Source of the DNA: an uncultured Desulfocapsa sp.
GTDB taxonomy: Bacteria; Desulfobacterota; Desulfobulbia; Desulfobulbales; Desulfocapsaceae
Length of the DNA stretch: 42,816 bases
Assembly: GCA_947311435.1 (NCBI GenBank)
Contig: CAMZKT010000011.1
Span: 1-42,816, forward strand
Reading direction: 5' to 3'
Below, in pieces: positions 1-42,816 of the stretch. Position 1 is the first letter of the stretch, and each line of letters begins with the position of its first letter. The translations under genes were made by a program, and so were the position numbers. The notes beneath the pieces were generated by a model. It had not been told where the DNA came from and ran no database searches. It saw only the letters and a list, made by a program, of their open reading frames with translations.

Positions 1-208
1 CACCGGGCAGCGGGGTCATCATGTGGCCGCCGGTTTCGGTTTGCCACCATGTGTCCACGATCGGGCATTTTCCCTTGCCGACAACATCATTGTACCAGGT
101 CCAGGCCTCGGGGTTGATCGGCTCGCCTACGGTTCCCAACAGTTTCAACGTTGACAAGTCGCATTTGGCGACGAATTCATCGCCCTGCGCCATCAGCGCG
201 CGAATGGC
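1..208 (-). pseudogene. acs: acetyl-CoA synthetase fragment (5'-truncated, runs off left edge)
   Basis: The minus-strand reading frame gives about 70 residues that read like the central part of AMP-forming acetyl-CoA synthetase: a stretch containing AIRALM, then [26 protein letters not shown] and HMMTPLPG. The QTETGG segment is the acyl-adenylate-binding region. The gene continues past base 1. Upstream (higher coordinates) the similarity stops abruptly near base 208, where the family would continue with a segment like YTAPT; the frame then runs through unrelated residues to an in-frame TAA at 272-274 with no start codon. About 340 N-terminal residues are therefore missing. By my count GC is about 58% here but below 40% from about 240 onward. 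It is either a gene remnant left by a rearrangement or a chimeric assembly join. Family identity is secure; the pseudogene status is an inference. Confidence 0.75.
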
Positions 209-560
209 ATATTCGTTTTGGGATATGTTCGGGCATCCTTGCCCTGTGAAAAACGGTACTGCTGTAAAACCTTATTTTTTGTTATCGTACCTCCTTTTGT
301 TTCGTTGGTCTTTTATTGCTGTAATAGTATTATCGGTCATGTTTTGAAAAAACTTAAGGGAAAAACGAATTTTTTTTTCGTTCTTTTTAATGAAGCAGGG
401 TAACTCCCTAAAATAATAGATGAACATATTTGGGAGTTTTAAACATTCGGGGTGACCACAGAAATAACACAAGCCATTGAATCGTAAATTTTTCTCTGTA
501 GAGAAGGAATTGCCCAAAAGGGGGATTGTTTTTGTGCAATTTGTGTGCTAGCCTTGCAAT
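209..560. other. intergenic, no gene seen; AT-rich
   Basis: No convincing coding sequence. On the minus strand an AGGAGG-like ribosome-binding sequence (around 287-294) precedes the truncated acs frame but has no start codon at a suitable distance, as if the original 5' end of a gene had been lost. An AT-rich imperfect hairpin (AAAAACGAA against TTCGTTcTTTTT, about 361-390) could be a weak terminator. Nothing else is recognisable. Confidence 0.5.
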
Positions 561-1724
561 ATGCTATGTAACTATATTCCACGTCAACTTGAACCAGAGG
601 TTCGTGAGTGTCTTCTCGACTTCCCTGCGGTCGCTGTCCTTGGCCCAAGGCAATGTGGTAAATCAACTCTGGCCAAGAGGATTGTCGCTGAGAACCCCAA
701 TGCTCTTTATCTTGATCTGGAGAATCGTGCAGATTTGGCTAAATTACAGGAGCCGGAATTGTTTTTTGCTCAGTACCCGGACAAACTGATCTGCCTTGAT
801 GAGATTCAACGACTCCCAGGCATTTTCACCATTTTACGCTCTATTATAGATCAAAGAAATCGTAATAATCAGTTTCTCTTTCTTGGTTCTGCCTCCCGTG
901 ACCTTATACAGCAAAGTTCAGAATCTTTAGCGGGCCGAATTGCTTATCTGGAGTTAACGCCTTTTCTTTTTAATGAATTGTCCGTGGGAGATACGCCTTG
1001 TACGCTCAATGATTTCTGGTTGAGAGGCGGGTTCCCGGATAGTTTACTCGCCCGGAATGAAAAATCGTCAAGCAGATGGAGAGACAATTTTATAAGAACG
1101 TTCCTGGAACGGGATCTGCCGCAGTTGGGGTTCCGTATCCCGGCAGCAACCCTGCAACGATTCTGGCAAATGTGTGCTCATTCGCAGGGGCAGCTTCTTA
1201 ATAGTTCCAAACTTGGTGGATCCCTGGGGGTAAGTCACACCACTCTTCGATCATATGTTGATATTTTAAGTGAAACATATATGCTTCGAATTCTTCCGCC
1301 TTATATTCCAAACCTGAAAAAAAGACTTATAAAATCCCCAAAGATATATCTGCGTGACACAGGCATTCTCCATACCCTGCTGGCGATTGACTCCCAGGAT
1401 GCTTTACTGGGGCACCCAGTCCTTGGCGCTTCCTGGGAAACCGTTGCCATGGAGACAATTATTGCCAATCACCCTGGCTGGGAAAGTTTTTTTTACAGAA
1501 CCGCAGCTGGAACAGAGATAGACTTGATTTTGCGCAGAGGAACCCGGAAGAAGGCTTTTGAATTTAAGGTTTCAGTTTCACCTCAGCCAGCAAAGGGATT
1601 CTGGAACGGGCTTGAAGATTTAGAGATAGAGGATGCCTGGATTGTTGCCCCTGTCCAGGAGAGTTATCCGATAAAAAATAATGTTATTGTAAGTTCATTA
1701 CCCTCTCTTGTGGCAGCTTTGTAA
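561..1724 (+). CDS. AAA-family ATPase with DUF4143 C-terminal domain
   Basis: A 387-residue protein of the widespread AAA + DUF4143 architecture. Walker A is GPRQCGKST (residues 28-36) and Walker B is LICLDE (ending at D80-E81). The central part has the LTPFLFNEL and LRGGFPDSLL segments typical of the family, followed by a winged-helix-like part and the YLRDTGILHTLL signature. The C-terminus (GTEIDLILRRG...KKAFEFKVS) resembles the nuclease-like DUF4143 end. These proteins are often found in accessory regions and their cellular role is mostly unknown; none is proposed here. The start fits the family's usual beginning (YIPR..LEPEV), but no good ribosome-binding site precedes it. It stands alone, convergent with fliC. 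The TAA stop is immediately followed by nine C residues. Confidence 0.85.
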   Translation: MLCNYIPRQLEPEVRECLLDFPAVAVLGPRQCGKSTLAKRIVAENPNALYLDLENRADLAKLQEPELFFAQYPDKLICLDEIQRLPGIFTILRSIIDQRNRNNQFLFLGSASRDLIQQSSESLAGRIAYLELTPFLFNELSVGDTPCTLNDFWLRGGFPDSLLARNEKSSSRWRDNFIRTFLERDLPQLGFRIPAATLQRFWQMCAHSQGQLLNSSKLGGSLGVSHTTLRSYVDILSETYMLRILPPYIPNLKKRLIKSPKIYLRDTGILHTLLAIDSQDALLGHPVLGASWETVAMETIIANHPGWESFFYRTAAGTEIDLILRRGTRKKAFEFKVSVSPQPAKGFWNGLEDLEIEDAWIVAPVQESYPIKNNVIVSSLPSLVAAL

Positions 1725-1747
1725 CCCCCCCCCAGGTACTACTCCGA

Positions 1748-1777
1748 CACGTCGGAAGCTAAAAAGTTTCCGACGTG
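1748..1777. repeat. perfect 10-bp inverted repeat between convergent genes
   Basis: CACGTCGGAA (1748-1757) and TTCCGACGTG (1768-1777) form a 10-bp stem with a 10-base loop, between the convergent ATPase and fliC genes. There is no T-tract on either side, so it is not a textbook intrinsic terminator, but its position suggests a bidirectional transcript-end or mRNA-stabilising hairpin. Confidence 0.6.
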
Positions 1778-1800
1778 GAGGGTTCGGCAGAAAAAGGATA

Positions 1801-3324
1801 CTAACCCTGCAGCAACTGCAAAGCCAGTTGTGGGGTCTGGTTCGCCTGTGTCAGGATGGAAACTCCGGCTTGTTGCAGGATGTTACTTTTGGTCATGGCC
1901 GATGTTTCCTGGGCGATATCTGCATCCAGAATCCGGCTACGCGCAGCAGAAAGATTTTCTGAAACATTTTGCAGGTTGGAGATGGTTGACTCGAATCTGT
2001 TTTGCAGAGCACCAAGGTCGCCGCGCATGGAGTCTATCTGGCCTATTGCACCGTCTATTGCCCTGATGGCATCCGATGCACCTTCTACTGTACTTATATC
2101 GATATCATCGATTGAAAATAATTGGCTTCCGTTGGGGGCACCCACGCCTGTGCTGAATAATGATCCACCTGCGGTATCTTCCGAGCTGCTTACAGTGTAC
2201 GATCCATTACTGAAGAAGGAGACTTTTCCTCCTATTACTGTTGAATCTAGTGTCGTAGTAGTTTGATCCGGTAGTGTGCGTGCAACTGGTGAGTCAGCTT
2301 CGTTGCCTTCAACAGTCATTGTCGCAGCAGTGCCAACACTGTGCGTATAGTCGCCAATTTTTATATCATAGCCTTCTGCCTGGGTCAGGGTGATTTTGGT
2401 TTTGTCACCACTCAGTGTGGCAATTATTCCGGTGTTGCCGGCCTGGTCATTGATGGCATTGGACAATGCCGTGAGATCATTGGCCTTAACAAGAGAACTG
2501 ATGGGGATTTCAGTGCTGTTGCTTCCCGTGAGGGCAAACGATACTATACCGTCATCAGTTATTCCTGAAAGGGTTGCCGTTGTTCTTGCTTCGGCATAGA
2601 CGCCTGTTTCTTCGGATTTGACGTTGATGTCAGCTGCGATTGTTTTTGCACTGGCATCCACATCGACAGGAACAGTAGATGTTGTGTCGCTTTCGGGGCC
2701 GAATATACTTAATGTTTGTGGTGTGACGTTGTTACCACCAGTGACATCTGCAGCTGGAGCTGTTGCAGCTTCGATACCAGTGGCAGTCGCATTAGTTGAT
2801 TCCAGTATGTGATTTCCAAGAAGTCCAGCTTTTGCGGACGGAATGGAAAAAGAAATAGTTTCGTTGGCATTTGCTCCCACTTGAAACTGAGCATTGTTCA
2901 ATGAGCCATCAAGGACATTTCTCCCATTAAAGGAGGTACTGCTGGCAATCCGGGTCATCTCCTGCTGGAGTTGATTCACCTCTGCCTGTAGGGAGGCACG
3001 ATCGGACGCACTATTGGTATCGTTTGCGGACTGGATGGAAAGTTCACGCATACGCTGTAAGATATTGGTGGTTTCCTGAAGGGCACCTTCTGCTGTCTGA
3101 GCCAGTGATATACCATCATTTGAATTTCTTGCTGCCTGATTGAGCCCCCTGATCTGGGAGGTCATTCGATCTGAAATGGCAAGCCCTGCTGCATCGTCTT
3201 TGGCTGAGTTAATTCTCAGGCCGGAAGAGAGGCGCTGCATTGATTGGGACAGATCGTTTTGTGATTTGCTTAAGTTCCGTTGTGCATTTAAAGATGGTAC
3301 GTTTGTATTGATTGTAAGTGCCAT
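1801..3324 (-). CDS. fliC: flagellin
   Basis: A 507-residue flagellin, the filament subunit exported by the flagellar type III apparatus. The N-terminal D0/D1 region starts [18 protein letters not shown] and contains [19 protein letters not shown]. The C-terminal D1/D0 region has the SRILDADIA...[12 protein letters not shown] signature and ends in LALQLLQG. The middle (about residues 180-400) is the variable surface part, rich in Thr, Ser and Asp, and makes this protein somewhat longer than minimal flagellins. The ribosome-binding site AAGGAGG lies 7-8 bases before the ATG. No other flagellar gene is in the window. A candidate sigma-28 promoter lies upstream. Confidence 0.97.
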
Positions 3325-3422
3325 TTAGTTTTCCTCCTTGAAAGGGTGTCATTGGCGTCAATGTCAATCATTTTACAAACGTAATGTGGTGTTCTCTCGG
3401 GTGTTCCTCGCAGTTATACTAC

Positions 3423-3450
3423 TTGTCGTCAGGGGAGGAAGGTTTCTTTA
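3423..3450 (-). promoter_or_regulatory. candidate sigma-28 (FliA) promoter for fliC
   Basis: On the minus strand TAAAGAAA and GACGACAA are separated by 12 bases, against the consensus TAAAGTTT-N11-GCCGATAA: the -35 TAAA is exact and 6 of 8 positions match at -10, with a spacer one base long. It lies about 100 bp before the fliC start, between fliC and the upstream sensor gene. Sequence match only. Confidence 0.4.
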
Positions 3451-3513
3451 GGAGGAAATGATCTGTATTGTAATCTTTGTTGAGAAGGAAGCCTGTTTCT
3501 GGAATAAGAGTTT

Positions 3514-4947
3514 CTATTTGCTTGGAAGAGGGAGGCTGATAGTGCAGATGTTGATTCCATCCTGACCATGGGAAAGCTCAAGGGAGCCTGCAAAGGATTT
3601 GAGGAAGGATCTGGAAAGCTGTGTTCTCTGGTGTGGGGGCAGGCAATTTTCTGCATTTTTTACTGTACAGGTTGTTGGTTCGCCATTGTCCTGAATGCTT
3701 ATTAACAGCATTTTCTGTGATTCATCATGATTGTTGATGGTCACTGTGGCAGTGATAACTTTGATGCCTGATTTGGAATGCCCGAGTTTACTGTTCAGTG
3801 CAATTCTTGCGTTCTGTAATACGGAAAGAGTAACGAGTTGTAAATCACCGACGTGATCATGCAGCATACGTTCAGGTTCGGTGAGGTTTATATTGAGTGT
3901 TATGTTTTCCTTTTTGAAAATTCCACTGAGCAAATGGCTGATTTCTTTGAAAAAGGTATCCAGGGATAGTGATCTGCCCGTCCCTGTTTTACTTGCAGCA
4001 CTAAAATTTGCAAGTAGTGTAAGAAGAGAGGCCATTCTTTTTTCTTCTGTAAAGAGTTTTTGCAGAAGCTGTCTAAAGTCTTCGTCGAGCTGCATATCCG
4101 AACTGAGATCAAGTATTGCCTGGGAATAGTTTATTGTGCCATTGGAAAGGTTACGGAGCTCATGGCTCAGCTCACCAAACAGGTGCCCCACTGAACTGTA
4201 GCGGTAGAGGCATGACATGGCGTTGTCGTCAGGGGTGATGTTGGAGGTGTTCTCCTCCTTGCTGTTCTGCCCTCTGGCAAGGTTCTCGATACTTTTGTGG
4301 AGTGAAAATAAACTTATGTTATCCTTTTCATCGGGGAATTGCATTTTGCAATACTGTAGTACGGGCGAGCTTATATACTTATTTATCAAAAACATCATGA
4401 TGCTTACCAGGGCAATACCAATGAACAGGAGACCAAGTAGTGCCTGCTGAAGGCTTAAAAGTAGCTTTTGTGTATATCTGCTGATAAGTTGCTGAAAACT
4501 GCTTAATTTATCCTGGATGATTCGCAACTGCTCTGAGAGTCTGGCGATTTCTTTTTGAGAGTCTCTGGGGCTGTCGTTTTGAAATGTTCTCAATGAGACC
4601 GTAATGTTCATTAAATCAAGTTGACTGATTAATGAAAATTTATACTCTTCCGGGATAAGAATATCATCCAGAATGGCCAGGAGCCTGGTATTTAACTCTT
4701 GAATCTCACGTATTATTGCCCTGCTGTGGAGATTTTTTTTATTAATTAGACTGGTGCTTATGTGCTCTTTTATGCCGGTGAACTGAAAAAGAAGCTGCTG
4801 GCTTGAATCGACAAGTTTTTCACAATGTCGATAGAGAAGAAACTGTCTTCCCGCAAAGATGAGAACAAGAAGGAGCAGGCAACAGGTGCCGATGCTAAAG
4901 AGAGAAACAATATGTTTTAAGGAAATCCTGGAAAAAACAGTTCTCAT
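3514..4947 (-). CDS. membrane sensor histidine kinase-like protein, degenerate ATPase domain
   Basis: A 477-residue protein with two transmembrane segments (about 12-32 and 165-190) bracketing a helical, probably periplasmic sensor region. A phosphoacceptor-type helix GELSHELRN (H262) follows. The N box is present (QNARIAL, N379), but the G1 box reads IQDNGEPTT, lacking the second glycine, and no clear G2 glycine-rich lid is visible, so ATP binding may be weak or absent. The start has a good ribosome-binding site (GGGAG, 6 bases upstream). It is 98 bases downstream of the HybB-like gene on the same strand and may be the last gene of that operon. No response regulator gene adjoins it. It may be a pseudokinase or a divergent kinase that senses envelope or redox state. 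Confidence 0.75.
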   Translation of the reverse strand: MRTVFSRISLKHIVSLFSIGTCCLLLLVLIFAGRQFLLYRHCEKLVDSSQQLLFQFTGIKEHISTSLINKKNLHSRAIIREIQELNTRLLAILDDILIPEEYKFSLISQLDLMNITVSLRTFQNDSPRDSQKEIARLSEQLRIIQDKLSSFQQLISRYTQKLLLSLQQALLGLLFIGIALVSIMMFLINKYISSPVLQYCKMQFPDEKDNISLFSLHKSIENLARGQNSKEENTSNITPDDNAMSCLYRYSSVGHLFGELSHELRNLSNGTINYSQAILDLSSDMQLDEDFRQLLQKLFTEEKRMASLLTLLANFSAASKTGTGRSLSLDTFFKEISHLLSGIFKKENITLNINLTEPERMLHDHVGDLQLVTLSVLQNARIALNSKLGHSKSGIKVITATVTINNHDESQKMLLISIQDNGEPTTCTVKNAENCLPPHQRTQLSRSFLKSFAGSLELSHGQDGINICTISLPLPSK

Positions 4948-5045
4948 TTTTTTCTCCCTGGGAAGCCCAGACTGTATAGCTTTGGCCGGAGCTGTGATGG
5001 TATTTAATGCACAGCTCCGGAAAATATAATTTCTCTTAAATGTTG

Positions 5046-6299
5046 CTATTTACCATCCTGCCATCCGTAGACAATGGGAAGGCGATAAACGATAAAACGG
5101 TATGTCATAAAATATATGGAATAAAGGGTAATGGTAATCCATACCTCTTTCCAGTGTGGAATTTCCTGATACATCTGCCAGTTGAAACAGATCAGTGATG
5201 TGTTGATACGGTTCCAGATGATGCCAAGTGCCGTGATGAAAGCTGCAATTCGTATAAGTTTAAGCCAGTTGTTTCGGATGCCGACTGCAAACATACACAT
5301 GGGGAGCACCACTCCGACACCAAGCTCAAGCATGTAATAGCTTCCCCAACCCGTGAGGAGGTACGACCATTCCTGGTCATGAGCCACAGCTACTATTTTA
5401 ATGATGAGATAGGTTATCATTGCGAATGAGGCACCTTTTGCCATCCCAACCGTTACGTAGTCCAGATTGTTCTTGAAGGTGTCGTCGCAACGCCAGCCCA
5501 TAAAATTCCTGATGAGTGTTGAAGCAATGATTACCATGGAAAGCCCGGCGAAAATGGATGAACAGAAAAAATGAATCCATTGAAAGTTTGTTGATAACCA
5601 AAGTGGATGAACCTTTGCCGGGGCATAGGTGAATAGGGCACCCAGTGCACCCTGATGCAGGGTTGAAAGTATGATCCCTGCAACGGTGAGTCCAAGAACA
5701 AATTTTCGTATGATACGTTTCCCTTTAAGCCAGCCACACCATTCAAAGAATGCGGGGAGTACCTCGGCGATCTGCACCGAGAGGTAGGTGGCAACATGCC
5801 AGGCAACCAGAAAGAGCACGGACGCTGGCCCAAGGGATACTACCATGGGGTAGGGTAATCGCCACCACATACCAAGATCCACTTCCAGAAAGAGTACAGC
5901 GAAAAAATACCCAAGCAGGCCATTAAGCAGTGCCAGACGTTCTATTGATTTAAAATCCTTTCTCCCGAAGAGTTCAACTGTGGTTCCCAGGAGAAATCCG
6001 GAAGCTGACAGGGGAACCATGCCAAAAAGACCGAAGCCTAGAAACAGTCCCCATGGATAATCATTGGAGGCATGTGTAACCCAGCCGAGACCAAATATAT
6101 AACGTCCTAGCAGGAGCGGGATACCAATGCTGCATATTATGATCATCAACCAGTTTACGGGATTTCTAAAAAACTGTTTCCAATAGTCCTGTACAGACAG
6201 TCCAAGGAGAAGTTTTTCTTTTATTGTCCATTGGGTGCCATCTTCTTTGTGATGATTGCTGATTGGTATGTCGGGTCGTTCGTTAGTGAATAGCTTCAT
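5046..6299 (-). CDS. NrfD/PsrC-family (HybB/HmcC-like) quinone-interacting membrane subunit
   Basis: A 417-residue polytopic membrane protein with about ten hydrophobic segments. It resembles the HybB/HmcC branch of the NrfD superfamily: NPVNWLMIIICSIGIPLLLGRYIFGLG in outline near residues 47-75, then a DYPWGLFLGFGLFG segment and WHVATYL. These subunits hold no cofactor but bind menaquinone/menaquinol and exchange electrons with an attached Fe-S protein. The start ATG overlaps the stop of the Fe-S gene upstream (ATGA, 6296-6299), indicating translational coupling. Together with the two genes upstream it forms a cytochrome c / Fe-S / membrane module that would link the quinone pool to periplasmic electron carriers. 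The direction of electron flow cannot be read from sequence. Confidence 0.88.
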   Translation of the reverse strand: MKLFTNERPDIPISNHHKEDGTQWTIKEKLLLGLSVQDYWKQFFRNPVNWLMIIICSIGIPLLLGRYIFGLGWVTHASNDYPWGLFLGFGLFGMVPLSASGFLLGTTVELFGRKDFKSIERLALLNGLLGYFFAVLFLEVDLGMWWRLPYPMVVSLGPASVLFLVAWHVATYLSVQIAEVLPAFFEWCGWLKGKRIIRKFVLGLTVAGIILSTLHQGALGALFTYAPAKVHPLWLSTNFQWIHFFCSSIFAGLSMVIIASTLIRNFMGWRCDDTFKNNLDYVTVGMAKGASFAMITYLIIKIVAVAHDQEWSYLLTGWGSYYMLELGVGVVLPMCMFAVGIRNNWLKLIRIAAFITALGIIWNRINTSLICFNWQMYQEIPHWKEVWITITLYSIYFMTYRFIVYRLPIVYGWQDGK

Positions 6300-7249
6300 G
6301 CCTGTCCCTCCTTCTCCTTTCTCTTTTCTTCCATTTCCATTTCCATTACTTTGTCTTTTAGTGTTGCGAGTAGATGAAATCCTGTGAAAAGGGCAGGCCA
6401 GATGGTGAGAACCATGGGGACTATGGCCAGAAAATCTTTTACAGAGTTCAAGATGGGCTCTTTGGGAAGTGTTGTATCCATTCCAACTTTGTCAAAATCA
6501 ACACTGGAAATATACATCCAGGAAGTACCTCCAACCTCATGCTCCCCATAAATGTGATCTACATATTTCCCTGGGTTTTGTCGAATTCGTTGTCGTCCCA
6601 TTGAGATACAGTCACTTCGTTTACCGAAGCTAAGAGCTTCCTGCGGGCAGACTTCAACACAGGCCGGTGCTTTCCCAAGCTTTAATCGAGTGTCGTAACA
6701 AAAAATACACTTCATAATCCGCGGGCTGAATGCACTGGAATACTTAAAAGTAGGGACATAGAAGGGGCAGGCTATCATACAGGTTCGACAACCGACGCAG
6801 ACATCGGCGTTATAGATAACAGCACCTTCGGGAGTCTTTGTGTAGGCATTCACAAAGCACGAAGTGAGACATGCCGGTTCGTTGCAATGGTTACATTGGA
6901 ATTTTTTGAAAATGGGGTGGTCAAAATCGGGCATATCAAAACGATTAACCACGGTATAGGCAGTTTCGTCGGTACGTCTTTTTTGACCGTGATGGAGTTC
7001 ATCAAATACTGAAAAATCATTAAATGGTTTTTCAGGTTCGGGCAGCCCTTGTTCTTTGTTACATGCTGCCTCACAGGATCTGCACCCTACACATCTGGTA
7101 AGGTCAACTAAAACACCCATTCCGTCGGGGTAGCCTTCAAAGTTTCCCGATGCTTTGCTGTCTGTGTTTTTTATTACTGTTGCTGCGGCTGTAGCTGCAA
7201 GACCGCTCTTCAGGAATCGTCTACGGCTTAATTTCTCCATGAATTTCAT
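6296..7249 (-). CDS. periplasmic four-cluster 4Fe-4S protein (HybA/HmcB-like), Tat substrate
   Basis: A 317-residue protein beginning with a twin-arginine signal (SRRRFLKSG, residues 8-16). Cysteine groups for four [4Fe-4S] clusters are at C53/56/59/63, C119/122/127/131, C151/154/157/161 and C181/184/197/201. A C-terminal hydrophobic helix (about 268-295) followed by a highly charged tail should anchor it in the membrane, as in HybA and HmcB. It would carry electrons between the five-heme cytochrome (gene upstream) and the NrfD-family subunit (gene downstream, overlapping by 4 bases). A good ribosome-binding site (GAGAGGA) precedes the start. No molybdoenzyme or hydrogenase subunit is encoded nearby. 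Confidence 0.9.
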   Translation of the reverse strand: MKFMEKLSRRRFLKSGLAATAAATVIKNTDSKASGNFEGYPDGMGVLVDLTRCVGCRSCEAACNKEQGLPEPEKPFNDFSVFDELHHGQKRRTDETAYTVVNRFDMPDFDHPIFKKFQCNHCNEPACLTSCFVNAYTKTPEGAVIYNADVCVGCRTCMIACPFYVPTFKYSSAFSPRIMKCIFCYDTRLKLGKAPACVEVCPQEALSFGKRSDCISMGRQRIRQNPGKYVDHIYGEHEVGGTSWMYISSVDFDKVGMDTTLPKEPILNSVKDFLAIVPMVLTIWPALFTGFHLLATLKDKVMEMEMEEKRKEKEGQA

Positions 7250-7347
7250 GTTTTTCCTCTCTTCAAACGTGAAAAATCGGGTTGTGCACCAGAACCTAAA
7301 GATGGGGTACTGGTTGAATAGTTACCGTTCCATCTTGTTTTTTGGCT

Positions 7348-7875
7348 TCAGTGCTCTTTTCCCGATGCGGTTTTTGTTTCCGGAGTAAAAGCACCTGTCC
7401 GGTATAGTTTTTCTCCGGCCTCTGTCAAAGCGTGACAATCCACACAGCCAGTTGGCCCGGATGTAGTAACATGGCAGGAAACACAATTAAGATGGTATGC
7501 ACCTTTAAGGCCGGGTTTGTCCAGATGATACAGTTCAGGATCCTCCAGTTTGCTGATATATTCTTGATTGAAGCGATCGGCCACATGACATTTACTACAA
7601 CTCACCACGGTTTTGGCATCATGATGGGTATGACATCTGGCACAATTAGGATCTGCCACAATTTCACCCGTGGTATGGTGGTGACATTCTTCACAACTGG
7701 CATAATCCACATGCATAGCATGGTCGAATGTGACGGGGCCATAGAACTTGCTCATGACATCAATGTTGATTGTTTCTGGCGCATCAATGGCAAGGGCTGG
7801 GGCTGTTAATGACAGAAACAGAATGGAGCCGACACATAGTAGTGTTGTTCCCGGTTTCCTTGTTCGGGGTCGCAT
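7348..7875 (-). CDS. periplasmic multiheme c-type cytochrome, five CXXCH sites
   Basis: A 175-residue protein with an N-terminal signal peptide ending near ALA. Five heme-binding motifs appear in order: CEECH, CARCH, CSKCH, CVSCH and CVDCH. Extra histidines (HHH after the first motif, HTHH after the second, FDHAMH before the first) can supply distal ligands, as in class III (c3/c7) cytochromes. The AAAGGAGG ribosome-binding site lies 6 bases before the ATG. It is the first gene of the cytochrome / Fe-S / NrfD set and starts 63 bases after the ftsH stop, so read-through from ftsH is possible. Its likely role is periplasmic electron exchange with the Fe-S protein; external partners are unknown. 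Confidence 0.9.
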   Translation of the reverse strand: MRPRTRKPGTTLLCVGSILFLSLTAPALAIDAPETINIDVMSKFYGPVTFDHAMHVDYASCEECHHHTTGEIVADPNCARCHTHHDAKTVVSCSKCHVADRFNQEYISKLEDPELYHLDKPGLKGAYHLNCVSCHVTTSGPTGCVDCHALTEAGEKLYRTGAFTPETKTASGKEH

Positions 7876-7938
7876 TGTTTTCCTCCTTTGGGACGGTTGA
7901 ATGATCAGGTTGGCTTAAATGATTAAAATTTATCTGTT

Positions 7939-9759
7939 TTATATTGGGCACTCATTTCCTTTCTTAAGTGTCTCTTCAATGTTTTTTTCGTTAATGTAGC
8001 AGTGGTGGACTATATCAAACTCTTCTCCATCAACGGTTTCATTCACCAGCAGAGCCTCTGCCAGCTTATGCAAAAATTTATTGTTTTCCCTCAGCAGTGT
8101 TATTGTTTCGCTGTGGCAGCGATCAATTATACTTCTGATCTCGTTATCAATGCGTTCTGCCGTCTTTTCGCTATAGGGCTTCATGGTGCTGCCGTTACCA
8201 AGAAATCCACCTTGGTCGTGCATATATGCAATCGGGCCAATCATGTTGCTCATACCGAATTCACAAACCAGACGTCTGGCAATTTCAGTGGCTCCAAGAA
8301 TGTCATTACTTGCACCGGTTGTTTGATGATTGAAAACGATCTCTTCAGCAGCACGTCCACCCATCAATATTTTTATTCTGTTGATGAGGTATTCTCGGGA
8401 GTAGGTGTATCTGTCGTCTAACGGCATTTGCTGTGTAAGCCCCAGAGCCTGGCCACGAGGGATGATGGAAATTTTATGGACAGGATCGGTTTCCGGAAGG
8501 AGTTTTGCGGTAATGGCATGACCAGCCTCATGATAGGCGGTTAAGCGCCTGTCTTTTTCATCAATGACAACATTTTTACGTTCAAGACCCAGACTGATTT
8601 TGTCTTTTGCTTCCTCAAAATCAGAAAACTCAACGGCTTTTTTGTTTTTACGGGCTGCCATGAGGGCTGCCTCGTTGACAAGGTTTGCGATTTCAGCACC
8701 ACTGAAACCCGGAATGGATCGTGCGACTTCCGAAAGACTTGTACCCTTCGCCAATACAATCTTTTTTGTATGAACATTCAGGATTTTTAGGCGACCTTTA
8801 GCATCCGGGAGAGAGATTGTAAGTTGTCGGTCGAAGCGACCAGGTCTTAGTAGTGCTGGGTCAAGAATGTCTGGTCGATTTGTCGCAGCAATGATGATGA
8901 CGGCCTGATCCGAATCGAAACCGTCCATTTCAACCAGAAGTGCATTCAGTGTTTGTTCTCTCTCGTCATTGGAACCACTTGCGTTTCCACCGCTTCTTTT
9001 TCCGCCTATGGCATCAATTTCATCGATAAATACGATACATGGAGCATTCTTTTTTGTTTCTGTGAATAGTTCACGTACTCGTGAAGCACCAACTCCCACA
9101 AACATTTCCACAAAATCAGATCCCCCCATGGAATAAAAAGGAACGGATGCTTCACCTGCTATGGCTTTTGCGATCAGAGTTTTTCCTGTTCCCGGGGGGC
9201 CTTGCAGTAGAACACCCTTGGGGATATATCCACCAAGACTTGAAAGTTTGTCAGGATTTTTTAAGGAATCTACTATTTCAAGAAGCTCCGTACGTGCTTC
9301 ACTGATTCCTGCAACATCTTCAAAGGTAATCCCCGTATCAGTCTTAGGTTGAAAAGTTTTTATTTTGTTACTGGCAAAACTTGATTGTCCGCCTTTTTGC
9401 ATTTTGGAAAAAATCAGATACCCACCGAGAATAAGAAGGACAGGAAGCATTGACTTGAAAAAACCTATAAGGTTTTCGCTGTCTTTCTCGGCAGTTATGC
9501 TAATTGAAAGATCTTCCATTATAGGAAGGAGCGCAGGTATGTCGGGGATATAAGATATGAAATCACGTTTAAGGGTATCCTTCCCGGTGACCGTTCCCCC
9601 CTTAAGATGTACCTGGGTTATTTTCCTCTCTTTTAAAAGTGTCATGAATTTTGTGTATGAAATTTCATCGGGTGTGGTTTCACGGAGATATACATTGTAT
9701 GAAACAACCCCAAGAAAGGTGAGAAGAAGGATTAATAAACCGGTTTGTATCTGGGACAT
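7939..9759 (-). CDS. ftsH: ATP-dependent zinc metalloprotease FtsH
   Basis: A 606-residue inner-membrane AAA protease. The architecture is two N-terminal membrane helices (about 5-24 and 100-118) around a small periplasmic domain, an AAA domain with Walker A GPPGTGKT (187-194), pore loop [11 protein letters not shown], Walker B FIDEID (244-249) and second region of homology ([20 protein letters not shown]), then the M41 protease domain with the zinc site HEAGH (410-414). It degrades misassembled membrane proteins and selected soluble regulators. The ATG is 3 bases after the stop of the upstream transposase-derived gene, and its ribosome-binding site (AAAGGAG) lies inside that gene's last codons, so the two are very probably co-transcribed. 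It leads into the cytochrome gene 63 bases downstream. Confidence 0.97.
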
Positions 9760-9762
9760 TTT

Positions 9763-10653
9763 TCACTCCTTTGCGTCCTGCGATGTTATATTTTTATAGG
9801 AGAGTGTTTTTCTATTAAGAACTCCCGAGAGGAGGAGGTTGAACTTTGCTGCCTGGTCCGGCAACATTGTACTGTTTCTGTGAAAACAGAATTCATCAAG
9901 ATAGAGTTGCAGGTGTTTTGAGGCAACACCCCCGTGGTGAACTTCGTTGATCCATTTCTCAAAACGATTTGTAATCTTTTGGGTTCTGTTCATGTCTGAA
10001 CCCGAAATAATAGTGTATCTGTTTTTATCAATGCTATGAAAAGGTTCCTCTTCAGGGACAAGCAGTGAAGAACCTGTCTTGATACTTTTTGTCAGAAATG
10101 TTTTGAGCGTTTCGCAATTTACAGATGAAACAACAGCTATTTTAATACGACCAGTGAGACCCGTCGGGCTGATGATTTCAGTTGAAGTAAGCAGAGCTGT
10201 ACTGGCAATATTACCACCTGTTGAAGAAATGGATGTGGAAGCGACTTCCACCATACGGGAGCACTTTTTTTTGTCTGCCATTGCCATTGCTAATCGTAAC
10301 TTTTGGAGCCACGTCCACGCTGTTTGATAACTGGATAGTTTTAAAACCCTTTGCAGATCTCTGGCACTTTTCCCTTCCTGTGATGAACTAAGCCACCATA
10401 TGCATGTGAGCCATTGCGAAAGAGGTTTTTTGGTGCCGTGCATAATTGTATTTGTGGTAATTGAAGTGGGGTGCCCACAATTACTGCAAGTCATGTTTTT
10501 AGCAGGAGCAAGTTTTTTGTTTAGCCGTTCGCAGTAAGGGCAGGTAAAACCGTTGGGCCATCGTTTGGAAAACAGGTATTCAATGCTGTTCTGTTCCTCC
10601 TGGAAAATTGTATTAAACTCATAGTTTTTTTTAGGAGAAGAAATATGAGTCAT
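9763..10653 (-). CDS. IS1595-type transposase-derived protein lacking DDE residues (probably domesticated)
   Basis: A 296-residue protein with an N-terminal zinc ribbon (CPYC at 38-41, CSNC at 56-59), followed by the TNTIMHGTKKPLSQW segment typical of IS1595 transposases, and a C-terminal ISXO2-like end (ASKHLQLYLDEFCFHRN near 245-260). Between them the fold can be followed, but the catalytic positions are gone. The usual VEVDETYIGG reads VEVASTSIS (135-143), the second aspartate region reads LLVPEEEPF, and the usual IESFW glutamate region reads ITNRFEKW. The frame is intact over its full length and ends 3 bases before ftsH, with no terminal repeats seen around it. This points to an exapted DNA-binding or regulatory protein rather than an active transposase. 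A sigma-54-type promoter precedes it. Its function is unknown. Confidence 0.75.
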   Translation of the reverse strand: MTHISSPKKNYEFNTIFQEEQNSIEYLFSKRWPNGFTCPYCERLNKKLAPAKNMTCSNCGHPTSITTNTIMHGTKKPLSQWLTCIWWLSSSQEGKSARDLQRVLKLSSYQTAWTWLQKLRLAMAMADKKKCSRMVEVASTSISSTGGNIASTALLTSTEIISPTGLTGRIKIAVVSSVNCETLKTFLTKSIKTGSSLLVPEEEPFHSIDKNRYTIISGSDMNRTQKITNRFEKWINEVHHGGVASKHLQLYLDEFCFHRNSTMLPDQAAKFNLLLSGVLNRKTLSYKNITSQDAKE

Positions 10654-10712
10654 GGGGCATACCGTTTCCTGCGAAGTTTTCAGTGTTACCTATCCACTTT
10701 AAATCTAAGCTT

Positions 10713-10728
10713 TGCATATATGGTGCCA
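10713..10728 (-). promoter_or_regulatory. sigma-54 (-24/-12) promoter for the transposase-derived gene/ftsH operon
   Basis: On the minus strand TGGCACCATATATGCA matches the RpoN consensus TGGCACG-N4-TTGCA: the GG and GC are exactly 10 bases apart, and the only differences are one base after TGGCAC and one T to A change before TGCA. Transcription would start about 12 bases further down, leaving a 5' leader of about 50 bases before the ATG at 10653. A sigma-54 activator gene lies immediately upstream, which fits. Confidence 0.65.
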
Positions 10729-10930
10729 TGAGCTAGGTATTCAGGACGAGCAAGTAAGGCACTGTTTTATCGTCGGAAAGCAATTCCTGGATGAGCTGAG
10801 TGTATCCATTGAAAAAATTATGTATGAATGGAGTGTGATGGAGATCTAGTGAATGTAGCGTTATTACGGTATAATATACGTTCTTGGAGGAGGTTGGAAC
10901 AAGACTGGAGTGTGATACAGATATGTATTA

Positions 10931-10964
10931 CTGCCACACTTGTGATCGCACAGAAGTGTGGCAG
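10931..10964. repeat. perfect 11-bp inverted repeat: possible enhancer site or gene-end hairpin
   Basis: CTGCCACACTT (10931-10941) and AAGTGTGGCAG (10954-10964) are exact inverted copies separated by 12 bases. The centre is about 228 bp upstream of the sigma-54 promoter, a usual distance for an NtrC-type upstream activating site. It also lies just behind the activator's stop codon, but no T-tract follows the stem in that direction, which makes a simple terminator less likely. Confidence 0.5.
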
Positions 10965-10980
10965 AAGAGGCGGGGGGGGG

Positions 10981-12795
10981 TCAGAAATCAAGTGCAGAGA
11001 GATCTATTTTAAGTTCTTTTAACTTGCGGTATAGCGTGGAGCGATCGATACCGAGCAGCCTTGCGGCCTTTGCTTTGTTCCCACCACATTTTCTAAGAGC
11101 TGCGATGAGGCGACTTTCCAGGCCGTTATCCTGAAAGGGATATACGAGTGACGAGGGCTGAGGGGGGGAGGTCTCCTGGAATTGCGAAAATTGCGGAGCG
11201 GTTTCAGGCGGCCGGTGCCGGTGTTCTATAATTTCCCTGGGAAGCTCATTGCAGGAAAGAGTTGAACTGTTACAAAGTACACAGGATCGTTCTATGACAT
11301 GCTCAAGCTCCCTGACGTTTCCAGGCCATTGGTAATCCAGAAGAAAAGTCATCGCTTGATCGGAAATGCCAGAGACAGGTTTGTTCATTTGGTTTGCATA
11401 TAGTTGAATGAACATGTTTGTGAGCAAGAGGATGTCTCCTGTCCGCTCTCTTAAAGGTGGCAGGATAATGTCTATGACTCGCAGCCTGAAATAGAGATCT
11501 TCTCTAAATGTACCTTTTTGAACCTTTTCTTTCAGGTTCACATTGGTGGCTGCAACAATTCGAACATCGACCTGTATGGAATTGTCGCGTCCCACGGGAT
11601 AAAATGTTTTTTCCTGGAGAAATCGCAGGAGTCTCAGCTGCATCATGGATGGTATATCACCAATTTCATCAAGAAAAAGTGTCCCTCCATCTGCCTGGAG
11701 AATACGCCCCATACGATCCTGATCTGCCCCGGTGAAGGATCCCTTTTTGTGACCGAAAAGTTCACTTTCCAGGAGGTTTTCAGGAATGGCTGTGCAGTCA
11801 ACCTTCACCAGCGGTCTGTTTTTTCTATGGCTCTCAAGGTGCAAAGCCTCGGTTGCCAATTCTTTTCCTGTCCCGCTTTCTCCGGTAATAAGCACCGTGG
11901 AGTTCACTTTTCCAACATTCTCGATCATTGTGTAAACAGTTTGCATGGCAGGGCTTACACCAATCATGCGGTGGAAAGATCTTCGCTGCTTTACATGACC
12001 CTGTTCAATAATGGCAGTCATATCCCGAATTACAATAACTGCACCATGGAGCCCGCCTCTGCCATCCTCAAGTGGTGAAATGCACATGGAGATAATTTTT
12101 TGTTCTACGAATTCTGTGGTGAACTCTATGCGATGCTCTTTTATTTCTATTCCTGAGCGAAGAACTTTTTCGGCGTCTTTCTTAAAAAAACATGTGGCAT
12201 TGCCACTGCAAACAGTGGCCAGATTCATGCCTTCTCTCACTTTCGGGTTAATGACTCCTAAAAAAGAGACAGCTGCCTGGTTCATTTTTACAATATTCAG
12301 CTTTCCATCAATCGTGATGATACTGTCGGAAACACTGGCAAACAAAGTGTCGAGGTATTTACGATATTGTTCCTTTTCTTCCTGAGCTTTTTGCTTTTCA
12401 AGAGTCAGGCGGTACTGTTGCAGAGCAAGACGGGTGGTTTTCAGAAGTTGCTCTTTTTCAACAGGTTTCTGGATATAATCGAATGCCCCAAGGCGTAGGG
12501 CCTCAGAGGCAGTATCTACTGTGGGGTAGCCAGTCACCATAACCACTGGGCAGGCAAGATTAAGTTCCCGTATGCGTTTAAGAAGATCTATTCCGGTGTT
12601 TCCGCCAAGTACTATGTCACTTATTATGAGATCAAATGACTGGGCATTGATTTGTCCCAGGGCTTCTTCAAAATTGGAAGCCAGTATCACAGGACCATAC
12701 CCCTCACGTTTGAGGAAAATTTGGAAAGTGTTCCGCAGTGATTCTTCATCATCTACAATGAGAATTGGAACATTGACTGTAGGTGTGTTTTCCAT
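10981..12795 (-). CDS. sigma-54-dependent response regulator (REC-PAS-AAA-Fis)
   Basis: A 604-residue NtrC-family activator. The receiver domain has D15-D16, phospho-acceptor D60 and K110. A PAS-like domain (about 150-270) with two cysteines (VCSGNATCFF) follows. The AAA domain carries Walker A GESGTGKE and the sigma-54 contact loop as GSFTGA, and the C-terminal Fis-type helix-turn-helix reads GGNKAKAARLLGIDRSTLYR. The chosen start (METs at 12795) has GGAG 6-7 bases upstream and begins right before the receiver; the open frame extends 39 codons further, but these look non-coding. It is third in an operon with a histidine kinase and a PAS protein, 52 bases after the latter. Likely targets are the adjacent redox operons, especially the one led by the sigma-54 promoter at 10713-10728. 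The stop is followed directly by nine C residues. Confidence 0.92.
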   Translation of the reverse strand: MENTPTVNVPILIVDDEESLRNTFQIFLKREGYGPVILASNFEEALGQINAQSFDLIISDIVLGGNTGIDLLKRIRELNLACPVVMVTGYPTVDTASEALRLGAFDYIQKPVEKEQLLKTTRLALQQYRLTLEKQKAQEEKEQYRKYLDTLFASVSDSIITIDGKLNIVKMNQAAVSFLGVINPKVREGMNLATVCSGNATCFFKKDAEKVLRSGIEIKEHRIEFTTEFVEQKIISMCISPLEDGRGGLHGAVIVIRDMTAIIEQGHVKQRRSFHRMIGVSPAMQTVYTMIENVGKVNSTVLITGESGTGKELATEALHLESHRKNRPLVKVDCTAIPENLLESELFGHKKGSFTGADQDRMGRILQADGGTLFLDEIGDIPSMMQLRLLRFLQEKTFYPVGRDNSIQVDVRIVAATNVNLKEKVQKGTFREDLYFRLRVIDIILPPLRERTGDILLLTNMFIQLYANQMNKPVSGISDQAMTFLLDYQWPGNVRELEHVIERSCVLCNSSTLSCNELPREIIEHRHRPPETAPQFSQFQETSPPQPSSLVYPFQDNGLESRLIAALRKCGGNKAKAARLLGIDRSTLYRKLKELKIDLSALDF

Positions 12796-12847
12796 TGTGT
12801 CTCCAGGGGATAGGGGCGTATAAAAAAATATGTTAATCGATGAGTTC

Positions 12848-13975
12848 TTATGTCGAAAAAGTTGTGAGGTCACGAAAGACAACAACAGCTCCACTCTGAT
12901 GTTTTCCTTCAATTATTGGCGTCGATGTGTACTCTACAGCAAAGGAGCTACCGTCTTTGTTCCAGAAAACATCATCAGATTTAAAATGTACCTGACCATT
13001 TCTGCATGAATTGAGGATGGGGCAGTCTTCTTCTTTGTATTGGTCACCATTGGGGTGACTGTGATGAACCAATTGGTGGTGAGGTTTATCTATTAATTCA
13101 TCCATTTCCCTGCCAAGCATTATGGAGGCAGCTTTATTCATAAAGGTCACGTTGCCGTTGTTGTCAAGCCCAAGGATACCTTCCCCCGTAGAATTGACTA
13201 TAAGATCGAGTTGTTTTTGAATCTTTTTAGCTTTACTGATGTCCTTAAAAACGACAACTGCTCCAATTATATTTTTGCGTTCGTCAAACAGGGGAGTTGA
13301 TGTATATTCCACGGAAAATCTTTTTCCTGATTTTGTCCAGAATATATCGTTGGTTTCATGGTGGACTTGACCGTCGTTATAGGCCATATATATGGGGCAT
13401 TCTTCGATGGGGAATTCATCCCCGTTGACACGTGTGTGATGTACAAGGTCATGGTGGGAGGTTCCAATAAGTTCTTTTTCTGTCCATCCAAGAATCTCTG
13501 TGGCTTTGTGGTTTGAGAAGGTAACAAAGCCCTTGGTGTCAATTCCAAAAATACCGTCACCGGCTGAGTTGAGAATGGTTTGGAGACGTTTCCTCAGTTT
13601 AAGCCCTTCGGTCTCTGCTTGGATACGTTCGGCGATTTCCCGATTCAGTGAGCCATTGATGACGGCCATTTCAAAGGTCTTTTTTTCAACAGCATCATCA
13701 AGTGATGATTGAACATCGTCCAACGATTGAGCACAGGTTGTATACTTTTTCTGCAAGCTATTGTATCTTTCCTGGAATTTGCTGCCTTCACTAGTTGAGT
13801 AGAAAACTGTGATCCCATAAAGTACAAGAAGCACAATAAAAGAGAGAATATCGTAGGGAATGAAGAGACTGCCCGAATTATTTGTTCTGATTTTATAATC
13901 TAAAAAGTAGAGCAGCATTGCAACGATGGAAAACAGTAAGGAATACAGTAGTGTGGATCTTGAGTTATTATTCAT
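12848..13975 (-). CDS. membrane protein with two tandem PAS domains, no kinase domain
   Basis: A 375-residue protein with two transmembrane helices near the N-terminus (about 6-25 and 39-60), a coiled-coil stretch, and two similar PAS domains. Each contains a histidine-rich motif (GTSHHDLVHHTRVNGDEFP in the first, PHHQLVHHSHPNGDQY in the second) followed by EECPIY or EDCPIL and SVEYTSTP or AVEYTSTP. The repeated HH, Cys and Glu residues suggest a bound ligand or metal. There is no histidine kinase, GGDEF or other output domain. The ATG at 13975 overlaps the kinase stop (ATGAATAA) with GGGAG upstream; a longer frame exists but is less likely. Being between a kinase and its response regulator, it probably tunes that pathway as a sensory partner. 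Confidence 0.85.
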   Translation of the reverse strand: MNNNSRSTLLYSLLFSIVAMLLYFLDYKIRTNNSGSLFIPYDILSFIVLLVLYGITVFYSTSEGSKFQERYNSLQKKYTTCAQSLDDVQSSLDDAVEKKTFEMAVINGSLNREIAERIQAETEGLKLRKRLQTILNSAGDGIFGIDTKGFVTFSNHKATEILGWTEKELIGTSHHDLVHHTRVNGDEFPIEECPIYMAYNDGQVHHETNDIFWTKSGKRFSVEYTSTPLFDERKNIIGAVVVFKDISKAKKIQKQLDLIVNSTGEGILGLDNNGNVTFMNKAASIMLGREMDELIDKPHHQLVHHSHPNGDQYKEEDCPILNSCRNGQVHFKSDDVFWNKDGSSFAVEYTSTPIIEGKHQSGAVVVFRDLTTFST

Positions 13976-15989
13976 TTGGTGCTCCCTGGATATCGGATAT
14001 TGGAAGGTCAACTGTGAGGGTTGTTGAAACGCCGAACTCACTGTTTATTGTGAGTGATCCTTTGTTGTCCTGCATGAGGCCATGACTGATACTCAGCCCA
14101 AGCCCTGTTCCTTCACCTTTGGGTTTGCTTGAGTAAAACGGGTCGAATACCCTGTCTATTAATTCCTGCTCTATTCCTGTTCCGTGGTCTGTAAGGGTTA
14201 TACGAACAACTGTTTCTTGTAAGTGCGTTACAGTGTATCCCCTGATAATAAGTTTCTTGTCTGGATTAGCACCTGGGTATCGGTCGTTCAGGGCATATCG
14301 GGCATTGGAAAGAATATTGAGTAAAACCTGTTGTATTTGATGACTGTTACAGAAAACCAGCGGAATGTCAGGGGAAAGGTGCATCTCCAGTAAGACCATA
14401 TCTTTTTTCAATCGGTGGTTAACAAGATCAAGGCAGTTAGTAATTATGGTTTCTATGGAGACAGCCTCGGCAGATTCCTCGTGTCTTCGCGAAAAATCAA
14501 GAAGATTTGAAACGATGGCGGCTATTCGTTTTCCTTCTTTTTTTATATTCTTTAATAAGTTCGGGGTCTCTTCGTCCTCTGGATAATCCATTATAATCTG
14601 CGCATAATTAATTATCCCGTTAATTGGATTGTTGATCTCATGGGCAACCCCCGCTGCCAGTTCACCAACGGAGGCGAGCTGTGCAGAGCGGATCGCTTCT
14701 GCCTTTGTCAGCTCTTCTTCAGTGAGATTCCTCGCTACAAGAAGAGCTGCATCCTGGCCATTACCATTTTGATGGAGGGGACTGATGGTAAGGAGATAGT
14801 TCCCATGCAGGCCACGAAGTTTGGTCTCCAGTATTCTACTTTGTTTGTTGGCGATCAATTTCTCAAGCGGACAGGGGATGTTTTCTGTTGCACCTAAGTG
14901 GAGTATGTCACATATTTTGTGGCCGATGACTTCAGAACGTTTTTTTTTGGCGATTGTGAAGGTCGCTGAGTTGGCATCCAGGATAGTTGAATCTACGGAG
15001 ACGATAAGAGCGGGATCCTGGATGGCAGAGAAAATGTTTTTCCACTGTGAAAGAGCCTGCTTGAGGTCATTGTCATCCTGGAGTTTTCTGGTTATGTCGA
15101 TTCCGAGGAGTACAAGGCCAAGTTTACCTTTTTCAATGTTATGACGAAAAGAGGCGTGCCAGCTAATATGTCGTTTTTGTTTATTCCGGGTGAGTAAACA
15201 GGATTCAAAATTCATTTGATCCTTTTTTCCCTTGAGAACATTACTCAGCAGTTGTTGATTCTCTATTCTGTGTTCATCGGCCATGAGCACATCAACCCAA
15301 TATTTCTTGATAACTTCACATTCTTTGTATCCTGTAACTTCCTCAGCTTTTTGATTAAAGGAAAGGATGTGCCCACAGGGGGAAATCGAGATTAGCATTG
15401 CCTGCATTGTGTCAACAATTTCTTTGTTGAAGTCACGTTCGATCTGTATTCGCATGGTTAAGTCATGGGAATACAGGGCGAGTGAGATATCTGCAATAAT
15501 TGTTTGAAGAAAAGAAATTTCTATTTCTGTAAAGGAATTTTTCTTTTGTGAGTAAATGTTGATGACAGCAAATTCTTTCCCTTTATATTTTATGGGCCAT
15601 GAGGAGTATGATCCAGACCCAGTTTTTTTTGAAAATTCTCTAATGACCCGATGGTTCGTGGATGAGAAACTGTCATGATTTACGACATATTTCCCTGAAA
15701 GAAGAGCGCTCGCTGCAGGGTTTTTTGTGGTCATTTTTGTGAAGAACGGCGGTATAAGGCGCAGGCTGTTCTGTTCAGAGATGATCGTAGAGCCAAGTAC
15801 AACCAAAGGTTTTATAGATTTCCCATCCTTATCACATCTTCCTGCCCAGATGAGACAATACTCATGGTTTTGCATAAGTATTTGGCAGCATCTTTCAAGG
15901 AGGAGGTCGGTACTTGTTTTGTCACTGAACTTTGAGGTAGAAAGTTCGTTAATGGCCAGGAGTATTTTGTTCCTTTTGAAAGTATCCAT
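13968..15989 (-). CDS. soluble sensor histidine kinase (GAF-PAS-PAS-HisKA-HATPase)
   Basis: A 673-residue kinase without transmembrane segments, so it senses a cytoplasmic signal. In order it has an N-terminal GAF-like domain (about 20-185), two PAS domains (about 195-310 and 318-440), a dimerisation/phosphoacceptor helix GVAHEINNPINGIINYAQ (H450), and a complete HATPase domain (QVLLNILSNARYAL, DHGTGIEQELIDRVFDPF, GEGTGLGLSISHG). The HEINNP form is typical of NtrB-like kinases that pair with sigma-54 activators, and one is encoded two genes downstream. It overlaps the PAS-protein gene by 8 bases. It is the first gene of this signalling operon. The PAS1 region has CGHILSFN, and no heme or flavin signature is certain. 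Confidence 0.93.
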   Translation of the reverse strand: MDTFKRNKILLAINELSTSKFSDKTSTDLLLERCCQILMQNHEYCLIWAGRCDKDGKSIKPLVVLGSTIISEQNSLRLIPPFFTKMTTKNPAASALLSGKYVVNHDSFSSTNHRVIREFSKKTGSGSYSSWPIKYKGKEFAVINIYSQKKNSFTEIEISFLQTIIADISLALYSHDLTMRIQIERDFNKEIVDTMQAMLISISPCGHILSFNQKAEEVTGYKECEVIKKYWVDVLMADEHRIENQQLLSNVLKGKKDQMNFESCLLTRNKQKRHISWHASFRHNIEKGKLGLVLLGIDITRKLQDDNDLKQALSQWKNIFSAIQDPALIVSVDSTILDANSATFTIAKKKRSEVIGHKICDILHLGATENIPCPLEKLIANKQSRILETKLRGLHGNYLLTISPLHQNGNGQDAALLVARNLTEEELTKAEAIRSAQLASVGELAAGVAHEINNPINGIINYAQIIMDYPEDEETPNLLKNIKKEGKRIAAIVSNLLDFSRRHEESAEAVSIETIITNCLDLVNHRLKKDMVLLEMHLSPDIPLVFCNSHQIQQVLLNILSNARYALNDRYPGANPDKKLIIRGYTVTHLQETVVRITLTDHGTGIEQELIDRVFDPFYSSKPKGEGTGLGLSISHGLMQDNKGSLTINSEFGVSTTLTVDLPISDIQGAPNE

Positions 15990-16245
15990 TTGTACGTAGC
16001 CTTTATCACATGGGATGCAGGAATGAGCAGAGTATCAAAAAACAATGCGTCATAAATGTGGTACCGAAGCGCAGTTTTGCTACATAATGAGACACTAGTG
16101 TTGTTCTGAGCGCAACAAAACTGTTCTTTAACTCATTAATGCACAGTTTATACCTACTTTCCGTTTTACAAAAAAGACTTACTGCGAGGGGGAAGAAACG
16201 ATGATGTGTATTTAGGAGGATCGTCTGTGAGGAAGGAAGAAAAGT
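15990..16245. other. intergenic region upstream of the histidine kinase operon
   Basis: No gene seen. It contains the 10-bp palindrome ACACTAGTGT (16092-16101) nested between CAGTTTTG and CAAAACTG (an 8-bp inverted pair), a possible operator for the kinase operon. No convincing -35/-10 or -24/-12 pair was identified on the minus strand. Confidence 0.3.
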
Positions 16246-16274
16246 AAAGAGGCTATTGAAACAAAAAGCCTCTT
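16246..16274 (-). terminator. intrinsic terminator after the second redox operon
   Basis: AAGAGGCT (16247-16254) pairs perfectly with AGCCTCTT (16267-16274). Read on the minus strand the stem is followed by a T-rich stretch (TTTACTTTTCTT). It lies about 18 bases beyond the stop of the NrfD gene, as expected for the end of this operon. Confidence 0.75.
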
Positions 16275-16291
16275 CACTTTATGAATAGAGA

Positions 16292-17485
16292 TTAGTGATG
16301 TTCCTTTTGAGTAAAAACTTTACCGAATACTCGTTCACCGACAAGGAATCCAAAGCAAACAAGTCCTATGGAGCCACCTATCACTGCCCACTCAATGAGT
16401 GACGGGAAGTAATCTAAATAGGTGGGAGCGTCGTCCCATCCAAGACTGACGGGAACAAGGAGACCTGCAGATACCAGATGGTACCGTGCGAAAAACTGAC
16501 CAACAAGAATAAAGAATCCTGCAATGGCCATCACGGCAACGTTTTTTAAACGAGAGATGACGATAAGCACCATTGGTACTAATAAGCCAATACAAATTTC
16601 AGCAATCCAGAATGTCTTGGAAAGGGGGCCGCTTATTAGTGATTCTGCCCCTACGCGACCAAGCTCCTCACCCCCAACAAAAAACATAATTAAACGCCAA
16701 AAGGTAGCAACAGAGTAGAGAACAAGTACCAGGGTCATAGCTTTACCGGCACTTTTTATGCCAGAAACCACGGGGGCACTCATCTCAGTGCCGCGGATTT
16801 TATATGCGACATAGTTGATAAGAATTGTAGCAGCAGCACCTGAAAGGAAAGCTGCGGTAAGAAAATAAATGGGGAGCTGTCCGCCAAACCAGTATGGTCG
16901 GCTAGGGAGAGTCGCAAACACGCCACCCAGACAACTGTTAGCAAGTACTTCAGCAATGGCACCAAAAGTTCCAAGAAAGAGCGCTAGTTTGGAAAAACCT
17001 TTTATGATCCCGAAGAATTCCAGTATAAGGCAGCCGACCGCAGTTCCATAAAGTGTTCCCATCCACCATATGTTGGAAGTTGGATTTGGCGACAGAATGT
17101 TATAAATGATCATTCTATGAGGGCTGGCGATCTCAACTCCGATCGTTGCAAATGCGCCCATTATACATACGATGGACATCCACACCATTCTGTTGCTGAA
17201 TATTGCCATTTTGGTACCACCAAAAAGATGGGATATGGCAGCGTAAATACAGAGACCCGTAGAAGTAATTGCCCAAAATGCATAAATGGCAATTAGTAAT
17301 CCCCATGGAACTTCACGGGTGTTATTGTAAATGGTTTCGTGGCCTACTATAAAACCGGATGCTCCAAGTCCAAGTCCGACCGCTGTGATAAATAAAAATA
17401 AGACCATGGCCCGGTTAATTCCGGGTGTTGCCAGACTGCTATCCTCAGTATGAGACAGAATATTTGTAAGTGAATTGTTTGCCAT
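16292..17485 (-). CDS. NrfD/PsrC-family membrane subunit (second redox module)
   Basis: A 397-residue polytopic membrane protein of the NrfD superfamily with about ten hydrophobic segments. It is clearly different from the HybB-like protein at 5046-6299: this one begins with a GASGFIVGHETIYNNTREVPWGL region, in outline, and carries FGGQLPIYFLTAAFLSGAA, typical of the polysulfide/tetrathionate reductase-like branch. It should exchange electrons between the quinone pool and the Fe-S protein encoded two genes upstream. The start at 17485 (MANNSL) has AGGAG 6-7 bases upstream; five more codons are open upstream but lack such a site. It is last in the Fe-S / cytochrome / NrfD operon and is followed by a terminator. 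Confidence 0.9.
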   Translation of the reverse strand: MANNSLTNILSHTEDSSLATPGINRAMVLFLFITAVGLGLGASGFIVGHETIYNNTREVPWGLLIAIYAFWAITSTGLCIYAAISHLFGGTKMAIFSNRMVWMSIVCIMGAFATIGVEIASPHRMIIYNILSPNPTSNIWWMGTLYGTAVGCLILEFFGIIKGFSKLALFLGTFGAIAEVLANSCLGGVFATLPSRPYWFGGQLPIYFLTAAFLSGAAATILINYVAYKIRGTEMSAPVVSGIKSAGKAMTLVLVLYSVATFWRLIMFFVGGEELGRVGAESLISGPLSKTFWIAEICIGLLVPMVLIVISRLKNVAVMAIAGFFILVGQFFARYHLVSAGLLVPVSLGWDDAPTYLDYFPSLIEWAVIGGSIGLVCFGFLVGERVFGKVFTQKEHH

Positions 17486-17591
17486 TTTTTTCTCCTGCAC
17501 TGATCTTCATCAGGCACAATGGTTTATGAATCAAAAGAATAGTATATATTTATTATTATTGAATTGATGAGTGAATATCGTTCGTCTGAGA

Positions 17592-18269
17592 TCAGTGACC
17601 ACCAGTTGTGTCAGTGGTTGATTTTGTGTGAGATTTTTCTCCCATCATGCGTTCGTATCCAGTTCTGCCTATGTGACAGGTGTTACAGCGTGTATTTGAA
17701 GCAAACGCTGTCTCTCCATCGTGGCAATTACCACAGTATTTCCCTTCGTAAAGGGATTTCATAGTGTAGTCCGGAGATTTTTCGGCTGTTCCAACTTTCA
17801 TGGAAAAGAGCTCATCATGGCAGGAGGAACATTCTAAATCGAATTCTGTGGAATGGAGCTGGTGGGAGAAGATCACGGCTTTTACAGGTCTGGTCATTAC
17901 AACCGGATCAGCAGGAATTATATGACAGGCCTGACAATTAGTAGTGGTGGAAAAAGCGTCGTCCCCATTGTGACAACTGCCACAAAACATTCCCTTGTCA
18001 AGGGATGCCATGGTAAATTTCCCTGTTTTTGGAGCAACACCTCGTTGCATGGCAAACAATTCACCGTGGCAGGAATCACAACTCAGTCCCAACTCGTCTG
18101 TGTGAGTACGGTGTTCAAATCTGACTTCAACAGGTTTCTTCCAAACGATGGCTCTTTTGGGGCCAAATGCTTTGACGTCATAATCGTCTGATGCTACTGA
18201 ATTCACAGCTGGCAGGACGCTGCCGGCAAAGAAAGTGATGCCGACAGCGAATAGTATATTATTTTTCAT
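17592..18269 (-). CDS. periplasmic hexaheme cytochrome made of two triheme repeats
   Basis: A 225-residue protein with a signal peptide (starting MKNNILFAVGITFFAG, cleaved near AVNSVAS). There are six heme motifs: CDSCH, CGSCH, CQACH, CSSCH, CGNCH and CNTCH. The mature part is an evident tandem duplication: each half has F(E/S)H..H, C.SCH.ELF(A/S)M, T(M)..L..G.(F/Y)CG.CH(N/D)G and NC.(A/T)CH in the same order, i.e. two c7-like triheme units. The start at 18269 has AAGGAG 8-9 bases upstream; the longer open frame upstream has no such site and would spoil the signal peptide. It sits between the Fe-S and NrfD genes, so it is probably the periplasmic electron entry or exit of that complex. Confidence 0.92.
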   Translation of the reverse strand: MKNNILFAVGITFFAGSVLPAVNSVASDDYDVKAFGPKRAIVWKKPVEVRFEHRTHTDELGLSCDSCHGELFAMQRGVAPKTGKFTMASLDKGMFCGSCHNGDDAFSTTTNCQACHIIPADPVVMTRPVKAVIFSHQLHSTEFDLECSSCHDELFSMKVGTAEKSPDYTMKSLYEGKYCGNCHDGETAFASNTRCNTCHIGRTGYERMMGEKSHTKSTTDTTGGH

Positions 18270-18354
18270 TTCTGTATTCTCCTTGAATCCGGTTGGTATA
18301 AACTTAGCATCTTTTGGGCTGGACAATGGGCACTTGAAAGTTATCCCATGAGAA

Positions 18355-19119
18355 TTATGCATTCATGTAGAATACATTTGGCAATGCTCCGCATTCCGGA
18401 CGGAGAACCCATATCTTGTTGTCAGGTTTATGCAGCAATTTATAGATTTTGGTGTTTGTGTCTTTGATATCACCAAAGACTCGGACATCAGCGGGGCAGA
18501 CAGCTGCACAGGCGGTTTCTTTTTCACCTTCTTTAAGGCGAGTGTCGATACAGAAATTACACTTGTCAATGGCGTGTTGGGAGTGGTTGTAATATCTGGC
18601 ATTGTATGGACATGCTGCCATACAGGTTTTACACCCGATACATTTCTTCTTATCCATAACTACAATCCCGGTCTCGGGGTCTTTGTACGTGGCAACGGTG
18701 GGGCAGACACGAACACAGGGAGGCCGATTGCAATGGTTACAGAGAATGGGTCTGAATTCTTGTATCTCCTCTCCTTGTATGGTGGTTAGTCGTTCCTGGA
18801 TTTTCGTTCTCCAAGCATCGTGGCCAACAGGAACATTGTTAGTCTTAACACACGCCTCCATACATTTTTCACAGCCAATGCAGTGATTTTGGATCATTAC
18901 CATACCATAATGAATAGGGTATGGGTATTGTCCTTCCACAGGGATCACAGAGTCGACGTTACCGCCACTGGCTGTAGAGATTGAAGTTAGTGAAAGCACT
19001 GTTCCGCCGAGAAAGACTCCTGTGACTGTAAGGCCCATTTTCATGAACTTCCGACGTTCAGCTGAAGGCAACGATTCTACACCCTCATTCGTTTCCTTTT
19101 CCAGTTGTTTAATATCCAT
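18355..19119 (-). CDS. periplasmic 4Fe-4S ferredoxin-type subunit (NrfC/TtrB-like), Tat substrate
   Basis: A 254-residue protein with a twin-arginine signal (ERRKFMKMG, residues 21-29). Cysteine groups for four [4Fe-4S] clusters are at C80/83/86/90, C127/130/135/139, C160/163/166/170 and C187/190/204/208. Unlike the Fe-S protein of the other module it has no C-terminal membrane helix. It resembles the Fe-S subunits of polysulfide, tetrathionate or nitrite reductases. The start at 19119 has AGGAGGAG 5-9 bases upstream; the eight open codons before it are discarded. It is first in a three-gene operon with the hexaheme cytochrome and NrfD gene. No molybdopterin catalytic subunit is adjacent, so the complex may act as a stand-alone quinone/cytochrome oxidoreductase. 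Confidence 0.92.
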   Translation of the reverse strand: MDIKQLEKETNEGVESLPSAERRKFMKMGLTVTGVFLGGTVLSLTSISTASGGNVDSVIPVEGQYPYPIHYGMVMIQNHCIGCEKCMEACVKTNNVPVGHDAWRTKIQERLTTIQGEEIQEFRPILCNHCNRPPCVRVCPTVATYKDPETGIVVMDKKKCIGCKTCMAACPYNARYYNHSQHAIDKCNFCIDTRLKEGEKETACAAVCPADVRVFGDIKDTNTKIYKLLHKPDNKIWVLRPECGALPNVFYMNA

Positions 19120-19689
19120 TCTACTCCTCCTGATATTTGACACACACTTTGTTTAACAAGCCAATAGGTTTTGATGTGCCAAGTCAGCAATTATAAATGA
19201 GGCCTCATTCAGTACAGAAATCAGCTATAATAAAAAAAACACTTGATTAGTTGTTTGTTCGTATAAGAAAAAACGCATATCGACTGGGATTTGATATCTT
19301 CACGCAGTATTCCAATTTTCAATTAAAGTACATTCTTTGTTAGTAGTGTCAAGGTTTATTTATAACAGAGTACTATGGGGAAGAAAGGTACAACTTAGAG
19401 TGTGAATAGTTTTCAGTGATTCACATCAGTACTATGAGTTACAAGGGGATCAGACCCTTGACTCTTAATGAAAGAATAGAGTATGTATCATATGGTCAAA
19501 AACGTCATTCACCACTGGTGGCCAATAAAAATACTTCATATGCGATGTAATCCTTACCTGTTTTATACCGGCAACAAGAGATGCTGTAATAAGCAGAATA
19601 AGAGAGCAACGGAGTAGGTGAAGATTTGATTCGGTGTCACCATTATTTATTAGTCCTGAATTCAGGAGTAGTCGTTAAGGAGTTCCTCC
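19120..19689. other. divergent intergenic region, no gene seen
   Basis: About 570 bp separating the minus-strand redox operon from the plus-strand pentapeptide gene; it should hold both promoters. A TTGGCAC box occurs on the minus strand (19174-19180) but its partner GC is absent at the right distance, so a sigma-54 call is not justified. On the plus strand TTGACT (near 19458) is followed by a poor -10. A perfect 14-bp palindrome lies at 19654-19667 (listed separately). Confidence 0.4.
19654..19667. repeat. 14-bp palindrome just upstream of the pentapeptide gene
   Basis: TCCTGAATTCAGGA is a perfect palindrome 22 bases before the ATG of the pentapeptide-repeat gene. It could be an operator or a small hairpin in the leader close to the ribosome-binding site (AAGGAG). 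Function not determinable from sequence. Confidence 0.45.
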
Positions 19690-21093
19690 ATGTTATATGC
19701 CTCACGTTGTTTTTACATTACTTTTTGGATTCTTATATTATCTGTTGTCCAAGTATGTGTTGCAAGGGAATTATCTGTTTCGGTTCAGAATAATATTAGG
19801 ATTCTTAAAGACACTGGAAACTGTCCTCAATGTGATCTGAGCGGCGCGGATTTGAGTCGCTTGGATTTGGCTGGTGCAAATCTTGCTGGAGCTGATTTGT
19901 CGCGTTCCAAACTAGCTCTTACCAATCTTTCTGACTCAAATCTTCAGGGAGCTAATCTACGTGAGACAAATTTTTCCGGGGCTGATCTGGCAAATACGGA
20001 TTTGCGAGGTGCTAATCTCACGGCAACTGTTTTCGTTGGTGCTTACATGGTGGGGGCTCTCATGGATGGGGAGATGATTCGTGTTTTTCCCTACTCAAAA
20101 GACAAAATCAGTGATGTTGAAGAGTCTGTATATGTTGAGGACACTGAAATATCCAAGCAACCACAGGAAACCAAAGACATTAATGTTGGCACCAGAAGGG
20201 AATTTGAACAAAATACATCCCTGGTACCTGTTACAAATGCTGGTGAAGAAAGGGGAGGTCAAAAACTTCCAGACCATAATCCCAGTGCTCCCAACGCAAA
20301 GAATGCCCCAGCAATGGATCAGGTTCGTATCCAGAATGATACACGTGCTGTTGAGAATTTTCCTGAATTTTCTGGGAGTAAGAAAGAACCTTCACTGGCA
20401 AAAAAAGGAAAAAATATTTCGGAAAAATCTACGCAAAGTGATCCTTTATCTATCCGTACAATTGATAATGAAGAGAAACAAGGTAGGAAGAGTGGTTCTG
20501 AAGGGAGTATAAACAACCTGAAAGAAATGAAGGGTGAAGTTGACAATTCTCCAGTCGAGTCCCTTGGTTTTGCAAACAAAAAAACAAATAGTGAAGCAAG
20601 AAAAGATCCGGTGGCTCAATTGAATGAGAGTGGTGCTGTTATTGAAGTAACAGAAGAAGAAAAAGTACCGGTTAAAGAAGAAACTGATGGAATAGTAGCA
20701 AGTGTATTGAACCTGTTCTCTTCGCCAGAATTATCAACAGATGTTTTGAAAAATGCTGCCAGGCTTCTTGACACAAATGGTTGTTACCAGTGTGACCTAC
20801 AGGGAGTTAACCTCAAAGGAGAAAATCTTGATGGAGCAGATCTTGAAGGTGCAAATCTGAGTTATTCGCTCTTACAGAATGTTGATCTTGAAGGTGCCAA
20901 TCTTAGACAAGCAAATCTGGAAGGAGCTGATCTCTCTGGTGTCGATTTTTCTGAGGCAGATTTGTATAAAGCAGATTTGTCGGGGGCAAATCTTACAAAT
21001 GCCAAGTTTGAAAGGGCTAAAATTGATGCTGCCAATTTTACAAATACCATAGGATACCACAATCAGAGTGTATTGATGCTTGAAAATCAATAG
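19690..21093 (+). CDS. exported protein with two pentapeptide-repeat modules around a charged linker
   Basis: A 467-residue protein with an N-terminal signal peptide or anchor (hydrophobic 8-25, possible cleavage after A25). The first pentapeptide-repeat module (A(D/N)LXX pattern, about residues 45-125) and the second (about 365-455) should each form a right-handed quadrilateral beta-helix. Both open with the same cap: L-(K)DT-G-C-x-Q-CDL (CPQC at 45-48, CYQC at 365-368). The 240-residue linker is rich in Lys, Glu, Ser and Asn and looks disordered. AAGGAG precedes the ATG. It is a single gene, convergent with the chemosensory operon (16 bases apart). The paired cysteines could bind metal or form a disulphide in the periplasm. 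Function is unknown. Confidence 0.85.
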   Translation: MLYASRCFYITFWILILSVVQVCVARELSVSVQNNIRILKDTGNCPQCDLSGADLSRLDLAGANLAGADLSRSKLALTNLSDSNLQGANLRETNFSGADLANTDLRGANLTATVFVGAYMVGALMDGEMIRVFPYSKDKISDVEESVYVEDTEISKQPQETKDINVGTRREFEQNTSLVPVTNAGEERGGQKLPDHNPSAPNAKNAPAMDQVRIQNDTRAVENFPEFSGSKKEPSLAKKGKNISEKSTQSDPLSIRTIDNEEKQGRKSGSEGSINNLKEMKGEVDNSPVESLGFANKKTNSEARKDPVAQLNESGAVIEVTEEEKVPVKEETDGIVASVLNLFSSPELSTDVLKNAARLLDTNGCYQCDLQGVNLKGENLDGADLEGANLSYSLLQNVDLEGANLRQANLEGADLSGVDFSEADLYKADLSGANLTNAKFERAKIDAANFTNTIGYHNQSVLMLENQ

Positions 21094-21109
21094 CACATTG
21101 AGGAAGGGG

Positions 21110-21688
21110 TTAGCATCCTTTCCAGTTTGAAAGAATGCTCAGCGACTTCTCGACTTTTTCTTCTGTTGACAGGAGGGGAGACGTGAGGATGGTTTTGATA
21201 TCGTCTATTTGAGATTGTAGTGTGCCAGCAGTAATTTCTAAGTTTTGAATGGTTTGTGCAGCGGTACTTTCAGTTACGTTCATGGCCTGCCGCAGGTCTT
21301 GTGCGCTACGCAGGAGTCCACGCATGGACGAAATCTTCTCAAGTCGCAGGAACAGTTCCGTAAAGTTAATAGGTTTTTCGAGATAATCGGATGCGCCTTT
21401 TTTCATTGCTTCAACAGCCGTATCAATTGAAGAATGAGCGGTTATGAGAATTACTTCAATGTTTCTTTCAAGTTTTTTCGCAAACTCAAGAACCTCAATA
21501 CCACCGATCTCACCAGGCATCATAAGGTCTGTAAGAACAATATCAATATGAGTGTCAGTCAGGATTTCATTTCCTGTTCGACCATCTGCTGCGAGAAGTA
21601 CAGTGTAATTTTCTTTTAAAAGACGCTGTTCGAGAAGTTTCCTAATAACTGGGTCATCATCTACAACAAGTATTTTTAGGTCATTCAT
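21110..21688 (-). CDS. single-domain response regulator with helical C-terminal extension
   Basis: A 192-residue protein. The N-terminal receiver domain (about 1-120) has the acidic pair D10-D11, phospho-acceptor D54 (VLTDLMMP) and K105 (YLEKP). The remaining 70 residues are predicted mostly helical with heptad-like hydrophobics and no DNA-binding motif, so it may act by protein-protein contact. It starts 9 bases after the cheR stop with GAGG upstream and is the last gene of the chemosensory operon, convergent with the pentapeptide gene. It is probably an output or adaptor for the CheA of this operon; it is not a canonical CheY because of the tail. Confidence 0.88.
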   Translation of the reverse strand: MNDLKILVVDDDPVIRKLLEQRLLKENYTVLLAADGRTGNEILTDTHIDIVLTDLMMPGEIGGIEVLEFAKKLERNIEVILITAHSSIDTAVEAMKKGASDYLEKPINFTELFLRLEKISSMRGLLRSAQDLRQAMNVTESTAAQTIQNLEITAGTLQSQIDDIKTILTSPLLSTEEKVEKSLSILSNWKGC

Positions 21689-21697
21689 TACAGAACC

Positions 21698-22540
21698 TCA
21701 ATTTTTTTTCTGGTAGAAAATAGCACGCAAATGTCTTTTCGGAACAAAACGGGGACAGATACCTGTAAGTGACTCAGTTGAGCCGATGATGAGATAGCCA
21801 TCATCGGCGAGACTGTCTGCCAGTTTATTAAATAGTTTTTTTCGATCAGCAAGGGTGAAATATATGGCAACATTTCGACAAAGGATGATGTCGAATTTAC
21901 CAAGCCCGCCAAATGGCAACATAAGGTTAAGTTTTCGAAAATTAACCATAGCCCGCAATTCATCTTTGACTTTCCAGGAATCTCCAAACAGGGTGAAATA
22001 CTTTTGCAGGGTTTGTCGGGGAAGCCCCCGCTCAATTTCAAACTTATTGTATTTACCGTAGCTTGCCTGCTTTACGGCTGAGTCTGAAATATCTGTTCCA
22101 AGTAATTTGAAACTGAACTGATCAATTTTCGTTCCAAGGAGATCGCGAATTGTCATGGCAACGGAATAGAGTTCTTGGCCGGTGGAAGCTGCAGCACTCC
22201 AAATCTTAATATTCGTTTTTAATCTTGGGGATTTGGGGGCTCGGAGATCGATGATCTCGGGTAATATTTTATGTTTTAGGAGCTCAAAGGGGCCGTTATC
22301 TCTGAAAAACAAGGTTTCATTGGTGGAAATAGCATCAATTATTTCGCGTTCAATCTTCTTCGCCGGATCACGTTTGGCTTTGTTGTACAATTCCTGATAG
22401 GAGGAACAACCGTGCTCTTCAGCTATGGAAGAAAGCCTCGTTTCAAAAAGATAGGACTTGTTTTGGTCAAGATATATCCCTGAAATATCATGAATGTATT
22501 GAGCTATGGTTTTAAGCTCTGCGGGGCTTATCTTAATCAT
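21698..22540 (-). CDS. cheR: chemoreceptor methyltransferase CheR
   Basis: A 280-residue SAM-dependent methyltransferase that methylates glutamates on chemoreceptors. It has the N-terminal helical CheR domain, the TNETLFFRD segment, motif I as IWSAAASTGQELYSVAM, LGTDISDSAVKQASYGKY, and FDIILCRNVAIYF followed by DGYLIIGSTESL. It ends 9 bases before the receiver gene and starts 116 bases after cheB. No good ribosome-binding site is seen at the ATG. The opposing methylesterase CheB is encoded immediately upstream, so an adaptation pair is present even though no receptor gene is in the window. Confidence 0.95.
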   Translation of the reverse strand: MIKISPAELKTIAQYIHDISGIYLDQNKSYLFETRLSSIAEEHGCSSYQELYNKAKRDPAKKIEREIIDAISTNETLFFRDNGPFELLKHKILPEIIDLRAPKSPRLKTNIKIWSAAASTGQELYSVAMTIRDLLGTKIDQFSFKLLGTDISDSAVKQASYGKYNKFEIERGLPRQTLQKYFTLFGDSWKVKDELRAMVNFRKLNLMLPFGGLGKFDIILCRNVAIYFTLADRKKLFNKLADSLADDGYLIIGSTESLTGICPRFVPKRHLRAIFYQKKN

Positions 22541-22656
22541 ATTTTATTGGAGGGCTTTTGTGGCTGTTCCATAAGATTTATTTATCTGCTTAATATACAT
22601 TTAAGCGTTAAGGGGGGGCATTTTTGACAACTTCTCGAGCTTGTTGGACTACATTT

Positions 22657-23808
22657 TCAACTGACACTCTTCACGATCTGGTCTGCTATTTTATTTAATG
22701 GAGAAATTACATCAGCCAAACCTGATTCTATTGGCTTTTTTGGCATTCCAAAAACAACACAGGTCTCCTCATTCTGTGCGATAATGAATGCGCCTTTCTT
22801 TTTTAATATTTCAAGACCTTTAGTTCCGTCAGACCCCATACCTGTCATAATAACCGCCGTGGTTCTTCCAACATAATAGTCACCAACGGATCTGAAAAGA
22901 TAGTCAGCTGATGGTTTACATGAGTTTTCAGGTGGGTCATTGCTTATTTTTATTTGTCTGTGCCGACCATCTGCACTTGCCACAAGTTTCATTTGTTTAC
23001 CGCCCGGTGCAATATAAACAACATTGTCTAGTAAATTTTCTCTATCTTGCGCTTCCTTAATTGTCAAGGCACATTTTGCGTTCAGACTTGCAGCGAGAGA
23101 CTGTGTAAAGACCGGAGGCATGTGTTGAACAATTACTATAGGCACTCCTATATCTCCGGGCAACATGGGTAACATTTGCGTGAGCGCATTTGGCCCTCCA
23201 GTAGAGATTCCAATGGTAACGATTTCAGATTTCCCCGATCTAACAGAGGGCTTTATACGAAATCTGGTTTTGTTGGAGGCGTCAGCCAGAGAAGAACGCT
23301 TTTGTGAAAGAGGTTTTAATGGGTTTTTGTTATGTTTCGGAATGGTGGATTTGTTAAAGTTACCCTTGTTGGACAAGAGAGAGGTGGCGGTTCTTGAACG
23401 TTTAAACTCTCTAATGATTGGGGAAAGAGAATTTTTTAATTGTTTTTTGCTTTCTTCCGGGTTTTTTGAAGTGGGTTTGAGAATAAAGTCAAAAGCACCC
23501 AACTCCAAGGCTTTCATGGTCATTTCACTTCCATCGCTTGTTAGCGTGGATACCATGATAGCACCAACTTTTGGGTGATTACGTTGTAACTCCCTTAATA
23601 CTTCAATACCGTTCATCTCGGGCATTTCTATGTCAAGAGTGAGTAAATCCGGTTTGAGGTTGGCAATCTTTGACATAGCAATTTTACCGTTATGTGCCAC
23701 GCCAACGACTTCCACACCTGGTATTTCAGATAAAATATCAGATACGGCCTTCCGGTAAACAATGGTGTCGTCAACAACAAGGATGCGAGTTTTTTTGCCT
23801 ATTATCAT
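22657..23808 (-). CDS. cheB: chemotaxis protein-glutamate methylesterase CheB
   Basis: A 383-residue protein: an N-terminal receiver (D13-D14, phospho-acceptor D59 in TLDIEMPEMNG) joined by a basic linker (about 130-190) to a CheB methylesterase domain. The catalytic serine is in GISTGGPNALT, the histidine in VQHMPPVFTQSL, and the aspartate in MTGMGSDGTKG. Phosphorylation by CheA should activate it to demethylate or deamidate receptors. The ATG overlaps the cheW stop (ATGA, 23805-23808). Confidence 0.96.
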   Translation of the reverse strand: MIIGKKTRILVVDDTIVYRKAVSDILSEIPGVEVVGVAHNGKIAMSKIANLKPDLLTLDIEMPEMNGIEVLRELQRNHPKVGAIMVSTLTSDGSEMTMKALELGAFDFILKPTSKNPEESKKQLKNSLSPIIREFKRSRTATSLLSNKGNFNKSTIPKHNKNPLKPLSQKRSSLADASNKTRFRIKPSVRSGKSEIVTIGISTGGPNALTQMLPMLPGDIGVPIVIVQHMPPVFTQSLAASLNAKCALTIKEAQDRENLLDNVVYIAPGGKQMKLVASADGRHRQIKISNDPPENSCKPSADYLFRSVGDYYVGRTTAVIMTGMGSDGTKGLEILKKKGAFIIAQNEETCVVFGMPKKPIESGLADVISPLNKIADQIVKSVS

Positions 23809-24266
23809 TTCTTGGTTTCTTCCAATTTGAGAACTTTTTCAACATCCAGGATTCCAATAAGTTTATCGGTAGTTTTATATACACCAGTAAAAAACTCTCC
23901 TTGTATACCTCCCATATTGGATGGTGGAGGTTCGAATTTAGTAGTGTCAGCTTGAACGACATCGCTTATTTGTTTAACGAGCAGACCAATATGTTCACCT
24001 TTTGAATTGACAATAACATTACGTGGATCTCTGGAAAGGTTAGTTTCGCCAAGGCCCAGCTTCTTACTAAGATCAATGCTCGTAATGATTTGTCCTCGTA
24101 AATTCAGGATACCAAGCACATAGCTGGGAGCTTGTGGTACCGTAGTCATATCTATGAGTTTATTGATTTCCTGAATTTTAAGAATATCCATCCCGCATAG
24201 TGCATTTCCGACAAAAAAGGTAGCAAGTTCAACAAGATTTTCATTAATACTTTTATCCGCGTCCAC
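23805..24266 (-). CDS. cheW: chemotaxis adaptor CheW
   Basis: A 153-residue CheW domain protein that couples receptors to CheA. It has the CGMDILKIQEINK start of the fold, VLGILNLRGQIITSIDLSKKLG and the HIGLLVKQISDVV strand. The start is GTG at 24266 with AGGAGA 7 bases upstream. It lies between cheA (83 bases upstream) and cheB (overlapping). Confidence 0.95.
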   Translation of the reverse strand: MDADKSINENLVELATFFVGNALCGMDILKIQEINKLIDMTTVPQAPSYVLGILNLRGQIITSIDLSKKLGLGETNLSRDPRNVIVNSKGEHIGLLVKQISDVVQADTTKFEPPPSNMGGIQGEFFTGVYKTTDKLIGILDVEKVLKLEETKK

Positions 24267-24349
24267 AGAGTCTTCTCCTGGTGAGAAAAATAATTTTTAA
24301 AACCTAAGGTCCCTTATCAACTGTTTTTGGGACTAGCTTATTACAGATC

Positions 24350-27232
24350 TCAGTGCAACTGTTTTACATAATGATGCACAGAGGCCATCAGTTTTTCTTT
24401 ATCAAGTTTGATGTGATATTCATCTACTCCCACTTCTTTTCCCTTGGCCACATCCTCTTCACCTGCAAGTGTTGTCAGTGCGATAACGGGAATTTGTGAA
24501 AACCGTTTATCTTTACGTATGGTTTCTGTGAGTTCGAAACCATTCATATTTGGCATTTCAATGTCTGTTACTACAATCGTGATTTCATCACCATGTTGCT
24601 GAAGGAGATCCCAGGCAATTGCCCCATCCTCACCTTCAATGACTGCATACCCGGATTCTGTCATATAGTTCTTTACCTGGTTTCTGAAAAAATTGGAGTC
24701 TTCGGCAATGAGTATTGTGGGAACTGGAGTTTCTTCGTCTATGGCTTCGTAGACCTCTTGATCTTCAAACCATTCAGGAAATAAGTGACCGACAACTTCA
24801 AAAATATCTACAAGCATGGTTGTTTGGCCTTCAATGATAGTTGACCCCATGATGCCTGGTTGTTTCAACGTTGTATCGTCAACTGATACTGATATTTCCA
24901 TGGCATCAATGGGCCCAATGGCTAAAAGGCCTACAATTTGCGATGCAATATTAAATACTATTACGAGGAGATTGTCATGATCAGCGATGGGTTGAACCAT
25001 GGCCATGTCATCAACTGTAATGAGAGAGAGGCTCCCTCCCCTATATTGCATTACACGTTTTCCGCCAAGTTCTTCAATGTCAGATCTTTTAATCTTTTCT
25101 ATCCGTTCGACCTGGTTTAAGGGGACAGCAAACTGTTCATCTTCAGAACTTCTGAAAATGAGCAGTGCCTGTTTATCTTTTTGTGCTTTTACGAGTTCTT
25201 CAGCGGCCTGGGCAACCTCATTTGCCCTATCAGAACCATCAATAGAGGTAAGATCTGCCATGATGGCAAGATTTGTGACGTCAAGAATTAACGCAATACG
25301 TCCATCGCCCATTATGGTTGCGCCAGCATAACCTTTGCAGGCCTGTAGGTGCTTACCCATAGGTTTGATGACTATTTCTTCTGAATCCTGGAGTTTATCA
25401 ACAATCAAACCATATTTAAGGGTTCCATTGGATACCACAACAATATTCAAGGCACTTGAGGCATTGTACCTTCTGTCCTCGTTATTGCGTTCACCAGCCC
25501 TGGCAGATCGGTCCTGTTTTTCTAAAAGAGATTCATCTTCGGTGCTGAGAGAAGTCTCTTTTCCTCGACGATCGGAGATTCTCTCTCTGCGGTCATCTTT
25601 AAACTCGTTTTCCTCCTGATCAAAATAGGTTCGTTTAATGTCCAAAACATCAGATAAACGAATAAGTGGCAATAGGTTTCCGCGAAGGCGAACAACTTCT
25701 GCATTGCCGACCCGTTCAATACGGTTTTTTACCTGACCCGCAGGAATACGAAGTAGTTCTTCAAGGTTTACTTGGGGGATTGCATACCGTTCTCCGCCGG
25801 TCATGATGATCTGGCAGGGGATAATGGCAAGGGTTAGAGGGAGTTTAATGGATATGGTGGTCCCCTGACCAACTTCCGAAATAATGTCTACCTGTCCTCC
25901 AAGTTGGTCAAGATTTGTTTTGACGACATCCATTCCAACGCCACGGCCAGAGACATCAGTAACTTCTTTTGCTGTCGAGAAACCTGGAAGAAGTATAAGG
26001 TTAACTTTTTCCTTTTCAGACATTAACTGTGCCTGTTCCGGCGTAATCAAACCCTTGCCTATGGCTGCTTCTGCGAGGGATTCACCATCGAGCCCTTTTC
26101 CATCGTCGCTAATTTCAATTACAACCTGACCAGCAGCATGATATGCCTTGAGGATGACAAGACCCTTTGGAGATTTTCCTAGAGCAGTACGTTCGGCAGG
26201 TAATTCAATTCCATGATCAACAGAGTTCCGGACAAGGTGGGTGAGAGGATCATTAATGGATTCAATAATAGTTTTATCGAGTTCGACATCTTTCCCTACT
26301 ATAGTTAGATCAATGGTTTTGTTGAGTTTTGAAGAAAGATCTCTTACAACCCGGGGGAACTTGCCAAAAACATTCCCAATTGGTTGCATGCGGGTAAGCA
26401 TAATTGCTTCCTGGAGCTCTGAGGTTATGAGGTCGATTCGTTGCCCTACGCTTTCAGCATTTAGAGTATCTCCAGATGATATCGTTTGTAAGAGTTGATT
26501 TCGACTGAGTACCAGTTCACCTGCAAGGGTCATCAATGAATCCAAAAGGCTTACGTGAACCCGGATACTGGTATCGACTTTCACTTTTGCTGCGGTAGTT
26601 TTGGCTTGTGGTGTAGGATTGCTGGGGGGCTTTGGGGGTTCCTGTTTTGTTTTCTGGGCAGTTGTTGAAGCGGGCACATGGGTAGGTTCTGGTGCCGTTG
26701 TAATAATTGGTTCAGAAACCACAGGCTCGGGAATAGTGGCAATATCCTGTTTTGGTTCTTGCTGTTCTTTTTTCGACTCGCTTACTTTAGCTGCTACTGG
26801 TTCTGACTTTGGTTCTGGTTCTGACTCTGCTGGATCTGGAGTGAAATCACCGTTATAAATTGCATTGAGAGGTACCAGGTGCTCTTCAATATCATAAGAG
26901 TTGGAATTGCTGACATCTTCAATCATTGTGTTGAGTTTGTCGGATGCCTGTAGCAGAACATTGATGATTTCTGGAGTGGGGACAAGTTTGCAACTTCGGA
27001 TCAGTCCAAGAACATTCTCCATTACATGTGAGAGATCTTGAATAACGGTGAGGCCCATAAAACCCGCGCCACCCTTGATGGAATGTGCAGCTCTAAATAC
27101 TTTGTTTACCAGGTCCTCATCAATATCTGCTCCGTTTTCTTCAATGGTGAGGAGGTCGTTTTCTATATCGGCAAGATGTTCCAGTGATTCTTCTATAAAA
27201 CCTTGGAGTATCTCGTCATCTTCAATTTGCAT
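24350..27232 (-). CDS. cheA: hybrid chemotaxis kinase CheA with two CheW-like domains and a receiver
   Basis: A 960-residue CheA. It has a P1 Hpt domain (VFRAAHSIKGGAGF, H50), a Pro/Glu/Lys-rich linker (about 135-215), a P3 dimerisation helix, a P4 HATPase (THLVRNSVDHGIELP, FSTAKEVTDVSGRGVGMDVV), a P5 CheW-like domain, a second CheW-like domain (about 685-810) and a C-terminal receiver (D890 in VTDIEMPNMNG). The first CheW-like domain is interrupted by a highly charged insertion of about 65 residues (around 530-595) with repeated DRR groups. No P2 CheY-binding domain is evident; the fused receiver may act as a phosphate sink or feedback element. This domain set is more like chemosensory systems controlling surface motility or other outputs than the classical flagellar CheA. 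GGAG precedes the ATG. First gene of the operon. Confidence 0.94.
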   Translation of the reverse strand: MQIEDDEILQGFIEESLEHLADIENDLLTIEENGADIDEDLVNKVFRAAHSIKGGAGFMGLTVIQDLSHVMENVLGLIRSCKLVPTPEIINVLLQASDKLNTMIEDVSNSNSYDIEEHLVPLNAIYNGDFTPDPAESEPEPKSEPVAAKVSESKKEQQEPKQDIATIPEPVVSEPIITTAPEPTHVPASTTAQKTKQEPPKPPSNPTPQAKTTAAKVKVDTSIRVHVSLLDSLMTLAGELVLSRNQLLQTISSGDTLNAESVGQRIDLITSELQEAIMLTRMQPIGNVFGKFPRVVRDLSSKLNKTIDLTIVGKDVELDKTIIESINDPLTHLVRNSVDHGIELPAERTALGKSPKGLVILKAYHAAGQVVIEISDDGKGLDGESLAEAAIGKGLITPEQAQLMSEKEKVNLILLPGFSTAKEVTDVSGRGVGMDVVKTNLDQLGGQVDIISEVGQGTTISIKLPLTLAIIPCQIIMTGGERYAIPQVNLEELLRIPAGQVKNRIERVGNAEVVRLRGNLLPLIRLSDVLDIKRTYFDQEENEFKDDRRERISDRRGKETSLSTEDESLLEKQDRSARAGERNNEDRRYNASSALNIVVVSNGTLKYGLIVDKLQDSEEIVIKPMGKHLQACKGYAGATIMGDGRIALILDVTNLAIMADLTSIDGSDRANEVAQAAEELVKAQKDKQALLIFRSSEDEQFAVPLNQVERIEKIKRSDIEELGGKRVMQYRGGSLSLITVDDMAMVQPIADHDNLLVIVFNIASQIVGLLAIGPIDAMEISVSVDDTTLKQPGIMGSTIIEGQTTMLVDIFEVVGHLFPEWFEDQEVYEAIDEETPVPTILIAEDSNFFRNQVKNYMTESGYAVIEGEDGAIAWDLLQQHGDEITIVVTDIEMPNMNGFELTETIRKDKRFSQIPVIALTTLAGEEDVAKGKEVGVDEYHIKLDKEKLMASVHHYVKQLH

Positions 27233-27614
27233 AGCCAGCTCCTGCCCAAAATGGTAAGTGAGACATTACAGAGAGGGAATGTACACTCTCGTTAGCCTCA
27301 AAAATAATTAAAACATAAAGAATTACGAATAATATATTTTATACATATGCTACTTTTAATGTACAGGGATTTTTAAAAAAAGGATGCAGAGCAGAGGACA
27401 GAACAAAGCATAGCGACCGCTGTCCAAGAGACCAGAAAGGATTTAATTATGTTAGATCAAAAAAACTTTGAAGGGTTTAGGAATAAACATGCATGAAATG
27501 TCAAGAAGAAGATCATTCCGCTCTGATGGAAAGTACTGGAATGATCTGCTTCTGACTGGAAAACTTGGAATTTATTTTGGCAGTGTGGGGAAATATTTAT
27601 TGAATTATTATCAT
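27233..27614. other. intergenic region with a 10-bp inverted repeat
   Basis: No gene seen in this stretch between slyD and cheA (both minus strand). AGATCATTCC (27510-27519) and GGAATGATCT (27538-27547) are perfect inverted copies separated by 18 bases, extended by GAAG/CTTC after one mismatch. No T-tract follows, so it is either the 3' hairpin of the upstream isomerase gene or a regulatory site. A clear promoter for cheA was not identified. Confidence 0.5.
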
Positions 27615-28061
27615 TCAGGAATCTTCGATACCAAGTAGGGTTATTTCATAGTTAAGGGGATGTCCTGCAAGTGGATGATTGTAATCTATGACAATGCTAT
27701 CGTCTTTGATTTCAACTATGGTTGCAGGTATCTGGTGGGTTGCACCCGCAGCGTCAACATTCATGGAAATAATAAGGCCAACTTTTGGTTCTATCTTATC
27801 TGTAAATTGTTTTTTAGGTATTTCTTGAATGAGATCCGCGCGTCGTATACCATATGAGCCTTCTTCGGCTTTGCATCTTACTCTGCGCATTTCTCCAACC
27901 TGCATTCCTAAAAGAATACGTTGAATGGGCTTGGGAGTACCCTCCTCACCGAGACGAATTGTCATTGGATCGGATTGTTCTATGGTTTCAAACACCGTAC
28001 CATTGTCAAGGGTACCAGTGAGTGTAACAGTAACAGTATTGTTCTTTTCGACTTGTTTCAT
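27615..28061 (-). CDS. SlyD-like FKBP-type peptidyl-prolyl isomerase, without metal-binding tail
   Basis: A 148-residue FKBP-type prolyl isomerase of the SlyD type: VTVTLTGTLDNGTVFETI at the start, PKPIQRILLGMQVGEMRRV, then an insert-in-flap chaperone domain (about 70-125) and the closing DYNHPLAGHPLNYEI signature. SlyD proteins fold prolines and often help nickel insertion through a His/Cys-rich tail; here the protein ends soon after the FKBP domain (LLGIEDS), so no metal tail is present. An AAGGAG-type site (AAGGAGTAAAA) precedes the ATG. It is monocistronic as far as can be seen. Confidence 0.9.
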   Translation of the reverse strand: MKQVEKNNTVTVTLTGTLDNGTVFETIEQSDPMTIRLGEEGTPKPIQRILLGMQVGEMRRVRCKAEEGSYGIRRADLIQEIPKKQFTDKIEPKVGLIISMNVDAAGATHQIPATIVEIKDDSIVIDYNHPLAGHPLNYEITLLGIEDS

Positions 28062-28130
28062 TGGTGTCGTTTTTTACTCCTTCTTTCTGAATGGCGTTGT
28101 TTGGCGTAATATTTACCATATAATTTAGAA

Positions 28131-28287
28131 TGATGGCGTCGTAAAAACTCTTAAAATGTTTCGTTGCTGGTTTTTTTGTTTAATTGCGACGTAGCCTGGT
28201 ACGTTGTAATCACACAAAAATTACGAACCTCGCATCTGAAGTTTTTTACTTACTCATCTCTCAATTGACCTTTTTACGAGTCCATCA
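28131..28287. mobile_element. MITE-like palindromic repeat element
   Basis: A 157-bp non-coding element whose ends are imperfect inverted repeats: TGATGGCGTCGTAAAAA on the left (28131-28147) and, read from the right end, TGATGGACTCGTAAAAA (28271-28287), 15 of 17 bases identical. An internal hairpin, ATTGCGACGTA against TACGTTGTAAT (about 28183-28211), forms an 11-bp stem including G-U pairs. No obvious target duplication was found. The structure fits a non-autonomous repeat or a dispersed intergenic palindrome; only one copy is in this window. Confidence 0.6.
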
Positions 28288-28521
28288 ATAATGAGATGAC
28301 TCATTCTAGTGTGAGAAAGTGGCAATTTAAACTATCATCATATCTTTCGCAATGTTTTGTGGCAGCACCTTACAGTCGAGTGAGTTTTAGTACCTTACCC
28401 AGCGAGCAAGATTTTTCAAGCGTACCGGTTGAAGAGGATTATCACAAACCACAATACTGACAGTTATGTGCATCCGACAATGGAATAATCGAGCTCCTGC
28501 CTTTTTTTGTTCAGCAGTTTC

Positions 28522-28550
28522 TTGACAAATAGTTGAGAGAGTCATACATT
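28522..28550 (+). promoter_or_regulatory. sigma-70-type promoter for the mini-ORF/his genes
   Basis: A perfect -35 TTGACA (28522-28527) and TACATT (28545-28550, 4 of 6 matches to TATAAT) are separated by 17 bases. Transcription would begin near 28557, about 98 bases before the mini-ORF and in the direction of hisI and hisG. Confidence 0.6.
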
Positions 28551-28654
28551 GCGCAGGTTTTACAATGAGTTGAGAATGAACAGTTGAAGATCTCCGAGTT
28601 ATCCTGGAATGAGAGTAGGTTTTGAAATTAGAGTGTGAAAAATTCAAGGAATTC

Positions 28655-28792
28655 ATGGAATCTGATAAGGCAGAATGTCGCCATCCAGCTGACTATTGCC
28701 CTATAAGAACATCTTGTATGATTAATTTTATCGGAAAGGAACGAAAAAGAGAAGAAACTCTGGAAAAGAAGAGAAGTACTCAGGGAAAATAA
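28655..28792 (+). CDS. 45-residue cysteine-containing mini-protein upstream of hisI
   Basis: A short frame with ATG at 28655, AAGGA 4 bases upstream, and TAA at 28790-28792, two bases before the hisI ATG. The product starts [21 protein letters not shown] and ends in a strongly basic and acidic helix ([19 protein letters not shown]). The cysteines are at residues 8, 15 and 21, with a histidine next to the first, a spacing that could bind a metal. The close fit to hisI, the good ribosome-binding site and the upstream promoter argue that it is translated, and hisI itself has a poor ribosome-binding site, consistent with coupling. I do not recognise the family. It could also be a leader peptide, although His is not enriched. 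Confidence 0.6.
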
Positions 28793-28794
28793 TT

Positions 28795-29175
28795 ATGATT
28801 GAGTTAGACTTTACGAAAGATAGTGATGGACTTCTTCCTGCAATTGTTCAGGACCAAGAAAGTGGTGATGTGTTGATGCTTGCATATATTAATCGTGAGT
28901 CTTGGGAAAAAACTTTGGCCAGTGGTAAGGCTCACTATTGGAGCAGATCACGACAGAAACTGTGGCTTAAGGGGGAATCGTCCGGACATATTCAAATAAT
29001 TCGGGAAATATTAGTTGATTGTGATCAGGATACCGTGGTTTTTAAAGTGGAACAACTTGGAGGAGCCGCTTGCCATAAGGGCTATTCCTCATGTTTCTAT
29101 CGCAGAGTGGAAGCTGAAAAGCTTGAAGTAATTGGTGAGAGAGTCTTTGATCCAGCAGTTGTTTACGGTAAATAA
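28795..29175 (+). CDS. hisI: phosphoribosyl-AMP cyclohydrolase
   Basis: A 126-residue stand-alone HisI, which opens the adenine ring of PR-AMP in histidine biosynthesis (step 3). Family landmarks are [32 protein letters not shown], the metal-binding DCDQDT and the zinc site [16 protein letters not shown]. No PR-ATP pyrophosphohydrolase (HisE) domain is fused. It starts two bases after the mini-ORF stop, probably by translational coupling. Its stop codon lies inside the 8-bp target duplication of a MITE that separates it from hisG. Confidence 0.96.
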
Positions 29176-29179
29176 TAAC

Positions 29180-29332
29180 GTAACTGTTCAGCAGCACTTC
29201 ATCTGTGTTCGATCAGGCTTACTCACAGAGGACTACTCTAGTTCGCAAGCCTGCTTGCACACATATAAAGCACTGCTGAACAGTTACAGTTTGATGTTTT
29301 TGCTGATGTTGCAATTCCACCTGAACAGTTAC
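29180..29332. mobile_element. 153-bp IS66-type MITE with 8-bp target site duplication
   Basis: The ends are perfect 12-bp inverted repeats: GTAACTGTTCAG (29180-29191) and CTGAACAGTTAC (29321-29332). They are flanked on both sides by the identical 8-mer ATAATAAC (29172-29179 and 29333-29340). IS66-family elements characteristically begin with GTAA and create 8-bp duplications, so this is a non-autonomous IS66-type insertion. A third copy of the end (CTGCTGAACAGTTAC, 29273-29287) pairs with the left end: the first 38 bases form a long imperfect hairpin with 29250-29287. No coding capacity. It sits exactly at the hisI stop codon (the duplication contains TAATAA), so hisI is left intact, while hisG is separated from it by about 220 bases. 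Confidence 0.88.
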
Positions 29333-29396
29333 ATAATAACAATGAATTATTTGATGATAATCGAAGAGTAGAAAAAGAGAAAAATTGGAGATATGT

Positions 29397-30269
29397 ATGA
29401 ATGAATTAAAACTTGGACTTCCCAAGGGAAGTCTGGAAAAAGCAACAATTGAACTTTTTGAGAAGGCTGGCTGGTTGATTAAACCAAAATCAAGAAACTA
29501 CTTTCCAGAGATCGATGATCCGGAATTGGCATGCTCGATATGCCGTCCTCAGGAAATGTCACGTTATGTAGAATCAGGGATGCTTGATGCTGGAATCACA
29601 GGAAAAGACTGGACGATGGAGAACCAGTCCGAGGCAATACTCGTCAGTGATCTTGTGTACTCTAAGGTGAGTAGAAAGCCGACTCGATGGGTTATTGCTG
29701 TTAAGGGAGATTCTGATATTACCTGCATTGAAGACCTTGAAGGGAAAAAAATATCCACTGAGCTTGTAAATGTGAGTAAAACTTTTTTTGCAGAGAATAA
29801 TATCAATGTGGATATTGAATTTTCATGGGGAGCAACTGAAGCAAAAGTTGTTTCCGGACTAGTCGATGCCATTGTAGAGGTGACCGAAACGGAAAGTACT
29901 ATTAGGGCCCATGGTTTACGGATAATTCATGAACTAATGGAATCCAACACACAATTTATTGCTAACAAAGAGGCCTGGGAGGATCCATGGAAGCGTGAAA
30001 AAATAAAGAACATTGCGCTTATGCTTCAGGGATCCTTGAAAGCCGAACGTATTGTTGGCTTAAAAATGAATGTAGCAGAGGATAAACTTGATACAGTGAT
30101 TGATTTGTTGCCAAGTTTGAATGCGCCAACAGTTGCAAGCCTGTATAATAAAAACTGGTTTTCTGTTGAAACAGTTGTTTCATCGGATATCGTCCGTGAG
30201 CTTATCCCCGAACTCACTAAAGGCGGGGCTGAGGGAATTATTGAATATCATCTTAGTAAGGTTATATGA
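29397..30269 (+). CDS. hisG: ATP phosphoribosyltransferase, long form
   Basis: A 290-residue HisG catalysing the first, feedback-regulated step of histidine biosynthesis (ATP + PRPP). It has the [16 protein letters not shown] start, [21 protein letters not shown], and the PRPP-binding loop in [19 protein letters not shown]. The C-terminal 75 residues form the ACT-like regulatory domain of the long (HisZ-independent) type. The start at 29397 has GGAG 6 bases upstream; the frame can be extended four codons to a TTG but that would consume the ribosome-binding site. Its stop overlaps the engB start (ATGA, 30266-30269). Confidence 0.96.
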
Positions 30270-30853
30270 AGTTTGTTGATGTTAAATTTCTTCTGAGTGT
30301 TCACACTCTTTCCCAGTTACCAGAAGCAGACTTCCCGGAAATTGCCTTTGCCGGTCGCTCCAATGTAGGGAAATCTTCTCTTATGAATACGTTGATGGGC
30401 AGGAAAGGAATGGTAAAGGTAAGTGGACGGCCCGGAAAAACACAGGGGCTTAACTTTTTCCAAATAGGTGAAGAAGCCTATTTCGTTGATTTGCCAGGGT
30501 ACGGTTTTGCAAGGGTGTCGCGTGGAATGCAGGAAAGTTGGCAAAAGCTCATAACTGGTTATCTTGAGACAAGAAGTTCTCTCCGTTGTGTTGTTCTTAT
30601 TATGGATATCAGACATGGCGCAAAAAAGCAGGACACTCAACTCTTATCATGGTTACAACAGAACAATATAAAATGTCTCCCTGTATACACCAAAGCTGAT
30701 AAATTGTCAGGAAATCAAAGGCAGCAACATGCCGCCGCACTGGATGCCGGGCACACTATTTCCAGTGAGCGTCGTATAATATTCTCTGCTAAAAATGGAA
30801 TGGGAAAAGATGAACTGGTGACAGCTCTTGCATCTTTTAGTAAACTGGGATAA
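30266..30853 (+). CDS. engB: ribosome-biogenesis GTPase EngB/YsxC
   Basis: A 195-residue TrmE-Era-like GTPase needed for 50S subunit assembly in model bacteria. G1 is GRSNVGKS (30-37), the G2 region is [13 protein letters not shown]3 is DLPGYGFA and G4 is TKADKL; the length is usual for the family. It is translationally coupled to hisG by a 4-base overlap and is followed by the two-CW gene after 91 bases. Confidence 0.96.
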
Positions 30854-30944
30854 TTTGTTTTCTGATGTGTGTATTTTCCTGTTTGTTTGTGTCGCTCTTC
30901 TCAGTGGGGAGCCTATACCTTTTTTCATGTAAGGAGATACCTTT

Positions 30945-31223
30945 ATGTCACTTCGCTCTGAATGGCCATGCTGGGAGATTATGCAATGTCACGAATCTCA
31001 GAAATGTCCCGCAAAGGATCGTAAGTCGGAACTTTGTTGGGAGATTATTGAAAAGGAAGACAAATATTCTTTTGATATATGTACGGATTGTCTGGTTTAT
31101 GTTTCAAAACAGAAAAATTCACAGTTTTCCAAGGAAGAGTTGCTCAGCATAATGGCCCAGAAAGGGGTGAGTGTGCTTGATGGTGCTAAGTGCCCTATAA
31201 AGAAAGCGGGGTGCCATAGGTAA
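30945..31223 (+). CDS. two-CW domain small cysteine-rich protein
   Basis: A 92-residue protein with the pattern of the uncharacterised two-CW family: CWEIMQCHESQKCPAK, then LCWEII, CTDCLVYV and a C-terminal CPIKKAGCHR. Eight cysteines (two CW pairs) suggest zinc or Fe-S binding. AAGGAG lies 9 bases before the ATG. It may be transcribed with hisG and engB; a strong terminator follows. Biochemical function is unknown. Confidence 0.8.
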   Translation: MSLRSEWPCWEIMQCHESQKCPAKDRKSELCWEIIEKEDKYSFDICTDCLVYVSKQKNSQFSKEELLSIMAQKGVSVLDGAKCPIKKAGCHR

Positions 31224-31252
31224 CAGGTTTTTGAGATGCTCAGTACGAAAGT

Positions 31253-31303
31253 GGGGGGAATATAAACCATTTGTTTGTAATTTTTTTCCCCCCTCCTTTT
31301 TTT
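31253..31303 (+). terminator. intrinsic terminator after the his-engB-two-CW genes
   Basis: GGGGGGAA (31253-31260) pairs with TTCCCCCC (31286-31293) and the stem is followed by TCC and an eight-base T-run (31296-31303). It is oriented to end plus-strand transcription 30 bases after the two-CW stop; the minus-strand lepA gene ends just beyond. Confidence 0.75.
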
Positions 31304-31344
31304 GTTCTACTCTTTATGAAGTGTTCTCCCTTGCATCTCCATAA

Positions 31345-33138
31345 TTACTGCTCAGATTTTAAAACAGCTAGAAAAGCCTTTTGAGGAATCTCAACATTTC
31401 CAACTGTTTTCATACGTTTCTTGCCAGCCTTTTGCTTTTCGAGAAGTTTACGTTTGCGCGTAATGTCTCCGCCATAACATTTGGCAGTCACGTCTTTGCG
31501 AAGAGCAGAGATGTTAGTTCTTGCAACGATACTGCCGCCTATTGCAGCTTGGATTGCAATTTTAAACATTTGCCTTGGAATTTCCTCTTTTAGCCGTTCG
31601 CAGGCACGTAAACCTCTTGCCCTTGCATTCTCCCGGTGTGCAAGTTGAGACAGAGCATCCACAATCTCCCCATTGACAAGGATGTCCAATTTAACAAGGT
31701 CGCTCTTTCTATAATCATACAATTCATAATCAAAAGATCCATATCCTTGAGTTATGGATTTAAGTTTATCGTAAAAATCGTATATTACTTCAGCAAGGGG
31801 GAGTTCACAGGAGAACTCAATTCGCCCCGGCATGGGGTAGTGGTAATTGGTATTTTCACCACGTCGCTCCATGCAGAGTGTCATAAGAGCTCCCATATAT
31901 CTTTCAGGAATCAGAATTGTCGCCTTAATATAAGGCTCTTCAACTCGATCTATCTGCATGGGGTCGGGAAAATAGGCTGGATTGTCAACAACTAGTTTGC
32001 TGCAGTCTTTCAAATAAAAATTATATTTAACAGAAGGAACTGTGAGAATGAGCGAAATGTCAAACTCCCGTTCGAGTCGTTCCTGGATGACCTCTAGGTG
32101 AAGTAGGCCTAAAAATCCGCAACGAAAGCCAAAGCCTAGTGCTGCCGAAGTATCTTTTTGAAAGGTAAGTGCGGCATCGTTGAGTTGTAGTTTCTCGAGG
32201 GCTGTTGCCAGCGCCTCATAATCATCTGTGGCAATGGGGTAAATTGATGAGAATACTACCTGTTGGACTTCCTTGAAACCTGCTAGAGCTTTGGCGCACG
32301 GATTATCAGCAAGAGTTATTGTGTCTCCTGGCCTTGTGTCACTGACTGTTTTAACTCCTGCAAGAATATAGCCGACATCCCCGGCACTTAACGATTTCAC
32401 CGCTTCTCGTTTAACGCGAAATAATCCCACCTCTTCAACACGGTATTCGGAATTATTGGACATGAATTTAATGGTGTCTCTTGCCTTGATCGTACCGTTG
32501 ATAATTTTAATTGAAATAATAGTCCCTCTGAAAGGATCGTAATTTGCATCAAATATCAGCGCTTGCAGTGGTGCTTTCTTGTCCCCTTCAGGTGGTGGTA
32601 TGTGCTTAACTATAGCTTCAAATATTGCCTTGACACCAGTTCCAGTTTTTGCTGAGCATTGCTGAACCAGATCGATATCAAGGCCAAGGTCTTCTTCGAT
32701 TTGTAGTGCTACGCCTTCCGGATCAGCAGATGGTAAATCAATTTTATTGATTACGGGAAGTATCTCAAGATCATTTTCCATGGCCAGATACAGATTGGCC
32801 AATGTCTGTGCCTCAACTCCCTGTGCTGCGTCAATCAGGAGCAGTGCCCCTTCGCAGGAACTGAGTGCTCGTGATACCTCATAGCTGAAATCAACATGAC
32901 CGGGAGTGTCAACGAGGTTCAAAATGTATTCTTTCCCATCGTCTGCCGTATAAGGAAGACAAATGGTTTGGCTCTTTATGGTGATTCCTCGTTCTCTTTC
33001 AATGTCCATATTGTCGAGTAATTGATCTTGGAAATCGCGGGCATTGACCTGCTGGCATAGTTGGATCATTCTGTCAGCTAATGTCGACTTTCCATGGTCA
33101 ATATGAGCAATGATTGAAAAGTTTCGTATGTTTTGCAT
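31345..33138 (-). CDS. lepA: elongation factor 4 (back-translocase)
   Basis: A 597-residue translational GTPase. G1 is AHIDHGKS (11-18), and RERGITIKSQ, DTPGHVDFSYEVSRAL and NKIDLPSADP follow. Domains II-III and V-like and the LepA-specific C-terminal domain end in KRKLLEKQKAGKKRMK...GNVEIPQKAFLAVLK, the diagnostic EF4 tail. Length is as usual. It is divergent from the rpoH-like gene. No good ribosome-binding site is visible before the ATG. Confidence 0.97.
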   Translation of the reverse strand: MQNIRNFSIIAHIDHGKSTLADRMIQLCQQVNARDFQDQLLDNMDIERERGITIKSQTICLPYTADDGKEYILNLVDTPGHVDFSYEVSRALSSCEGALLLIDAAQGVEAQTLANLYLAMENDLEILPVINKIDLPSADPEGVALQIEEDLGLDIDLVQQCSAKTGTGVKAIFEAIVKHIPPPEGDKKAPLQALIFDANYDPFRGTIISIKIINGTIKARDTIKFMSNNSEYRVEEVGLFRVKREAVKSLSAGDVGYILAGVKTVSDTRPGDTITLADNPCAKALAGFKEVQQVVFSSIYPIATDDYEALATALEKLQLNDAALTFQKDTSAALGFGFRCGFLGLLHLEVIQERLEREFDISLILTVPSVKYNFYLKDCSKLVVDNPAYFPDPMQIDRVEEPYIKATILIPERYMGALMTLCMERRGENTNYHYPMPGRIEFSCELPLAEVIYDFYDKLKSITQGYGSFDYELYDYRKSDLVKLDILVNGEIVDALSQLAHRENARARGLRACERLKEEIPRQMFKIAIQAAIGGSIVARTNISALRKDVTAKCYGGDITRKRKLLEKQKAGKKRMKTVGNVEIPQKAFLAVLKSEQ

Positions 33139-33448
33139 GATATATGATAGGGGAAAAATGAATCAAAAGTAAGGTACTGGAATAACCGAACCCTGCTATT
33201 TAGCATAAAAAATACAACAATAAAATAGAATTTTCCTGAAGGTGTCCACAGAACTTTATATTTGGAAACCTGAAATGGAAATCGTATGGTAGCTAACTTC
33301 ATGAATTGCTGTTTGTAATTAGGTACTCTCTCCATGTGCTTTGGATATAATCATTGCCTTTTCTTGTATCAGTTGTAATAATGTGAGACTGTCTGTGATT
33401 GTTTTAATAGATATAATTTGGCATTCATGTGAATTTGATACAGTGGAT
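33139..33448. other. divergent intergenic region lepA/rpoH
   Basis: No gene seen. A perfect TATAAT (33346-33351) on the plus strand is a possible -10 for the sigma factor gene, but no good -35 is found 16-18 bases upstream. Its presence inside the longest possible sigma-factor frame is one reason for choosing the downstream start at 33449. Confidence 0.35.
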
Positions 33449-34447
33449 ATGACCTCAAAAAAAGCAATTAATAAAAAAAACACTCAGAATAAAAAAACTG
33501 AGAAAAAGTATACTGAGACAGGCCCACAGGAAAATCCTTTGGTTGCGTTGCCTGATGATGTCAACCTTCCTGCAGTCAGCAATCCTGCGTTGCACAGGTA
33601 TCTGCAGGAAATTAGTCAGTATGAGCTGCTTAGTCGTGAAGAAACCGATGAACTTGCTGTTCGATTTCGTGAGAATGACGATCAGGACGCCGCATATCGG
33701 CTGGTTTCGGCTAATCTTCGCCTTGTCGTTAAGGTCGCCATGGACTTTCAGAAATATTGGATGCAGAATTTTATGGATCTGATTCAGGAAGGAAATGTAG
33801 GTCTCGTTAAGGCTACGAAAAAATTTGACCCCTATCGAGGAGTTAAGTTTTCCTATTATGCAGCATATTGGATCCGTGCATATATCTTGAAGTTTATCAT
33901 GGATAACTGGCGTCTAGTCAAGATCGGAACCACTCAAGCCCAGAGAAAATTGTTTTTCTCGCTCAATAAAGAAAAGAAACTTCTCGAATCACAGGGTTTT
34001 AAGCCAGAAGTTAAACTTCTTGCCGAGCGATTGAGCGTGAAGGATAGTGAAGTTATAGAGATGAGTCAGAGGATGGATAGCTGGGATGTTTCACTGGAAA
34101 GTCCAGTTCGCTCCGACTCTGAAGATGAACAAAAAAGTTTTCTGCCGTCAAATGGCCCTGAAATTGAGGATGTCGTAGCCGGCGAAGAGATGAAAAGTAA
34201 TCTTAACGAACTTTTGGAAATTCTTAAGGAAAAATTGAACGAAAAAGAAACAATGATTCTTGAAGAGAGACTGCTCACGGATGAACCGCTTACTCTTCAA
34301 ACCATTGCGGATCGTTTTGGAATATCCAGAGAACGTGTACGACAGATTGAGGTGAATTTACTCAAGAAAATGAGAAAATACCTGGAGGCAGAAATGCCTG
34401 ATATCGTAGATTTTTTTGACGGAAAACGGATGGTGCAAAAAGTATGA
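33449..34447 (+). CDS. rpoH: RpoH-like sigma factor (sigma-32 family)
   Basis: A 332-residue group 3/4-boundary sigma factor. A basic N-terminal tail is followed by region 1.2/2 (LHRYLQEISQYELLSREE, SANLRLVVKVAMDF, FMDLIQEGNVGLVKATKKFDP, YAAYWIRAYILKFI). IGTTQAQRKLFFSLNK corresponds to the RpoH box (Q-R-K-L-F-F-N-L-R) that distinguishes heat-shock sigma factors. Region 4 has the helix-turn-helix LTLQTIADRFGISRERVRQIE. RpoH factors direct chaperone and protease genes, and FtsH is the protease that degrades RpoH in E. coli. The start is uncertain: ATG at 33449 fits homologues but has no clear ribosome-binding site, and the frame is open 36 codons further. The stop overlaps the aminotransferase start by 4 bases. 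Confidence 0.88.
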   Translation: MTSKKAINKKNTQNKKTEKKYTETGPQENPLVALPDDVNLPAVSNPALHRYLQEISQYELLSREETDELAVRFRENDDQDAAYRLVSANLRLVVKVAMDFQKYWMQNFMDLIQEGNVGLVKATKKFDPYRGVKFSYYAAYWIRAYILKFIMDNWRLVKIGTTQAQRKLFFSLNKEKKLLESQGFKPEVKLLAERLSVKDSEVIEMSQRMDSWDVSLESPVRSDSEDEQKSFLPSNGPEIEDVVAGEEMKSNLNELLEILKEKLNEKETMILEERLLTDEPLTLQTIADRFGISRERVRQIEVNLLKKMRKYLEAEMPDIVDFFDGKRMVQKV

Positions 34448-35619
34448 AAATTCCATTGTTGGATCTTGGCGCTCAATTAAAGCCTTTACGTGATGAAATA
34501 CTCGAATCCCTGACCAAGGTAATAGACTCGACTACTTATATTCAAGGACCTGAAGTAATTGGTTTGGAAAATGAGGTTGCCAGGTACAGTAATACTGCTA
34601 GTGCCATAGGCGTATCAAGTGGAACGGATGCGCTTCTTGTTGCTCTAATGGCCTTAAAAATAAAGCCAGGTGACAGGGTGCTAACAACCCCATTTTCGTT
34701 TTTTGCAACCATGGGGGTTATTTTACGCTGCGGGGCGATACCAGTTTTTGCAGATATTGATCCTGTGTCTTATAATATTGATCCTTCTGCAATGGCGGAT
34801 GTTTTGGCTCAGGATAAAGGGAAAACGATTAAAGCCATCATACCTGTTCATCTTTATGGGCAATGTGCTGATATGGCACCCATTTTATCAATGGCTAAGC
34901 AATATGAAATTCCGGTTATAGAAGATGCCGCCCAGGCTATAGGTGCTGAGTATCCTGATAAAACAGGCGAATGGAGTCGTTGTGGGGCAATGGGGGATGG
35001 AGGGTGTTTTTCTTTTTTTCCAAGTAAGAACCTTGGCGGAATAGGTGACGGCGGAATGGTGGTTACCACTGATACCAAATTTGGTGAGTCGATCAGAATG
35101 CTGCGTAACCATGGGATGGAACCAAAATATTTTCATTCAGAAATCGGTGGTAACTTCCGACTTGATCCGATTCAAGCTACGGTGTTGCGGATAAAGCTGA
35201 AACACTTGGAAGAATGGCATGCTGCAAGAAGGAAAAACGCCGCAACGTATGATACCTTGTTTGCAGATACACGTTTAATAGCAGACAATGACCTGAAAGT
35301 TCCCGTTGCTGTATATAAAAAACAGGCTGAGCTCTCCAGTATATCGAGAAATTACCATATCTATAATCAGTACATTATTTCTGTTAAAAAACGTGATGAA
35401 TTAGTTCAGTGGCTTAGGTCTAAACACATAGGGTGTGAAATATATTACCCTGTCTGTCTTCATGAACAGAAATGCCTTAAAGGGCTTATTGAAAAACCCA
35501 ACCTACTCCATGCTCAGAGAGCTGCTCGCCATACTTTGGCATTACCAGTGTACCCCGAATTGACACTGCAAATGCAAACATACGTTGTGGACCAAATTGT
35601 CGATTTTTACACATCTTAG
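34444..35619 (+). CDS. DegT/DnrJ/EryC1/StrS-family sugar aminotransferase
   Basis: A 391-residue PLP-dependent aminotransferase that transaminates nucleotide-linked keto-sugars, as used in surface polysaccharide or glycan synthesis. It has IPLLDLGAQL at the start, the GVSSGTDALLVALMAL phosphate-binding segment, VIEDAAQAIGAEY with the cofactor aspartate, and SFFPSKNLGGIGDGG with the Schiff-base lysine K195. GGNFRLDPIQATVLRIKL is a further family mark. It overlaps the rpoH-like gene (ATGA), an unusual pairing, and is followed after about 65 bases by a gene for a large TPR/barrel protein. No other sugar-nucleotide gene is in view, so the substrate cannot be named. Confidence 0.92.
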   Translation: MKIPLLDLGAQLKPLRDEILESLTKVIDSTTYIQGPEVIGLENEVARYSNTASAIGVSSGTDALLVALMALKIKPGDRVLTTPFSFFATMGVILRCGAIPVFADIDPVSYNIDPSAMADVLAQDKGKTIKAIIPVHLYGQCADMAPILSMAKQYEIPVIEDAAQAIGAEYPDKTGEWSRCGAMGDGGCFSFFPSKNLGGIGDGGMVVTTDTKFGESIRMLRNHGMEPKYFHSEIGGNFRLDPIQATVLRIKLKHLEEWHAARRKNAATYDTLFADTRLIADNDLKVPVAVYKKQAELSSISRNYHIYNQYIISVKKRDELVQWLRSKHIGCEIYYPVCLHEQKCLKGLIEKPNLLHAQRAARHTLALPVYPELTLQMQTYVVDQIVDFYTS

Positions 35620-35684
35620 CTAAACATTTCATTGTTAATAACTCATAAAACGGTTTCTTTTGATTGTTGTGTCATGAGGGCTAC

Positions 35685-38600
35685 ATGCTTTGTACTTACT
35701 GCTTAGACGGTATGAGACGGAACAAATCATATTCCATTATCTGCCTATTTCAGGCTATTTCGTTTTTTTCTCTTATAGCTTATCCTCATGGTCTTTTAGC
35801 AGACAATAATCGAATACCCACTACGTATCAAAATAGTCCAGGCATTGTTCTTCAAAAAAATACACAGCCGCCCTATTGGATGAAGCTTTGGGAAAAAGCA
35901 CGCGTTGCAGGGAATAAAGGTGAAATTCAGGAAGCTATTCGCAGGTATCAGGAACTTTTGCACGAAAAACCACAAATAGAAGAGGCTCTGAGAGAATACG
36001 TAGTGCTTTTAATGACCAATAAGCAATGGGATGAGGCCTCGAAAATTAGTCGGAAACTTCTCGGGATAGATTCTGATTCACTCGAATACCAACTTTACGC
36101 CGGTCGTATAGCACTTGTTCTTAAACATTACACAAGTGCAGCTAAGTATATGGGGCAGGTATATAGTGCTGCTCCGGATGGTAATTTCTCGCACGAAGCC
36201 TTAAGGGGACAAATAAAGGCTCTACAGAGCATGGGGCGGAAAGAAATGGCACATCCTTTGATGGAGCAGTTGTATCTTCTTATCCCTCATGAGGAGGCCT
36301 TCCTTCGAGAATTGGCACAATCAAGTAAAAGTTTGGGCTATGATTCCAAGGCACGGCAGTATTACAGGACTCTTCTTACTGAATTCAAAGGGACAGATGC
36401 TGATTTCCTTGAAAGCGAGCCTCTTTTTCAAGCTGATCATGATATGGAGATGGCATTGAAGTGCTGGTTAGGCTACGTAAAACTTCACCCATATTACATC
36501 CCTTTTCAGAAGAAACTTTCGGAGTATTATCTCAAAAATGGCCAGGAACATAGGGCATTGGAGCATTTCCTTATTCGTATTGCCCACGGAGAGAAAAGCT
36601 CTGAAATCTTTCTGCAGACCGGAAGGCTCTACATCAACGAGGAAGGGAGACCTGACAAGGCTCTTTATTATTATGAAGAATACCGTCAAAGAAACCCTCA
36701 TGATGAACATGTACGTGCGGAAATTAAACGTATACAAGCAATTCTTGCCAATGACCTCCTGGTAATCGTTGAAAATGAAGGAGCATGGAACCTATGGAGA
36801 GATTTAGCAAAGGTTATACCAGATCGCTTGGCTGTGTATTATTCCATGGCAGAACAACTTGAAAAGTTGTCTAAAAAGGAAGAATTGCTTGAGGTCTTAA
36901 AAATAATCAGGATTCACAACCCTTCTGATCAAAAAATTCAGTTCAAGCTGGCGAGACTTTATTTCACTCTTGGACATATTTCTGCTTCTGCAGAAATGCT
37001 TGATTCTCTAAGACCTTCTGATAAACAAAAGAGTGAATATGTACTTCTTCGTGCCGAAATAGCTGAAAGTAATAAACAGATTTCTCAGGCTTTGGGATTT
37101 TACAAACTATTCCTGGAACAAGTGCCGAAGGAGTATTCACGTATTGTGAAGTGCATAAAGCTTGCTGGAGAGTTTGGTCTTGTCGAGCAATTAAAGATAT
37201 TTTACAAAATGCTTCCATCAGAGTCAGAGCATCCTTCGATTGTTAAAGAAGGGAAAAGTGCATATTGTAAAGCATTAATAACGAATAATCTTTATTCACA
37301 AGCAGAGAATTTATGCAATGAATTAAAGAATAGTGGTGGATTAGATGAAGATGAACTGAAGGTTGTAGAGAGACAGTTGACCAATATTCTGCTTGTTGAA
37401 GAAAAATACTTTGAAGCCGAACAGTATTTGAGGATTTTATTGACTGAAGCAACTGAGCCTTTAGATCGAATTAGCATTCTAAGGCAACTAATCCAGACAA
37501 ATTTGTTAAACAAGGATTGGACTAGTGCCTGGAAGTGGTATGAATTATTGGCACTGGAATCACAACCTTTGCTCCATGAAAGTATAAACAATAATCATGG
37601 GCTGTTTGTTGATAAAATCGAGATATTGAAAGAATCCGGTCAGGTGGATGTTGCTATAGAAATGCTAGAGGATTTTCTTCTTCGTGATGACTCTCCATGT
37701 TTGAACAGAAATGATCAATGCAAGTCTCTTCGAGTAAGATTGTCAGAGCTATATTTTTTCAATGAGGATTTTGAAGAGCTTAAGCTCAACTTGGCTCAAC
37801 TAATTGTGCTTTATCCAGATGACATTGAGTTGAAAATCCTTGATCAGGTTGTAAGTCAAAAACTGGGTCAGGCTGTACTTGTATACCCTGTGGGAAACTA
37901 CCTGGCACGTGCACGTATTTATTGGGAATATGGCGAAAATATCAGAGCACTTGAGCTTTGTAAAAAGTTTTTGGCTCAGTATCCAAATTCATTGCGTGCA
38001 AAAGTATTGAAAGCAAAAATATCGGATGATATCGGTGCTGATTATACTTCGCTCGCAATTTTCAAAGAGTTGACTCTTTCTTACCCTGATGAAGAATATT
38101 TCAAAGAAAAGCTATTACAGAAACAGTTCGATAATGCAAAATTCAGGGATCTTATTGAGGAACTTGCTCCAGCGTGGAAAACAGTTAAGAGTGCAGAAAG
38201 TACGATAACAGTAAGGAAAGTTGTTGCGGACATCAAATCACTCCCAATGAGCCAGAAGCTGTTACTTGCAAGGGCTTTTTGGGCAGACAATAGAAGGGCA
38301 GAATCTCTGCTTCTGTACAACTCAATGCTAAATCCAGCTGTGGATCAGCTATTTACTCAGCAACTCAATGCAAGAAAGATTGATCTCATCATCCCACCAC
38401 CCCAAAAAACGTTTTTGAACCTCATAACCTTTTCCACCCCGGCGGAACCAAACAGGCTTGAAGTAGTGATGAAACCCGAATTTACAAGAGATAACCTGTA
38501 TAGCCCTGTCGTACAAGTCGCATCAAGACTCTATGCTCTCTATCGATGGCAGTTGCTTGTTGGAATCGAACTTTCCGTCAAAAAAGCGATGAATGATGGG

Positions 38601-39719
38601 AATTATTATCAGGCTATGAAACAATATCAGCATAACCTGGGGCCTGATTCATCACCGGAAAGTCTTTATGATTTAGCAGGAATTTATAGCCAGTTAGGCT
38701 TTTCTGGTAAGGAAGCAGCTCTTTATAAGATAATAAAAAGAAAAAGCCCTGGGTATCCGAATCTGGATGAGGCCGTTCAACGCAACAAACTGAAACGGGA
38801 ACCTCGGATCACACCCTTGTATACTTTCTCTCAGAAAGAGGGGAGAGAGGGACACTATGATATTCAACAGCAGGCAGGAGGGTTTCAGGCAACGCTCTTT
38901 CCAACGCTTAAGCATGATATGCAGTTTGATGTGAGGCGTATTTATAATGAATCCGTCGAAATTGATGATGGCTTTTGGAGGAACCGAATGAACGCCGAAA
39001 TAAGGTGGAGTCCAATATATGACCTTGATTTTATGGCTTCAACTGGGTTTGACCAGACAGACAATGAAAAACATGAAAACACAATACTTTTTGGCTTCCT
39101 TGTTAATGGCAGGTTGGGTGATATAGCGACAGGGCATCTTCGCCTTTCTCAAGATACTGTTGACGATACTCTTGAGGCTGTGAAAGAAGGAATCGAAAAA
39201 AAGGAATATGGATCAGGTCTTACACTGGATATCCTTCCCCGCTTGTTTGCTGGAGGGGACTATCTTTTCACTGAATACTCCGATGGTAATTACCAGAACA
39301 GATATGAACTTTGGACATCATATGTCCTTGTCAGTGAACCAACTTTATTGAAAGTACGTTATGGCTACGAATATCTTTACAGTGCAGAGGGAAACCTACC
39401 AAGAGACTATTCCTTTGACTCGGGCTTTCATCCAGACGACCACCCTTATTGGAGTCCCAAAGAATACTGGCAACACCTTTTTACAATTTCTTTTAAACAT
39501 CTTTTGGCGGAAAATATTCTTGGCCGAGGGGCGCCAAGTTACTATACGCTTGATTATTCATTCGGATATGAGAGTGGTGGTTACGACAATCATGAGTTTA
39601 AAGGTCAGATTTTCCTTGAAATGAGTCGCCACTTTCTATTAAATAGCAGCTTCAAGGTTTTTCAAGGGGCTGATGCTGAGGAAACTGCCGTATTCGGTTC
39701 TGTTATTTATCGCTGGTGA
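35685..39719 (+). CDS. large TPR-repeat outer-membrane protein with C-terminal beta-barrel
   Basis: About 1344 residues. A hydrophobic signal sequence (SIICLFQAISFFSLIAYPHGLLA) is followed by a long helical part of about 900 residues full of TPR-like repeats (e.g. EALREYVVLLMTNKQWDEA, RALEHFLIRIAHGEKSSEIF, LYINEEGRPDKALYYYEEY). The last 330 residues show alternating strands (DMQFDVRRIYNESVEID, RLFAGGDYLFTEYSDGNY) and end in IYRW, the terminal aromatic typical of outer-membrane beta-barrels. The architecture resembles PelB, BcsC and PgaA exopolysaccharide secretins, but sequence identity to one of them is not claimed. The start is uncertain: ATG at 35685 has GAGGG upstream, while ATG at 35712 gives a neater signal peptide. 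The neighbouring sugar aminotransferase gene supports a surface-glycan role. Confidence 0.8.
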   Translation: MLCTYCLDGMRRNKSYSIICLFQAISFFSLIAYPHGLLADNNRIPTTYQNSPGIVLQKNTQPPYWMKLWEKARVAGNKGEIQEAIRRYQELLHEKPQIEEALREYVVLLMTNKQWDEASKISRKLLGIDSDSLEYQLYAGRIALVLKHYTSAAKYMGQVYSAAPDGNFSHEALRGQIKALQSMGRKEMAHPLMEQLYLLIPHEEAFLRELAQSSKSLGYDSKARQYYRTLLTEFKGTDADFLESEPLFQADHDMEMALKCWLGYVKLHPYYIPFQKKLSEYYLKNGQEHRALEHFLIRIAHGEKSSEIFLQTGRLYINEEGRPDKALYYYEEYRQRNPHDEHVRAEIKRIQAILANDLLVIVENEGAWNLWRDLAKVIPDRLAVYYSMAEQLEKLSKKEELLEVLKIIRIHNPSDQKIQFKLARLYFTLGHISASAEMLDSLRPSDKQKSEYVLLRAEIAESNKQISQALGFYKLFLEQVPKEYSRIVKCIKLAGEFGLVEQLKIFYKMLPSESEHPSIVKEGKSAYCKALITNNLYSQAENLCNELKNSGGLDEDELKVVERQLTNILLVEEKYFEAEQYLRILLTEATEPLDRISILRQLIQTNLLNKDWTSAWKWYELLALESQPLLHESINNNHGLFVDKIEILKESGQVDVAIEMLEDFLLRDDSPCLNRNDQCKSLRVRLSELYFFNEDFEELKLNLAQLIVLYPDDIELKILDQVVSQKLGQAVLVYPVGNYLARARIYWEYGENIRALELCKKFLAQYPNSLRAKVLKAKISDDIGADYTSLAIFKELTLSYPDEEYFKEKLLQKQFDNAKFRDLIEELAPAWKTVKSAESTITVRKVVADIKSLPMSQKLLLARAFWADNRRAESLLLYNSMLNPAVDQLFTQQLNARKIDLIIPPPQKTFLNLITFSTPAEPNRLEVVMKPEFTRDNLYSPVVQVASRLYALYRWQLLVGIELSVKKAMNDGNYYQAMKQYQHNLGPDSSPESLYDLAGIYSQLGFSGKEAALYKIIKRKSPGYPNLDEAVQRNKLKREPRITPLYTFSQKEGREGHYDIQQQAGGFQATLFPTLKHDMQFDVRRIYNESVEIDDGFWRNRMNAEIRWSPIYDLDFMASTGFDQTDNEKHENTILFGFLVNGRLGDIATGHLRLSQDTVDDTLEAVKEGIEKKEYGSGLTLDILPRLFAGGDYLFTEYSDGNYQNRYELWTSYVLVSEPTLLKVRYGYEYLYSAEGNLPRDYSFDSGFHPDDHPYWSPKEYWQHLFTISFKHLLAENILGRGAPSYYTLDYSFGYESGGYDNHEFKGQIFLEMSRHFLLNSSFKVFQGADAEETAVFGSVIYRW

Positions 39720-39740
39720 AAGTATCTATTTATGATTCCT

Positions 39741-39769
39741 GTGAAGCACTAGCTTTACGGGGTTTTTTT
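39741..39769 (+). terminator. probable intrinsic terminator after the TPR/barrel gene
   Basis: GTGAAGC (39741-39747) pairs with GCTTTAC (39752-39758), one pair being G-U, with a 4-base loop; four G residues and seven T residues (39763-39769) follow. It lies between the barrel-protein stop and greA. Confidence 0.5.
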
Positions 39770-39783
39770 ATTTGGAGGAAGAG

Positions 39784-40269
39784 ATGGTAGATCGTGTACC
39801 TATGTCCAAAGCAGGACATAGTAAATTAAAAGATGAATTGAACAGGCTTGAGCGGGTTGAAAGGCATGTCGTTGTAAAGGCGATTGAAATAGCCAGGGAA
39901 CATGGAGATCTTAAAGAAAATGCCGAGTATCATGCAGCCAAAGAGCGCCAAGGCATGATCGAAGGTCGAATCATGGATCTAAAAGACAAGCTTGGTAGAG
40001 CAGAAATTATTGATTATGTTCAGGTGGATTGTTCAAGAGCAGTTTTTGGGACAGTGGTAGAACTGCTTGATATGGACACAGACGAGGAAGTTACTTATCA
40101 ATTACTGGGGCCTGAAGAAGCAGATGTCAAGAAAGGGTCAATATCTGTTTTTTCGCCACTGGGCAAAAGTATTCTTGGAAAAGAAGTTGGGGATGATGTT
40201 GTGACCAATACTCCTGGAGGGAAAAGAGAATTTGAAGTTACTGCAATTACACCTTCAAATTTTAACTGA
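39784..40269 (+). CDS. greA: transcription elongation factor GreA
   Basis: A 161-residue GreA that rescues backtracked RNA polymerase by stimulating transcript cleavage. The N-terminal coiled coil (about 10-75) carries the conserved GDLKENAEYHAAKERQ with the tip acidic residues, and the C-terminal FKBP-like domain ends SPLGKSILGKEVGDDVVTNTPGG. The ATG at 39784 has GGAGG 5-6 bases upstream; an apparent four-codon extension from a TTG overlaps this site and is rejected. Confidence 0.96.
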   Translation: MVDRVPMSKAGHSKLKDELNRLERVERHVVVKAIEIAREHGDLKENAEYHAAKERQGMIEGRIMDLKDKLGRAEIIDYVQVDCSRAVFGTVVELLDMDTDEEVTYQLLGPEEADVKKGSISVFSPLGKSILGKEVGDDVVTNTPGGKREFEVTAITPSNFN

Positions 40270-40325
40270 ACCAGATGAAAGAGGGGGAGGATTGGATTAT
40301 ATTCTCAGATTATATTAGTGGGAGG

Positions 40326-40928
40326 TCAGCAACGAAGAGGTTCGTTGGGCAAAAGGAGTCCACAGCAAAAAATTTCAAGAATCTGCTGAGTCGTTTCTTC
40401 AACCGTGTATTCAGGTGCGACACCTACGGCCCATATTCGTGAGATCTCATCAAGTGCACCAAAGAAAGCAAGTTTTACCAAATTGGGGTGAACAGAAGCT
40501 CTATAAATATTTTGTTCCTGTCCAAGTATTACGATTGAAGAAATGATATTTATGTATTCGCTGAATTTGTTGTTTCGGTAATCTTTTATGAGTTTAGCAC
40601 TTTGTCTCAATTCAATTTGGATGACTTCGGCTAGGTTTTTATTTTTCTTCATTACCGAAAGATGTTTTCGTGCAAAAATCTCAAGCATCTTTCGTGGGTC
40701 ATCCTCAACAGCGAGTGCCTTTTTAACTTGTTCTATTAAGCTGCCAATCTCTTCCTCAAAAACGGAGATGAGAATATCAAATTTATTGTTGAAGTAGAGG
40801 TAAATAGTTCCGTCTGCAACCTTGGCTTCTTTCGCAATATCGGATATTCTGGCATTAAAGAAACCTTTTTTTGCAAATACTTTTGTTGCAGCGCTAATGA
40901 TTTTTGAATGTTTGTTTGAGGTTTTCAT
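40326..40928 (-). CDS. TetR-family transcriptional regulator
   Basis: A 200-residue TetR/AcrR regulator. The N-terminal helix-turn-helix is IISAATKVFAKKGFFNARISD then AKEAKVADGTIYLYFNNK; the C-terminal ligand-binding half (about 75-190) resembles the fatty-acid-type (FadR-like) members that have LAEVIQIELRQS. The start at 40928 has AGGA 6-9 bases upstream; the frame is open 33 codons further but lacks such support. It is divergent from purD and convergent with greA. A perfect palindrome in front of it is its probable operator, suggesting autoregulation. No target gene other than itself is obvious here. Confidence 0.9.
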   Translation of the reverse strand: MKTSNKHSKIISAATKVFAKKGFFNARISDIAKEAKVADGTIYLYFNNKFDILISVFEEEIGSLIEQVKKALAVEDDPRKMLEIFARKHLSVMKKNKNLAEVIQIELRQSAKLIKDYRNNKFSEYINIISSIVILGQEQNIYRASVHPNLVKLAFFGALDEISRIWAVGVAPEYTVEETTQQILEIFCCGLLLPNEPLRC

Positions 40929-40990
40929 CGGTTTCCTGGATGCTTCTCTCATGCAAGGATTCGTGAAATCGCGTAAAATATTGGTGAATT

Positions 40991-41022
40991 TACAATGAAT
41001 GAATGGGTATTCATTCATTGTA
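40991..41022. promoter_or_regulatory. palindromic operator, probably for the TetR regulator
   Basis: Two perfect 14-bp arms, TACAATGAATGAAT and ATTCATTCATTGTA, flank a GGGT centre. The TGAATGAAT/ATTCATTCA core resembles operators of TetR-type FadR regulators. It is 63 bp upstream of the TetR start and about 150 bp upstream of purD. Confidence 0.75.
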
Positions 41023-41173
41023 TCCAAATCATCAGAATTGTCAATCTTTTGTCTAATTTTCTTGCATTTTTATATGTTTGGGGAAATAAGGCGTTCAAAG
41101 AATGTTGGTGCCGGTTAAACGCTGATTATATAGCGTCATCTTTGTTATTATCTTTTTATTCAGGAGTGAAAGT

Positions 41174-42816
41174 ATGAAGGTTTTGGTTATAGGATCTGGT
41201 GGAAGAGAGCACGCACTTGTTTGGAAAATTGCTCAAAGTTGCCGGGTAAGTAAGATTTACTGTGCTCCTGGAAATGCAGGAATCAGGCGAATCGCTGAAT
41301 GTGTGAACCTGAGTGCTGATGATATTGATGGTTTGGTACGTTTTGCGAGTAGTGAGAAAATTGATCTTACCGTTGTAGGGCCGGAAATATCACTCACCGC
41401 CGGGATTGTGGATCTTTTTGAACAAAAAGGACTTAGAATCTTTGGCCCCACGCAGAATGGTGCCATTCTTGAGGGCAGTAAAGTGTTTACCAAGGATTTC
41501 CTGAAAAAGTATAAAATTCCTACCGCAAAATACAAAGTATTTAAAGACCGGAAAAAAGCAAAAAAGTACATAGATAAATGTGGAGCACCACTGGTGGTTA
41601 AAGCAGATGGCTTGGCCGCAGGAAAAGGCGTGATTGTCGCTGATTCTGTTGAAGAAGCCAAAAATGCTGTTGATCTCATAATGCGCGATAAAACATTTGG
41701 CGATGCAGGGTGTCGTCTTGTTATCGAAGAGTTCCTACAGGGCGAGGAAGCCTCGTTCATTGCTTTTACTGATGGTGAAACCATTTTACCGCTCCCCAGT
41801 TCACAGGATCATAAAGCTGTCTTCGATGGTGATACGGGGCCTAATACGGGAGGAATGGGCGCATATTCACCTGCTCCTGTTGTAACAGAAAAAATTGCTA
41901 ATAAGGTCATGGAACAGGTTATGCTGCCAACAATCAAGGGAATGGCTAAGGAAGGACGGCCCTACAAGGGAATGCTGTATGCCGGACTGATGATTGATGG
42001 TGATGATATCAATGTACTTGAATTTAACTGTCGCTTTGGTGATCCTGAGGCACAACCATTGCTGATGCGACTGAAGAGTGATGTCGTTGATATTTTTGAT
42101 GCTGTTATAGATGGCTGCCTCGACCAGGTTGATATGCGAATCGATCCACGTCCAACTGTTTGTGTTGTGATGGCCTCTGGTGGGTACCCAGGAAGTTATG
42201 CCAGTGGTAAGGTTGTAAACGGGTTGAAAAAAGCGTCGAATATACCTGGAGTGGTAGTCTTTCATGCTGGAACAACGATACGAAACAGAAGAGTTTCCAC
42301 AGCTGGAGGAAGGGTGCTCGGTGTCACCGCAGTGGGTTCTGACCTTGAAAAAGCGATTTCCTCAGCCTACAAAGCTGTTGCTCAAATATCCTGGACAGGT
42401 TCCTTTTTTAGAACTGATATTGGCGCAAAGGCACAGGATTCTAAAAAGGAACTTGAAATAAAACCGCAGGTGGGCATAGTTATGGGAAGTGATTCTGATC
42501 TCCCTGTAATGCAAGCTGCAGCCGACTTTTTGGCGTCAATGGGTATAGCGTACGAAGTGACTATCGCTTCTGCACACCGTACACCGAAACGAGCCGCAGT
42601 GTTTGCATCCACCGCACACAAACGCGGTTTAAAGTTGATCATTGCAGGGGCAGGGATGGCTGCTCATCTAGCTGGTGTTCTTGCAGCACACACAAATTTA
42701 CCGGTGATTGGGGTGCCTCTTGATGCCTCTCCGCTCAATGGTATGGATGCGCTTCTTGCGACGGTTCAGATGCCTCCGGGTATCCCTGTGGCTACTATGG
42801 GCATTGGAAAATCAGG
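41174..42816 (+). CDS. purD: bifunctional PurD-PurE fusion (3' end beyond window)
   Basis: One uninterrupted frame of 547 codons that leaves the window. Residues 1 to about 420 are phosphoribosylamine-glycine ligase (PurD, GAR synthetase): [74 protein letters not shown] and [15 protein letters not shown]. After a linker ([15 protein letters not shown]) it continues in frame from codon 433 as PurE (N5-CAIR mutase): [48 protein letters not shown] and [20 protein letters not shown]. Both act in de novo IMP synthesis, at steps 2 and 6 or so. AGGAG lies 8 bases before the ATG. I checked the frame over the junction: no stop or shift. Confidence 0.93.

Follow-up and report, generated by a model that had tools for sequence, protein, structure and literature searches.

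A catalytically dead IS1595-type transposase conserved beside ftsH in Desulfocapsaceae: a candidate local regulator with a transposon-end-like site at its promoter

Introduction

Regulators derived from transposases are known from eukaryotes and include FHY3/FAR1, CENP-B and SETMAR. In bacteria, TldR proteins are of mobile-element origin and descend from TnpB. They are RNA-guided transcription factors (PMC13418256). Further transcription factors co-opted from mobile elements are treated in PMC8987985, whose examples include Xre and ribbon-helix-helix proteins and whose main text mentions neither DDE nor IS1595. The IS1595 family was described by Siguier et al. (2009), as cited in PMC8101967.

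Here, we describe an IS1595-type transposase gene (TNP; 9763..10653) from an uncultured Desulfocapsa sp. that appears to have left mobile life. The window referred to below is the whole stretch of DNA analysed, 42,816 nucleotides in length, and all features given by coordinates lie on its minus strand. The original prediction knew of no described role for a gene of this kind, and a literature search of partial coverage found no description of one.

Results

TNP was identified from its open reading frame, Pfam and NCBIfam models, orthologues and a tree. The intact, full-length frame of 296 amino acids matches DDE_Tnp_IS1595 (3.7e-9; 37.2 bits, cut-off 27) and Zn_ribbon_IS1595 (1.2e-6) in Pfam and the IS1595 transposase model in NCBIfam (80.9 bits, cut-off 75). 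Membership of the IS1595 sequence family, judged by curated models above cut-off and a four-cysteine zinc ribbon, is met on both counts, which bears out the predicted frame and zinc ribbon. The zinc ribbon (residues 20-61; 10471..10596; Pfam match and alignment) has cysteines 38, 41, 56 and 59 invariant among 21 aligned orthologues. It is followed by a segment of predicted helices (residues 75-130; 10264..10431; supported by the alignment), inferred to be HTH-like, and by an RNase H-like domain (residues 131-217; 10003..10263; model and alignment) in which the fold is predicted to be kept and the catalytic residues are lost. The mean identity of main-group TNP proteins to active rows is highest in the helical segment (0.47), with 0.35 in the zinc ribbon and 0.23 in the RNase H-like domain.

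In the alignment, catalytic positions D1 (VEVDET.. to VEVASTS..) and D2 (TDGW to VPEE) are both gone. It had been claimed that all three DDE positions are replaced. This stands for D1 and D2, and the window protein also differs from its active relatives at the third position, but the residue expected there was Glu (IESFW), whereas 32 of the 33 nearest active relatives have His (VHRVASLLKRW). We read the alignment as placing the third catalytic position at this His. The structure of TNP is predicted with confidence (pLDDT 89.6) to be RNase H-like. Its nearest PDB folds are retroviral integrases, with the ISCth4 transposase lower and the SETMAR transposase domain a weak match; all TM scores are low, and the fold comparison gave nothing beyond general RNase H/integrase matches. 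In the region 10620-10675, the ATG corresponding to the start codon of the orthologues is out of frame, and the frame in the window starts at a later ATG. The window was also scanned for Rfam families (at gathering scores) and tRNAs, and none were found.

The stop codon of TNP (9763-9765) is separated by three bases from the ATG (9759) of an ftsH paralogue (7939..9759), and AAGGAG is found within the last codons of TNP, in agreement with the prediction that the gene ends three bases before ftsH and holds its ribosome-binding site. The genome of the window (G000) has a single TNP match and encodes a second FtsH elsewhere that is 52% identical. Some TNP match was found in 33 of 56 genomes searched, own genome included, with ftsH directly downstream in 21 of 30 loci. 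A profile search matched 65 of 93 Desulfocapsaceae genomes, a number that takes in active relatives; counted from the listed positions, the domesticated form is present in 42 of the 93. In at least 40 of these 42 carriers TNP adjoins one FtsH paralogue, as anticipated for a gene with conserved synteny across species. In one carrier (G104), ftsH is cut by the contig end, and the beginning of ftsH is visible in what is apparently the same contig, named locus L048; another (G068) has TNP and no FtsH in the cluster. All 29 named-genome loci L036-L064, which include Desulfocapsa, Candidatus Desulfatifera and Desulfobulbus rhabdoformis, have ftsH downstream of TNP (in two frames in L057), and the TNP locus L065 stops at its own contig end. 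No ftsH was seen beside the transposase in 43 loci mostly from other phyla (L066-L108), 24 of which match the strict canonical D1 pattern; one of them, L096, is a fragment belonging to the MAG that also contains L063. The genomes are mostly MAGs, and the homologues are not independent. As separate observations, stop codons interrupt the FtsH match next to TNP in two genomes (G063 C256 and G077 C97; error or decay), TNP directly overlaps the cytochrome gene in G068 (L184), and TNP in G200 (L196) is flanked by the kinase and regulator only, with no FtsH in the cluster and no site of the kind described below.

In a tree of 99 rows, 55 domesticated rows fall on one side and 44 ordinary transposases on the other (SH-aLRT 99). 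This was a quick tree, and the program warned of long branches. Not one of 54 domesticated rows keeps both D1 and D2, and the catalytic-residue criterion for an IS1595 insertion sequence is not met by TNP; active relatives keep D1 in 33/33, D2 in 31/33 and His in 32/33. In the second score group, D1 is retained in 11 of 21 rows. The ratio dN/dS (omega) is 0.110 for TNP (14 genomes) and 0.056 for the FtsH paralogue (13 genomes), and the three nearest TNP pairs give omega 0.084-0.155 at dS 0.69-0.80. A terminal inverted repeat pair, which would have spoken against domestication, was not found around the window copy (its score is 14, and the best shuffles reach 22-23). Among 53 domesticated rows (2 skipped), one has a repeat score higher than each of 40 shuffles, versus 29 among 46 others (9 skipped), and a still mobile element with terminal repeats is rejected on these counts. 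A chromosomal position that is fixed, with one copy in G000, likewise fails to meet the mobile-element trait of several copies or variable positions. A pseudogene or recent insertion is rejected on account of the full-length frames, the single clade and the omega of 0.110. TNP is thus a real domesticated gene, with orthologues at one locus, purifying selection and lost catalytic residues. The original prediction of exaptation, and the consistent DDE loss and dN/dS well below 1 by which it was to be checked, are upheld by orthology, synteny and these values.

TNP is a member of a gene cluster that reads, in order, histidine kinase (13968..15989), PAS-domain protein (12848..14041), sigma-54-dependent response regulator (10981..12912 as listed, the true start probably being further in), TNP, FtsH, multihaem cytochrome c (7348..7875), HmcB-like iron-sulfur protein (6296..7249), HmcC-like membrane protein (5046..6299) and a conserved last gene (3514..4947), which has no Pfam match at 1e-5 and is kinase-like by eye. 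We use the name Hmc-like because the HmcB and HmcC models both score below cut-off (401.7 bits, cut-off 420, and 356.1 bits, cut-off 550). Single members are missing or unrecognised at some loci. A second set of NrfD, cytochrome c and iron-sulfur genes lies at 16292-19143, upstream of the kinase gene, and genes resembling this set accompany the cluster in G009 (L185) and, in part, in L036.

Several other families have the same cluster but lack TNP in it, and the cluster FtsH was found without TNP at 13 loci. In an FtsH tree of 57 rows and one outgroup, with the root placed on the second FtsH, 44 TNP-bearing and five TNP-less rows form one clade (99), and eight TNP-less rows fall outside. The fewest TNP changes on this tree are four, most simply read as a single gain with three losses; the starred branches force only three, which leaves room for two losses. 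Most simply, the sequences suggest that TNP joined an older cluster once, and that two or three losses followed.

The upstream alignment of 12 Desulfocapsa-type loci reveals a sigma-54-type promoter before TNP, TGGCACCATATATGC (GG-N10-GC; 10714..10728), in 12 of 12, and a conserved block. A conserved 12-bp site, AAGTGGATAGGT (10688..10699), begins 14 nt after the promoter GC; in the absence of binding data, it is a proposed operator only. Among 37 main-clade rows, promoter and site occur at this fixed distance with the site exact in 30, with one mismatch in three (33/37 with at most one mismatch), with two in two, and with none found in two, namely L063, which is cut by the contig, and L196, a long-branch row in which the cluster is broken. 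Whichever promoter candidate matched best was counted, a choice biased towards the site. Within the site, 11 of 12 positions carry 1.58-2.0 bits of information and the variable tenth carries 0.94, whereas none of the 14 positions that follow exceeds 0.51 bits. Promoter and site are separated by a spacer of constant length, whose sequence varies but is under some constraint (0.32-2.0 bits, with an invariant first base). Of the 18 rows of the second clade, ten have GATAGG variants, four have other sequence, and no promoter was found in four; in G068, a site variant persists beside TNP.

Where TNP is absent, so is the site. The core was not found within 330 bp of FtsH in 13/13 TNP-less clusters, nor, in the other 8/8 fetched TNP-less loci, which have no recognised FtsH, within 600 bp of the cytochrome gene (21/21 in total). 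Fisher's test of 33/37 main-clade rows against 0/13 TNP-less clusters gives p 7e-9, a value uncorrected for descent that overstates the independence of related sequences. The site is also missing in each of the TNP-loss rows inside the TNP-bearing FtsH clade (L181, L182 and L231-L233), where the promoter is convincing by eye and other sequence stands at +14. A clear promoter was not found in several of the remaining TNP-less rows. In L181, a site-like AAAGGGATAGGTA lies about 130 bases before FtsH and not at promoter spacing; it could be a relic.

Exact matches to promoter plus site number 20 in the 93 genomes, 19 at TNP and one elsewhere in a genome without TNP (G110). With one mismatch allowed there are 39, 21 at TNP and 18 elsewhere, against five in a backward control. 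The 18 are split evenly between TNP carriers and non-carriers (nine each) and are therefore read as background. A dispersed regulon is rejected on this basis (18 matches away from TNP, one of them exact), and control thus looks local; the search was confined to the promoter-plus-site pattern, so that a site without a sigma-54 promoter was outside its scope. A sigma-70 promoter scan of 7200-11100 gave fewer candidates than shuffled sequence. Behind the stop codon of the regulator lie dyads of the type TGCCACA-N4-TGTGGCA (10932..10963), proposed as an enhancer for the sigma-54 regulator. They form a conserved block in 12 Desulfocapsa-type loci, and dyad matches occur in 3 of 13 TNP-less clusters; in the window, matches to the dyad pattern were not above shuffles.

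The conserved site resembles the ends of active IS1595 relatives. The consensus of 42 active terminal-repeat ends is GGGTATCCACTT, and TATCCACTT is exact in 16 and present with at most one mismatch in 27 of the 42. Its reverse complement, AAGTGGATA, opens the conserved block before TNP, and the first nine bases of the 12-bp site AAGTGGATARGT equal the reverse-complemented consensus core. By our own estimate, assuming equal base use and allowing either strand, a 12-bp block would match a 12-bp consensus over nine bases by chance in approximately 1 of 8,000 cases. Conservation does not extend to the inner bases of the repeat. The site is oriented like a right end, whereas a left end would be expected before a transposase gene, so that mere retention of the original left repeat at its old position does not explain it. 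A direct left-end relic is accordingly not supported; a junction of tandem elements, a solo end and convergence are all possible.

Discussion

We consider it likely that TNP, a catalytically dead transposase of the IS1595 type, has been retained as a DNA-binding regulator that acts locally, by negative autoregulation, although binding and expression data are lacking. The neighbouring kinase and sigma-54 regulator would fire the promoter before TNP, and this promoter would read TNP-ftsH-cytochrome c-hmcB-hmcC, a co-transcription that is itself inferred. The zinc ribbon and helical segment of TNP are then inferred to bind the site just past the expected transcription start. By sigma-54 numbering, the site would span about +4 to +15. 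A protein bound there would hinder initiation, and repression rather than activation is therefore our first guess. Bound TNP would damp its own promoter, and the purpose, again by inference, could be a limit on the levels of FtsH and the Hmc-like complex. TNP would thus be an autoregulator, probably a repressor, acting through a relic or look-alike of an old transposon end. The guess of a DNA-binding regulator in the original prediction thereby gains sequence support, in a conserved promoter site that matches the active-repeat core and is absent without TNP.

Other readings have been weighed against local regulation. The original prediction also offered an FtsH partner or substrate as a possible role, and TNP may act with the co-encoded FtsH at the protein level, as adaptor or substrate. 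The tight coupling to ftsH in at least 40 of 42 family carriers would suit such a role, but TNP and a site variant persist in G068, whose cluster has no FtsH, 13 loci have the cluster FtsH without TNP, and the promoter site is left unexplained; the proposal is weakened, and we think it unlikely. Position alone would also allow control of translation, with TNP or another factor reading the conserved word as RNA, as the site lies behind the expected transcription start (again by sigma-54 numbering) in the presumed 5´ leader. An RNA-level regulator is quite improbable, since the matched transposon end is double-stranded and the DNA-binding segment has been kept, both of which favour DNA.

The likeness to active ends raises the possibility that TNP recognises the same core as active IS1595 elements, in which case the dead protein might occupy transposon ends in trans and protect the genome. 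No other match is present in the genome of the window, however, and TNP resides in a metabolic cluster with the site at its own promoter; we give the inhibitor very little credence. An ordinary insertion sequence decaying beside ftsH by chance would account for the lost catalytic residues and for the window copy being the longest end branch within its genus, but is already contradicted by the omega of 0.110, full-length frames in many species, one clade and fixed synteny, and can hardly be entertained.

We lean, if only slightly, towards a history in which a bacterial DDE-type transposase turned into a transcription factor and a relic of its own transposon end came to serve as the operator: the terminal bases would have been dropped, the recognition core fixed at one sigma-54 promoter spacing, and protein and site inherited, changed and lost together. 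If true, this would show one way in which an insertion sequence can supply a bacterium with both a regulator and the site that it binds. The case can be put to the test: many species carry the gene, one host is in culture (Desulfobulbus rhabdoformis DSM 8777; L062), the predicted operator is 12 bp long, and loci that have lost the gene serve as natural controls. A further warning is that the annotation "IS1595 family transposase" can conceal a conserved operon gene, here a dead transposase retained as a single-copy gene in a conserved energy-metabolism cluster of sediment bacteria.

Compared with known systems, TNP shares with IS1595 family transposases the zinc ribbon and the DDE_Tnp_IS1595 domain, and the family models are met; it differs in having neither the catalytic residues nor a repeat pair, and in being a cluster member with one copy at a fixed place in the genome of the window. 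With FHY3/FAR1, CENP-B and SETMAR it has in common a dead or altered transposase used for DNA binding, whereas these are eukaryotic, belong to other superfamilies and have no two-component or sigma-54 operon. The factors covered in PMC8987985 are similar in being mobile-element DNA-binding proteins that regulate host genes. TldR (PMC13418256) is likewise a mobile-element protein turned bacterial gene regulator; it is not a DDE transposase and is guided by RNA, whereas the target of TNP resembles a transposon end.
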